A stretch of 64,000 bases of DNA, taken from contig NW_022985070.1 in assembly GCF_010015585.1 (NCBI RefSeq), positions 1,455,704 through 1,519,703 on the forward strand, read 5' to 3'. How positions within the stretch are numbered: position 1 is the first letter of the stretch; every line of letters begins with the position of its first letter. Source of the stretch: Eremomyces bilateralis CBS 781.70 (taxonomy: Eukaryota > Ascomycota > Dothideomycetes > Eremomycetales > Eremomycetaceae). Shown here one piece after another: positions 1 through 64,000 of this stretch. Position numbers and translations under genes: made by a program. Below the pieces are notes generated by a model. The model did not search any database. It was not told where the DNA came from and saw only the letters and a program-made list of their open reading frames with translations.

Positions 1-272
1 CCTTGGACAGTCGTTGAGATAGGAACTATAGTAACCAAAACGCTGTTTCCTACCTCGGCCCCCCATCTTTGATTATTCATATTCTCTACTTGCATTCTCG
101 CATTGTTTCAAACACGAACGCCAACAAACCCTCTCAGTTCTCACCATTCAATCACTCAATCACACGCCGCTGCCTTAACTCCTACTTCGCCATCAACTAA
201 CACCACCAAAGCGAGTCTATTCCTCTATTTTTTATTGCTAATTGATCCACCGTTGTCAGTTGTATCCTGAAA
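1..272. other. Left-edge non-coding stretch
   Basis: No coding region can be supported. The stretch is AT-rich and pyrimidine-rich with repeated caatcactcaatcac-like words, which looks like a fungal promoter or 5' leader for the decayed kinase-like gene that follows. Confidence 0.4.
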
Positions 273-934
273 AATGCGTCAAACGCGGGCTACTTTGCCT
301 GATATCTCCCTCGCCAAATCAGCTGTTGCCCTCAATGGTCTCCTCCAGCTCTCCAGCTCTCCAGCTCCGCAGCTTTCCGAAAGGCATACCTAAGGTTTCA
401 CGTGCAGGAATATCACGAGTATACACGCTATCCCCCTTACCTAGGTCCTGGACGCACAATATCCCTCAAAAACATCAAGTAGGAGGAAGATATCGATCTC
501 TGTGGTCATGTCAACAAAGCGCGCATCTTGGATAACGAATATCAATGCGTGTACAAAGGCATGAATAGACCGATGTACTTTCTACATGACACCGAGGTTC
601 TCGAGCAAGAGCTGCGAAATTTGGTGGTGTTTCATGGCAGCAAGCGGATCGAGCAGCTATTTGCAGCGGCGGTATCTAGCAGTTCATACCACACCAGGGA
701 ATCCGGCGCCGCACCTATTCTTCGTGGTATCCTTCTCGAATATCATTCAAACGGTACGCTTCATGATATATTGCAATCCCCGGAACCTTGGATCATCGCC
801 AGTCCTGGTGGCTACAATGGGCATGGGACATCTCAACGGCTTTGGCATCCGTGCATCAGTTGGGGGTGACGCATATGGATCTAAAACCAAAGAATGTGCT
901 AATTAGCAAGGAATGGAATGCTCTTGTCATCGAG

Positions 935-970
935 GTTGGGGGCGTTGGGGGCGTTGGGGGCGTTGGGGGC
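935..970 (+). repeat. 9-bp tandem repeat (GTTGGGGGC)x4
   Basis: Four perfect copies of a 9-bp unit lie in the kinase-like relic, at the place where the DFG magnesium-binding motif is expected. In the matching frame they encode a Gly-Gly-Val repeat. Confidence 0.95.
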
Positions 971-1067
971 ACCGCTGATGAGTGGTTGCTACCAGAACTA
1001 TTTGAGTCGCCGGACAGGTGTTCAGATACCTGGGAATTGCGAGTGTAGAGCTATACGTGGGCACGCA

Positions 1068-1092
1068 GAAGAAGAAGAAGAAGAAGAAGAAG
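1068..1092 (+). repeat. (GAA)8 microsatellite
   Basis: A pure run of GAA triplets near the 3' end of the kinase-like relic. In one frame it reads poly-Glu, in another poly-Lys; neither matches a kinase C-lobe. Confidence 0.9.
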
Positions 1093-1344
1093 ATAGGTTA
1101 CTATTACTTCAGATTGCTCAAAAGGCTGAACAAACCCGTGGCCGGGTCTCTCTCGCCGCCATTTCTGATCGATTCTCCCAAGTCATCTTGGAACAGTAGT
1201 TAGGTTGACAAATTTTGGGAGGCCGGGGTCAAAGAATCCATGCGTTTTATAAATGCTTTTTTTCGGATTCTTTTGCCCATTCGATCCAACAGAAGATACA
1301 GCAGGAAAGCAGGAAAGCACCCTCACAAATTTCCGAAGCGGGAT

Positions 1345-2088
1345 CTAGGCGTACGTTGCAAGATCGTACGGTCCTCCTTTTTCCAACGCCCGTTTGTATG
1401 CCGGCCGATTTATCACTGTGTCGTGCCATTTGGCTAATTTGGGATATTTCTCCAATTTGATGTAGCCTCCGCCAACCGCCTGGTCCATGGGAAAGATCAT
1501 GTTGAGGTCAGCCAAGCCGAGTTTCTTGCCTGAGAACCACGGTCGCTCCTCGGACAGTGCATCATCTAGGATTTGGTAGGAGATAGTCAGATCGTTCATG
1601 AAGTGAAGGCGGATAGGCAGCACCATTAGCAGGGTAAGCTGTCGTAATGGGAAGAATAGCATGGCTGGAATGACTTCGAACGTGACGATGAAGTTGACTT
1701 TGGCCAGTAGAGAGCCATTCGCGAACTCCTGGAAGAAGGTGTCTCGCGCTTTGTCTTCCTCTGACTCCGGGATCCAGATGCCGTCGGTGTAGTGGTCCGA
1801 GATGAACTGGAGGATGAGTCGCGTTTCGGTCAGGACGTTCGGTATGATCTGATATGTGACTTCCGCTTCCCCGTCGACGTGTTCCAGCGTAACTGTGGGC
1901 GACTTTCCGAGCGGAAAGTGTGATTTGAGTACTTTGGTGGTGTCCGCGCCTCTCCGAGGAAGATTCACGATATTGTACTTGATGCCGGCGTCAGCAATCT
2001 CCTCTAGCGCCCAGAGAACTTCTCGGGCTTTGGAGGAGGACATGTTGTACACCGTCGGGATGGTCTTTTGTTGCGAGTTTCCGTCCAT
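1345..2088 (-). CDS. Glutathione S-transferase (Gtt1-like)
   Basis: Intronless 247-residue protein. Residues about 8-100 form a thioredoxin-like GST N-domain: an opening strand PTVYNMSSSKAREVLWALEE, the cis-proline segment PLGKSPTV, and the glutathione-contact segment LTETRLILQF, where yeast Gtt1 has LAESGFIFQY. The rest is a helical C-domain with the GST core motif LGLADLNMIFPMD near residue 200. The family conjugates glutathione to electrophiles or reduces peroxides; membrane association, as in Gtt1, is possible because of the hydrophobic stretch around residues 140-165. The start is the first ATG of the frame. The gene is convergent with the kinase relic and its promoter side faces the 2242-2457 inverted repeat, about 150 bp upstream. 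The substrate is unknown. Both glutathione-synthesis subunits also occur in this window, but far away. Confidence 0.85.
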   Translation of the reverse strand: MDGNSQQKTIPTVYNMSSSKAREVLWALEEIADAGIKYNIVNLPRRGADTTKVLKSHFPLGKSPTVTLEHVDGEAEVTYQIIPNVLTETRLILQFISDHYTDGIWIPESEEDKARDTFFQEFANGSLLAKVNFIVTFEVIPAMLFFPLRQLTLLMVLPIRLHFMNDLTISYQILDDALSEERPWFSGKKLGLADLNMIFPMDQAVGGGYIKLEKYPKLAKWHDTVINRPAYKRALEKGGPYDLATYA

Positions 2089-2241
2089 TTTGATTGTTTT
2101 TCGGGTGGATTGCAGCCGATGGCGAGCGAGTCTTTCAAGTCAAGGATTAATTTCGAACAGCATACGGAAGGTGGGAGGTTGATGTTTGGTTGATGACGAC
2201 CCAGGCATATATACGTACTCGGTACTACGTACGGAGTATGG

Positions 2242-2457
2242 TATTTGAAAACCGGGACCCTTGGTCAAGACCACTGCACAGGAGGATTTCGACCAAGTGA
2301 ATATAAGATCATAGACTAATCATCAGATTACTCACTTTTCGTATAGAATACGGAATATACGGTACCAGGGACGTAAGTTTAGTCTGTAATCTTATATTCA
2401 ATTTGTCCGAATCCTCCTGTCCCGCAAGTCTTGGCCAAGGGTCCCGATTCTCAAATA
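2242..2457. mobile_element. MITE-like foldback element with ~79-bp inverted arms
   Basis: Positions 2242-2319 and 2379-2457 are inverted copies of each other, about 80% identical by eye, separated by a 59-nt loop. Shared blocks include CGGGACCCTTGG, ACAGGAGGATT and GAATATAAGAT. The outer ends read TATTTGA and TCAAATA, which would fit a TA target duplication as in Tc1/mariner-type MITEs. There is no coding capacity. Several arm differences are C/T or G/A, consistent with age or mild RIP-like mutation. It lies between the GST promoter and the MetAP2 gene. Confidence 0.75.
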
Positions 2458-2988
2458 CTGTCAGACTTTGCGGCATACGGATGTGACAGTCTTGGGCTTC
2501 GCCCAGTCTGTGTGTTGTGGCCTAAGGCAGAAGGGATAGGTAGACCGTTTGCCCACAGATGTAAATAGCAGATCGCAGTGAGAGAGATCTTCTCCTTCTC
2601 TCTTTAGCAATTCAACAGCGTTACCAGCTTACCAAATCCTTCGTGGTTTGGGCCCATGACAACGGAGTATATTATACCATACCCTTTTGCTGGTAAACCT
2701 GCAGTACTCGATCTAAACCCTATTCGGTCAGAGAGCTTAGTCCTCGGAGGGGATGGTCACTACGCGAATACTAGCCCAAGCCCCGGTCAGACGAGTAATG
2801 CACTGGGGGGAACATATCATATCACCTAAAATGGTAAAGCGTGTGCCAAGACATGCGGGGGATCACCTCCAGTGACTTCCTTCTTGCCATCTCTTCGGAC
2901 GCCAACCTTTAGGCTTCCGGTTTATGGTATCAACAACGACCTCAGTAACCCTACAGTACTTACTTATGACTACGAGTCGAAGCCGATC
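2458..2988. other. Intergenic region upstream of MetAP2
   Basis: No gene seen. It contains a short perfect hairpin (TGGGC-TTC-GCCCA near 2493-2506) and presumably the MetAP2 promoter. An open frame at 2872-3243 is mostly a shadow of the MetAP2 exons. Confidence 0.5.
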
Positions 2989-4578
2989 ATGGGATCCAAG
3001 ACACCAGATGGCCACCGTCGAGGTCCAAATGGTATGGGCAGAGATATTGGGTATGCATTGAGCTATTCTGATATCTTAAGCAGAGTCATCGGCACACGCT
3101 GCAATTGCTGCCGTCAACCCTCCCAAGTCAGCAGCAGCCAGTGGACTCCTTCAGGGTGCACTCGAAGGGGAAGACGAAGACGGGGACGAGGACGACGCCA
3201 AGATTGGAGCCGAGCTGAAGTCCGGCGGCCAGTCCAACGATAGTATGCCAACCTGACGTTAATACACGCTTGAAGCTAACCCTCGAAGACAAGAAGAAGA
3301 AAAGGAAGAGGACCAAGAAGAAGAAGACAAAAGCACTGGATAGACATCAGTCCATTCCTCCCAGGGTTGCACTCGTCAACCTCTTTCACGATCAGCGATA
3401 TCCGGAGGGCGAGATTGTCGAATATGCCACCGACAATGATAATCTCCTACGCACCACGGCCGAAGAACTTCGTCACCTATCCGTCGTGAACAACATGGAT
3501 GATGAGTTCCTGAATGACTATCGCAAAGCGGCCGAAGTCCATCGTCAGGTCCGCCAATATGCGCAGACGATCGCAAAGCCCGGCGTTCCCATGAGCCAGC
3601 TCGCCCAAGAGATCGAGGACGGCGTTCGGGCACTGACCAATCACCAAGGTCTTGATACCGGAGACGCTCTCAAAGCCGGCATGGGATTTCCGACTGGGCT
3701 CTGCTTGAACAACGTAGCGGCGCACTGGACGCCCAATCCTGGTGCCAAGGAGGTTATCCTCCAGTACGACGATGTCCTGAAAGTGGATTTCGGGGTACAT
3801 GTCAGCGGCAGGATTGTTGATAGCGCCTTTACCTTGGCTTTCAATCCTGTCTACGACAATCTGCTCGCGGCCGTCAAGGCAGCCACCAATACGGGGCTCA
3901 AGGTAAGCGAATCTGCTCTGCATGGCGTCTGCAACGTTGAATAATCGCGCAGGAAGCTGGCATCGATGCCCGGATCGATCACATCAGTGGAGAAATCCAA
4001 GAAGTGATGGAGAGCTACGAAGTCGAGATCAACGGAAAGATCATCCCTGTCAAAGCGGTTCGGACCATCACTGGCCATAACATCTTGCGCTACAAGATCC
4101 ATGGGGACAAGCAAGTCCCCTTTGTCAAGACCAAAACCAACCAACGCATGGAAGAAGGTGATGTGTTCGCCATCGAAACCTTCGGTACCACCGGCAAAGG
4201 TCATCTCAGGGATGACGTAGGTGTCTACGGCTACGGGCGCAATGAGCATGTCAGCGCTGCTGGGCTCCATCATGCCTCTGCGAAGTCGCTGCTGAAAACG
4301 ATCGATCAGAACTTCGGAACTCTTGTCTTCTCCCGAAATTACCTTGAGCGCATGGGAGTGAAGCATTACCACCTCGGCATGAAAACGCTCGTCTCGAACG
4401 GCATTGTCGAGTCCTATGGGCCGTTAGTCGACGTTCCTGGCTCGTACGTCGCACAGTTTGAGCATGTGAGTATGGTCCACAGCTGAAGACGCAGAATATG
4501 CTGACGCCATCTTCTCAACAGACCGTTCTGCTCCGGCCCAATTGCAAGGAAGTGATCTCCCGAGGAGACGATTACTAA
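2989..4578 (+). CDS. Methionine aminopeptidase 2 (MetAP2)
   Basis: Five exons (2989-3031, 3084-3242, 3289-3902, 3953-4465, 4522-4578) give 461 residues, close to the usual 460-480. MetAP2 is a cytosolic dinuclear metalloprotease that removes initiator methionine from nascent proteins. The N-terminus begins MGSKTPDGH, followed by an acidic stretch and a Lys-rich block ([12 protein letters not shown]), the usual ribosome-associated tail. All metal ligands are present: the two Asp in [16 protein letters not shown], His in TGHN, Glu in FAIETFG, Glu in QFEH; the substrate-site His is in [10 protein letters not shown]. It ends SRGDDY, the fungal family terminus. The N-terminus resembles the second MetAP2 (MetAP2-2 type) of A. 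fumigatus rather than the housekeeping MAAQ-type, and several normally constant positions differ ([14 protein letters not shown] for NLNGHSIGQYRIHA), so it may be a paralog. Splice phases join cleanly at all four introns. Confidence 0.92.
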
Positions 4579-5334
4579 GGGAATGTGGGAATTCGGGGGA
4601 TAAATTGATTCTGGGAATGGTAGCTGCATTTGATTCTCTGTGTACCTGACTTCAACAGTCATGGAAAAAACCACCTTGGTAAGGCATTTCAACACGCCTT
4701 ATTTATAGTATTATCTGGCCGATGACGCTCTTTTCAACCGCAAATATCAAAAATCGATTGCACCGTGTTTCATTGTCTCAAGCTACTGCGGTGTGAAACT
4801 GCGCTTTCGTTCTCTCACAGATTTCTACCACTGACGTGTTTATTCGCGAGAGTTGTTGACACGCTTGAGCGAGCAGCTTGGATTGAGACTCCATTCCAAC
4901 CATTATCAATTGACGCAAACCCCGCTACGCTGCTCGAAATCAGTCATCAGAACCGCAAAGACCCTATCGTCAGCTTACATCCTCTTATTGAGGGGCGCAA
5001 CAGCTCGATTATATTTGATCGACATGTCTTTCTATATTTCGGGTTTCTCGTTCTTTTCATAGGGGCGTCCGAGCTGAGAGGAAATATTGCCACTCCCCAC
5101 TTGCCAGTTGTGGAGTGTGGACTTGATCTTGCGGGGTTTCGCCGTTCCGGGTTCGAGTAAGCTATCCCGGATTGGGAGCGCTATTTACCCATTTTCCTAT
5201 GCAGGAATACGAGGTAGGACGGACTATCAAACACTACCTCTGCTGTTCAGCTGTCGGACACACTGCGACTTGATTCACGATGTGTCGATGTCCCATCACC
5301 AGCTGTTCCTTTCTATGCGAACGCGGCCGCAACC
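4579..5334. other. Intergenic region before the DUF6601-like gene
   Basis: No supported gene. A 131-codon open frame at 4765-5160 has no domain-like features and no clear intron structure; I treat it as chance. The 3' UTR of MetAP2 and the promoter of the next gene must lie here. Confidence 0.45.
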
Positions 5335-6549
5335 ATGGCTACGCAGAGAAGCGAAACTATGACCTCAAGTCCAACTCTGGTCTCCAGGCCAATCACGAAT
5401 ACCAGCTCCACAAACGTTTCGGCCGCGACTGGCGTACCCTTTGAGTGCGAGCTTCAGCTCGCCCATGACCTGGAATACCTTCCCACCGGCGTGGATGAGA
5501 AGCGTCGCGTGTTGCTCCGGCGGGATTCCGACTATCAAACCCTCCCCGGCCAGCCTCGCGTGCGGTTAAACTCCGTCCAGTTGCCGGAATACCTGCTGTA
5601 AGTCGCCGGCAAGCAAACAGCGATGGCCCTCCCGGAAATATAGAGAACGTGGTGGGCTAATGGTCTATAAAGGGAACATTCTATCATTGACTTTTTCGAC
5701 ACCCATCTTATAAGGGTGCGGCAACATGCCCCCTACGATGGCATCTCGTGCTTGCATGAGCAAGGGGTTCTCGGCCTCCGAGTGATCTTGACGGAACGGA
5801 TCCGCCTGCACCTAATACGGACGGACGATCGCATGTTTATCCGACCGCTCCCCTCCTATCTGACGTCCTTTGCATTTTGGGAGTTCCTCCTAGACGAGGA
5901 GAACGAATCATTAAGTCCGGATGATCGAATGCGCATTGTGCACAACACATTTGGCTTTCTCCGGACCTACTACTACCTCATCCGTTATCCGTCCGATTTC
6001 CGGCTGGCGCAGAAGTTGGGTCTACTCCCGGCGGATATCGCATTCGAACCGTTCGCGCATTTCATCGCGGCGTTTTCGGACCTGGCGAATGATGTGTTGC
6101 TGGAAAAGGCGCCCCGATGGACGTTCGGCGAGCTGGACCTGAGCCATCTGAACTCGGCGTCGCTGGTATGGCGGTGGCATAATTACTTCAACCTTTACCC
6201 CTTCCGAAACCATGTGCTCATCAACAAATACTACGGCCCGGTGTTGTTCCTGTTCGCTACCTTTAGCGTTGCATTGTCTGCGATGCAGGTATGGGCACAG
6301 CTCTTGGACCTCCAGGACTATGATTCGGAGAAAGAGGCCTCTGGGGTGGGGTTTATGTGGTGGTTTGCGATGGAAAGCATCGGCTATTCTTTTGCGTTGG
6401 GCGCCTGCTTCCTGTTTGCCTACCTCTGGACTGCCTCCGTTGATGCCAGAAGGGCCAATCGGGCTATGAAGAAATGGAAACGAGAGACAGGGGCCAACCA
6501 CGACCAACCAAGTCTAGCAAGGTCATTTTTGAGCAGATGGCTAAAATAA
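5335..6549 (+). CDS. Fungal two-helix membrane protein, DUF6601-like
   Basis: Two exons (5335-5597, 5673-6549) joined in phase give about 379 residues. The N-terminal half is soluble-looking with PFECELQLAHDLEYLPTGVD and later VRLNSVQLPEYL and LPSYLTSFAFWEFLL. Two hydrophobic helices follow, GPVLFLFATFSVALSAMQV (about residues 295-315) and SIGYSFALGACFLFAYLW (about 340-358), then a basic tail. The motif pattern resembles a fungus-specific family I recall as DUF6601; this was not searched. No enzymatic motif is visible and I assign no function. The start is the only ATG upstream of the conserved N-terminal block in frame, with a Kozak-like context (AACCATGG). Confidence 0.75.
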
Positions 6550-6616
6550 CGGACGTGTCTGCTAGGCCCACTGGGGGAGTTTAGGCTACAAACTAATGCC
6601 CTCAAATGCTGAGAGA

Positions 6617-7738
6617 TCACGGAGACTTGGGCAGCAAGTTGCGCAGCGTGAGGTCGTACACCACATCTTCAACCTCCTTCATCTGAGCATATCGTTTAGT
6701 CAACATCGAAGTTTGAAGAATGATGGAAGCGAGACCGACCTTGTACTTGATACCGTCACTTCGCTTCCGCAGCGCATCGTTCTTGAGGTTCAAGAGGAGG
6801 AATGCGCTGTGGAGATCTTTGATAAACCGGCTGATTTGCTGCGGCCGCTCGTAATCCCCGAGCGTGACGGAATTCCGAGCGAGGCGCGACTGCTCACGAT
6901 TAGTGTCAAATACTGCTTTGCGAAACAGAATTGGGACCCACAAGTTCCTCAATAAGAGAGAGCAGGGCATGTAAATACTCCTCGATGGTCAGATGGAATT
7001 CGTCTCGATCTTTCAGGTTCGCCGGCACTGGATGCATCAGAATGGTCAGCGCATTTCTGATATTCCAATTCCGCAACTCTTGCCTTGCATGATGTCCGCA
7101 ACTTCGTCGATGGTCAGGAGCTTCCCAATTTCCTTTCTTCCTTCAGATTGGCCTGGTTGGTTGGCGAACCCTCCTAACCATCCGCAGTAGACAATGTCGA
7201 AAACCTGATTGGCTTAGCATAATGAAGCGTGGAGAATATCTGGCGGTGCTTACCAGGTCCTGAATCTGTCGTGACCAGATCCCGTTCCATCGATAATACG
7301 GATGCTGCGAGGCAACCTGCACCAATTTCGATAGAGCTGGCAGCTGCTGGCGTATTGATGCTTCTGATGCTTGAATTACTGAGGCCACTATATTGGATGT
7401 CAGCGTATTCGGCATGTAATGAAGCTCGTTCGACCCATGGTGACGTACAGGACTTGGAAGGAATGGCATGCGTTTTAGACAATGCAGCTTTGGTAGATTT
7501 GCCTTCAAACTGTTTATCAGCTGCTACTCCAGTGGCTTCTGATGATTTCGTCCACTTGCTTACTTTGTTTTTCTAGACGATCCACGATTTCACGAAGCCC
7601 CTTGAACAAATCAGCCATGTGTGTATTCTGGGTAGAAGCACCTCCTACCTCCTGGACCACCGCGTCTTCATCGATCTTCCGCTGTAGTTGATCGAATATG
7701 GCCGGATCAACCAGCCCTTTGACCGAACTGGAATCCAT
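6617..7738 (-). CDS. Translin
   Basis: Multi-exon gene for translin, an octameric nucleic-acid-binding protein that pairs with TRAX to form the C3PO RNase. Seen motifs, N to C: MDSSSVKGLVDPAIFDQL; QHPYYRWNGIWSRQIQ; VFDIVYCGWLGGF; LKDRDEFHLTIEEYL; NSVTLGDYERPQQISRFI; LLNLKNDALRKRSDGIKY; EVEDVVYDLTLRNLL. These match the translin signature blocks in order. The start at 7738 is the ATG just before the conserved first helix; an upstream ATG in the same frame (7882) would add an unrelated hydrophobic stretch. One intron, 7028-7083, uses a GC donor (CAAG|GCAAGA) and joins VADIMQ to VPANLKDRD in phase. The first intron is the least certain; a 44-nt version ending GTAGCAG keeps frame. Confidence 0.85.
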
Positions 7739-8644
7739 GATGGTTGGTATTATGGATGCGATTGGGAGGATGAAATTGAGGAGTGGGAAATGTTCAAGTC
7801 GGTTGGAGACAAAGGTTGGAGACAAAGTGTTGATAGATGATACAGGTAGGTGTATCAACAAACAGCACACAATGAAAAGCACTCCACTTGTAAAAGCTAG
7901 GCAATTGCTTCGGATCCTACGCGACGATGATTGGCAGTTACAAGAAGTCGACTAACTATAATTTCTTAGTTTTATACTACGAATCTAGTAATACTACACC
8001 AAAGTCTAATACTCCTCCCTCGTATATCACCACACTACCAGCTCCGTACCTTAGTAATAATAAGTCAGGTCTGTTTTTCAGTTGCCATTTTCGGTCATGT
8101 CCCCGCTAAAATCCCTGTCGCATATCTGTGGCGTTAATCGCTGAAGTGGCTGAACACATACTGATTTAGATCCGTTCCATCAGATCTACGATTATTAACG
8201 ATATGCTTCCGGAATTCAACATCTTGCACTACATCCATGCCCATTGCCGCCAAATACCCTCAATATTCACACCTTATGATGCTTGGTTGAAGCTGTAGTG
8301 AGTTTGACTAAAAGCATCCCGGCGAGGAAGTCCTTATATACAGTCCGTACATACATCATCGAGACTTCCGCTCCTTCACTGCATCGGAATTTGTTCTTAC
8401 TCTTACTCCTTCCACAGTTTCAACAGACCTCTACCCGATAAATACATGATAATATCACCACTGGCAATGGCTGAACCTTCAATCACGGCACGCACTCCTA
8501 TCTTCTAGGCACAGTTCATCCTCAACCGCCGCAACCCTATCATAGAACAGAGTGCACCCGGATCATTAAAGTCGCTCAATGTCGAATCCACGACTTCATA
8601 CAAGATCCAGTGCCTCAGCATACCATCCGAGCTAGCTCTGCACC
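7739..8644. other. Intergenic region between translin and the deubiquitinase
   Basis: Divergent promoter region of translin and the Ubp16-like gene. An AT-rich patch lies at 7950-8060. No gene or repeat that I can support. Confidence 0.5.
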
Positions 8645-10763
8645 ATGAACCGCATGGGAGCCCCCGAACGAGACGCTGTCAAGAATCCATACCACTACGA
8701 AGGCGGACAACCCGAATTCACCGGTGTTCTACTGGGAGTTGTTCTTCTGCTCTCTCTCGCATGGCACTTCCTTTGTCAATATAATCTGGCGAACACTATC
8801 CACCAAACAATACGTAGCGTGTCGACCAGGCTTCATTCCGCCCTTCCCCGCTGGCTCATAGGAGATTCAGAACACGCAATGCTACATCATCGGACGGAGT
8901 CGATAAGAAAATTACTGGGCTTCGAAGGAGCGCCATTGGTGAGGTCGCTGGTACAGGGCGACCGCTCTAGATTTGCCAGCTGGGGGCGCAGCCCTCCTGG
9001 GCTCGGCAACTGGGATAATTCCTGTTACCAGAACTGTATAATTCAGGTGAGAATGGGTGTATGTTCCAACGCTTTCATGACACTGACACCGACATCAGGG
9101 CCTTGCCTCCTTGCACTCCCTCAAGGATTTCCTCTCCGCACCATCCATGAACTTCCATCGCCTCGAAGAAAACTCAACAATACATTCCCTACAGGAGACA
9201 TTATTGAAACTGACCGATCCTGCAAACGGTGGACGTCAACTATGGCTCCCAGGAAAACTGAAATCAATGAGTAGCTGGCAACAGCAAGATGCTCAAGAAT
9301 ACTTCTCGAAGATTATGGAGCAAATGGACCAGGAGGCTCGGAAAGCAACCACTATCAATTCTCTGTTATTGGGGTTGAAAGATATACCGGATTCCAATGA
9401 GACCTTGCCAGATGCAGAGACTGCATCGCATCTCCAGTCGCTCAGACTTCACAACCCTCTTGAGGGCATGCTTGCTCAAAGAGTTGGATGTATCAACTGT
9501 GGCTATTCCGAAGGTCTGAGCTTGATCCCGTTCAATTGCTTGACGGTAGCTCTTGGCCGAAGCCACTTATACGACATCCGTGATTGCCTTGATGAATATA
9601 CCAAACTCGAACCCATCGAAGGCGTCCAGTGCGCCAAGTGCTCGGTCCAGCACCATTTGGAAGGCTGTATGAGAATGGCCACCGAGAAGAAAGATGGCTC
9701 ATCTCTCGATACGTTTCATCAGGCCGTCCAAACCAGGGTGAACACGCTGCGGGCCGCACTCAACGACGAAGATTTCTCGGACGATACCCTAACAAAGAAG
9801 TGCAAGATCCCGAAGCGACAATGGGTGTCCAGCACGAAGACCCGACAAGCCGTCATCGCGCGACCTCCGCAGTGCTTAGCCTTTCACGTCAACCGAAGTG
9901 TTTTCGACGAAATGACGGGCACCCAGTGGAAAAATTATGCGGCTGTTCAGTTTCCACTGTTCTTAGATCTAGATGAATGGGGCCTAGGCTCGAAGGTGGT
10001 CTCGAAACCGATGCAAGAGCCCCCGTCCGAAACGCCGAACATCATCCCAGGCGAAGAAGCGTGGATCATGAATCCGAATGTCACGATGCTCCCGAATGGA
10101 GGAGACCAATCGTCATCCGAGCCCCACTGGCGGTACCGGCTACGCGCGGTCATCACTCACTACGGAAGGCATGAGAATGGCCACTATATATGCTTTAGGA
10201 AACATTCCGGCGGACTTGGGTCCGACTCCGATGGAGATACCCCAACGCAAGAGAATGCCGAGGCATCGAAGGATTCCTGGTGGCAGTTGAGCGATGAGGA
10301 TGTCGTCGAAGTGTCGGAGGACAACGTTCTGTCACAAGGAGGCGTCTTCATGCTTTTTTACGAGCAGGTTCCCGTCGACGGGATCTCGGTAAGCCCAGAT
10401 CAGCAGCAGGACCATTCCACCGCGGAAGATGTGCACATCACTCCACCTCTTACGGAGGCCGATTCAACCCTTTCCTTGCCAATTCCATCACACCAAGAAC
10501 CGGATGTGGAGCCAACAGCTGAGGTGCATCGAGTGGAATCCATTCCAGCAATCCCTCCGGAGGAACCGAGTGCCAACCCCATCGAACCCGAATCGACTAC
10601 AAGCGAGGCGGACGATCACGAGAACCACATGTCAATAACCCATTCCAAACTCTCGCCCGAAAAACCTCCCGACCACGAAGATCGCGCACCGGCCCGGATG
10701 CGCACGGCGACGACGCCCACCGCAACCTTCCAGGGTCCGAAAGTGCGGATGGTGTCCATCTAA
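8645..10763 (+). CDS. Membrane-anchored ubiquitin carboxyl-terminal hydrolase (Ubp16-like)
   Basis: Two exons (8645-9046, 9099-10763) encode 688 residues. It is a USP-class cysteine protease that removes ubiquitin. Residues about 26-45 (GVLLGVVLLLSLAWHFLC) form one N-terminal membrane helix, as in yeast Ubp16 and animal USP30, which sit on the mitochondrial outer membrane; that location is an inference here. The Cys box GLGNWDNSCYQNCIIQ spans the intron (Cys at about 127), a QQQDAQEYF block follows, a zinc-ribbon-like pair CINC and CAKC lies in the middle, and the His box is YGRHENGHYICFR followed by WWQLSDEDV and FMLFYEQ. All three catalytic elements are present. The last 120 residues are a low-complexity acidic, Pro/Ser-rich tail. 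The intron is 52 nt with a GTGAGA donor and CAG acceptor. Confidence 0.9.
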
Positions 10764-11486
10764 TTTTGACGGACTTTTTGGCTTTGCGCTCGTCCGGTCG
10801 CGTGGGAAGCGGGGATTGGCTTCAGGCGTTTGCATCATGATATCCGGGCCTGGGAGGACGGTGGAAATGCGGATTCTTTCGCTTCCGTTGCATGAGAATT
10901 GGCTAAGGCGGCATGGGATGGCGTTCTTGTATGTGTGTTTCCATACAGAACTCGGGTATAGAGTTTTGATGATAACGAGGGGGATTAGGGTGGAATTCAT
11001 GGCGTACTAGAAGGTCGGATGGTTGCGTCTAATTCAACACAACCACTGCCTCGGATGCATGTACCTATGCGATGTGTTACGATGAATCTTATTCATAATT
11101 ATTACGGTATTTTTCCGGAGGTCCACGCTGGTCTGATGAGAGATGAATATAGAATGGGTCTATGGCGTCAACCTCTGGGAGATGCTGCTGGTTCGGATCA
11201 AGGCCTCAAATTTGTGTGAACAAGGTCTTCGTGTGATATCAAAGGGAATTCTAACATCATGATATTCTCGGACAGAGCTGAAGGAGATTAGATAGTCCAT
11301 TGTGCCTAGTAATTAAGCACGAGATTTGTACATTAGATGGTACAGTAGCGGGCATGAGGGTCCTGAGGCCTATCATGGGCAATTGAACCAAATTGAGCCG
11401 CCGTCCTTCCGCTCCAACGCGAGTTCCGCAGAATCACAAACACACCCTCCCATCGAACGAAGCACGCGACACGTCTTTCCGTCGAC
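10764..11486. other. Convergent intergenic region (deubiquitinase / NFS1)
   Basis: The 3' ends of two converging genes face each other. Short open frames here (up to 76 codons) have no recognisable content. Nothing else seen. Confidence 0.5.
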
Positions 11487-13275
11487 CTAATGCTGACTCC
11501 ACTCAATGGTATTCAAATCCACCCCCTCCTGCACCAGCTCCCACAACGGGCTCAACTCCCGCAAGAAACTCACCCGCTCCTGCACCGCTTTCAGCACGTA
11601 ATCGATCTCCTCCTCCGTGGTGAACCGGCCGATGCCGAACCGGATGCTGCTGTGCGCGCTCTCGTCACTGTTGCCCAGCGCCCGCAACACGTAGCTCGGC
11701 TCGAGGGAGGCGGAGGTGCACGCACTGCCAGAGGAGAGGGCGATGTCTTTCAGCGCCATCAGGAGGGATTCCCCCTCGACGTAGGCGAAGGAGACGTTCA
11801 CGCAGCCCGGATAATGCTGATTGGGGTCTCCGTTAAGTGACGTATGCTCTAATGAAAGCAGGCCACTGAGTAGGCGGTCGGATAAGTACTTGATGCGCTT
11901 GGTATCATACTGCCAGCAGGTTAGCAGATGCTAAGTATGATGTAAATGACACAAAGCATATTGGAAGCAGAAACAAAAACTCATAAACCCTGCAATACTT
12001 CAACACGGTACGCTATACAAAACAAATAAAGACGTTACTCGCAAGGCACTCAGAGAGCCATGCACGAAAAAGCAAATAATCATTGGAAATACCGCTAGGA
12101 CACGGTCGGGTTAACATACCTCCATTTCCACTTTGGCAATACGAGCCGCTTCACCAAACCCAATCGAGAGAGCCGGAGCCAAGGTCCCGCTTCTGAGTCC
12201 TCGCTCCTGCCCACCTCCGGTAATGATGGGGTCCAATCGGACCCGCGGTCGCCGGCGGACGTAGCACGCACCGACACCCTTCGGACCATAGATCTTGTGG
12301 CCCGATATCGACATCAGATCCACGTTCATCTCGTTCACATTGAGGGGGATTTTCCCGACGGCCTGTGCGCCATCGGTATGGAAGAAGATCTTTTTGCTGC
12401 GGCAGAGGCGGCCGATCTCCGCCATCGGCTGGACGACGCCGATCTCGTTGTTGACCGTCATGATGCTGACCAGACAGGTTTCGGGCCGCATGGCAGCTTC
12501 CAGCTCTTTGAGGTCGATCAGGCCGTTGCTGTCGACGGAGAGGTACGTCACGCTGAACCCTTCATCCTGCAGATGTCGGCAGCTGTCCAGGACGCATTTA
12601 TGCTCAGTCTGGCAGGTGATGATATGGTTTTTCTTGCCGCCCTTTTTGAAGAACCGGGCCACCCCTTTTATGCTCATGTTATTGCTCTCCGTGGCGCCGG
12701 ACGTGAAGATGATCTCCTTCGGGTCCGCACCGATCAGCGCGGCGATGTGCTCGCGCGCCTTCTCGATCGCCTTCTCCGTCTCCCAGCCGTACGCGTGCGT
12801 TCGCGAATGGGGGTTGCCGTATAGTCCTGTCATGAACGGAAGCATAGCGTCCAGCACGCGCGGGTCGGTGGGCGTCGTGGCCTGCATATCGAGGTAGATC
12901 GGCCGCGATCCTTCATCCATGACGGTCGCCTGTTTGAGGATACCTGGGGAATTTTAGCAGATAACCCAAACCAGCTCGAAGAGACATACCAGCACTCGGA
13001 CTGAGCATCGCATCTCCCGGCAACCCGGTCCCAACAGTCACATCTTCGGGCCGTTTCCCTGTCTGTTGCATGAACTTCTTCTGGTCCGATTTGATGGCCG
13101 TCTCGACACTGACGGTCGCCTGCACCGGCTTCGACGCCGACACGTAGGACCGTCGGGCAAAGGAACCATGGTTATTTATGCATAGCGGCGACAGGCACGC
13201 TGCTGGTCTCGAGCCGGCTCGGCGGCTACAAGCCCTTGAGGCCTGTCTGGCGACGGTCGGTACAGTGCTCGCCAT
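11487..13275 (-). CDS. NFS1: Mitochondrial cysteine desulfurase
   Basis: Three exons (13275-12990, 12943-12120, 11909-11487) encode 510 residues. NFS1 is a PLP enzyme that takes sulfur from cysteine to build Fe-S clusters in mitochondria, with Isd11, Isu1 and frataxin. The first ~60 residues are rich in Arg, Ser and Ala with few acidic residues, a typical mitochondrial presequence ([18 protein letters not shown]). The mature part starts at [17 protein letters not shown]; the PLP-binding lysine is in [10 protein letters not shown] and the catalytic cysteine loop is [26 protein letters not shown] and QTEHKCVL complete the aminotransferase class V pattern. The second intron (11910-12119) is 210 nt, long for this region. 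The gene is head-to-head with the Rvs167-like gene, 609 bp apart. Confidence 0.96.
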
Positions 13276-13884
13276 GACGATGATTTTGCACTGCAAGAAG
13301 TGATGGTATCTACAAGAAGGTATCGAGTTATGCAAAACTTAAGACCGAAGCTATGGGTAGTCGAAAATGTAGTATTAGTAACATCGAGCTCTCGAGGACG
13401 GGATATCACGTGCATTCAGCTTAGTAATCGACGTTAATATGACGTTCCACGCCTCATCGTCATCTCGTCCGATTTGCTCTGCCAACGAAAGAAGTAAATC
13501 CAGTGCTTATGTACAGGTACTACACCAACTACCGCTGCATGGAGTGCGATCGGACATCTAATATTAATTCTAATAAGACGAGCTGCACACATCAAGTCCA
13601 CTTCCCTTTCTCAATCGGACCGAAGCAGTGGTGATGACAATGGCTCAGCCACATCAACCGTCATCATAATTCTTTGGTCCCGTAGCGCCCTGCTGCTCCC
13701 TGCCAGGCTGAGTGGCACCAAAACGGTAAAAGATATTCGTATCCCACCAGGGCCTCACCGAATCTTCCGGCGCTGCTGACGCGCTTCTGTCTCAATTACC
13801 TTCTTCACTATCATCTACCCTTTCACCACGAAGATACTTTGTTTCCCACCAATTCCGAGCAATCCGCCGAAACCTACAGAAACC
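13276..13884. promoter_or_regulatory. Divergent promoter region of NFS1 and the BAR/SH3 gene
   Basis: 609 bp between two start codons on opposite strands. Pyrimidine-rich tracts precede the plus-strand start. No specific transcription-factor site can be assigned with confidence. Confidence 0.5.
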
Positions 13885-15455
13885 ATGAGTTGGAAAGGCT
13901 TCCAGAAAGGTGTCACACGGGTATGCGCCTCTTCCGGCTCGCCCGGCATGAAACATAGCGAAGTCTAACCAACATCTAGGCACCTCAAACGTTCAAGCAG
14001 AAGTTCAATATCGTATGTCTCGGAGAATCCATGCCTGCGCACGCCAGGAAGGCTAACGAAGCCCGACGTACAGGGCGAACTCACCAAAGACCCGATCTAT
14101 GTCGATGCCGAGCGCCGTTTCGAAGAATTGGAACAGGAGACGAAAAGGCTAAAAGATAATTCGGAGAGGTAAGGAGGTCTTCGACCGGAACTGGGGAGAA
14201 AGTTAACTAATTGGTGTCTGCCAGGTATACGGGTGCGATCAACTGTTGGTAGCCTACAATGCCCGATCCCCTTCGCCTGCTGACCGCTTGCAGCGATGCT
14301 CAACCATCAAATAGAATTCTCGAAAGCCTGTGCGGAACTCTATAAGCCGATTTCCGGACGCATGTCGGATCCCGACTCGTTTGTCCAGGAAGGCAATCCA
14401 GAAGGGATTCGAGCATGCGAGGAATACGAATCGATCGTCCGGGATCTGCAGGAGACGCTGAAGCCGGAGTTGGAGATGATCGAGGCGCGCGTCATCAAAC
14501 CGGCCGACGAGCTCCTGGAGATTATCAAGCTGGTGCAGAAAACGGCGAACAAACGGGATCATAAGCAGCTCGATTACGACCGCCGCCGCGCTACGCTGAA
14601 GAAATTACAGGAGAAGAAGGACAAGACCCTTAAGGACGAGAAAGCGCTCTACAAAGCCGAGAATGATGTGGAGCAGGCGACGCAGGACTTCAATTACTTC
14701 AACGACCTCCTCAAAACCGAGCTGCCGCAACTTTTCCGATTCGAGCGCGACTTCATCAGCCCCCTCTTTCAATCCTTTTACTACATGCAACTGAACGTTT
14801 TCTACACACTGCACGAGAAGATGCAGTCCATCGACATCGGATACTTCGACCTCGCCCTCGACATCGAAGGCGCATTCGCCAAGAAACGAGGGGACGTCCA
14901 GGAGCAAGCCGAGAAGCTCTCCATCGTCCGCCCCAAGGCCGCGGCCGGCAAACCGAAACCCGGCATATCGAAATACGTGAGCAAATACGCCAAGAACCCC
15001 ACGTCGTCCTCCGCCTCCACCGCCAATCCAGAGGACGGCATCGACAACCCTCCACCACCATACAGTCCCGTCACGCATTCCTCGCTCTCCTCTCCGTCTG
15101 GCCACCTCGCACCCCCCGGCGCAGCCACCGGCTCCACACCATTGTCAACCGCCGCCGCCGGGAAAGCCAAACCGCCGCCGCCGAAACCCAAGCCAAGGCG
15201 ACTGAGCGGCGCGCCACCGCCGGAGACCGTGACGGCGTTGTACGATTACGAAGCGCAGGCGGAAGGCGATCTGAGTTTTTTGACGGGCGATGTCATTGAG
15301 ATCATCCAGCGCAGTGAGAATTCGAATGAGTGGTGGACGGGGAAGCTCAATGGGAAGCAGGGGAAGTTTCCAGGTTCGTTCCATGGCTGTTTCGATTCCT
15401 CGAATTGCTCCGAGCTGACAACCGTGCAGGTAATTATGTGCAACTCAAGTCATGA
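13885..15455 (+). CDS. BAR and SH3 domain protein, Rvs167/Hob1 family
   Basis: Six exons (13885-13920, 13980-14012, 14074-14168, a short exon of about 20 nt starting near 14225, 14294-15373, 15430-15455) total 429 residues in a single clean frame. It starts MSWKGFQKGVTRAPQTFKQKF, the N-terminal amphipathic helix of fungal amphiphysins. The BAR domain follows (RFEELEQETKRLKDNSERYTGAI, then helices rich in Glu and Lys to about residue 230). A Pro/Ser/Ala-rich linker leads to a C-terminal SH3 domain (ALYDYEAQ, NEWWTGKLNGKQGKFPGNYV). The last exon supplies only NYVQLKS, the end of the SH3 fold. Family members bend membranes at endocytic sites with actin patches. The continuous frame running past 15373 to 15636 is intron read-through. 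Confidence 0.92.
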
Positions 15456-15796
15456 CACGATGGCGGTACCTCAAGACTCGGACCTGGTGTTTTGGGTTGG
15501 CTTGGTTTTACATTGTGTACGAGAGCAGCATTTTTCAGCGTTTGAATGCGAATTAGATAAGGGATGGTGTTCAGGTAGGATGCCTTACCGCCTACGGGTC
15601 ACATTGGACGCACTCACGATAAGCATTCTGTATTGAACCAAGATTGCTGGAGGCTATAGTCATAAGGAGCAATATAAACAAGAAATGACCATGTTGGCTC
15701 TGGGTTGCTTCGTGTCGGTCCCCATCTTTATGCTAGACACGCAGCAGTGGAGGTGATGCTTCAGAGGAAATAGTTCACAGGGCCGTCCAGGAGACT
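15456..15796. other. Tail-to-tail intergenic region
   Basis: Short 3' region between converging genes (BAR/SH3 and glutamate-cysteine ligase). Nothing beyond likely 3' UTRs. Confidence 0.5.
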
Positions 15797-18111
15797 CTAG
15801 ACGTGAAACATCTCCTTTCCAAGGCCGTTCCCTCCTCCGCCCTCCGCAACCTGCTCTGCCGCCTTCAGCAAATCATACTGAATCCCCTCTCCCACCACAC
15901 TATCCATCTGATACTCCGGATGCGTCCTCACGAACTCCCGCATCCACTTCGCGTTGTTCCACAGCCGCCCATCCGCCCGCTTCTGAATCAGCCCCAGGTA
16001 CCGCTCCAGGTTGCACCGCGTCTCGATGTCGATGTTCACGCTATCGAGATAGCTTTCCACCAGCGGAATCAGCCCTGGGAATCGGCACGACGAGGCCGTC
16101 CCGTCCCCTCCGTACTGACCGTTGATCACCTCGTCGATCGACATCAGCTCATACTCGTCCTCCACGGGACCCAGCGGCGTAGCAGGACGACTCGGCGTCG
16201 GACTAGCGGTCCTGCTCGCTCCATTTGTCCCCGGCGCACGCCCGGGTGCGCGATTATGGAACGGGTTCTTCCGGAAATAGAACTTCTGCCCGTTGACAGC
16301 GTCGCGGGCGTGGGCGCGCTCCATGTTCTCGGTGACGCACGGCATGGGGAGGTAGAAGTTCAGGTCGAAGCTGAGGATGGCGCGGGTGATGAGGACGATG
16401 AACACCGAGAAGGCGGCGTTCTCGAAGTCGGTCATCTGGATCTCCATAGAGCGGAACTCGACGCGCCAGCCGGTGCCGTCGCCGGGGGGCGGGGGCTTGA
16501 AGCGCATGTGCTGCCAGTTGGTGGATTGGAGGTTCTCGAAGTGGTCGACTTTGGAGAGGTCGAGGGTCTCGAGGTCTTCGGCAAAGATGACAATGGGGTC
16601 GCGGATGAAGAGATGCGCGAAGTGGGTGGCGAGGATGTCGTCCATGCCGCCATCGATGAGCTTCTTCTTGAGCTCCTCGTCCACGACGAGATCCGGGTCG
16701 AGATACTCCTTCCTTAATCGCGGGTCTTTCGAGATGTAGGTCGAATTGGAGGCATATCGGGACTTCGGTATTCTCCAACGGTCGTTCTTGAGGGGCTAAT
16801 CTCGCGTCAGTACTTGGCAACGCAATTTATCCCAGTGCGGAGCGAACCTCTTCTCCAAGTTCCTCTCTCGTGCGATCATCCACCGCGCGACCGATCTGAT
16901 TCCACCTCACGTCCGTGTCTGCCAAGAAGCCCTTGTATATCGGCGTCGCAGCCGTCAGGGCCATCATGATAGGGCCAATGGGCAAGAGCTGGTCGTACAT
17001 CTTCCGTCCTTCGTCGATGTTCTTGGCTTGGAATGTCATTTGCAAACAACAGCTGCCCATCCCGAAGGCCATCGCATCCATGTAGATGTAGTTCTCCTTG
17101 ACCGCCCCTTTTCGGACATCGTCATCTTCCGGCCATTTGTAGAGGTCGTAGTTGACGGTTGGATCCATCCACGGCCAGGATGTTTTTTCGTCACGGAATA
17201 CGGGCACGTTTACTTCAACCTTGCGACCCCTCCGCGACCGAATGTTGGCCGCGAGCGTTGGAAAACGGACGTGGGGATTTGCTATCTCGTCAGGAACGTA
17301 TTGAGACCGGAGTTTCTCGCCGGACGGCGGATAATACGGCGTGATGTAATCTCCCAGCCCGAGGCGAGGGAATGTAGTCACCGTCATGGGGAATTCAGTG
17401 TCGCTCATGTGCTCTTTGGCAATTTCTCGCCTGCCCGTTCCTTAGCATCTTTGTCGCAACAGAACCGTGTCGAAACCTACCTCAATTTCATGTTCAGTTC
17501 AACGTCTAACAAATCTTTAAACCCGATCCCCCATGGTTTCCCCGGGGTGGCTTCCAGCATGAATCGACCAAACTCTGCATGGAATACGGGGGCACAATAG
17601 CCATTCCTAACTAGATTAGCGAATATTTTTGCAGAATTCGAGGAGCACTTACGTCGGCACCCCTCGTTTAACATCATGGACACCTCCGCCTTCCTTGACG
17701 AGTTTCTCATTCGACGCGAGAGCCTCCAGGATGTCCGATTGCCGGAGCGATAAGCGAACTTTACGGTGTTCGTCATCAAAGCAGACGACGAGGTACTCAA
17801 CCTAAGGAGAGTCAATGTAGCTCACTGCAGTGGAAGTGCTTGTGCCTACCTCGTCACCCCACAATAGTGCATCCCGTTCTTTCCCTTTGGCCCGGTTCCA
17901 TGTTGCGAGTAGTTGCTGCAGTACCCGTGTAAGCAAAGATTGTCTCTCTGGACGATTCTAAATATGCATACCTCAATTCCCCATTCTCGTACTTGCGCGG
18001 CTTTCTTCTTCGCTTCGGGCCACTCGAGCGGCGTCCCAAGGGCTCTATCGCATGAGATATCAGAACGTTGTCGGAGGCGGGATTCGGTAGACCATCTTAC
18101 AGCAATCCCAT
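15797..18111 (-). CDS. Glutamate-cysteine ligase, catalytic subunit
   Basis: Multi-exon gene for the ATP-dependent enzyme that joins glutamate and cysteine, the first and limiting step of glutathione synthesis in the cytosol. The first exon is only 11 nt (ATGGGATTGCT); splicing over the intron that ends GATAG gives MGLLALGTPLEWPEAKK, the classic family start. Later blocks are LLATWNRAKGKERDALLWGDEVE, YLVVCFDDEHRKVRLSLRQ, FGRFMLEATPGKPWG, YIYMDAMAFGMGSCCLQMTF, HFAHLFIRDPIVIF, WRVEFRSMEIQMTDFENAAF, and a C-terminus with CRFPGLIPLVESYL. These match eukaryotic type GCLC proteins (about 700 residues) in order. Later exon borders were inferred from protein continuity. A regulatory subunit gene lies 26 kb to the right. 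Confidence 0.94.
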
Positions 18112-19653
18112 AATTTAACCTTCGAATAGAATAATCGGCAACGGGCCGCACCACATATAGTCTAAAACTTAGGGGAAGAGAAATGGATAGATAGAGATGT
18201 GCGATAATCGAGGAATCTAGGAGGCATTCATAGCGGGTGCAAAGATTGATAGGGTTGCCACTTTGGGATTGAAGCTAATCTGATACCCGCGTGCCGCCTT
18301 ACATGCCCGAATATTTCTAGGATGATGATGACGCATCAACGAGTAACCAAGGCAACCGAGACGGCTAGACGTAATTGCTAATCTGAAGGCGTAGACCCGA
18401 TCCTATCGAGAAAGAGATATGAATGAGAAAGAGGGTAAAGATTGCCTATGACGGTCGAAGGCCTGGAGTCTCGTGAACTTGTCAACCTCTAAAGGGCGCC
18501 TCTGATTCGGCGGGAACCGTCCCACTTCCGTTCCCAGGACCAAATTCTTGGCTAATACGACGTACAAGCGTGGACTCTGGTCGATGGACAACCCCCGGAA
18601 TGAGTTAGGACTTAGGAGTTATGATTAGCAATCCATAGCGGAGATTCAGATGTCCCACGCCAATGTGAACCTCCATGTCTAGTTGTCTACAGGAACCGAA
18701 TTGTTCTCGCGGACTCAGGACGATCCGGGTCAACGCGTATGATTCCCCGGCAAATGGATACCCCCACGGCCCACGCCGTCAGCTGCTTCGTTGTGCTTTT
18801 CAGATTATTGAACGGAAATACGAAATGCATGAAACTCGCCGGCTTCGGTACAACAAGCTTATTGCGGTAAAAGGAGACCGGAGGTAAGAGGTAAGCAGTC
18901 CCTGGTGTTTGGCTCAAGTATCAAAATCATATCGTCAAGTAAGTTGGTGTCAAACAGAACCCAAGTCCTTTTCGAAGCGACGTCCGAGGCCTTCTTTAGT
19001 AAGGCTACACAGATGATCTGAACTTAGGGCGTCTGATAAATCACAAATGACATGTCACATCGGCATATTTTGTTTCCTAGCCTGCATGATCCAAGGGAGT
19101 GTGCCTGAGGGAGATATTTGGGAATTACCCCAGCTACTCGGGCGGTTCTAAAGTTCCCAACATTATCCCGATTTCCACTTCCCAAACCCTAATGTGCGAT
19201 GTTCCCACCACTCACTAGGCAGCGGCCACGTACGACAAATTGACAATCGAAAGGATAGGCACATTGTCAATCCGTCATCTATCTCAACAGCGCCTAACTA
19301 GTCGAGTCGGACTATTGGTGTTAGGTAGCGTGCTTCGCTGAACATCCCAACGCTTTCAAGCAACCATCGATGTTGATACAGGTATCCTCTTGTTGCCTTC
19401 AAGGGTTCGAATGGGGCGGCACTCCAGTTGCGCGTATCGGCAAGCTTTCCAACAACGCCAATGCAGGTGAGCACCTCGTTCACGATCTCGCAAGCTGGTC
19501 TATCACGAACCCTCGGCTTCTAGCGGTCCGCTCCGCCCGCGGATTTATATTTCCGACTGCTTCGATCGGGGAGAGTACTACTTGACCCGATACTGAACGA
19601 CAGGTGTAGTGAGGTCGACGGACCGTTACCTGGGAGATTCGTGAACCTAAAAT
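18112..19653. other. Gene-poor stretch left of the 19.65-20.47 kb frame
   Basis: Only short frames of 60-76 codons with no domain-like content. Includes the promoter of glutamate-cysteine ligase at its left edge. I see no RNA gene, transposon or large repeat. Confidence 0.5.
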
Positions 19654-20301
19654 CTACGACGGCGCGGAAACACGCAAGAGTAGATGCCGTGGGCTTCTGT
19701 TATGGAGGATGGGCAGCCTGTCGTCTTGAGTCAAAGAAGCACTAGCCGCTACTGGTAGTCTGCATCTCGGTGGGACATCCATCGTTGTTGAAAAAGGAGG
19801 ACACCGATGAAATTGCCGTGCCGTATAATTCTGGATTCTGAGGTTGATCCGGTCTACATGGCCGAGCTCAAAGTGGCAAACTTTCGAAACCGTCATGGCT
19901 CTCGGTATCCCATTGTCAATCACCATTTTCCCGGCGTGATACATGGCTGCCTTACGCAAGACGGCATCCGGAAATTTGGACAAAGGGATACGATTAGAGG
20001 GATTAAATGCCGCTGTCCACTGGCTCACGCGGTTTTGTATCGTCCCGAATGTATACCGGTACGAGGTTTTTGACGAAACGGTCTGATTTTGTCGGTGGTC
20101 ACTCAATGTTATCTCCCTGCTGCACCTGTACAGAATAGTGTAAACAACCCCCAGGGTGAAAGCGAGGGAGGTGTCCTCAGCTCCGCTCTCCCCGGCGCCC
20201 AACCCGTTTCCGACGCAACTCGCGTATGCGAGTAACTGCACGTCGGCGCTCCCTCGACCCCGCGAACGCGCATGTACGGGATGCAGAGCCATCTCCACCA
20301 C
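19654..20301 (-). CDS. Doubtful hypothetical protein
   Basis: A 215-codon frame on the minus strand, the longest in a 3-kb gap. A stretch near residues 45-60 (SLAFTLGVVYTILY) could be a membrane helix. Upstream, about 20400-20470, the DNA has a pyrimidine-rich leader, an ATG, and a strong intron 3' end (branch-like GCTAATG then TTGTCAG), which hints at a spliced gene extending to about 20470. I recognise no family, and the second half looks unstructured. It may be chance; RNA or conservation data would decide. Confidence 0.22.
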   Translation of the reverse strand: MVEMALHPVHARSRGRGSADVQLLAYASCVGNGLGAGESGAEDTSLAFTLGVVYTILYRCSREITLSDHRQNQTVSSKTSYRYTFGTIQNRVSQWTAAFNPSNRIPLSKFPDAVLRKAAMYHAGKMVIDNGIPRAMTVSKVCHFELGHVDRINLRIQNYTARQFHRCPPFSTTMDVPPRCRLPVAASASLTQDDRLPILHNRSPRHLLLRVSAPS

Positions 20302-20470
20302 GCCTGCAGAGGGTCTTCAGCTGTTATGTATACGCGGCAAGATGCATCCCGCGTTGGCACTCCCGCGGTCGCTTGGACGGCGAGTTTACTTGCATTGATT
20401 TCTGAACCTGACAACGCATTAGCAGCCACGGCGGGACGAGGATTGTGGGGTCGTCAGGGATGTTCCCGAT

Positions 20471-21100
20471 GATGACATGTAGCAATTGAGATGGGCCAAC
20501 GATAGGTGGTGTTGGTTGAAAGGACAGTTTGGGAGGGGAGGGAGAGGCCGAAAAGTTGGGGGTACGAGGAATGACTTGATCTCTAAAACGAAAGTATCAT
20601 TGGTGATGAGAGCGAGGAGCTAGACTATTTTTATGAGAACTTGCGCGGACTACAATATATTCTATTGTATTCCACGTGAAGGGGAACTTCAGGTTTCGTC
20701 TCCGCTAAATAGAGAACTATTCCTTGTAGTACACATTGATGTCTATGATCTGACCAGCGCCGAAAGTCAATACCGTAGTACACTTAACAAAGGAGGCTGG
20801 AAGAGCACCATAGAACATGCCACACTGGACGGAGCCACCTGCCCCTGTGGACACCTCTTTACGATGTCCCTTCTAACGCATCATGGTCTTTTGCAAATCC
20901 GCCCGGAAACCACCGTCCCGTCCATACATAAAGTCGATCAAATGGTGTATCTGTTGCATGTCCCTCGTTGCTAAACCCCGAAGTAGAAGTACGACATTAT
21001 CCCCGAAAAACACCCAGGTATGCAAACGCCTTGCCACGTCCACAAATGAAAAATGCACAAACAGGTGGGTATATGAAGTTGAATAGGGGTAGGGGATGAA
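20471..21100. other. Intergenic region, 3' side of nsdD
   Basis: Contains the downstream part of nsdD and short frames only. Nothing else supported. Confidence 0.45.
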
Positions 21101-23339
21101 TTAGATCCGCGCAGGATGTAGATCGGGAGATGCCGTATCATGGGATCCGGGCTGCGGAGGTGAACTGGGACCGATGCTCTTAGGTCTTAGATTCGATGAT
21201 CCAATTGCGGTCTTATTATTAGCGCCCATCTTCCTGGTGAGCTTCGCGTAGTCTGTATGAATCGGTAAGCCTCCAATTCAACCAGTGTTGAAACAATTGC
21301 GCCATAAAATGAGGCAAAAGCATATCAATGCTCAATGTGCGAAAAGAAGAGAAACACGTACGTAGTCCGCAAGCATTACACAAAGTCCTTGCTCCATCCG
21401 GACCCCTCCTCCACTCCGGTGTTTCCGCTCGATTACAACTGTGGCATCGACCAGGGGGTGCCGCTCTCTACACGTATATTAGTATCATACTTCAATCCCG
21501 AAGTCCCGTTCTGAGAACTTACCCCTCGCCTCTTCTTCGCATCGGGTGGATACCCGCCTGCCCCACCACCCTTCGTATCCACATCATACTCATACCGATC
21601 CATCGCTCCACCGACCGCACCCCCCGCAAACATCCCGTTGCCTTTGAACCGCGCCTCGTGCTCCTGCTCCGCGATGGCCTGCTGGTTCAGCGCGAACTCT
21701 CGGATGCGCATCAAGGCCTCTTGGACCCGCTGCCCTTTTTGCAGAAGCGTGTCCACATCCGTCGGGGACGGTAGCGCGATGCTGGAGCGGTGGTGGGGTG
21801 GCATCCCATGCGGTGCGGGAGGTGGCGGCCGCTGGCCGAAGTGCTTGGCGAAATCGAGTATCTGCCCGGAACCTTCGGCGATCTGATGACCAAAGAGTTA
21901 GCGGGGGAGAAAGGTTGGAGGAAATGTGGACTCACCTCGTTCAAGGATGACTCGAAGTCGAAACTTTCTAAGTGACGCTTGATGTTCGCACCGTATGTCT
22001 CGGTTCCGGGTCTGGACCTCATCATTAGCAATAGTCACTATAGTGATTGTCGTTCACATACCTTGGCGGCCCCGCAAATGGCATCGGAGGTGCAGGGGGG
22101 AACCCCGAAGCTGTTGCTCCGCCCGGTTGCTGTCCTGGTTGGGAAGAACCTGGTTGCTGGGTTTGATGTGGTTGCTGCGAGTACGGATATGGGGGTGGAA
22201 ACTGTGAATGATATGCAAACGGTGTGGAAGGCTGTGGAGGGGGAGGAGGCACAGTGGAGGCGGACTGTGGCGGGTGCGGAGAGTGATCAAACCCGGGAGA
22301 TGGAAGCTGAGAGTGGGAATGGGTAGCTGGGTACGGCGGGAAGGGCATCGGTCGGGTAGCGTTCGGAGACGACACGGTACTTGTAGTGTTGGGAGGATGG
22401 AGAGAGAATTTTGAGTTATGTGAGCTTGAGGGGATATTGGAAAACGACGGAATCTGGTCAGGAGGATTTGGAGGCGGTTGAGGAGCATGTATTGGCTGCG
22501 GAGGTTTGCTCAAGAATGACGTGGATGACGATGAGGTCTGCGGATGTTGAAGATGCGGGGTTGATGAGGACCCAGGCATGGACTCTGAAGGGTATGACTT
22601 CTTGAACGGATCTGTTGGGCCGGATGCGGTAACAGACTGCGGAGGAACGGGTTGTGGGTAGGCATTGTGACCGCGAGGGGATGCGTTTGATGGTGGTTGA
22701 ACCGCAAAAGGAGAAACCGGATCGGAACGAAGGGCCTCGTGGATGGACGGGAGTGATTGTCGCTGAGGTGCAGTCGCTGGAGCTTTTCGTTGATCCTTAT
22801 CGTCCCCAGACGTTCGGCGTGACCCAGGGGGTGATATCAATCCGTTATGCCCTGTCATAGAGGGATCGTTGGGATAGGTGAATGAAAACGTCGTGGCCGC
22901 AGCAGTGGGCGTGGAAGAAGCAAACGGCGATTGTGATGACGGAGTACCGGCCATGGCATGGTGTCCAACGGGAACGGTCCCGCTGGGTCCGCCAATACTC
23001 CCCATGCGAGCAGCACCGAGAAAAGGAAACGTCGGGCTAACCATGGCGGTTGATGAGTGTGCCGTTCGGTGCGAATGCTCAGAGATATCGTCCCTTTTGT
23101 TCTCGGAGTTGAGAAAGTTGATCGATGGTAATGGAGGGGCACTTAACGTCGGTTAGCTTGATGTCGAGAGATTGGCAGTTCGGATACAGCCCAATGCGTC
23201 TTTCCAGACATTTATGGGTGCAGAATGATTGAAGAAAGACAAGAGCATTACGTGCTAGCCGTGCATATTCAAGAGGTGGGGAGTCAAAGGGAGATTAAAC
23301 TACTGACCTTGGCCTCATATCCACACTGGCAGCGTCCAT
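21101..23339 (-). CDS. nsdD: GATA zinc-finger transcription factor, NsdD type
   Basis: Spliced gene on the minus strand. Exon 1 (23339-23308) encodes [10 protein letters not shown] and joins across a 166-nt intron in phase to [19 protein letters not shown] long Pro/Ser/Gln-rich activation-type region follows. A conserved helical block precedes the finger: [15 protein letters not shown], then [17 protein letters not shown], then [22 protein letters not shown]. The single C-terminal GATA finger reads [22 protein letters not shown] then CNACGL, and its last part ([15 protein letters not shown]) comes from the final exon, which ends at 21101. The lone C-terminal finger with this sequence fits NsdD of Aspergillus (SUB-1 in Neurospora), a nuclear activator of sexual development and repressor of conidiation. 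The family is firm; the orthology is likely but was not tested. nsdD is known for a long 5' leader, consistent with the large upstream gap here. Confidence 0.88.
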
Positions 23340-26300
23340 CGTTCTCCTGTCATGAGTTCCTAGAAACGGTGACGGTAAGACAATTGGTTTGTCAGTCGAT
23401 CGAGCTACATGAACGGATCAGAATTCGTAACAACGGAAGGCCGCAGATGCGGTTGGCCGAGTCCGACACCGAAAGCGAGATTAAGCGTTGAGGGCGTGCT
23501 GGACGAGGTCCCTCGATCGGGAACTGATGCCAACCGACCTGCTTGCTGCCGTTCCCTGGACAGGGCAGGTCTGTAGACCTGTTTGCTGATGTGCAGATGT
23601 CTCCACAAAGTCCTCGAGGTCACTCAGTCGGTCTTTAGACCGCACTGCGAGCTTCCGCCCCTCTCGAATATGTCCCCTCCGCCAATAGGCATCGACTGGC
23701 TTGCAGGTCTATGAGTGTTTGCAATCGGATGGCCGGATCGTATATTCGGAAAGTGCTCAATGAACCTTATCCGGGATTCAAGAGTTGGTTGGACGGCCGG
23801 ATGATGTACGCAACTAACCCGTAGGGCGAATGGCTAACACAGATAAAATCTGCAACCGGTAATCGGGTCGACGACGAAGGGGGAAGAGCGAGTCCAAAGG
23901 CAGAGATTTAGGGTCGGTTCTCGTTGGCCCCGTGCTGGAATATGCGGTGCGGATAGCAGCAGCGAGGTGCAAGCAAGGAGGACGTTCGTGGACTCGATGA
24001 GCGGCTGAGCGGAACCGAAACCGCGATACAGATAGGGCAGGATTAAGGCGTAAGAAGGAGTTCTATCGCAGTCGGGTCCTGAGTATATCTCCTAGTCCGG
24101 AAGAAGAAAAGGACGATGCTGCAGGACGTGCGATGAATTCTGTCCTCCTGTTGAATCGGGGAAAGAATCCAACTGAACTGCGAGGACTGCGAGGGCTGCG
24201 AGATGGAGGAAGAGTGGAAGATGGCAAAGAACACTCCGTAATACAGGTTGTAATTAGACCCAGTCATGCCAGGGTAACGGTCGATGGTCCGATGGATCGG
24301 CTTGGCCTGGGATGCGTCTAGGACTAACCAGCGGGCTTACCAGCCGCCGTCCAGGCCACTCCAGGACTCGTGCTTGTCAAGGAGGAGGACTAAGAGGTCT
24401 AGGACTCCAGAGTCCAGGGTCTTTCTGAATCTGAGGGCGTTGAGTGAGGAGAAAAGGGTTGGTGCATCCGTTAGGCAAGTTGGGCAACAGGGACAAGGAA
24501 TCCCACTCCACCAGTAAGTCAAGGGCTCACTCGCAAGCTAGTACGGAAATAGGCTCCTTGTAAGTAACAGCAGGGCATGGAGGGGGCGGGAGGGACGCCC
24601 GATTTACGATCTATCGTGGCCTGTCGATGGGACTAAGAACTTTGTTGGGCCAGATCGGAAATAAGCGTGCCGATGGAGGTTAACAACGATGACGAAGAGG
24701 CCGATGATGATGATGATAATGGAAGTAAATATACGATGGGTTGGGCAGGGCAGGAATTCACAACATCCACGATACACAGTAGATGTTTCGGTATACTGTG
24801 AGCATACTTGGGGATGCTCCCAGTGCTTGAGGTGAGTGCAGAACAAGTCGGCTTCGTATCCTCCACTACACATCACCGATACTGTGGAGATGTTTGGATC
24901 TTGGATGGAAAGATGGGTTCAGGGCTCAGGGCCGGATCCAGTAGTAGTAGTCCATCAACCATCATCCTGTCTTCCACGATCCATCATCTATCTTCCACGT
25001 GAATCATCAATGGAACAGATGCGATCTCAGCTGGGCCACCAACTGTCACTTTACCGGACCGACCAAACAGGAACTCCCTAACTGCCGGAACTTAACCTTG
25101 CAAAGATGCCTCAGTGATCACCGTGATGGTCTATCGAGTGCCTATCGCACATTGTATTACGCAGTGACGCTGGATGACCGGCATGCCTGTCTGGCGCATC
25201 TCCTGTCGCTTTCGGTGATTTACAGACTTACCTATGACCTTATCCACTAACTAGGTCAGGCCATCAATCAGGTTGCAGATAATCTGCCTCTGCAGAGGCA
25301 AGATCGGAGACTTTGTCCAGCATTCGGTTCTCAATTCAACCTTGCTCCCTGTCGCTTGAGCGTGAATTGAGCCCTTGATTCTGTCCCCGGCCCTGACCAA
25401 TCTGCCGATGCTGCACGGACGTAGGGGGCAACTGGGATGCTCACTTCCTTTCCAGGATGATCCCGAGTGTGGCCAGAAGAAACAAGATGCGATCGATTTA
25501 GCGCGTGCGTGCCGAGTGTGCAGGGCGCAGGCTGAAGGGCATACGGGGTATCGGACTTATCATTACACAGATGCTCCCAGGCCTCCGTAATTACTAATTA
25601 CCGTGAACCCAGAACACCCCCGTATTCCACACGCGATCCATGGTCCACCAGGTGCCATTCTTGAAACCCTGGAGGAGTGGAGGCGCTTTCTTTCCACTGG
25701 CGCTCTGTTAAATTCTGTTTACAGTTTTCTCCAGTCCACTTGGGCAGAGGCTGGGATCACCCCCTGATACTACCGCAGTTGCTTCGGTAATTCGCAGATT
25801 CGATTCGGTGCATCCCCATTCCCAAATCCCAACGGTGCCCGGTTCACTAATAAATCAGTGCGCATCAATAGAATCTGCAGGTGAAATCTGTTCAACCTTC
25901 AACCGTTCAAGACCACCATGGTCAGGAGCGGTTTCCCACCAATCAGAAACCATCGAAGAAATCAGGATGCGCGGGAGCTCCACAGACGCCTCCAGTATCG
26001 CCGATCACATTTCCGAAGGGTGTTTGGCGGTTGGCCTAGGAGCCTAAGACGGAGCGGAGGGACTTGACCGAGAGACTGGCACCAGGCACATGCAGTGCCG
26101 ACTGGTGATTCATTATTGCCCGCGCTGTTGTGCAAGAATGCGCCGATTGTGAAAGGGTAAGAAAGTTGAAGTCATGCTAGGTTTCAGACCGGTTCTTAAA
26201 TTTGTATGGCATGTTGGCAAGGCGTTTCTAGGTTGTGATACTATGTACCGTACCGGTACCGATGAATGGCCATGTGCAAGGTACCCGGTATGGTAGTACT

Positions 26301-29300
26301 CCATTCCGATAACTTTGTAAGATAATGGTTCCGGTACTCCGTAGGCGGTAACAATTAGCACCGGCATCTGGTATCAGGCTCAGGGCTTACCCGCGCCATT
26401 CCAGATCCAAACGAATAAAAGACAAGTGATTGCGATAGGAGATCGATTTGGCGTTTCATGGATCCATCGAGTTACTCGAGCATCATCCATGGTTTCCCCT
26501 GACTTCGCAATCCAGCACATGAAGTGCTTCATCTGATCATCTCCCAATCTCCCTTGGCCATGTCGTGTCCAGTGGATGTGCGACTGCAATTATTGGCTTT
26601 TGGAGATTGATTGTACCTTGCTCTGTTCCTCTAAGAATAGTAAGCATGTCCAGCGCGGTGCGCACCCGTTCGTCATGCAATTCCTTGGGTCCAGTGCCGC
26701 ACTGCCGCTTGAGATATTCAATGCGACCCATGTCGCATCCATCTCGGTTAAAGGATGGGCTGCAAGATGACAAGATGACAAGACGATCTCCCAACGACGA
26801 TCCTCCATATCCGGTATGAATCCAGATAATTGGTCTCCGAGAGTCCACAGTAGCTCTCCAGGAGTCCAAGGGTCGTGATGTGTGCTTTGCTCCGTGGAGG
26901 TATTGATCGACAATTCATCGTCCCTAAAATTCGCTCCAGAGGGCCAGACCATTCCTCTTGCTGCTGGTGAGGACAGAAAGGAGCATAGCATCGCTTTCAC
27001 TACCCAGGATACCTCCAACGGTATCCTGAATAGGAAGTGTCACCGAGCTTCAACCTCTGCACTCATGAACTTAAGAAAATAGCCCATCCTACGACCTACG
27101 ACCATCAAAAGTCTCCATACCAGAAATGAAGTTGGCCCATATATCTAATCCAACTTTGGCGACCCTTCAGGATACAAGAGATCTACTATGTACCATCTGA
27201 TTGCTTCAACATCTCGTGATAACAAAAGCAAGTACACGATTAGTTGCCCATCACCACTTCGGCAGTGCCGAACCATCGAAGACGGAAAAACACGCCGAAG
27301 CTGAAATTAGGCTCGCGCGTGTTCAGATCACAGATGTGACAAGTGATAAACTTACTGGACTTGGCTGGTGTGTAGCCACAAAGGACAGCCGTTAGACCCA
27401 GCCGCGAGCCGCGCCGCTGGAGGCGGACAACTGTGACTTGTGGGTCCATGCTGAGTCGCGACCAAACTGTGCAAGAAACTCGATAATCATCGCTTGTTTG
27501 AGTGTTGCTTGACGCCGATCCGAAGCGAAGGAATCCAGCTGCAGTTTAATACACCCGGTATCGGTTCCTGATGCCCCCGCGGAATTAATTCGCTGCTTTT
27601 CGGCATGCTTTGACTCGAGGATCGGAGAATGGACGCCGTTCTCCTTGCCCCGCAATATCGAATGGTGTCCCCTTTCCAACCAAGGGGCAAGAAAGACGCG
27701 AGGAGGGGGCTAGGTTTGCCGCAGTCCGCAACGATGGTAAATCTATGTGCCCTAAAAATCTCTGAGCTTCCGATCGAGATGCAAATCTGCAGGCAAAAGT
27801 GTAAATTCTGCAGGGAGGTCCTTGCAAGTTGCATGATGAAATCAGATGCGTCTACGGCGTATTCACCTTGTCCGGTCAGGGTTGACTACCATCCACTGAC
27901 AACAGTGGACGCCCCTCTGCGGACGTCACCGATAGCACCAAGGTTTGCTTGACCAAAGCAAGAAGGGTGAGGACTTGAAGTACTTTGTGAATCTAACCAC
28001 ATGTAAGCTGTAACTAAGACTTAAAAATAATAGTAAAGTAGCGGACTTTGCAGAAGATAAGCTCCATACAAGCCCAGCACCCAGCATGTTGGAGTCTCAA
28101 TGGGAAATCAGTGGAGTACAACTCATACGAGGAGACACGCACCTATCCATGAAATTGCTCGACGCTCACAGCTACCCTTACGCCTGAAGGCTGAAATCCT
28201 GAATGCGCCCAATTGTGATAACCAACCCGGAGATTTGGTCCCTTGGGACAGATCATCATAACATGACTCTGAGGTTCACTTAACTTCTCAGCATGCCGTA
28301 TCGGCTTCGAGTCAGACTTGTGTCACCCAGAACACCCTGGTTGTGTGACCTGTCCGAGTTGAACGAATCACCGCCTTCTCAGAGATTCAGAGTCGAACAC
28401 TGTTCCAATTTCAAGGGGCAAGTTGAACCGTCCAAAAGGGCCCTATCCCTGGATAGTTAAGTGGATATTATGAAGGAATGGAGCACTGAACAGTGGTCTC
28501 ATTCCCGATGCGATCTCAGATTTTGACAAGAAACGGTAGTGGGAAGTGGGAACCACGATGACGGGCCGGAACCTGGTTGATGTAGGCACTTCTCCGGCGG
28601 TCACTATTGTCAAAATTAATATGTTCGCAGCTCAGTGCACGTCAGGTCTCAGAAGGCGACGTTATCCTAGCTCTTTCGCTTGCCGATTTCTTGCTTGAGG
28701 GCGAGGAGACGAGGAGTCGAGGACCCAATCCGGAGGTGGTGTGGGATCTCCCAACTGCAGTATGCGATTGTACACCCCAGCTGCCGCAGTGCGGCGGCTG
28801 AAAGATACATCACTTATTCAATAATGGTGGCGCTTGCATTTGACAAGGCCGGAACCCTCACAGCCTGGCTTGCCAGTTGCCGGTGTGCAGCGAAAATGCG
28901 AAGTTGACTCAAGTCGTACGATGTCGCCGCGTTCGCCCTGGTCGATGTTGTACAAGATGGTGTGGAGCCTGGTTCAATGTGAAATTGGCCTAAATACCCG
29001 TATCTTGGAGCTTCAACTATTCGTCCCTTGTTGAGTGGGTGACTGAATTCATGGTGCACTTGGGAAATCCTTGGGTGACGAAACAGAACTTATCTCTTCA
29101 TTTTTCCCTGTGGAGGTACAAGACGATGATGCTTCCTCAAATTACACCTGCGATGCCTATCGGTGATCATCTACACTAATAGGTGAGGACTAGTGTCCTT
29201 ATGATACAGTACATCTACTCTTACTACTCGGTATCTGTAAGTACTAATTACCTACTCTATGAAACGGGATGTCAAAGTCTATCAAAGTCAATGCCATGCT

Positions 29301-32300
29301 CAACTTCTTCACTGGATGAGCATCTTCCAACACGACCACTTCTCAATGCAAGCACTCAAGAAAGCCCCAAAGCACTATCACGCCATCAGAATCATCTGTC
29401 TAGAATCATGGTCAATTCCCAATTTTGTCTGGAGGATGAGGAGTCTTCCCGATATGCAATCCGTCTCTTATTCGCAGGATGACCTGTCAGCACATGTGGC
29501 CTCAAGATGTGGCCTCAAGCCTTCAATATCTGGGCTTTTGTTTATTCTTCCGCTGCGTGCGGTTCTCCGGCTGAAAGAGCCCTTTCAAGCCATCTACCAC
29601 GTGTTTTCTCTTGTGGCACTCTCTGCATGGTGCACACACTTCTAGTCCACAGTGCTCAGCTGCCTATCAACCTGCTAAATCCATTCAAGCTGTTCCCTTG
29701 ACGGAGCAAGCTATGAAGTCATCGCCTCGGAAGGATGAGCCACCAGAGTACAAGCTAACTATCATTGGCTTCCCGCCTATTTCATGCTGTGCATCCCCCA
29801 AAGCAGTCAGGAATGATTGGGTCAGGTTGAATCATGGTGGTTTCGCCGTGAAGAGATCAAGAGATCAATTGCGGGCTCGCTACGCTCCAGACATCTCCGA
29901 TCAAGCAAAAAGAGGCACTAGCTTATTCGCCTGTTGGGCGATATGATAGTTCAAATCGGTATACTGCAACGTGAGGTAAATCTAAGAGGAAAGTGGTACA
30001 GACGGCCATGGACGATTCCTCTCGGACTTCCGTTTACCTCGCGCGGGCTCAAGTTTCTCTTCCGTAGCGGAATTTTGTGTCCGATATTTTACTCAAGCGA
30101 TCACATATGGTCAAAGAGCTGGGATCTGGGGAAGCACAATCGGATTGCAGTCTCCAAGGCCACCGCGTTTCCCATGGTACGGATCTTTGTGTGACGGTCG
30201 TGCGATGACGGTCCTGATCAGATCGGTTCCGCCGTCAGCCGTCCACCCAGAGGCCACGAACCCGTGATACGGACAGCACATGTGGTTGTACCACATTCCC
30301 GGAGCGCATGCTGCGAATTTCTCTATGTCCTACGCACTGACGGAACGCGGAATGAGATTCGTTCCTCTCGATCGCGGTGCCACCACCTGAAATGGGATAG
30401 GAGGCGCCTGGGACGCCTGTGTTACTCGTTCATGACCGGTTCGAAGTCCAGCTGTTCACGCTGTGGCACGGAATCGGATGCTGTGTTGACGGTACTGATG
30501 CCCATGTGGGTTGCGGACGGATGGATACCGACTGGAGACTATTCATCTTTCCATATATTTTGTTCTTGCCATTGATAAGTCGGACGGAGGATAGATGTGC
30601 GAGCCCAACTGTCTCCAATAGAGCTGGGCAAATGATGGGCTCGTTGAGGCGATTGTTATATCTCTATCGTATGTCTCCCGATCTTTTCCTCCGGTTCCTG
30701 GAAGTTTGTTCTTTGTATGCACTGAACCGCTCTCCCCATATCCGATATACGCATAGAAAGTCCAACTCCAGTACCCTTTCCCGACTGCTACAGATGATCC
30801 ACATCAGATACCGGCTAGTGCCTTTACTCAGCATCACAGGCGTCAACCAAACACTAAATCCTATCCAATTGCCAGACAAGAAAAGTCACGCTTGTAAACT
30901 TTCCTTGACCGTTAATTTCTCCTTGGTGGTATTAGCTGTTCCACATAGATCACCTGCCTTCGAAGTCCAGATCGCCGTGGTGCAGTAGTACGGATGACTG
31001 CCCGGTGACGGGAAAGGTTCACCTTTTAGTAAATTATCACCGATTCGAAGCGGGAAGAACCACCAATGGCGTTTTATGCGCAATCGTACAATTACTTCTT
31101 CTTCTCATAGTTCTTGCTTTCAACCAAGATCTTGTCAGAACACGAAAGGTATAGAACAGTCCCGCTATTGGGAGGAAGGCAACTCGACGGGGTATCTTGC
31201 CTGGGCTCGGCTCCTGATGATTATATACGGTCCGTTGGGCAGCATAAACAGTAAATCGCACTAGATTACCAACATGAAGTCCAGCACGACGTGGAGTTCA
31301 TGGTTTGGGTGGAGGCGACTGGGAATCTTGATCGCTTATTCCCAATTCCCGGACACCATCATCACGACGGACCGAACCTGATCTGATCTAAATTCTTATA
31401 CTCCCTACAAGGTGTTGTATAATAGCTATGGCGTCCAAATGCCCCCCAAACAAAGACTACAGAGTACCCATTGTCCAAGGCAAGAATTGATTATTACTGT
31501 ATCCATAGGGCATTGCGGAGGACTTGACTAGGAATTAGTCTGGCTGTGTAGTCCAACGACCCGGCCGGTCGACCGTCTCCGTGACGCAAGCCGCTGTCGC
31601 AAAACACATCGTCGTCGGGATGGCGTCCAGTGGATTTATTTCGAATTCTCGATACTAGCACCCGACACGGCCCTGGCGCATTGGTCTAGCCTAGCGTCCC
31701 CCGCTTCCCACTCGTCTGATTTTTGCCACTTCTGACAAGTGATGATGTGACGGCGGACGGGTAGAGTCTTCCCTAGTTCCCTTCGAAATTCGACCACACG
31801 TCCCCTTCTCTGAATGCTCTCCAATTACCTAGAAACCTGTTGAAGCAGCCCAGCAGCCTAGTACTACCCAGTACTTCATTAAGTTGGTACAATACTAGCC
31901 TGACGGAGTATTGCTGTGTATTATTCTGTATCCAGTATCCATCCTACGCCCCGCCGCACTCCACGGTAATTAAGACCGGTCCAGGACCCCCAATCGCCCA
32001 TCGCTCCCGAAGCCCCGAGCCATCCTCCTGCAAGAATCAGCAGAATATCAGGAGATCTCTCTTTCGCCCAGCTCCCCAAAGCCCACCCAAATCCCAATCC
32101 ATCTTTTGAAGTCAAACTGTGTTTGCGCGGATCCAATTACGAGACGAGGGCCTGGACCGCATCCTCATCCCAGCCCACGAGAAACTATCGCCAACGGCGA
32201 ATCGGCCCACGCCCCCTCCCTTTGCGGTCTGACATGACCACGTTTGTTCCGAAATCCCATTGCCCACCTCGCCGCCTCGTGTGCGTGCATACCCAGTAGA

Positions 32301-32460
32301 CCAGAGCTCATCTGAGGCTTGGTCCTAATTTGGGCCGTGGGTTGTGTTACACCTGACATCGCTGTCCTTCTGCTGGTATGTCGCCCTCCGCCTTTTCCTT
32401 GACCAGTCTTTGATGGACGATTTCCTCATCGCAGTTACCATTGCGCTCGTGCTCATTCTC
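23340..32460. other. 9.1-kb gene-poor region between nsdD and srbA
   Basis: No coding region can be supported: all frames are short (up to about 190 codons), lack conserved motifs and show no consistent exon chain. I found no tRNA, rRNA or transposon. Small palindromes occur, such as GCCTCTGCAGAGGC near 25288, GTAATTACTAATTAC near 25588 and GTACCGGTAC near 26250. A few triplet runs (GAT, AGT) lie near 24700 and 24945. The region separates two divergently transcribed regulators, so long leaders, distal control elements or non-coding transcripts are plausible but not shown. Confidence 0.55.
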
Positions 32461-32550
32461 ATGGATGCGGCTGATAAGTGGTGGACCGCTACCTCCTCAT
32501 CGGAGCAGAATGCTCTTGGGGAGGATGCTTTTGAAATTGAGAATATCGCT

Positions 32551-32638
32551 GTATGTGGTAGATGCATCACGGTGTTCTGGAGGATGGAGTTATATATATT
32601 TCCGACCACATGTGCTGACCTGCTTGCTCCATTTATAG
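32551..32638 (+). other. Probable intron in the 5' part of srbA
   Basis: A GTATGT donor at 32551 and a TTTATAG acceptor at 32638, with a branch-like GCTGAC, bound an 88-nt intron. Splicing it joins a 30-codon open stretch starting at ATG 32461 (MDAADKWWTATSSS) in phase 0 to codons leading without a stop to the ATG at 32741. It is therefore either an added coding exon or a 5' UTR intron. Confidence 0.6.
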
Positions 32639-32740
32639 GTCGGCCCGTACTGTGTCATTGATACGTTCCACCATCCTCACGTAGCCCCGACAGAATCGAC
32701 AGATCCATATCAAGGCCGCCCGAAGAATACAGGGAAGGGG

Positions 32741-35700
32741 ATGGACGAGCCTGTGGTGACCAGCGCCGATCAATATGGATCGACCCAGGCCCCATGGATC
32801 TCCGAGGATATGACCTCGACGGCTTGGGACAGCTGGATGCAATGGGATGGGTCGGATCCATCAGTGCCTATGAAGACCTTCAACCCTCAAGCTTCGTATA
32901 GCGCTCCGCTGGAGCCGACAACGCAACCTCAATCGTCGCAAGGCTTTTCGGGGGACACGCCGAATATGCTCCCAACTACTACGTCAGGATCGATCACTTA
33001 CTTTGGACAGCCTCTGCGCAGTCCTCACCAGTTTGAATTCCAGGCGTCATCGTCGGCTCCGAACGTCTCCGCTGGAGCGACTATAGGGGCTTCACTTCCA
33101 AGGGATCCAACCTGGCCCTCCGATGAGCGTCTCAACGGCTCCGTATCGCCATCCTTAATTACGAAGTTCCTCGAACCCGAAACTCTATCGGCCCCTCAAT
33201 ATCCTCACGTCTCTCCTCCGTCACGGTCATTATCAACGCCCAGCCTTCAACACAGCCCTCAGGACCGCCCCAGCTCATCCCATTCCGAGGCATCATCGCA
33301 AAACTCGACATCGGAGCCTGTGTCGCAGTCAAAGACCCGGAAGCGGAAAATATCAGGCGACCAGGACTCCTCGGACAATAGAACCGACAAGAACCAGCCG
33401 GTCAAGAAAACCGCCCATAACATGATCGAGAAGCGATACCGAAATAACCTCAATGACAAGATCGCGGCCCTTCGAGATAGTGTACCAAGTCTTCGCGTCA
33501 TGAGCCGAACTAATGACAGCAAAGACGAGGATGAGACGGAAGATTTAGAAGGGTTGACTCCGGCTCACAAGCTGAATAAAGCGACCGTCTTGTCCAAAGC
33601 TACCGAGTATATTCGCCATCTTGAAAAGAGCAATAAGCGCCTTTCCGATGAGATGGCGACCCTTCGAGCACGGCTAGATACGTATGATCGGCTTGCGACG
33701 ACCGCACCGTTGACCTTCAACCCCTCAGTTACGGGCACACCGGGATCCCACCAATTTCCCGAAGATGCTTTCTCGCCAAAGTCGAGCGCGCTGTCGACAC
33801 AAGCTCCCCAGCGGCCTCCTCAGGGCATGATTCCTCTGCCAGAAAGCATGATCAACCTGCATCGAGCCGCGATGAGCCAGGCTCATTATGCCCAACAACA
33901 AGCAGGATATCCGCAATATAGTGCTGCACCCGACCATTCGAATGCTCCGCCGCAACCTGGAATGCCGGCTGGCCGTGGATACTCGTTCGGGAATAAACTG
34001 ATTGTAGGATCGCTTGCTGGTATCATGATCCTCGAAGGATTCTCTGAGAGCGAGTCCGAGAGCGAGGGTACAGAAGCACGAGGATTGATGGCGCTGCCGA
34101 TGCAGCTTCTGAACATGCCCGGTATTCCCGCGTCCTTTGGCGGCCCGTCGGCGGTGTACTTCAAGCTTGCGAAGAGCATGTTGGTCTTCTGTGCCGTCGT
34201 TTACCTCTTGTTGCCGTTGTTCGATTTCAAACCGAAACCCAAACGGAAAACCATCGCCCCCATCCGACTGGCACCCGCTCCATCGTCGGCTTCGCCCGTC
34301 GAGGTCCGACAAATGGCCTGGCTGACGGCCATCCAAACGGTCTGGGTCCCACAGCATAGTTTCTTCCTGGAAGTAGCGGCTTTAGGTCTCAAGACGCTGA
34401 AGCTCAGCACACGCAAGCTGATCGGCTGGCATGGCTATGCTTTACTCACCGGCATCACAAAAGAGCAGGAGCTCGCTCGCGTCAAGGCATGGGAAATCGC
34501 ATTGGACTCTCAACTCACCGGGGGGGACGCGGAGATTAGCATGAGCCGCCTGGTGCTCACGCTCGTGGCGTCGGCGACGTTGCCTAGCACGCCAGAGCGC
34601 CTGATGCTCAAGGCCCTGCACATTCGCGTGCTGCTGTGGGAGGTTGCCAACGCCGGCTACGGTGCGTGGTATATGTTCGAAGAGCTTAGTGCGAAGCTGG
34701 CTCGAGGCTATTGGAAGGCCGCGCTTGCCGACATCTCCGTTTCGAACGGGTTGGGGAAAGATGGTCGCGAGGGTGATGCGGCGTTGCCGGATCACCTTAT
34801 CGCGCTTCTCGAGCAACCCTGCGACGATGTCTTGGTCCAGCCGATTGTCCAGCGGGCATATAACCTCGCGTGGAATAAACCTCGTGATGTCTCGAGTCGG
34901 TGTGTCGACGACCTAATGGACAGCGTGATCGAAGATTTCTCCATCTCATCCCCCCTCGACGCCCTAGCAGCATGGTGGTCAAGCCTCGCGCTCAACAAGG
35001 CCCTCTGCATTTTCCTCGACCCTTCTCCCACCCCGACCTTATCCACCTCCCCCACCTCCTCCACCTCACCAAGCTCCACATCCTCGTCCTCCTCCATCAT
35101 CCACCACCTCGACCTCGCCATCCGCACCGCCCCCCCGGGTTCCACCGCACACATCCGCGCCCTCGTCGCCCGCACCATCCTCGACAACCACGATCCCCGC
35201 GCCTCTATCTCCGCCGCCCTCTCCGCCCTTCCGCCCTCCCCATCCCCCTTCCCCCTTTCAACCCTCGTCATCAACGCTATCTCCCCCCGCCCCGTTGCCC
35301 TCGACGTCCGCGTCGCCCTCACCCTCGCCAAGTGCCTTTGCCTCGCTGAAACCCCCCACTCACCAATCCATCACTCCGCCGCCGCCGACGACGCGCGCGC
35401 GCGCGCCGCTGCGGTGGTCAACTCGCCGCTGGTGGCGCGCCCGGACGAGTTCACGCTGCTGTCGTTCGTGGCGGCGTATACGGTGCTGAACGCGTTCGTA
35501 GAGGACGCGGGGATGTTAGGTCGGTGTAGGGCGGGGCTGGAGCGGTGGGCTGGGGCGCTAAGGGTGTGGGTTGGGGGGCCGAGCGGGGCACGGATCGGGC
35601 TGGGGGAGGGAGGGAGGGAGAGGGTAGTGGAGAGGTGTATTGCGGTGAGTCGGGTGTTGGTGGGGGTGGAGGAGGAGAAGGAGGGAGTGGAGGAGGAGAT

Positions 35701-35758
35701 TGATGCGGGGTATGCGAGTCTGGAGGAGGGGGAGGTGCCGGGCGTGGAGGCGCTGTGA
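32741..35758 (+). CDS. srbA: Sterol regulatory element-binding protein (SREBP)
   Basis: Uninterrupted 1005-codon frame for a membrane-bound bHLH transcription factor. The N-terminal part is Ser/Pro/Gln-rich with an acidic segment (WDSWMQWD). The bHLH-zipper spans about residues 223-305; its basic part NMIEKRYRNNLNDKI has the Tyr that marks SREBPs, where other bHLH proteins have Arg. Helix 2 is KLNKATVLSKATEYIRHLEKSN. Two hydrophobic segments follow, KLIVGSLAGIMILEGF (about 418-434) and SMLVFCAVVYLLLPLF (about 479-495), with a short loop between, giving the hairpin topology needed for cleavage release. The C-terminal part matches the fungal SREBP tail (DUF2014). SrbA controls ergosterol synthesis, hypoxia adaptation and azole response in Aspergillus. 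The chosen ATG is conservative: an upstream spliced exon (32461-32550) could add 64 residues. The last third has very C-rich then G-rich codon use. Confidence 0.93.
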   Translation: MDEPVVTSADQYGSTQAPWISEDMTSTAWDSWMQWDGSDPSVPMKTFNPQASYSAPLEPTTQPQSSQGFSGDTPNMLPTTTSGSITYFGQPLRSPHQFEFQASSSAPNVSAGATIGASLPRDPTWPSDERLNGSVSPSLITKFLEPETLSAPQYPHVSPPSRSLSTPSLQHSPQDRPSSSHSEASSQNSTSEPVSQSKTRKRKISGDQDSSDNRTDKNQPVKKTAHNMIEKRYRNNLNDKIAALRDSVPSLRVMSRTNDSKDEDETEDLEGLTPAHKLNKATVLSKATEYIRHLEKSNKRLSDEMATLRARLDTYDRLATTAPLTFNPSVTGTPGSHQFPEDAFSPKSSALSTQAPQRPPQGMIPLPESMINLHRAAMSQAHYAQQQAGYPQYSAAPDHSNAPPQPGMPAGRGYSFGNKLIVGSLAGIMILEGFSESESESEGTEARGLMALPMQLLNMPGIPASFGGPSAVYFKLAKSMLVFCAVVYLLLPLFDFKPKPKRKTIAPIRLAPAPSSASPVEVRQMAWLTAIQTVWVPQHSFFLEVAALGLKTLKLSTRKLIGWHGYALLTGITKEQELARVKAWEIALDSQLTGGDAEISMSRLVLTLVASATLPSTPERLMLKALHIRVLLWEVANAGYGAWYMFEELSAKLARGYWKAALADISVSNGLGKDGREGDAALPDHLIALLEQPCDDVLVQPIVQRAYNLAWNKPRDVSSRCVDDLMDSVIEDFSISSPLDALAAWWSSLALNKALCIFLDPSPTPTLSTSPTSSTSPSSTSSSSSIIHHLDLAIRTAPPGSTAHIRALVARTILDNHDPRASISAALSALPPSPSPFPLSTLVINAISPRPVALDVRVALTLAKCLCLAETPHSPIHHSAAADDARARAAAVVNSPLVARPDEFTLLSFVAAYTVLNAFVEDAGMLGRCRAGLERWAGALRVWVGGPSGARIGLGEGGRERVVERCIAVSRVLVGVEEEKEGVEEEIDAGYASLEEGEVPGVEAL

Positions 35759-38219
35759 ATGAGGTAGGGCCATGAAGCCAACGAGTTGACTACTTTGTTT
35801 ATTTGTTTTATGCATGCGGCGGGAAAGCGAATCGTGCGGGTTTCTGCAATTCAGCGGCAACCATCAGGAGGCAGGCTTTCGTCCCAGCGTTTTTCTTTCG
35901 TGCCACGCACGAGCCGGATGGTCGGAGAATATGATATGATGGGTTTTCCTGAGGGACATCCGAGGATCAGGTCACGACATTTCCGAACTGGACGAGAGAG
36001 ACTGAACTATCACAGAGACGTTTTTTTAATCGCAGCAGGGACATACGGGGACCGTTTTGGGGGTCGGCGGTCAACCGGATCTTTTCACTCAATACTTGTA
36101 CATAATACAGACAGACGGAATTTGTGTATACCCATAGATCGGCGAAATTCCAATCTATCAGCGACCGGTGTGCCGTGGAGGTAACGGGACTACTACTATT
36201 ACTGAAGAGATCTCGATTATGACCTGCGTGGATGGTTTCGACTGGACGACATCAAAGTTGTGATATTGAGGTCTCGGGGTTGGGAGCCATCCTGGTCGAT
36301 GGTCCACATCGACGAGTGAAGTTCCCTCTTGGGACTCTACATTATTCCCTGGCTCTGTCCTACTGGACTCGAGTATGTGAGACATTAAGACGGCATATTA
36401 TCGTCAGTATCGACTGGTCGCACGGCCGTCGATTTGTCTCCTCCGTCAGCCCTACGGTACGTTGTCGACGATCGGCATGGCGGGGACCGACGAGACGAGG
36501 GTTTCGAACGCCAACTGAAACGTCCGCCGCTGGACGGTCAAGTCTCGTTCGGTTTTACCGTCTGTGGAAAAGGAGAAGATGTGAATCGGATAATGGATGA
36601 TCGATTTATCTTTTCAAATGAAGACTTCTCCGGAGTGGCAGGCTGCATGGACGCTGGTCACGGATAGGCAGAGCACGGTTATTCGCATCGAGGTGCCAAA
36701 CGTGCCGGACCTGTGTATGAACTATTATGGAGTCCGAAATATATTAATATTTCAGTTCGCACACGGACCTGACGATTGTTCGACGAGTGAGACCAAACCT
36801 AACACGGTTAGGGAACCCAAGTGTCAAGTGGCCAGTGGCCATGGTCGTCTCCGGTTGATGAGGATAGATGCGGAGTAGGCACCGGACCGTTCGGAACTCA
36901 GATATGGTTCCGGTTGATACTCGTGCTTGAGCTTGAGGAATTAGCAGCCCGATGTCCGGAGGGTGTCCTGCGTCCGGTCTCAAGCAATATCCCGTATATT
37001 ATAATTGATTGTCTCACCTCGTATGAATACAGGAGATGAGGAGATGCATTCGCAGAGCATGAAGACGTTCGCCAATGTGTGTTCCGAACCATCTCTCCGC
37101 CGACCGGATCTAAGGTTCTGATAAACCACGTTTCGGAACGTGGCATACCCAGTGTTTGGGACTTGGGGTCTCGGTTGCGGATAGAGAGCAGGGGCGGGAG
37201 CAACGGAATGGAGTTCGAACCTCATGGTGGCGGTAGGACATCGGTCGGGTCTATCTGTCCCGTTCCCTCGTGCACCTCATGCCTGATGCCAGGCAGCAAG
37301 TCGATTTCTCCTTCGTCCTCACTTCGTCCGATGGTCAATATTTGTCTTGATTTGTGAACTACACTAATCCAAGGGCCACGTTGTCGGCGGGGCACCACCC
37401 CTGACCGTTGGAACGATTCAGGGGCTGATGGGGAACGAAAAACGATGGGTAGTACACACCAGTCACGTGACCATCCCTCGATTCCTATGCGGATCGGCAT
37501 GCTGCATCTCCCTTTGTACCCTCGTTGATCAATGACCAATTGACCATTCATTTTGCAGTTTTCGCAGGCTCTAGTACAAATGAAACGAAGCACGAGTTCG
37601 TAATTACCTGAGGCAGTGGAGCATGACTAAATATATCTCCACTAAATATTCCTCCATGCACTGATTGTTCTCCTTGATCTCTTTGTAGTGGTTCGGTCTT
37701 TGTTGTCTTGCTGGATCGTCGAAAGTATCTGGAGGTCACTAGGCAGTAGGCGGTAGGGACTAGGAAGTAGGCTGTATGCCTGTAGCGCATCTGATAGTTT
37801 TAAGCCTGGTGTTTGGTGTTTGCAGAAAGGGCCGCCAATAGATTAATATTGCAGACTGGTGGGGTTTCTAAGAGGGGCTCCAAGAGGGGCACACCAAGGC
37901 CGGCCATCACAGTCTGACAGGCGCTGTTAGGCGCTCTTAGGCAGTCATTGGCAGTCATTCGGCCCTGACAGGACCCCGACCGTGCTCTAAGTAGGCAATA
38001 ATGGGCTCTCATTGGTCCTTGCCCCCGGACTTGCCCGTGAACAACAGAACAAGCAGTCCAGCAACCCCCGGTGCCGTCCCTTGTCAGCCCGTTCTCCCTT
38101 CCAGCGCCTTTTGGACCATTTCGTTGGGGTCTCCCTCTTTTTGGATTTCGTTCGCCAATCAAACCTGGTTGAATCCCTTGATTGATCCCATTCCCACCAA
38201 TCCGTTGTTAATTACAGGT
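35759..38219. other. Intergenic region downstream of srbA
   Basis: No supported gene in 2.4 kb. Open frames of up to 132 codons carry no motif. Short imperfect repeats occur near 37735-37775 (TAGGCAGTAGGC-like words) and 37918-37960 (GGCGCT-TTAGGC and GGCAGTCATT words). Confidence 0.5.
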
Positions 38220-39214
38220 TAGGCTTGGCCCTTAAGTCTTGTCACGCCTGTCACCTTTGTCCTTGGAGTGCCACTCCTCACCCAGTCTCACTCACCTTGT
38301 CAACTTCGTGTGTTCGTCTTCTTTCTTTCCCTTTCACTTTCTTCTTCTTCAGATCTCATCAACTGCCTTTCACTCCCATCTCCCATCTCCATCTCCTCCA
38401 CTCCATCTCCTCCACTCCATCACACGTCCTCTTCCCCCTCTCGCCTTCTTTTCTTCCCTTCAACCAAACGCCCTCCTTCTTCGTTCGTCATCTTTCGCGC
38501 TTTCTTCTGCCCGAATCCCAATCCATATTTGCGCCCGCATCCCGCCTCGTCGCTCTCTTGTGCTTTGCAGAGCAACCAGCACGCTCCAACATCCATCATC
38601 CATCATCGTCCACTTTGCGATCCTCCATCCCACAAGTTGGTCCGGTGCCCGTTCTTGATTGCATTACATCGGGAATATTCACTTCTGAAAATTCGCTTTT
38701 TTCCATCCGACCAGTCAATATTTTCGACTCGAACTTCACTTCACCGCTGATTCGACCGGCCTACCGACGACCGTACGTCCTCACCAAGCGAGGAACCACC
38801 ACTGTCTCCAACCCGATCGTCGAAATCACCATACCACTCGATTATCCGTTGGACCATTATTGACAGGTCCGAATCTCCTGGAACCAGTCGGCCGCGTTTT
38901 CGCATCATCGACGTTTAGATACAACCATTGTTTGTCGGCGCTACCCGCCCGTAATCTCTTAATCTCGACCTTGTCGTTGCATTCGACTGCTTCATCGACT
39001 TGTTCGATCGTCCCGATTCCCTATATCCACTTCTCGAACGCCGTCGCACTAGAAGCGATCGCCTCGACCCCGCGGTGTTGATTATCACCACACTTGACTT
39101 GACAGCATCAAGCAATAATAAACCTTTCGCTCATTACCAGCAGCGAACCTCGCCGTTCCTTAATCGAGATTCCTTAATCAGTTTCCCGACGCAACGTGTC
39201 CTTCGACCGATATC
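38220..39214 (+). promoter_or_regulatory. Pyrimidine-rich leader/promoter of the 39.2-kb gene
   Basis: About 1 kb dominated by C and T on the plus strand, strongest at 38315-38560 (TTCTTTCTTTCCC- and CTCCATCTCC-type words). Such CT blocks are typical around transcription starts of highly expressed or long-leader fungal genes. Several plus-strand frames are open together only because the stretch lacks purines. The end at 39214 is the base before the start codon. Confidence 0.55.
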
Positions 39215-40918
39215 ATGCCGTCGTCGCCGCCCTCAACCTACGGTTCAGACAACGGGATGAGCATGGACGCTGGCGCTCTTGCTCAGATGAATTACGGTCC
39301 GATGAGCCCAGGCGGTGAGATTGGTGCCCCGTCCGCGGGATTCGCCTCTCGCGGAAAGGGAACGGGCCTGAAGCGTCTCAACCTCGCAGCCATCAGTGAG
39401 AATCCTGGCGAGGCGTGTCAGACCCCACGCACTAGCCGATCTCACTTGCTCGCGGGACTTAGGACCGCCCCGAAACCGGGCACTCCCGCCTCGGCGCCTC
39501 TGAACCAACAGCCGCACAACGGGTTCAATATGCGGTCGGACTCTCCGTCTGGGGAGTACCCACGTCACCAGCTTCCGCAGATGCCTCACACTGCCGCTGC
39601 CACACACTTTCCGCAGTCTTCGCAGCACTATGGAGCGCAGAACATGCAGCAGTCGTACCAGCCTGCGAACCATGTGCTTGCACCTCCGTCGATGGCCTTT
39701 TCTCCGGAGGACCAGGAGACAGATCCGAACCTCGTGGCGCAGCTCCTCGCCACCGAGGCGTATCTGAACCAACGCCAACAGCAGCTTCAGCAGCAGCTCC
39801 TCAACCTGACCGGCCAGCAGTTCGGAGGGATGAATTTCAACGGGGGCGCTCGTGGCAACTATGCGGGGAGCCCGCAAACTCCCCCCACCCCCCAGATGGG
39901 TTTCTATGCCCAACAACTGCAGAATGGCGTGTCTCCAATCCCTCAGGAACTGCCTGGGTATCCGGGTGTCTACCGTGTTTTTAATCCGATGACGGGGCAG
40001 TACACGTACGCGGTGGATCCGAGCATGCATCCGCAGCAATCCGTGGCTTCCCCTGTTCCGCAGACCCCGAGCCATCACTTGTACGGTGCTGCCACGGAGC
40101 GCCTTCGCCGTGGAGCATCCCCGATCGATGCGTCCTGCACCAGCCCATTCAGCCCTCGCGGACCTACTCCTCCGAAGCACACGCCGTCGCCCACCCAGCA
40201 GGGCATGGCCCCGCCTCCTGGAAACTCCAACAACTCCGCTCTGCGTCGCAACCACAAGAAGATCTCCTCGCTGAACTTCTCCACCGCCTCCCCGATCTCC
40301 GACGCTGCGCCCCGGTCTGCACGTCCCGCGTTCCCGCCCACCCCCCTCACCGGTACCTTCGGCCCTGGCCAAAACCGCGCCGGCGAGCACCCGACCCGCC
40401 AGCCCCGCGGCCCGCCCCCCATGGAAGAGCTCCTCGCTGCCCCGACCACCAAGCACGAAGGCAGCAAGAATTTCGCCACCCGCCAGCGCCGCAAGGCGGT
40501 CAGCAGCCTGGTCCGCAAAGGCCTCGAGCGCCGCGGCGGCGCCGGCAGCGTGCACGGCAGCATCGGCGGCGCCAGCTCCGGTAGCGTCGGTAGCTCGACG
40601 CCCGTCAGCGAGACGGAGATGACGTTCTCCCTCCCGTCGTCCGACGCGGAGCTCGAGCACCCGTTCGCCGACGGGGACGGGTATGGTGACGATGGGTACT
40701 CCGACGCCGGGACCGGGCGCACATCCGATAAATCGAGCCATGGGAGCCTGCGCGCCGCGGCGATCGGAGCGGAGCGGAAGGAGCGGATGAGCGGGGAGGC
40801 AGAGGCGATAGTTGCGGGTTTGGAGAAGTTGGAGTTGAAGACGCCGCCGGGGGACCGGAGGCAGATGCCGTTCATGTTGTTGGAGCGCGTGGAGAAGCGG
40901 AAGAGCTACTGCGGCTAA
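39215..40918 (+). CDS. Conserved fungal Q/P/S-rich protein of unknown function
   Basis: Single exon, 567 residues. N-terminal block with GKGTGLKRLNLAAISENP and RSHLLAGLRTAPK; a Gln-rich segment (LNQRQQQLQQQLLNLT, about residues 187-205); GVYRVFNPMTGQYTYAV near 250-265; then Pro/Ser-rich linkers, and a basic Ser-rich region GSKNFATRQRRKAVSSLVRKGLERR. The protein ends FMLLERVEKRKSYCG. No catalytic domain, membrane helix or signal peptide is visible; it is probably largely disordered and may be a scaffold or RNA-associated protein, but I assign no function. The layout recalls an uncharacterised protein of other Aspergilli (from memory). A 498-codon open frame on the opposite strand is a GC-driven shadow. 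The long pyrimidine-rich leader suggests post-transcriptional control. Confidence 0.8.
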   Translation: MPSSPPSTYGSDNGMSMDAGALAQMNYGPMSPGGEIGAPSAGFASRGKGTGLKRLNLAAISENPGEACQTPRTSRSHLLAGLRTAPKPGTPASAPLNQQPHNGFNMRSDSPSGEYPRHQLPQMPHTAAATHFPQSSQHYGAQNMQQSYQPANHVLAPPSMAFSPEDQETDPNLVAQLLATEAYLNQRQQQLQQQLLNLTGQQFGGMNFNGGARGNYAGSPQTPPTPQMGFYAQQLQNGVSPIPQELPGYPGVYRVFNPMTGQYTYAVDPSMHPQQSVASPVPQTPSHHLYGAATERLRRGASPIDASCTSPFSPRGPTPPKHTPSPTQQGMAPPPGNSNNSALRRNHKKISSLNFSTASPISDAAPRSARPAFPPTPLTGTFGPGQNRAGEHPTRQPRGPPPMEELLAAPTTKHEGSKNFATRQRRKAVSSLVRKGLERRGGAGSVHGSIGGASSGSVGSSTPVSETEMTFSLPSSDAELEHPFADGDGYGDDGYSDAGTGRTSDKSSHGSLRAAAIGAERKERMSGEAEAIVAGLEKLELKTPPGDRRQMPFMLLERVEKRKSYCG

Positions 40919-42037
40919 TCAGTCCTCCGACGGCGGGGGATAGCAATAGCATGACGGGTTGCCGGCTTACGATCATGGTTCTTACGACTTTCTTCATTTC
41001 TCGTTTCTTGGTGGTTGGTTGGCGTGTGCATCGGCTTCGATCGTCGTTCCGAATTATTCGTTTCCCCATTTCCCCGGACATGGATGGGACCCGCGTCTTG
41101 CTTCCGTACCGTGGCATTTTTTCGATTCTCCGCTTGCATGCTTCCTCGGACGGATCACTCGCTTACCCGTCGCTCGGCCAACTCGGACGTGCATCAACTG
41201 GTTTGATGCACGGTCGTTCGCCGGCGTCGATACACGTACGGGCGGCGGTAGTTTCTCTGTCCAGCGCATCCATCTCCTTTTTTTAATCGCGACCTCGGTC
41301 ACTCGAACGTGGTCCTGGGATTTTCTGGTGCGTTTCCTCGACGTGGAGAATGGATGGAGTGGTTTTTACTTGCGTCGGTTGGGACGGAAGATAGGTTGGG
41401 AAGCTAGAGGGACGGAGGCTTCGAATCGTGGTGGTGGAACGAGTGTCCTCCTCTTTCCTGTTACGTGGGACACGAACGGATATTTGCCGGACGCATGGAC
41501 ACGGGAAGGAAAGTGAAAGGAAGGGGTTATTATTATTATTTAGTTGCGGTGTCCCGTTGGTGGGGTCACGGCCGTTATAACTGAAAGTGCGGTTGATGCA
41601 ATCGACAACGATAGGAATTGAAACGTGGACGTTGAACTATGGTTGGATGCTTTGGTGATGGTGATGGAGTGACTTTGCTTCGGTGTGGATTGGGAAGAAG
41701 TACATGTAACCAAGTGATGGTAGACTGCTGCCCCGTTCGGGTGCTCGTGAAGGGGAAGTTGAAGTTGAAGGAAAGTGACGATGCGGTAGGATGACTAAGC
41801 ATCATCACCTATCCACCTCACCCATCCACCTCGATCAACTGGTTCTAATTATCATTTCTAAGTTCCACCCCCGACTAACATGCACTGAACCGTCCATTCG
41901 CGCGTCTTTACATCCATCCAAACCTTCGACGTCCACTCCCAAGCAAACCGCGGCCTCGAGCACGTCACTCCCTCCGTCAATCCACCGACGCGGCGGTCAA
42001 CCCCGGCGCCCATGGACAATTGATATTGATTCCCACC
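40919..42037. other. Intergenic region with long 3' UTR candidate
   Basis: No supported gene. Frames of 111-185 codons (41286-41516 region) lack motifs and overlap each other. A (TTA)n-like run lies near 41529. The promoter of the FAM32A-like gene is at the right end. Confidence 0.45.
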
Positions 42038-42607
42038 ATGTCCTCGACCAGCAACGCCGTCCCCGGCGCCCTCCGCCTCAAAGGCCGCGGCGTCGACAAG
42101 AAGAAGAAGAAGAAACGCCCGAAGCCCAACGACGCGACCACCCCCGCAACTCACTCGAACCATGCGGCAACCATGAATGAACTCCCAGCGACGGAGACAG
42201 GCGAGGTAATGAAGGGTGAGGAGGGAGGGAAGGGGGAGCGGGAGAAGAAGGAGGTGGAAAGGTTGGAGCGGGAGATTGTGGAGGCGACGCGGGCGGGGAT
42301 GAGCGGGCGGACGGAGGCGGAGAGGCGGTATGAGGAGCGGAGACGGGAGCGGGTATGTTTTCCCTAACTATCCCCCGTGGCTTTTACATCTCGGTTTGGT
42401 GGTTTGAACGAGGAGATGGCGTGCTGACGGTTGTAGATGGCGGAGCGGATGCGGCGCGAGGGAGCGAAGACGCATAAAGAGAAGGTGCAGGAGTTGAATC
42501 GGTATTTGTCGGGGTTGAGTGAGCATCATGATATGTGAGTAGTCGTGGAGGGCTTGTGGTTTGTGATGCGTGCTAATGGAGTTAGGCCGAGAATTGGACC
42601 TGGTTAA
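42038..42607 (+). CDS. FAM32A-like nuclear protein (DUF1754)
   Basis: Three exons (42038-42352, 42437-42534, 42586-42607) give 144 residues. The protein has a short N-terminus with GALRLKG, a Lys-rich block (KKKKKKRPK), a charged middle, the signature GRTEAERRYEERRRER, and a C-terminus KTHKEKVQELNRYLSGLSEHHDMPRIGPG split over two exons. This order matches the DUF1754/FAM32A family, nuclear proteins tied to the spliceosome in animals. The ending PRIGPG, the conserved terminus, is only produced by the second splice (GATAT|GTGAGT to TTAG|GCCGAG), which supports the model. Confidence 0.9.
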
Positions 42608-42735
42608 AGACCGGACGATGGGATCGATGATGCGTGGTATGGCCTAGGGTTCTACTGTATTGATGTGCAACTGGCGTTTGGAAAATCGGTTGGGAGTTAG
42701 GGAGGGTTTATGATCGGTGCCTGACTCGACATCAT

Positions 42736-42820
42736 GAAGGGTTAGGCCGGATGATTCAAGCACTGATATCTGGTGAAGGGTTAGGACGGATGATTCAAGC
42801 ACTGATATCTGGTGAAGGGT
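42736..42820 (+). repeat. 39-bp direct tandem repeat, 2.2 copies
   Basis: Two 39-bp units, starting at 42736 and 42775, differ at one base (CCGG versus ACGG) and are followed by 7 bases of a third copy. They lie between the FAM32A-like gene and the pheromone-receptor relic. No coding role is apparent. Confidence 0.9.
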
Positions 42821-42997
42821 AAAAGTGTGGTATTGCTTTTGTACCTGATGTGTTAGAGTAGATGGTACTCTCCGTACCACGACTAGAAGCGCCTAGAGGG
42901 TCAAAATACAACCACCCTAGTTAACCCGCTCGCGAAAGACTCAGTCCAAACCACTCCTCTCCCCCCGTCCATTATAGCCCCCCTTTCCGTTCAATCA

Positions 42998-43458
42998 TCA
43001 CCCCGCCACATCAGGAAGCTCTCCCTGACCATTCACCGCCATGACGGTCGCCTTCCGCGTCGTCTCGTCGTCCGCATACGAGTTCTTGCCCTTCGAACTC
43101 CCCACGCTGCCGTTCCGGAACACGTTCCACAATATCGGCCGCCGGGGATGGTGGTCGCTCGCGGCGCTCCGCGAATGGTTCTCGACCGCCTGTGCGGCCC
43201 AGAGGGCGGAGAACGGCAGGGAGATGGCCACGGCGGTGTAGATCAGCGCGGCGAGCTGCGGTGCGGTCCCGATGTATTGGCAGACGATGAGCATGATGAA
43301 GGTGGCGCCGATTTACGTGCCGTAGTCGATGCAGGACCTGCCGCCGTGTTGAGGAAGTCGCGGAGGTCGGCGAGGGGGATGATGAGGGTAGTGTTGCCCG
43401 AGAGGAAGGAAAAAGATTGGTTGAAGGAGTCGATGGGGGTGGTGGTGTTGGATGTCAT
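42998..43458 (-). pseudogene. Relic of an alpha-pheromone receptor (Ste2/PreB-type GPCR)
   Basis: On the minus strand the ATG at 43458 begins MTSNTTTPIDSFNQSFSFL, then IPLADLRDFLNT, like the extracellular N-terminus of fungal Ste2/PreB receptors. A shifted frame then gives CIDYGT, a TAA stop, and IGATFIMLIV, matching the start of TM1. This runs straight into CQYIGTAPQLAALIYTAVAISLPFSALWAA, which matches the end of TM6, the third outer loop and TM7 (the LPLSSLWA motif). A cytosolic tail follows (NVFRNGSVGSSKGKNSYAD) to a stop at 42998. About 200 residues covering most of TM1 to TM6 are therefore absent, with one frame shift and one stop as well. The intact receptor detects alpha-pheromone and signals through a G protein in mating. 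No intron can restore the missing part, as the DNA is absent. Another copy may exist elsewhere in the genome. Confidence 0.72.
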
Positions 43459-44118
43459 GTTGTTGGTAGTCTGCTTTTTGGGGGTCTTGTTTGCCAGAAA
43501 TCAAGACCGCTTGGATGGTGATGTAGAAGATTGTATTTGCAAGAAGAAGAAGAAGAAGCAGAAGAAAGGAGGAATGAAGTGACTTAAGAAAGATTGACGG
43601 TTGAAGGAAAGGCGGATATTATATCGTTGTAGTAAAGCCAATATGGCGTTGACAATACTATGGGGGACAATATATAGCAGAGCATATGGACAATGCTAAG
43701 CCAGGCGGATGCCTCTGTGACTGAATCCAACTCAGGAGGCGTATCGCGAACCGGATGCATAGAGCAGCTAAGATGAAGGTTTCAGGGACAATGCTAAGAT
43801 TCTGCTATTGTTCATCCTCTTAATATTGATCAAATCTTAATCATGTCTTGTATGCCCCTACCAATATTCCGCGACTGGGGACTGTCGTAAATGGACAGTG
43901 GCTATCACAGTCATTTTCCGTGCTAACCATCTTCTAGTAATGTGATGTGTGTGATCCTGGGTGGGGTCGTTGACAATCCGCTTGAAGCGACGCCACCCAG
44001 GGGAACGATTCGCATTCACCACTGCTGTCGATACCAAATGGCTCTGTGTATAAAACAGAATCTTCAATCTCGGCATGTGTCGGATCGTGGTGGAAATGGC
44101 GGGACTCCATCTCCACCC
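43459..44118. other. Intergenic region between the receptor relic and the GCL regulatory gene
   Basis: No gene seen. An (AAG)n run lies at about 43533-43556, just upstream of the relic's start. Otherwise unremarkable. Confidence 0.5.
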
Positions 44119-45027
44119 TCAGCTGACGTTGGCGACGGCGAAGTACCCTTTGCTTTCGACGACCCCCCGATCCTTGACCACCGCAGTGTATTTCACCACA
44201 AACTGCGGTTCGACATTGCCAGTCAAGGCGGGATTCACCTGGCTCAGTTGGGACAGTAGATCCACCCCGGCATCCGTCGGACCCAGCAGTTCGGTCAACG
44301 TCCCTCGCGGCAGGACGTCGGTGCAGTCGTTATGCGTGAGCAGCTCGATCGACTCCTTTTTCCCGAACATGATGAGCTGTTTGGGAACGACGCAGCAATC
44401 TCGCACATTGATCTGGTCGACGGCGGGCTTGACCCGCACGTTCGGGAGCAGGCGTTGCAGACGGTTCGTCCCAAACTCGGACAGTCCCAAGCTCTTGATC
44501 GAGCCGTCCTCATACAGCTGTTCCAAAATCCGCCACGTCTGGCTGACCATGTCCACTTCAGCCCGGGTGGCATCGTCGTCGGCCACCCCGTTCTGTAGCG
44601 GCTCCTCCTCGTCCTCGTCGTCCGCGTCGAAGGTGATCCCCGGAAACGACACGATCAGCAAGTCAATGGTGGAGACGCGCAGCTTCTTGAGGACCAAGGC
44701 GATCGCCTCGCGCGTGTGCGCGCATCGTAGTTCCGTGCCTACGCCCGGGAGGTAGAATAGCTTGACGGTGATGTCGTATTGCTCTGGGTCTTCGCTTAGG
44801 CCGGAACAGGGGGATTCGAGCGACGGGACCGATATCTGATCACCGTCGGTCGTCGTCCATGCGCTGAGGGGGAGGTTGGAGACGTCGTCAGGCTTGGTGT
44901 CGCCGTTCTGGTCGGGGTCGACGGCGGCGTCCTTGGCGGCTTGGATGTTAGAGCGGAGGGAGCTGATGAGTTCCAGGTTGGACTTTTCGGCATGGGATTG
45001 GCGGATGAGAGGGGGGCCGCCACTCAT
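44119..45027 (-). CDS. Glutamate-cysteine ligase regulatory (modifier) subunit
   Basis: Single exon, 302 residues, aldo/keto-reductase-like fold. The order STIDLLIVSFPGITFD, then TWRILEQLYEDGSIKSLGLSEFG, then LQRLLPNVRVKPAVDQINVRDCCVVPKQLIMFGKK fits the modifier subunit family (GCLM in animals), including the AKR-like pattern 'LGLSEF...PAVDQINV'. The catalytic Tyr/Lys of true reductases are not evident. The N-terminal ~90 residues are polar and probably disordered. The subunit binds the catalytic ligase and tunes its affinity for glutamate and feedback by glutathione. The catalytic partner is encoded at 15797-18111 in the same window. The start is the ATG followed by SGGPPLIRQ. Confidence 0.82.
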   Translation of the reverse strand: MSGGPPLIRQSHAEKSNLELISSLRSNIQAAKDAAVDPDQNGDTKPDDVSNLPLSAWTTTDGDQISVPSLESPCSGLSEDPEQYDITVKLFYLPGVGTELRCAHTREAIALVLKKLRVSTIDLLIVSFPGITFDADDEDEEEPLQNGVADDDATRAEVDMVSQTWRILEQLYEDGSIKSLGLSEFGTNRLQRLLPNVRVKPAVDQINVRDCCVVPKQLIMFGKKESIELLTHNDCTDVLPRGTLTELLGPTDAGVDLLSQLSQVNPALTGNVEPQFVVKYTAVVKDRGVVESKGYFAVANVS

Positions 45028-45607
45028 AATATTCCTAGATCATGTTAGAAGTCTCTCTCGAGCGGAAAGCAGGTGTGGTGGCTCACGATGTGGACACAAT
45101 GAGTTTCATGATGGCAGTTTACAGGAGGTATCCTCTACGCAACCGAAATTGACCGCTCAACTAAGGCAGGTCATGAACCCAGGACATGTAATTACGGTCT
45201 ACCGTAGACAGTAACTGGAGTATTCGCTATTCACAAAGTTTGAATGGAGAAGCCGAGTGCAGTATATAAAGCGTAGGCGTAAACATGCACGATGCCGATG
45301 GCGGGCATATCGGACATGCTGACACAGAAAGCCGACATTATTCCTTCCCCTCTATTGTCCACCAGCACAACAGTGACAGCACAGACTCCCACACGCAGAA
45401 TCTCTCAAGCTCAACGCTGTTAGTTCATCCACCATCACCAAATATTCGCTGCTACCATTTAACAATTAACACCCCATTACCATTCTGCTCGCGCCTCACA
45501 CTCGACCTCCTATTAAACTGCTCCACCACCGGGACCGTCGTTGACCTTCTAGCCTCGAAATTTGGAGCGATCGATATACGTGTTGGATTCTACCAGGCCT
45601 CGACGAG
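45028..45607. promoter_or_regulatory. Divergent promoter region (GCL regulatory subunit / AP-1 sigma)
   Basis: Start codons on opposite strands are 580 bp apart. A TATATAAA-like box lies near 45263-45270 on the plus strand. No specific binding site is assigned. Confidence 0.45.
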
Positions 45608-46332
45608 ATGGCAATCAAGTAACTGAGCCGGTTTATCGAGACTGCACCCAATGGCTGATCAATGATTTAGATATCTCATTCTCCTTTCGAGACAGGGCAA
45701 AGTGGTATGCTCTCCAGGTTGATTTCTTGCAGCAGACGACAGCTGACCGGCATTAGCGATTAGCTAAATGGTTCACAACCCTTTCCCCCAAAGACAAGGC
45801 GAAGATCGTGAAGGATGTCTCTCAAATTGTTCTTGCACGCCGAACTCGAATGTGCAATTTCCTCGAGTATAAAGGTACGGGATACGACGTGTTTCATGCA
45901 TCCCAGTCTGACCGTCATCAGACACCAAGATCGTCTATCGCCGCTATGCGTCCCTCTTCTTCATCGCCGGGTGCGACTCTACCGACAACGAGCTTATCAC
46001 CCTTGAGATCATCCATCGCTACGTCGAACAAATGGACAAATACTACGGCAACGTCTGTGAGCTGGACATCATCTTCAACTTCCAAAAGGCCTATTTCATC
46101 CTGGATGAGCTGCTGCTTGCCGGTGAGCTGCAGGAAACCAGCAAGAAGAACGTCCTGCGGTGCATCGGCCAGCAAGACAGCCTTGAAGACATGGAGGTGA
46201 GCCCATGACCGTCTCTTTCCCTGGCTTGGAAACTGGGCCGCATTTGTATTCACCTCCGACAAACCCACCGGGTACTAAGATTGCATTACTTCACTGTAGG
46301 CCGAAGAGGACATCGTCACCAAGATCATGTAA
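45608..46332 (+). CDS. AP-1 clathrin adaptor complex, sigma subunit
   Basis: Five exons (45608-45618, 45671-45704, 45757-45874, 45922-46196, 46300-46332) give exactly 156 residues, the family length. The first exon is 11 nt. Splicing gives [20 protein letters not shown], then [80 protein letters not shown] and ending DIVTKIM. This is near-canonical for the small chain of AP-1, which sorts cargo at the trans-Golgi and endosomes with clathrin and Arf1. All intron phases agree. AP-1 rather than AP-2 or AP-3 is indicated by the RLAKWF and [12 protein letters not shown] motifs. Confidence 0.95.
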
Positions 46333-47250
46333 TTGAGGTGCCCCAAGAGAACGAAGTACGACCTGATCTTGCACGACCATTTCCCCCGACATTTACTGAT
46401 ACATTGGACTTTAGGAGGAACTCGCATTTGAGCAGCAGCTAAAGGACCTTGGGTTCCTCTGAGATGCTGCCATTTCTATCAGGAGTCCTTTATGGACCCT
46501 CCGAACCCAACCATCGACTTTGCTGCGGTCGTAAACTGCGCAACCTCAAGTTCCACCGGAGTGGAACACTACGATCGATCGATGTGGTACTAATCCCGCA
46601 GACTCTGCGACATGAATTATCATACTCCGATCACGGTTTCCTTTATGATACCCAATATACGAAGAAAGACTCACTGTTCACCACGTGTTGGGTTGGTGGT
46701 CATGGCTGGATCCGGCAGCGTACCGGTGCGGCAAGGTGAATGGAACTTGGAGAGCTGCATGACGGACTGATACCTGAGAATGGTGGATGAACAAGAGAAT
46801 GGAGATATGCCTTCCCTTTGTCCAAGACCCCAAGACTCCAAGTACCTACTGTCAAAGTACCTGCTGCTGCACCTCAGTGTCTCATCAACGCATTTGCTTG
46901 TTACACTTGCTTATGTTGCTAGTCCACATGAATGGAGTGCCTGAAGTGAGGCAGGTGCGGCATGGTCGCTGCCTGATTGGCTGCATGATACCTGTCTAAT
47001 TCGCTGCCAATGAATCATCGATTTCGTTGGCTGGATGCGTGGCTGGATCACGTGATGCGCCGTCCATCCGTGGCCGTATCTCCCGTCATGACATCTCCGC
47101 TTCGGCATACAGTCACTCTTCTCAGTCAATTCCCATCATTCAGATCCGACAATACAACACCTTCATTCGAATCACGCCCTATGGCTTTGGTCACTTCTGC
47201 TCAGCTCGTGTAGGCGCAACGCCTGCACTGGGCTTGGTTGACTTCTAACA
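46333..47250. other. Intergenic region upstream of MAF1
   Basis: No gene supported. A TTTAG followed by an open stretch (EELAFEQQLKDLGFL, 46415-46462) resembles a last exon but has no in-frame donor in the AP-1 sigma gene; it could be a spliced 3' UTR. Near 46840-46940 there are short repeated words (CAAGTACCT, CTGCTGC). Confidence 0.45.
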
Positions 47251-48467
47251 ATGAAGGTATGCGCTGACTCCTGCTGATGCATACCCGACCATATCGGGAA
47301 TTCATTATCACAACACATCGCGGCCGCCGAGTTCGGGGTTGCGTTGGTTGTGGTGAACCCGTTCTACTTGAAATCGCGAATTGTCGGCGTTATCGCCACT
47401 GTTAAACCTGGGCTGACCGAGACTAGTATCTGCCGATTCGCGAGCTGGAAGACGTCACCACCGCCTTGAACTTCGATACAGCGGACTGCCACGTGATCGG
47501 AGGCTGCGACCTGTATACGACCAAGGCTGCTGGCAGTGACAAGAAGCTCTACAAGGAGATCGAAGATTCCCTGGAATCCCAACATGAGACCCTCCTCAAA
47601 CTCTCCGTTTCCCTCTCCCCACCGCAGGCCGAGTCCCTCGGCGCATCGTTGAATCTCTCCCGCTCCAGCGCGTTCGGTCCGCTGAGCCAGGTGTCAAGCC
47701 GTCGCACCTTCGCATACTTGATCGCGACGCTGAATTCCAGCCATCCCGACTATGACTTTTCGAACATCCTTCGACCGTCGGACTTCCGACGGGAGCGGTA
47801 CTTTACCGCCGTCACCAACCGGATCGACTCGACTATCTACAATCTGCGACCGCGGCCGGTGACGGTGCTGCAGGGTGCATCGCAAAGCACCACTGGTAGC
47901 AGCGCATGGGGACCGCGGATGTGGCGGCTCATCGACAATGAGATGGACCTTCGCTCCTGCGACGTGTACACGTATCTGCCGGAAGAAGACCCCTTCCAGG
48001 GCGAGGAAGGCGCGATCTGGAGCATCCATCATTTCTTCTTCAACAAGCAGAAGAAGCGAGTCTGCTATATCCACCTTCGCGGCATGAGCATCATTGGACA
48101 CACCCCCTTGCGCGCGCCTATCGCGCCCACGCCGAAGAAGAAGCGACGTAGCTCTGTCTATGACGACGGCGCGAGGAAGCGCGCGGTGTTCTGGCTGGGC
48201 GAGCGCGCGGGGATCGACTACGCCGACGACGATGACGATGACATGGTCATCGATAACCCGGGCGACGACGAAGTCGACAACGACCTAGACCTCCTAGATC
48301 ACGAACATGCACTAGTCAGCGATTCTTCCAGCTCGTCGCTACAGTCGATGCGGGGTCGGAGGCGAGGGTCGGCGACGGTGAGCGAGACCTCGTCACGGCG
48401 CAAGAACCGGAGCGGCGTTCGTGCGATGAGCGAGTCCATTATGGAGACAATGGAACTTGATTCTTAG
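47251..48467 (+). CDS. maf1: Maf1, repressor of RNA polymerase III
   Basis: Two exons: a 6-nt first exon (ATGAAG, 47251-47256) and 47427-48467, separated by a 170-nt intron; 348 residues. Splicing gives MKYLPIRELEDVTTALNFDT, the conserved Maf1 start. Further blocks: DCHVIGGCDLYTTKAAGSDKKLY, then SSRRTFAYLIATLNSSHPDYDFS, then WRLIDNEMDLRSCDVYTYLPEEDPF and IWSIHHFFFNKQKKRVCYIHLR, which are the A, B and C boxes. A polar, Ser-rich and acidic C-terminal tail carries basic patches (PTPKKKRRSS, SRRKNRS) that could be nuclear-localisation and phosphorylation sites. Maf1 binds Pol III in stress and shuts off tRNA and 5S synthesis; TOR/PKA phosphorylation regulates it in other species. Confidence 0.95.
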
Positions 48468-48672
48468 GATGGGACGGATGGGGGTTGATGAGTATCCGAT
48501 TAATGACGGTTCGGGGTTCACGGGATCGGCGTCCGGTGGCATAGGTTTCGCGGGCGAGAAAGGCGGCATCGGAGAAGGTCAAATTGCCTCGTTCATCCAT
48601 GGTTCGCTGGTGCCGCAGTTTGGGTCTGTATATTTCTGTGCGTCGATGCCTACGTAGCTTGCGTTATTAATG

Positions 48673-49814
48673 CTATGGTATTCTTCTCGACGATCGGGAG
48701 CTCGGTAGTCCGATATCCTCCATATCTACCAGTTTGGTCTCCTCCTTAATTTCCTTCTTGATCGCCTGACCCGCGTCTCCGTTCGTCGTGATCGTCTCCT
48801 TCTTTACCACGCTGCTCTTCCCCTTCACCACCTTCGCACTCGGGCAAAGCCCCTTCTCCGCCAACCCACACTCTCCGCACCGCGGCCGCACCGGCGCGCA
48901 GATGGTCTGCCCAAACCCCACCAACAAATGATTGATCTCATTCCACTTATCCCTCGGCAACCACCCCTCCAACGCCTTCCGCGTCTCCTCCGGCCCCTTC
49001 GTCCTATTCCACCCCCACCGATTCGTGATCCGATGCACGTGCACGTCGACGCCAATCCCCTCGTCGCGACCCCACGCCGCCGACAGGCAGAGGTAGGCCA
49101 TCTTGGGGCCGACTCCGGGGAGGGACGTGAGGCCGACAATGGTAGCGGGAATGTCGGAATCGTGCTCGTCGCGGAGGATGGCGGCGGTGCGGAGGATGTA
49201 CGCCGTTTTGACGTTGTGGAAGCCGACTTTTGCGATGAGCTCGTTTAGCCGCGGTGCGGGGAGGGCGAGGATCGATTCAAGGTTGAAGCCCTATTCCACC
49301 ACCGTCAGCTCCACACACTATCCACCCTATCTTCTTCACATACCCCTGGCACCTCCTCCCGCAACCGCCCCATCGCCGCCGCCGTCACCACGTCCTTCGT
49401 CTGCGACGACAGCATCAGCGCCACCAGCGTCTGGAACCGCTGGTCGCGCGCCGAGGCCGTCGGATCCGCCAGCGTCGCACATCCCATCGTGTCGACTGGC
49501 GCGACTATGTCCGCCCGCATCGCTTGCGTCACGGCGTATACCTCTTCCCAGCGCGCTGGAGCGGCATGTGGCTCGGTTTTGAGCGCTTTGGTAGGGCGGG
49601 GTGTCGGTTTTGGTTGAGCTTTGGGCGCCTTGGTGGGGCGGGGGATAGGTTCTGCTTTGGGGAGGGGGGAGGAGGAGCGTTTGCGTTTGAGGTATGGAGA
49701 AGAGGTGGTGGTGTCGGGGGTGAGAGGTGTGGAACGCGTGGTTCGACGGGTGGTGCGGGGGGTTAGGGCGGCGTTGAGCTGGGCGGCTTCGCGGGAGAGG
49801 CGGGAGGTTCGCAT
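48673..49814 (-). CDS. Endonuclease III-type DNA glycosylase/AP lyase
   Basis: Two exons (49814-49344, 49290-48673) give 362 residues. It is a base-excision repair enzyme of the Nth/Ntg family that removes oxidised pyrimidines and cuts abasic sites. The N-terminal ~95 residues are basic and Pro/Thr-rich, possibly nuclear or mitochondrial targeting. The fold starts around [16 protein letters not shown]. The helix-hairpin-helix is [13 protein letters not shown], carrying the catalytic Lys, and the catalytic Asp is in [18 protein letters not shown] 4Fe-4S motif C-X6-C-X2-C-X7-C ([19 protein letters not shown]) follows; the last spacing is two longer than the bacterial X5. A Lys/Glu-rich tail ends the protein. 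It is divergent from bud32, 295 bp apart. Confidence 0.93.
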
Positions 49815-50109
49815 GATTGAGGATGGGGATGTTGTTGTAGTGTTGATGGGGTGGTTAAGAGGCTATAGAATTGGAAAAGGGGTGTTACGGGGAGTTGGAT
49901 GAACTGTGTTGATGTCGCATCATAAAGTTCATCAGACCCCTGTTCATCCCCGGATTTGCATTTTCACCCCCACGGTGAATGGTTCAGGTCAGAGTCACTC
50001 GGTTCAGACAACACTCAGCAGAGACAGATTAGAATCTCCCTTAAGTCACTTTAACATCAAATCAAATCAACGACCATATCCATGTCGAATTGAAGAACTA
50101 CCAGCAATC

Positions 50110-51018
50110 ATGACCTTAACCACGGCCGCCGTCACCACCGCACACACCCTCCCTCCCCCCTTCACCTCCCCCACCTCTCCTCCCCTCGACCTCCGCGTCC
50201 AAGGCGCTGAATCCCTCCTCTACAAAACCACCCTCCTCACCCCCTCCCTCCCCTGCGCCCTCAAATACCGCCCCCCCAAAGCCTACCGCCACGCGACCCT
50301 CGACCGCCGGCTCACGAAAGCGCGCCTACTCGCGGAAGCGCGGGTGCTGGTGCGGTGTCGCCGCGACGGGGTGACGGTACCGGGTGTTCTGGGGGCGGAT
50401 TGGGAGACGGGGTGGATCGCGTTGGAGTGGGTGGAGGGGAGAACGGTGAGGGAGGTGTTGGATGGGGTGTATCATGTGCGGGAGCATCGGGATGCGCAGA
50501 GTGCGGAAGAGAAGGAAGGGAAGGAAGGGATTGAGGGGATAGAAAAGCAGCTGTTGGGGCTAATGAGGAAGGTTGGCGTCGCCGTGGGGAAATTGCATTC
50601 GGTGGGAGTGTGTCATGGGGATCTTACTACCAGCAATTTGATGCTGCGGCCACGGAAGAAGAAGAGGACGACACACCCAGGTCATGATGCAGCCGAAGCG
50701 GCAGAAGCAGCCGAAGCAGATATCGCGATGGAGGCCCTCCGAGATGCCCAAGCGCAAGAACCAGAACCAGAGCAAGAGCTAGACGGCGACGTGGTGCTCA
50801 TCGACTTCGGCCTTGCCAACCAAACCGTCCAAGACGAAGACAAGGCCGTCGACCTGTACGTGCTGGAGAGGGCGTTTGGGAGCACCCATCCCCAGGCCGA
50901 ACATCTCTTCCAGGAAGTGTTGAATGCGTATGGAGAGAACTACAAGGCCGGGCAGACCGTGCTACGAAAGTTAGATCAGGTGCGGATGCGAGGGCGGAAG
51001 AAGAGCATGCTCGGATAG
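50110..51018 (+). CDS. bud32: Bud32 atypical kinase (KEOPS complex)
   Basis: Single exon, 302 residues from the ATG at 50110; an in-frame open stretch back to 49906 is probably leader. Bud32 (PRPK) is the small ATPase/kinase of KEOPS, which makes t6A in tRNAs with Kae1. Visible: QGAESLLYKTTLL, KYRPPKAYRHATLDRRLTKARLLAEARVL (with the ATP-binding Lys in ALKYRPPK), LEWVEGRTV, catalytic loop GVCHGDLTTSNLML, and metal site VLIDFGLANQ. Between these last two lies an insert of about 45 residues, basic then Ala/Glu-rich (HDAAEAAEAAEAD, EPEPEQE), much longer than in yeast. The C-terminus VRMRGRKKSMLG keeps the basic tail whose Ser is phosphorylated by Sch9 in yeast. Confidence 0.94.
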   Translation: MTLTTAAVTTAHTLPPPFTSPTSPPLDLRVQGAESLLYKTTLLTPSLPCALKYRPPKAYRHATLDRRLTKARLLAEARVLVRCRRDGVTVPGVLGADWETGWIALEWVEGRTVREVLDGVYHVREHRDAQSAEEKEGKEGIEGIEKQLLGLMRKVGVAVGKLHSVGVCHGDLTTSNLMLRPRKKKRTTHPGHDAAEAAEAAEADIAMEALRDAQAQEPEPEQELDGDVVLIDFGLANQTVQDEDKAVDLYVLERAFGSTHPQAEHLFQEVLNAYGENYKAGQTVLRKLDQVRMRGRKKSMLG

Positions 51019-51091
51019 AAGCCTGTGTCTATGATATGCGAGGATCAGGTCTATATATCCATGAAGTCATCCTAATCATCCAACGACAAGT

Positions 51092-52011
51092 CTACAACTT
51101 CGACCTCCCATCATCCAACAAACTCAATCCCGTCAACTTCTCCAGTTCCTTCACCGCCTCCCGATTCTTCCCCAACGTTACCTTCACCGTCTGCATCCCC
51201 AGCTCTCTCGCCCCCTTCAGGTTCTGCCCTATGTCATCAATAAATACCACCTCCTCCATCCTCACCTCCCCCTTCCCCTCCCCCCTCCGCACCCGATTCA
51301 TCTCCCCCACCGCATACTCATAAATCCGCGGATCCGGTTTCCGCATCCCAACATGCGCGCTCGACACGAACACCTCGAAGTTCTGCTTCATCTCTCGGAC
51401 TTTCTCCTCCGGCGACCCCGCCGGATGCGCCAGCTCCGCGCTGAACGGCACCCCGTCCGCGTCCACCACCCCCGGCGGATACGCCACCGTGTTGCTCAGC
51501 GCCGCCAGCGTGAACCGCCCGGACGCCCGCAGCTTCAGCAGCGCCGGATACATATCGCGGTCCGGGGCGCGGCTCATCTTCATCATGGTCCAGAAGAGAC
51601 GCTTCGCGTCGATGTCAGGGACGGGAGGGACGTTGGAGCGCGATGGGGCAGCGCTCTTCTCCTTTGTCGTGTGCCGGATCCAGTATTCGGCCCATAGCGC
51701 GGGGTTGGTGAGGTCGGTTTTGAAGGTCGCGAAGAAGGCGTCGTCGAGGGGGATTTGGCCGGTTTCGATAAGCGACCAGGCGCCGGTGGGGCCGGAGCGG
51801 GAGATGGCGAAGTTGACGAAGCCGGGGGGGATACTGTTGGCGAGTTCGTAGTCGAGGATAGCTTGCATTGGGGAGACGACCTGCGGATCGTCAGTTGCAA
51901 GTCTCATGGGTTTGGGGAATGCTGGGGGAGAGGGGAAGGAGGAGGAGGTCATACCAGAACTCCGCCGACGTCGAAGAGGATGCATTTCACGGGGGGCGGT
52001 TGGGGAGACAT
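51092..52011 (-). CDS. HAD-superfamily hydrolase
   Basis: Two exons (52011-51955, 51880-51092), 281 residues. HAD motif I is KCILFDVGGVLV, where the intron falls just after GGVL; motif II is LAALSNT; motif III is the Lys around MRKPDPRIYE; motif IV is VVFIDDIGQNLKGARELGM. The second Asp of motif I is replaced by Gly (DVG), as in the ACAD10/epoxide-hydrolase N-domain-like branch, where the activity may be altered. The family are phosphatases or related hydrolases; substrate unknown. A cap domain is predicted between motifs I and II. It is convergent with bud32, only 73 bp apart. Confidence 0.85.
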
Positions 52012-52591
52012 GGCGGCGTTTGAGGCTCGCGGTTGGAAGGAGCAGGAACCATCATGGCGGTGTTTATATCTTGTGTAGCGCCTGGTTGCGGAGGGTGGTG
52101 ATGATCGATACAGCATTAGCCGGGCTTGATTATACCGAGGAACCTTGACGACTCGACGAATAATACAGCTATGTGGCCTGAGGCAGTAAGGCGAATATCA
52201 ACCTTTGGTGCTGCTCAATCTAAGGACATGATCTCTGACCTATGTACTACCATTAGTGACTAGACTTGTGAACGGTCACACTGGATCAAACGATGAGGAT
52301 TATCCTATATAACTCCTATGCTCCTCTAGCTGCACAGGAGCACGTATTAGTAGTAGTGTGATGCTGGCCGATATACAAATGAATCATCTCCTAGAAAGCC
52401 CCGTTCGACCGCTGTCTCTCCCGTCCAACAAAAGAAATCGTCGGTCTCCTGTCCCGACGTGAACAATGATCGCAAAAACCTCGTCTCATCCAAAATCAAT
52501 ACAGTGCGGACGAGGCGGGCATCGTCACCACCCAGCTCTCCCCATCTCGCGACTTTGACCGCCCCCGTCGACCGACGTCTTCCCCATCGCT
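52012..52591. other. Intergenic region (HAD hydrolase / syntaxin)
   Basis: Promoter of the HAD gene and 3' end of the syntaxin gene. A few short frames only, no motif. Confidence 0.5.
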
Positions 52592-53726
52592 CTATTGGTT
52601 ATTATTTTTCGACGACCCCTTCCCCACCCCAAAATACAACCCCAGCACCAACGCCAAGATAACCACAATCAGCACGCAGATGCCCAAGCACCACCACTTC
52701 ATCTTCCGCGCCCGCCGCGCCGACCTGATTCCGGAGTCTAGCTGCTTGTTGCCGCCCTCCACGTCCGTGCGCACCTTGTCCGTCTGCTCCTCCACCTGCG
52801 CCACCGCCTGGTCCTGCACCACCACCGCCTCTGCCAGGTCTTGGAAGAGTTGGGCGAGCTCGCCGAGTGTGCGCTCGATGCGTTGGATGTCGTTGTGGCG
52901 GGCGCGGACGGCGCCCAGGACGGAGGAGGCGTGTGCTTGGCGGTTGGAGCGGAGCTAAGGGATGTTAGTATGAGCGTGAGGAAAGTGAATATATTGCAGA
53001 GGGGCTTACCGCGGTCTGGAACACGCCCTCATTCCCCCAATCCGCATCGGCGGCCTCCTGCACCTCGTCTTCCGTCGCGGTAGGGTTAACGATCCGATAC
53101 TGCCGCGCGATGGCATCCTTGTACCGCTGCCGATACGTGCTCTCCTCGCGCTGAAACTCCTCCAGCTGCTGCTTGAACTGCTGCTTCAGGTTGCGCACCT
53201 GCGAGTGCTTCGTCTTGTTGTCCCCGGACCGCACGGCGTCGGTCTCCAAGAACTTGATCTGGTCCTTGATCTGGCTGTTGAGGACCTGCGTGTTCTCGAC
53301 GACGGTGTCGATCTGCTGGCTCATGGTGCTGTCGGTGGAGGAGAGCGCGCGCTGGTGCATGGTGGCAATGTTGGAGATCTGTGTGGACAGCGTGTTGATG
53401 TCGCCTTTCGTGGCTTGTATGCGCTCGAGGAAGTCGGCGTCGCTAAGGATGTTGGGGCGCGTGGAGCCCGTCTGCCCGGGGTTGACGTCGTAGGCGGCGA
53501 GATCTGGCTGGCGTCCGGGAGCGGCAGCTTGGTTGTTACCGCTTGGGTTTGGCTGCAATCGATTAGCATGTTGATTGCGTGGTGTTTCTAATCCCGTGTC
53601 CATGTCACCCACCGAATCGCCATATGGATTTGACCCGCCGTAGCCACCGCCATAGCCTTCATTTTCTGAGCCGTACGGGTTCCCGCCGTACTGACCGTAC
53701 GACTGCTGCTGCCCTCCGTAAGACAT
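52592..53726 (-). CDS. Plasma-membrane syntaxin (Sso1/Sso2-like t-SNARE)
   Basis: Two exons (53726-53010, 52954-52592) encode 359 residues. The N-terminal ~90 residues are Gly/Tyr/Gln-rich (YGGQQQSYGQYGG). The Habc helices follow (DFLERIQATKGDINTL to FKQQLEEFQREE). The SNARE motif begins at HNDIQRIERTLGELAQLFQDLA, with the zero-layer Gln in FQDLA. One C-terminal membrane anchor, WWCLGICVLIVVILALVLGL, leaves a short Lys/Asn tail. Its counterpart in yeast is Sso1/2, the exocytic t-SNARE pairing with Sec9 and Snc. The exon junction joins VFQTA to LRSNRQAHASS in phase. Confidence 0.93.
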
Positions 53727-54550
53727 GGCCGCGGAAGAATGCGGTGGGAAGTTCGTGGAAAGTGTCGAGGTTGACGCAAGGACGACTCGGGACGGGGGCG
53801 CGGACGGTCAGCGACGGAAAAGGGATGGGGAGACGGGGGTGGGAACGATGCTCTGCAACCAGGTGTAATGGTGTCAATTCCTTTCTCCTATTGCCTGCTT
53901 GTTGGATGATGTTCGCGTAAATATGGTGTGGTTGGAATGGTGCGGGTGTTATGGGATGATGGCGATGGGATGTAATCTTAACCGTCAGTCAGCTCCAGCA
54001 GCAGTAAGAGTTTAAGTGGTGACTTGGGGGTTGACGAGAGATTGGAGTGTCAGCCACAGCTCCACAGCTAAACACGCATCAGCCACAGAAAAACATAGCA
54101 CCAGTGTGGCGTAATCTCGGAATTAATTCTGCAAGGCAATGAGGCAATAATCGCACTTGGGCCTCGACCCCATCGCTTGAGCTTCGCCATCCAACAACAC
54201 GTACGTATACCTACGCGTGTACCTAATTATAGGTAACTATTACGTGCATATCACAAAGGTATTGAGTCTTCATGCGTGGATTGGTATCTGTCTATGAACA
54301 CCTGCTTTTGTATCATCCGCTAGTTCCCGTGTCTGTGTTCATTTTTTTGGCCCAATCGATCCTACGTACCACACCCATTAGCATGCATGATCCAACGCTC
54401 ACCTCACCAACCGAGCATGCACAGTAGTCAGTAAGCAAAGAAGCCGACGGAGTGGCAAGGATCAAAGGCTCCTTTCGCATAAAATACCGCTTCATCCCGC
54501 ATCCGTGATATTCCTAACCCTTTTTGGGACCAAACGCCAATGCCCCCCGT
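53727..54550. other. Intergenic region upstream of the syntaxin gene
   Basis: Promoter of the syntaxin gene and 3' region of Nup188. Contains a small CACGTACGTATACCTACGCGTG-like near-palindrome around 54198-54220. No gene seen. Confidence 0.45.
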
Positions 54551-57500
54551 TCATCCTCCCCCGTTCGCACTCTCCGCCAACAACACCATCGCCTGCTGCA
54601 GCTCCTGCACTACCCGCTCCTCCAACCGATTCTCACTCCCATTCTCCCCCTTTATTGCCGCCATCTTCGCCAGCCCCACGTCCCCCTCGCTCGCCGGCAC
54701 GATTCGCTGCCGCAAATACGCCCGGCTCGCCAGCCACGACTCCACGTCGTCGCGCACCGTCGCCCGGTCCCAGTCCAGCGCAGGGATGTCCGCCGCCACG
54801 ACGCCCTGCACGAGGCCGGCGGAGCGGCAGCGGTCGAGGAGCGCGGCGAGGAGTGCGAGCGAGTGCGTTTCCGAGGCTAGGTTGAGGGTCATGGTCCCGG
54901 GTCGCGTCTTGAGGATGCGGGATTGCTTGCTGTCGATGGTGGTGACGTTGCGGGCGAGTTGCCCGCGGAACTGGTTGAGGAAGGTGGCGAGCTCGGCGGC
55001 GATGGGGGGGCCGACGGAGTCCAGCAGGTTGAGACACAGCGGGAGGATGCCGCGGGTCCAGATCGAGTGGAGGCGGACTGGTTCGTCGAAGGGGCCCATG
55101 CCGTGCTCTAGGCGGAAGTACTTGGCCAGGTTAGAGTTGCTGATATTGGCGAGCACGCCTTCCACGGCCATGGACTCGGCGACCAGCGGCACGCTGGAGA
55201 GCTCCAGGAGGAAGAGCACGCTGAGCTCTCCGTAGATCGGGTCGCCGTTGATGACCAGCTTGTCAGACCAGGAGAAGAGCGTCGTGGCGCACCGGATCGC
55301 GCTCGCCGTGCTCACGAGGAGGGAGATCTGCGAATGCGATCGGCCCATCCCCGGCACGCGGAGCGAGAATTGGAAGATGGCGGTGAGGAGCACGAGGTCG
55401 CTCGGGTCGCATGATTGCGCGTCGTTGTGGACTTGTTTGACGAACGACTTCACCCCTCGGAGGACCACCTTGTCCATGATCTCAAGGGCCGTCGGGATCT
55501 GCGCTGTCCGCCTCTGGACTACTTGATTCCAGTCACCATCCGACATCCCGTCAGGCCGTGGCTGGGTAAGTAGCCGGAAGTTGGCTTGGATGGCAAGGAA
55601 CAGGATCTTCAACGTCATCCGGACTTCGTCGACGTTGGAACCGGAGAAAGCGTTATCGAAGTCGTTGCAGGTATCTCGGAACGCGTTCCATGCCGCATCG
55701 AACAGCTCTTGCGTTTCCTGGTCCGACAACCCCGCGGCGACTAATCGTTGAACCACGATGAAGGACAGCTCCAAACGACTTTGAATGACCCGACCGGCGA
55801 GCTCAGGGGGTGAATTGTCGGATTTGTTCGCCTCCAAGCTCGACACCACCGCCGTCGTCAGTTGCCTAGCGGCACGCTCGTTCGGGGTAATGCTGCGACT
55901 CAGCTCGATTGCCAGCAGCTTCCACGCGCGAAGGAGCTGGACCTGGGACTCCACCAACGACAAATTCGCGTTGGCGCGCAACACCTCCGCTTTCAACCCA
56001 TTCCCATTGCGGCCCTCCCACGCCTTCTCGTACCGGAGCAATTTCGCCGCGAACGGGATGTCGTAGAAATAGTTCCATCCCAGCTCCGCCCGGTACAGCA
56101 AGGTGCGTTTGAAATTCTGCAGGCTAGCGGGTCGGAAGACCATGTTGAAGTTGCGGTTCAGATTGGCGTGCAGCGATCGATTATACGCGATCGGCGACGC
56201 GCCGGCGCCCACCTGCGCGCGGACAACCTCGGACATGCCGGGGACCGGTCCAGTTAAGTACTCGACAACGCTGGGACGATCCGCGGAGGGCTGCGTCAGG
56301 CGGGCGACCAAATCGGCGCGTTTTTGCCGCGGTTCGCTGTGCAGATGCAACGCCAGGATCTCCACCGCCACCGAGATGAAACTCCACTGTTGCGCGGTGG
56401 TGACCACGACTTCGGGGGTGTTTAGCGACGAGGGTCGCGGCATGGGCTGGAGATGACGAATCAGCGCGTTGACGCAGTCTCGGTGGGCTGTGAAGGTGTC
56501 CATGGTCCACGCGTAGTGGGAGAACGCATCGCGGAGAAACGTAAGCATAGGAAAACCCCGGTGAATCGGCATCTCGTCGGCTTTCAACGCCTCCGCGGCG
56601 TGGCGGAGGACGTTGTTCCCTAGCGAGGCCTGCTGCCCTCCGCGAGACGCGTTCGCGCGCATATCGCGCGGTGACTTGCCCGTCAGGATCGCGATCGCGA
56701 ACCACTGTTGCCGGGAGCTGACGACGGCCGAGAGGAGTTGCCATATGGCCTCTTCGATCGCAGGGTCCTCAAGTGGTCGGTTGAGCTGGAGCAGGGCCGC
56801 CAAGAACGACGTTGCGGTTTCCGAGCCCATTTGGCCTAAGAGGGACGCCGGTTCCTCGCTCGACTTGTCACTGCTGCGGATCATGGCTTCCAGAAGACAC
56901 GCGGTGGAGTACTTGTGGGCGTCGCCGCCGGCAAAGAGACGCGCCAGAACGGGCGCCACTTTGAAGAGCTGCTGTTCCAGGAGGCTGGTCGGCATGTTCA
57001 GCAGGATTCCAGCTCGTAGCAAAATGGTGGAAAACTTGATCGCCGATTCCGTTTGTTTCGTCCATGGCTTCAAGGCCGTGACATCGGGGGTTTGCGACGG
57101 GACCATGCAGCCGTATGTCAGTGATTCCAACAACGGTCTCGTGAATCCACTGCTGTCGGAAGGGGCTAGGAAGATTTCAAGTAGATACTCGGCACTCCCC
57201 GCTAATGTTCCCGCTAACCGTTCTTTCGGGGCGGTTGCCTCATCGCAGTCATAGACATAGACCACGATGCGCTCGAACAGGGAAGTCAGCCGAGAGCCGA
57301 TCTCCAACCTCTCATTCACATCTTGAAAGTTCCAGCTCCCAAAGGCCGAATAAACGCCAGCCAGCAACTTCACAGCCAGGGCGATCAAGTCTGAGATCAT
57401 CTTTTGCGTGCTCATGGACGTCGTCACGTTGGGTGTACCGAACCGGACCACCGCCTTCGACGCCGCGTTTCGACTGACGGATCGGATCACCGCATCCTCC

Positions 57501-60190
57501 ACGAGCTCCTCAAACAACCGAATGCACGCAAGGAGGAAGCCAAACTGTCCCGTGACCAGTTCCGTGGAGGTGACGATGGCGATGATGGCCCCGCCGCTGC
57601 CATCCGACCGGACGAAGCGGCTGCGCGAAAGCGGACCCCACACCCGTTCCGGAGAAACCGCCGTCACGATCGTGATGAACCGCAGACAGCTGATCAGAAG
57701 GTCGAGGGACCCGTCGAGGCCAGGTTGCTCGCACTCGCGTTGAAGTTGTTGCTCGAAGATGGCGAAAACGACAGAAATCAAGTCCCGCTGGTCGGAGAGG
57801 AGTGAGCGGCACTCGCCAAGAATGAGAAGCGCCTCCGTTTTCGGATCCACGTCTTCTTGGTTGTGGATATGCGGCATACGGAAACAGGCGTCCAAGAGGA
57901 TAGTGATTGTCGATATTATGTCGGCAGCGGTGTCGAGCTGTAATTCGTGGTCGGCAAATGTCGGTCGTTCGTTGCAGTTTCCGAGCAACGTGCTGAGGTA
58001 GCTGGTGAGCAACTCGAAAGCCGAGCATGAGTACTCCCAGCTCGTGATATGAGGCGGCTTGCTCGTGAGAAGCGCGCCAACGGTTCCAGCATTCATGATG
58101 AAAGGCGTGCCACTTGCCCCGTTTTGGTTCGAATGTAGAAGAGTGCGTCTGACTTCCGTGAAAAGAGGTAGGTCGTAGAGAAGTCTCATGCCGTTCACTC
58201 CGTCTCGTAATGGGATGATTTCGTATCCAGCAAAGTTGGCTGGCAATCGGCAGGTGAAAGAATGGAGCTGTGAGAGGATCCCCCGAACCCAGAGTGCGCC
58301 TGGTGGATCGTTGTCCGGACACGGAGTTACAGCCAGAGCTTGGCAGAGCTTCAGAAGCGGAGAAACTTCCAGGGGAAATCGCAGGACGGCTTGGTCGAAA
58401 ATCGCACGCATGAAGCCTCGTTGATCTTCTAAGAACTCGGTGATGATCTTGAAATCCGAGGCGTCCTTGACCCGATTGGCTTCACGGGCGTCGAGCGGAA
58501 TCTCTCTAGTGAGTAAGCTGACCAAACTGTGGACTGGCTTATCAGAGGAAAGGATCGATAAAGTTGCTCCCAGTAAATCGGCCGAGTACTGTACGTAGGT
58601 AAGGCTATCTCTCACGAGAGATAGAAGACTCCTGCGAAGGGCAAGTCGGGTTGCCGTACCGCTACTCTGGGGGACCATGACATCTAAGCCATCCGCGATA
58701 CCGGAAATGACATTCAGTATTTGGAACTGGTCGATGGAGGCGACGAGCAAGAGCGCAATTTGATCATCCTCTTCCGCATCGTCCCTCGGGTTTTGCACTG
58801 TGGAGAGCAGTTCGGCGACGGTCTCGTAGAATCCTTGGCCTGGGTCGGCGGTATCTAACGGCTGACTGGGACTCTGCTGTAGTCCTTGCTCTTGTGCTTC
58901 GGCGGCGGCGTCCTTGACTAAGAGCCCAATGAGGCTCCAGGCATAGATTGCCGGTATCGCAGGCTGCAAACCCGCATTCGAAGCGTTTACAATGACTCGA
59001 TGGACGCTCTCCATGCATGTCGCGCTGGCAATGAAGCGTGTCTGGTCCTTATTGATGATTTCCGAGGACCGATCTCTCGCATGCTCCACCAAATATGGTC
59101 GGATGCCCTCCCCCCAAATCATTAGCACCGATGTACTTGACACCAGCAATTGAAGTTGATAGACAAGGCTGGCTGTCGACTCGAAAGGACCGCGGAAATG
59201 TGCGCCATCGAAGAAAGATGCCGATCCGAGGAAATCAAACCACGTCTCCACCATGGTGATGGAGCAAATGTCCCGCCAGGCAATAAGATGGACTAAGAGG
59301 ATTTGCATAATGGCAACCATCTCGGAAAGTTGAAGCCAGGCCCAGGTTTCCGCAAGTTCGACCGCGCCGTTCTCAACCCAACGTTTCAACCACCCTTGCC
59401 CAGCATCCAAATTATGGTGTCGAACTTCGAGCCATGTCTTGCAAGTAGCAGTGAACCGCGACATCCTGACATGCGTGAATCCTTCTTCGTGTAAATTTCC
59501 CAAAAGTCGTTGGCCCAGGGTGGCAATCCACTCGTCGGTGCCAGTCGCGGATTTTGGGTCTCTGTAACCGAAAAAGTCCCGTTGTAATGGAATCGTTGAG
59601 ACTCCATAGTGGAGGAGGAACTCCGTCACCTTGGTCAGATGGGCTCGCTCGGTCATATACAGCCGTAGAAGGTTGACTTTCCGCCGCTCCTTGGATATGG
59701 ACTCGTTGTTCTGCTCTTCTTGAGAAATCAACGAGGAAGCCGAATTGATCGCGCCGATCGCATTCTGTATTCCCAGCACCTCCTCTTCGGTGAATCCGCA
59801 GAGAAGTTTTGATTGTGGACGACCCTGCCATTCCAGGATAACTAGGCGCAGAGCAGCGAGTTCGTCTATCTTGAGTTCTTCCGATAGCCAGATGGCATCC
59901 TCTTTGATCTCTTCAATGTTGTAGAGAGCGTTATCTCCCGGGGTGACGTTAACCGCGGAGGTTTTGGTGTCGAAAGGTCCTCTCTCCATGCGCATCGTCG
60001 GTTCGAAGGCATGACGGAGGAGACCATATGTGACGGGATCATTGAGGAAGCTCTGTACCGGAGTATCCTCAAGGGGGTTGCCCGAGCAAGTCAACGCCCA
60101 GTAGACGGATTTCCATGACCTGAACTCGTTAACAATGTTCTGCGACCCTCCCAGAGCACTTACAAAAGTTGAGCTCCTCCAGTAAGACAT
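54551..60190 (-). CDS. Nucleoporin Nup188
   Basis: One exon of 5640 bp encoding 1879 residues, the longest gene here. Nup188 is a structural alpha-solenoid of the inner ring of the nuclear pore, paralogous to Nup192/Nup205, which binds Nic96 and Pom34. The N-terminus (FRSWKSVYWALTCSG, LEDTPVQSFLNDPVTYGLL, VNVTPGDNALYNIEEIKEDAIWLSEEL, LVILEWQGRPQSKLLCGFTEEEV) matches fungal Nup188 proteins in order. The rest is helical throughout with no catalytic motif. No intron is apparent. It is head-to-head with trpC, 436 bp apart. Confidence 0.9.
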   Translation of the reverse strand: MSYWRSSTFVSALGGSQNIVNEFRSWKSVYWALTCSGNPLEDTPVQSFLNDPVTYGLLRHAFEPTMRMERGPFDTKTSAVNVTPGDNALYNIEEIKEDAIWLSEELKIDELAALRLVILEWQGRPQSKLLCGFTEEEVLGIQNAIGAINSASSLISQEEQNNESISKERRKVNLLRLYMTERAHLTKVTEFLLHYGVSTIPLQRDFFGYRDPKSATGTDEWIATLGQRLLGNLHEEGFTHVRMSRFTATCKTWLEVRHHNLDAGQGWLKRWVENGAVELAETWAWLQLSEMVAIMQILLVHLIAWRDICSITMVETWFDFLGSASFFDGAHFRGPFESTASLVYQLQLLVSSTSVLMIWGEGIRPYLVEHARDRSSEIINKDQTRFIASATCMESVHRVIVNASNAGLQPAIPAIYAWSLIGLLVKDAAAEAQEQGLQQSPSQPLDTADPGQGFYETVAELLSTVQNPRDDAEEDDQIALLLVASIDQFQILNVISGIADGLDVMVPQSSGTATRLALRRSLLSLVRDSLTYVQYSADLLGATLSILSSDKPVHSLVSLLTREIPLDAREANRVKDASDFKIITEFLEDQRGFMRAIFDQAVLRFPLEVSPLLKLCQALAVTPCPDNDPPGALWVRGILSQLHSFTCRLPANFAGYEIIPLRDGVNGMRLLYDLPLFTEVRRTLLHSNQNGASGTPFIMNAGTVGALLTSKPPHITSWEYSCSAFELLTSYLSTLLGNCNERPTFADHELQLDTAADIISTITILLDACFRMPHIHNQEDVDPKTEALLILGECRSLLSDQRDLISVVFAIFEQQLQRECEQPGLDGSLDLLISCLRFITIVTAVSPERVWGPLSRSRFVRSDGSGGAIIAIVTSTELVTGQFGFLLACIRLFEELVEDAVIRSVSRNAASKAVVRFGTPNVTTSMSTQKMISDLIALAVKLLAGVYSAFGSWNFQDVNERLEIGSRLTSLFERIVVYVYDCDEATAPKERLAGTLAGSAEYLLEIFLAPSDSSGFTRPLLESLTYGCMVPSQTPDVTALKPWTKQTESAIKFSTILLRAGILLNMPTSLLEQQLFKVAPVLARLFAGGDAHKYSTACLLEAMIRSSDKSSEEPASLLGQMGSETATSFLAALLQLNRPLEDPAIEEAIWQLLSAVVSSRQQWFAIAILTGKSPRDMRANASRGGQQASLGNNVLRHAAEALKADEMPIHRGFPMLTFLRDAFSHYAWTMDTFTAHRDCVNALIRHLQPMPRPSSLNTPEVVVTTAQQWSFISVAVEILALHLHSEPRQKRADLVARLTQPSADRPSVVEYLTGPVPGMSEVVRAQVGAGASPIAYNRSLHANLNRNFNMVFRPASLQNFKRTLLYRAELGWNYFYDIPFAAKLLRYEKAWEGRNGNGLKAEVLRANANLSLVESQVQLLRAWKLLAIELSRSITPNERAARQLTTAVVSSLEANKSDNSPPELAGRVIQSRLELSFIVVQRLVAAGLSDQETQELFDAAWNAFRDTCNDFDNAFSGSNVDEVRMTLKILFLAIQANFRLLTQPRPDGMSDGDWNQVVQRRTAQIPTALEIMDKVVLRGVKSFVKQVHNDAQSCDPSDLVLLTAIFQFSLRVPGMGRSHSQISLLVSTASAIRCATTLFSWSDKLVINGDPIYGELSVLFLLELSSVPLVAESMAVEGVLANISNSNLAKYFRLEHGMGPFDEPVRLHSIWTRGILPLCLNLLDSVGPPIAAELATFLNQFRGQLARNVTTIDSKQSRILKTRPGTMTLNLASETHSLALLAALLDRCRSAGLVQGVVAADIPALDWDRATVRDDVESWLASRAYLRQRIVPASEGDVGLAKMAAIKGENGSENRLEERVVQELQQAMVLLAESANGGG

Positions 60191-60626
60191 TTGTTCAGCG
60201 GAGGGAAATACACCTCCACATTTTCAGGTTCCATAGCGCAAGGAAAGGCGCTTGAGGATTGTGATTACCGTTCCATGAATTTTGTTCGTGGAATGAATAA
60301 TCTGGGAGAATAATCTGGGAGGGCTTTATGGCAATATAGTTGCTTGTTCTGTATCAACTATCATTCAAGCTTGACGCGACTCCAGATTGATCGCTGCTTT
60401 CACTTCGCGACTGCGGTCCGGCCGACGACGCGAGCCAGAATCGCTGTTTCATCTTTGGCCGCTGCGGCGCGCTGGGAAATATTGCCGCTCAGTCAGCATG
60501 ACTGATCATCGTCCTTTGATGATTCCGGATGGAAGAGTTCGCTTTAACTTCCTTCAATTAAGAAACTTCTCCAATTTGACCCCTTTTATTTGATTGAATT
60601 TTGGCATTGTACAGATACTCGTCAAT
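60191..60626. promoter_or_regulatory. Divergent promoter region of NUP188 and trpC
   Basis: 436 bp between start codons on opposite strands. A TGACTGATCA word at about 60499-60508 partly resembles the TGACTCA site bound by Gcn4/CpcA, the regulator expected for trpC, but it is not an exact match. Confidence 0.4.
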
Positions 60627-62962
60627 ATGGCTGAGGCTAAACTCGTGGACTTCTCTCCTCATCAACCAGATGCTGTCTCCCCACTGCCGACTGCGAGCAA
60701 CCTCGTGCTTATTGACAACTACGATTCATTCACCTGGAACGTGTACCAATACCTTATCCTCGAAGGTGCCACGGTTACGGTGTTCAGAAATGATCAAATC
60801 ACGTTGCAGCAGTTGATAGAGAAGAAGCCGACGCAACTCGTCATCAGTCCAGGTCCTGGCCACCCGGATCACGATGCCGGAATCAGCAAAGAGGCGATAT
60901 TACATTTCAGCGGCAAAATCCCCGTCCTGGGCGTCTGTATGGGAGAGTAAGTCAACTTTAAACTGTACGGCTATCTGTGGTGTTAATGCTAGGTAGACAA
61001 TGCATGTACTCGGCTTTTGGTGGGACGGTGGACGTAACAGGGGAGATATTGCACGGCAAAACATCTCAACTATTTCACGATGGCAAAGGAGTATACGCCA
61101 ATGTCCCTCAGGATATCCCTGTAACCCGATACCATTCGCTTGCTGGAACTCATCCGACTCTTCCATCCTGTTTGGAGGTCACCTCGTGGACGGCTCTTCC
61201 AGATGGCAACAAGCATGTCATCATGGGCATTCGACACAAAGAATATGTTGTCGAAGGAGTCCAGTTTCATCCCGAAAGTATTCTGACCGCCGAAGGTCGA
61301 ACGATGCTGAAGAACTTTCTGAAAATGCAAGGAGGAACTTGGGCGGAGAATGAAGCGTTCATCAAGACCACCACGCCAGTCAAGGCGAATGAGATCTCGC
61401 GTGATAAAACCACTTCGATCCTCGAAAAAATCTACGCCCGTCGAAAAGAGCTGGTCGCGGCGCAGAAGCTAGTCCCTACGCTAAGCCCGGAGAACTTACA
61501 GGCGGCGTATGAACTTGGACTGGCTCCTCCCCTGATGCCGTTCCGGGAACGACTCAGCCGCACGCCGTTCCAGTTGTCATTGATGGCCGAGATCAAGCGC
61601 GCATCGCCTTCGAAAGGCATCATCGCCGCAGCTGCGTGCGCTCCTGCGCAAGCCAGGCAATATGCACAGTCCGGAGCAAGCGTCATCTCCGTCCTCACCG
61701 AGCCTGACTGGTTTAAGGGCACGATCGACGATCTCAAAGCTGTCCGGCAAGCTGTGGACGGTATGGCGGACCGGCCGGCCATCCTACGCAAAGAGTTTAT
61801 CTTCGAGGAGTATCAGATTTTGGAGGCGAGGCTCGCTGGTGCGGACACTGTCCTCCTCATCGTAAAAATGCTCGACGAAGAGACGTTGACGCGATTGTAT
61901 CGATATTCGCAGTCTCTAGGCATGGAGCCATTGGTGGAAGTCCAGAATGTGGATGAGACCCGCATCGCTGTGGATTTGGGCGCCCAGGTTATTGGCGTCA
62001 ACAACCGGAACCTTACCAACTTTGAGGTCGATCTAGAAACCACCAGTAGACTCATGGATATGGTCCCCAAAGAGACTATTGTGTGTGCCCTGAGCGGCAT
62101 TTCTGGTCCCCAAGATGTCGAGCCCTATCAAAAGAGCGGTGTCGGCGCGGTACTTGTGGGCGAAGCCTTGATGCGGGCGACGGACCTCCCGAAATTTGTT
62201 TCCACCCTTCTCGGGGGTGGACAGAGCGTGAGCAAGACACCAGTCAAGAATGCGCCACTTGTGAAGATATGCGGCACACGGACTCCGGAGGCTGCAAAAG
62301 CCGCTATTGAAGCAGGGGCCGACTTGATTGGAATGATCCTTGTCTCAGGAAGAAGTCGGTGCGTCTCTCGAGACACTGCGTTGGCGATCTCAAAAGTGGT
62401 GCATTCAACACCAAAAAGAAATGGACCGACAAGGAAATCCAGTTCATTGGCAGGTCCATCTGATTTCTTCGAGCTCACTTCCTCATACCACCTGTCGTCC
62501 ACCACACGCAGCCTTCTTGTCGGAGTCTTCCAGAACCAACCGCTCGAGTACATCCTGCAACAACAAACAGAACTTGGCCTGGATATTGTCCAGCTTCATG
62601 GCGCCGAGCCGGTCGAGTGGGCGCGATTGATCCCCGTTCCCGTCATCCGCAGCTTTAAGCCGGAGGAGATCGAAGCTGGCGTGCGAGGATATCACTCCAT
62701 TGCCTTGTTTGACGCCGGGGCCGGCGGCTCGGGCAAATCAGTGGACCTGTCATCGGTTGTCAGCAGACTCAAGGCCGACCCGAACTTGAAGGTCCTCTTG
62801 GCGGGTGGACTGAATCCGGCATCGGTACAAGATGTTCTTCGGCAACTTTCCAGCGTTCGGAGCCAGGTTGTTGGGGTTGATGTTAGTAGCGGTGTCGAAG
62901 AAGATGGGGTTCAGAGCATAGAAAAGATCCAGGCTTTTGTGAAGGCAGCTAAAAGTGATTAG
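60627..62962 (+). CDS. trpC: Trifunctional tryptophan biosynthesis protein TrpC
   Basis: Two exons (60627-60946, 60997-62962), 761 residues; A. nidulans TrpC is about 768. Three enzymes in one chain: anthranilate synthase glutaminase (about 1-215), indole-3-glycerol-phosphate synthase (about 235-500) and phosphoribosylanthranilate isomerase (about 515-760). Seen: [33 protein letters not shown]; the glutaminase nucleophile in [34 protein letters not shown] motifs [42 protein letters not shown] motifs [26 protein letters not shown] and [29 protein letters not shown]. The intron splits the glutaminase active-site loop, ends GGTAG, and is 50 nt. Start ATG 60627 fits the family N-terminus. Confidence 0.97.
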
Positions 62963-63645
62963 ACCTTTCTCTAGAATCTTATACAGTACACCCAATGGCA
63001 GGCGGCATGCTGCTGATATTTATCCTTGGGGCCATCCATAATGGCACATGCAACAGTGAAGACATACCTGCGTCTCCTGTCATCACTGATACACTGAATG
63101 GTTGCCTCATTCTCATCGTAACGAATTCACGCTGGTCAGTGTTGTCCTGCGTAATTGTCAAGCCTCGCTTGTACACTGATTGACCACTGGAGCCTCTTAT
63201 TCAACTGATTCGACTCCTAATATCCTTCCTAATATCATGTCACTTCAACAACAGGACTCTATGGGTGATCTGACTCATTCTGCGTTCAGATCTTGACCTC
63301 TAAATCAGTTCGCTCCCATATGCACTGCAGGATTCCATATGTGTCTTCTACTTCTCTGCGAATTTTACAATACCAGCCCCAACTCAGTACCTAGTCAATT
63401 AGTCGACGATATATCACCTTTTTTGCCGATTTCTATTCACTCTGATTTATGAATGATGGCTACCAACTCTTTTTCCTTTCATTACCTTCATCCCGTTACT
63501 GTATCCAGTGCAGCCAGTGGTCATCGTGCCTTGAACACGCACTTGATCTATCGAGCATCATCCCTCAGCCGATGACATGTCTGGTCACTAATCTGAGCAA
63601 TCAGTCTAGAATACGCAGCTGTGGTACATTTCTGGGTCACCGTAG
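62963..63645. other. Intergenic region downstream of trpC
   Basis: AT-richer stretch with only short frames. It contains the trpC 3' UTR and probably the promoter of the BRCT gene. Nothing else seen. Confidence 0.5.
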
Positions 63646-64000
63646 GAAAAAAGTACGGCGCCTTGACGAACTGCGTTATCGCTGCGACGGGGGGACTTCG
63701 GCGACAGTCACAGCCATGAGAATCTGAAGCGGTGGGCCACAGATAATGGAGGCCGAGGGAGACCATGTGACGGATGGCCTGACCCATCTGATTTGCTCCA
63801 AGTACCACTTTAAAAGAAAGACCGTTTTAGGTGGGTTACACTATGCGGCCGTGAATAATGCAACACTGACTTATGCCCGTCAGTTGCTTCCGCCTTGAAA
63901 TGGAAGAAGAAGATCGTCTCCTACGACTGGCTTGAGGATTCATTGCTGCGTCACAGCAAGCAGAGAGAGGGCACGTACCAGCGCACGAATAACAGGATTG
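63646..64000 (+). pseudogene. BRCT-domain protein gene, partial and frame-disrupted
   Basis: The start of a BRCT phosphopeptide-binding domain gene runs off the right edge. Three consecutive frames hold adjoining pieces: KKYGALTNCVIAATG (from about 63648), then DFGDSHSHENLKRWATDNGGR, then GDHVTDGLTHLICSKYHFKRKTVLV. After a 53-nt intron (63831-63883) comes ASALKWKKKIVSYDWLEDSLL with RHSKQREGTYQR, containing the BRCT tryptophan in SYDWLEDSLL. The two frame changes fall at G-runs (63689-63694 and 63757-63759); each acts like one extra G. That is either gene decay or two base-calling errors. BRCT proteins act in DNA-damage signalling and repair; the exact member is unknown because the rest is outside the window and the start codon is unclear. 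Confidence 0.6.

Follow-up and report, generated by a model that had tools for sequence, protein, structure and literature searches.

The minus-strand stretch at positions 42998..43458 of the analysed window (the whole stretch of 64,000 nucleotides) is what remains of an alpha-pheromone receptor gene of the Ste2/PreB type, and it is very probably the pseudogene of the only preB/STE2 found in this mould of homothallic genotype, decayed at its probable original place. Positions 43458 to 42998 were translated in all three minus-strand frames, and the coordinates and strand given in the original prediction were correct. The N-terminal part is read in frame 0 from the ATG at 43458 (43339..43458) and lies within the stretch that matches positions 2-53 of the Pfam STE2 profile (PF02116). 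The reading then has to shift from frame 0 to frame 2, at about 43339..43342 (near 43340), after which the start of TM1 is found in frame 2 (GRSCIDYGT-stop-IGATFIMLIV, 43283..43342, by translation and profile match) with an in-frame TAA stop inside it (43313..43315, read as 43315-43313). At the deletion junction (43282..43283), placed by the profile matches, TM1 passes directly into the end of TM6, outer loop 3 and TM7 (ISLPFSALWAA, 43193..43282), and these are followed by a cytoplasmic tail that is open, as judged from the frames and from GC by codon position (43001..43192), and then by a TGA stop (43000-42998).

The original prediction had described the two ends of a receptor joined directly to each other, with roughly 200 residues lost, one stop and one frame change, and all of these points were borne out. 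PF02116 matches in two stretches and profile positions 54-245 are absent; counted on this profile, the missing part amounts to 192 positions, which take in the remainder of TM1 and extend through most of TM6. Together with the stop and the frame change, this leaves the remnant without seven TM helices in one open frame. Splicing does not restore one: with GT-AG introns of 38-139 nt and donors at 43428-43284, we obtained no open frame leading from the N-terminus to TM7. Because most of the helical part responsible for pheromone binding and G-protein coupling has been lost, we strongly infer from the sequence that the strain should not sense alpha-pheromone via the Ste2 route.

It could be argued that the gene is broken in the assembly only, and that an intact gene lost its middle through misassembly or a sequencing error, given that a single assembly of 62 contigs was available. 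We regard this as very improbable, since the stop, the frame change and the deletion would have to be three separate faults within 461 bases, whereas the window contains no N, the adjacent long frames (1890 and 1039 codons) are uninterrupted, and the genome holds no second STE2 match. No repeats were found at the deletion junction within 42500-44000. A 39-bp tandem pair, 97% alike, is located just downstream of the remnant at window positions 42735-42812.

The identity of the remnant was assessed on a single read-through protein in which X stood for the frame change and for the stop. This X-read reached 37.2 bits against PF02116 (E 2.5e-9), above the curated cut-off of 27.2 bits, in two stretches of which the better covers profile 2-53, and it is this significant family match that supports the comparison of both ends with Ste2/PreB made in the original prediction. 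The TM7 piece alone matched profile 246-279 with an E of 9.8e-5 and 22.2 bits, which is under the cut-off, and the two N-terminal pieces had no Pfam match when searched separately. The match in two stretches therefore identifies both ends as Ste2, in the correct order and on the same strand. In a shuffle test against yeast Ste2, in which the score was compared with 1000 peptide shuffles and 1000 Ste2 shuffles, TM7 was supported, its score being reached by 0 and 1 shuffles, respectively. TM1 (41 and 33 per 1000) and the whole remnant (45 and 33 per 1000) received weak support, and neither the N-terminus alone (550 and 508 per 1000) nor the N-terminus plus TM1 (250 and 208 per 1000) was supported. 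Since the yeast Ste2 shuffles give weaker support here, the N-terminal match depends on the Pfam profile. Solved structures included no match to a 104-aa piece of the remnant with an E of 1 or less.

The base composition of the remnant is of the coding type. The GC fractions at the three codon positions are 0.60/0.50/0.87 for the part from TM1 to the tail (43312-43001) and 0.40/0.47/0.85 for the N-terminal part, and the third-position values of three intact genes in the window are 0.71, 0.80 and 0.82; this suggests that the decay is recent. Repeat-induced point mutation was considered and rejected, as the indices of the remnant (0.30 and 1.08) are not above those of the window (0.58 and 1.18); those of a neighbouring gene are 0.39 and 0.96. 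The same composition has to be considered for the 98-aa frame that runs from an internal ATG at 43294 through TM7 and the tail (43001..43294) and is translatable in principle. That this peptide, or a 71-aa N-terminal one, might be made and play a new or dominant-negative role towards the G protein is a conjecture to which we attach very little probability. Its starting point would be that the frame is open from the ATG to the stop with a third-position GC of 0.87 over 43312-43001, but GC-rich frames stay open by chance, and here a 147-aa frame overlaps the TM7-plus-tail frame and the opposite strand holds a 231-aa frame. Because the high GC leaves other frames open too, the open tail alone proves nothing.

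The original prediction had made its biological consequence depend on this being the only copy, and the genome search agrees with that. In the 26,628,646 bases (26.6 Mb) searched, distributed over 62 contigs, the STE2 profile had no match at E up to 0.001, and at E up to 10 it matched one place, the remnant itself (E 0.0124, profile 247-279). The 104-aa piece likewise matched only itself. As a positive control, the STE3 profile gave an E of 3.9e-58 in the same genome search; because STE3 was found, and the remnant was found from 33 profile positions, an intact STE2 in the assembly should be detectable. Yeast Ste2 found nothing in the genome and missed the remnant itself, so that this search carries no weight either way, and the 14 further genomes of the search control are prokaryotes and uninformative for STE2. 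The remnant might still be a spare copy, with an intact and highly diverged alpha-pheromone receptor elsewhere, given that the genome search scores the best candidates only and ignores introns. This is hardly probable, in view of the isolated STE2 match at E up to 10, the ready detection of PreA and the agreement of the region with the STE2 region of Aspergillus fumigatus.

That agreement is based on two other genes of the window, compared by gene number. The remnant is next to an open aldo/keto reductase-type gene on the minus strand (44119..45024; PF00248, E 2.2e-11), and the window also contains a Maf1 gene. An nsdD-like GATA factor (21101..23044, minus strand) is predicted as a five-exon gene of 558 aa with a GATA finger and no lesion seen, in line with the intact nsdD of the original prediction, and a glutamate-cysteine ligase of the gshA type (15800..16795, minus strand; PF03074, E 7.9e-121) served as a synteny marker. 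An SREBP-type gene, which combines HLH and DUF2014 in a single open frame, lies between nsdD and the remnant at window positions 32639-35755. In A. fumigatus, according to the excerpts of three papers available to us, STE2 is Afu3g14330 (PMC6826560), nsdD is Afu3g13870 (PMC4929475) and the ligase gshA is Afu3g13900 (PMC6250123). In A. fumigatus these genes are separated by as many as 46 gene numbers, whereas genes of the same three kinds, the STE2 one as a remnant, all lie inside 28 kb here. Because STE2, nsdD and gshA share one A. fumigatus region, the remnant is probably the original preB gene, still in place.

The mating-type genes of both kinds were found in this one haploid genome, on different contigs, which constitutes a homothallic genotype; homothallism is thus read from the genotype and would be a prediction as regards behaviour. 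MAT1-1-1 lies on contig 9 (PF04769). In its model, which begins with the ATG at L013:4776 (region L013:4744-4893; contig 9, about 180743-180892), the alpha-box profile is matched only from position 37 onwards, and a piece just upstream, FLNRFLALLP, looks alpha-box-like by eye, in another frame and without an ATG. This alpha-box-like stretch suggests that MAT1-1-1 may have a damaged start; Pfam gave no match for the upstream piece. None of the frames near MAT1-1-1 resembled SLA2 or APN2 by eye. On contig 15, an HMG gene of the MAT1-2-1 type, with an intron inside the box, adjoins an APN2-like nuclease gene (Exo_endo_phos above its cut-off, GRF finger below its cut-off) and is also near an APC5-like frame, named by eye. 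We named it MAT1-2-1 by eye, because of its HMG box and its APN2-like neighbour. The a-pheromone receptor PreA (STE3-type) is complete, with a one-intron model of 481 aa that covers the STE3 profile over 1-292 of 292 positions; the coordinates place a TGA counted in its first stretch within the predicted intron. The layout of the MAT genes resembles that of Aspergillus cristatus, in which, as far as the available part of the paper goes, MAT1-2 is beside SLA2/APN-type genes and MAT1-1 is at an unrelated locus (PMC4895823), with a MAT1-2-1-type gene beside an APN2-like gene and MAT1-1-1 on a different contig here. In the main text of that paper, in the form available to us, the words "receptor" and "preB" are absent. 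The label "Aspergillus-like", as we apply it to this genome, is based on the MAT layout and the synteny. A 5.8S rDNA pattern was absent from the assembly.

The alpha-pheromone precursor was searched for by sequence patterns, which would miss an intron-split peptide or an altered motif. The motif WCTRPGQGC, given for Paracoccidioides and Histoplasma in the portion of the source at hand (PMC3464258), fits the pattern WCxxxGQxC, which had 3 matches in the genome as against 0 for the reversed control. All three were rejected as precursors by eye, one lying in a long F-box-like frame and two in stop-bounded frames of 69 and 22 codons. A loose pattern had 97 matches versus 94 in the reversed control; 22 were dropped for a stop within nine codons, leaving 75, and among the frames inspected around 50 of these (28, a further 20 chosen and 2 more) none was precursor-like. 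With one mismatch allowed, 76 matches were obtained versus 63 in the control, and one that was not shared with the other lists was inspected and rejected. These searches, which were weak and whose matches were read in part, yielded no convincing precursor of alpha-pheromone.

It is possible, albeit on the doubtful side, that the whole alpha side is being dismantled: the receptor is reduced to its ends, there is no recognisable alpha-pheromone and MAT1-1-1 has a doubtful start, while no damage is apparent in the a-receptor, MAT1-2-1 or nsdD. If so, selfing would proceed on PreA alone or would be pheromone-free. As for the receptor itself, a fungus whose genome carries both mating-type genes would have no need to find a partner, and selection on alpha-pheromone sensing may have been relaxed; the gene would then have been lost recently enough for the coding-type base composition to persist. 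Selfing, if it still occurs, might operate via PreA and the a-pheromone, or through an intracellular start without pheromone. Results from other homothallic species suggest what to expect. In the excerpted account of PMC6562746, single deletions of gprA or gprB in A. nidulans reduce self-fertility, the double deletion abolishes ascomata and outcrossing is unaffected, and the alpha pair is non-essential for selfing in Fusarium graminearum. From the A. nidulans single-receptor results and those of F. graminearum, it follows that a preB null could be self-fertile at a reduced or compensated level. The A. nidulans mutants are homothallic and lack one receptor, as here, but through laboratory deletion, whereas the loss seen here is natural. 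In A. nidulans both receptors count for selfing, yet the present mould, with its homothallic genotype, seems to have persisted with one of them lost.

According to a survey of aspergilli, in the part of it available to us, every presumed asexual species that was studied has homologs of preA and preB, with spliced transcripts expressed (PMC5307856). The Aspergillus PreB/GprA receptors (STE2-type, e.g. Afu3g14330) belong to the same Pfam STE2 family and, by gene number, that of A. fumigatus shares a chromosome region with nsdD and gshA, but in contrast to the surveyed aspergilli only a remnant is found here, which lacks the remainder of TM1 and everything up to and including most of TM6. A further likeness is to Ambrosiella (Ceratocystidaceae), in which, according to the accessible portion of PMC13037118, the species are primary homothallic, sexual species are reported and no alpha-pheromone gene was found, and the alpha receptors have helices deleted, with three or four left and with deletions that are mostly unique to a species. 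Both cases combine homothallism, here as a genotype, with an alpha receptor that is missing helices through deletion. They differ in that Ambrosiella belongs to the Sordariomycetes, whereas the present genome is Aspergillus-like and its remnant retains no helices beyond TM7 and the first part of TM1, and carries a stop and a frame change in addition. Loss of the alpha receptor is thus already known in Sordariomycetes, as far as that portion tells; no report of such a loss in an Aspergillus-like mould or in Eurotiales was found in the open-licence literature, mostly seen at listing level. The remnant is a new case of an already known receptor-pseudogene phenomenon, of moderate interest as a natural experiment: a preB null found in nature beside a complete preA offers a test of whether selfing requires pheromone sensing, and it is a caution that related moulds need not retain both receptors.

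The HMG-box search of the genome gave 9 matches at 8 loci, and a box was shown by script at 3 of the 8 (L007, L010 and L011), with L007 and L010 being one gene. When the HMG loci were re-read on both strands, L005, L008 and L009 showed boxes and the box of L012 was doubtful; L006 was inspected separately. Among the candidates, the Pfam scan covered the contig 15 gene. The HMG genes at L014:2327-4806 (contig 9) and L005 (contig 1) were not taken for MAT1-2-1, and the former resembles, by eye, the sexual development regulators of the Ste11/FMF-1 type.
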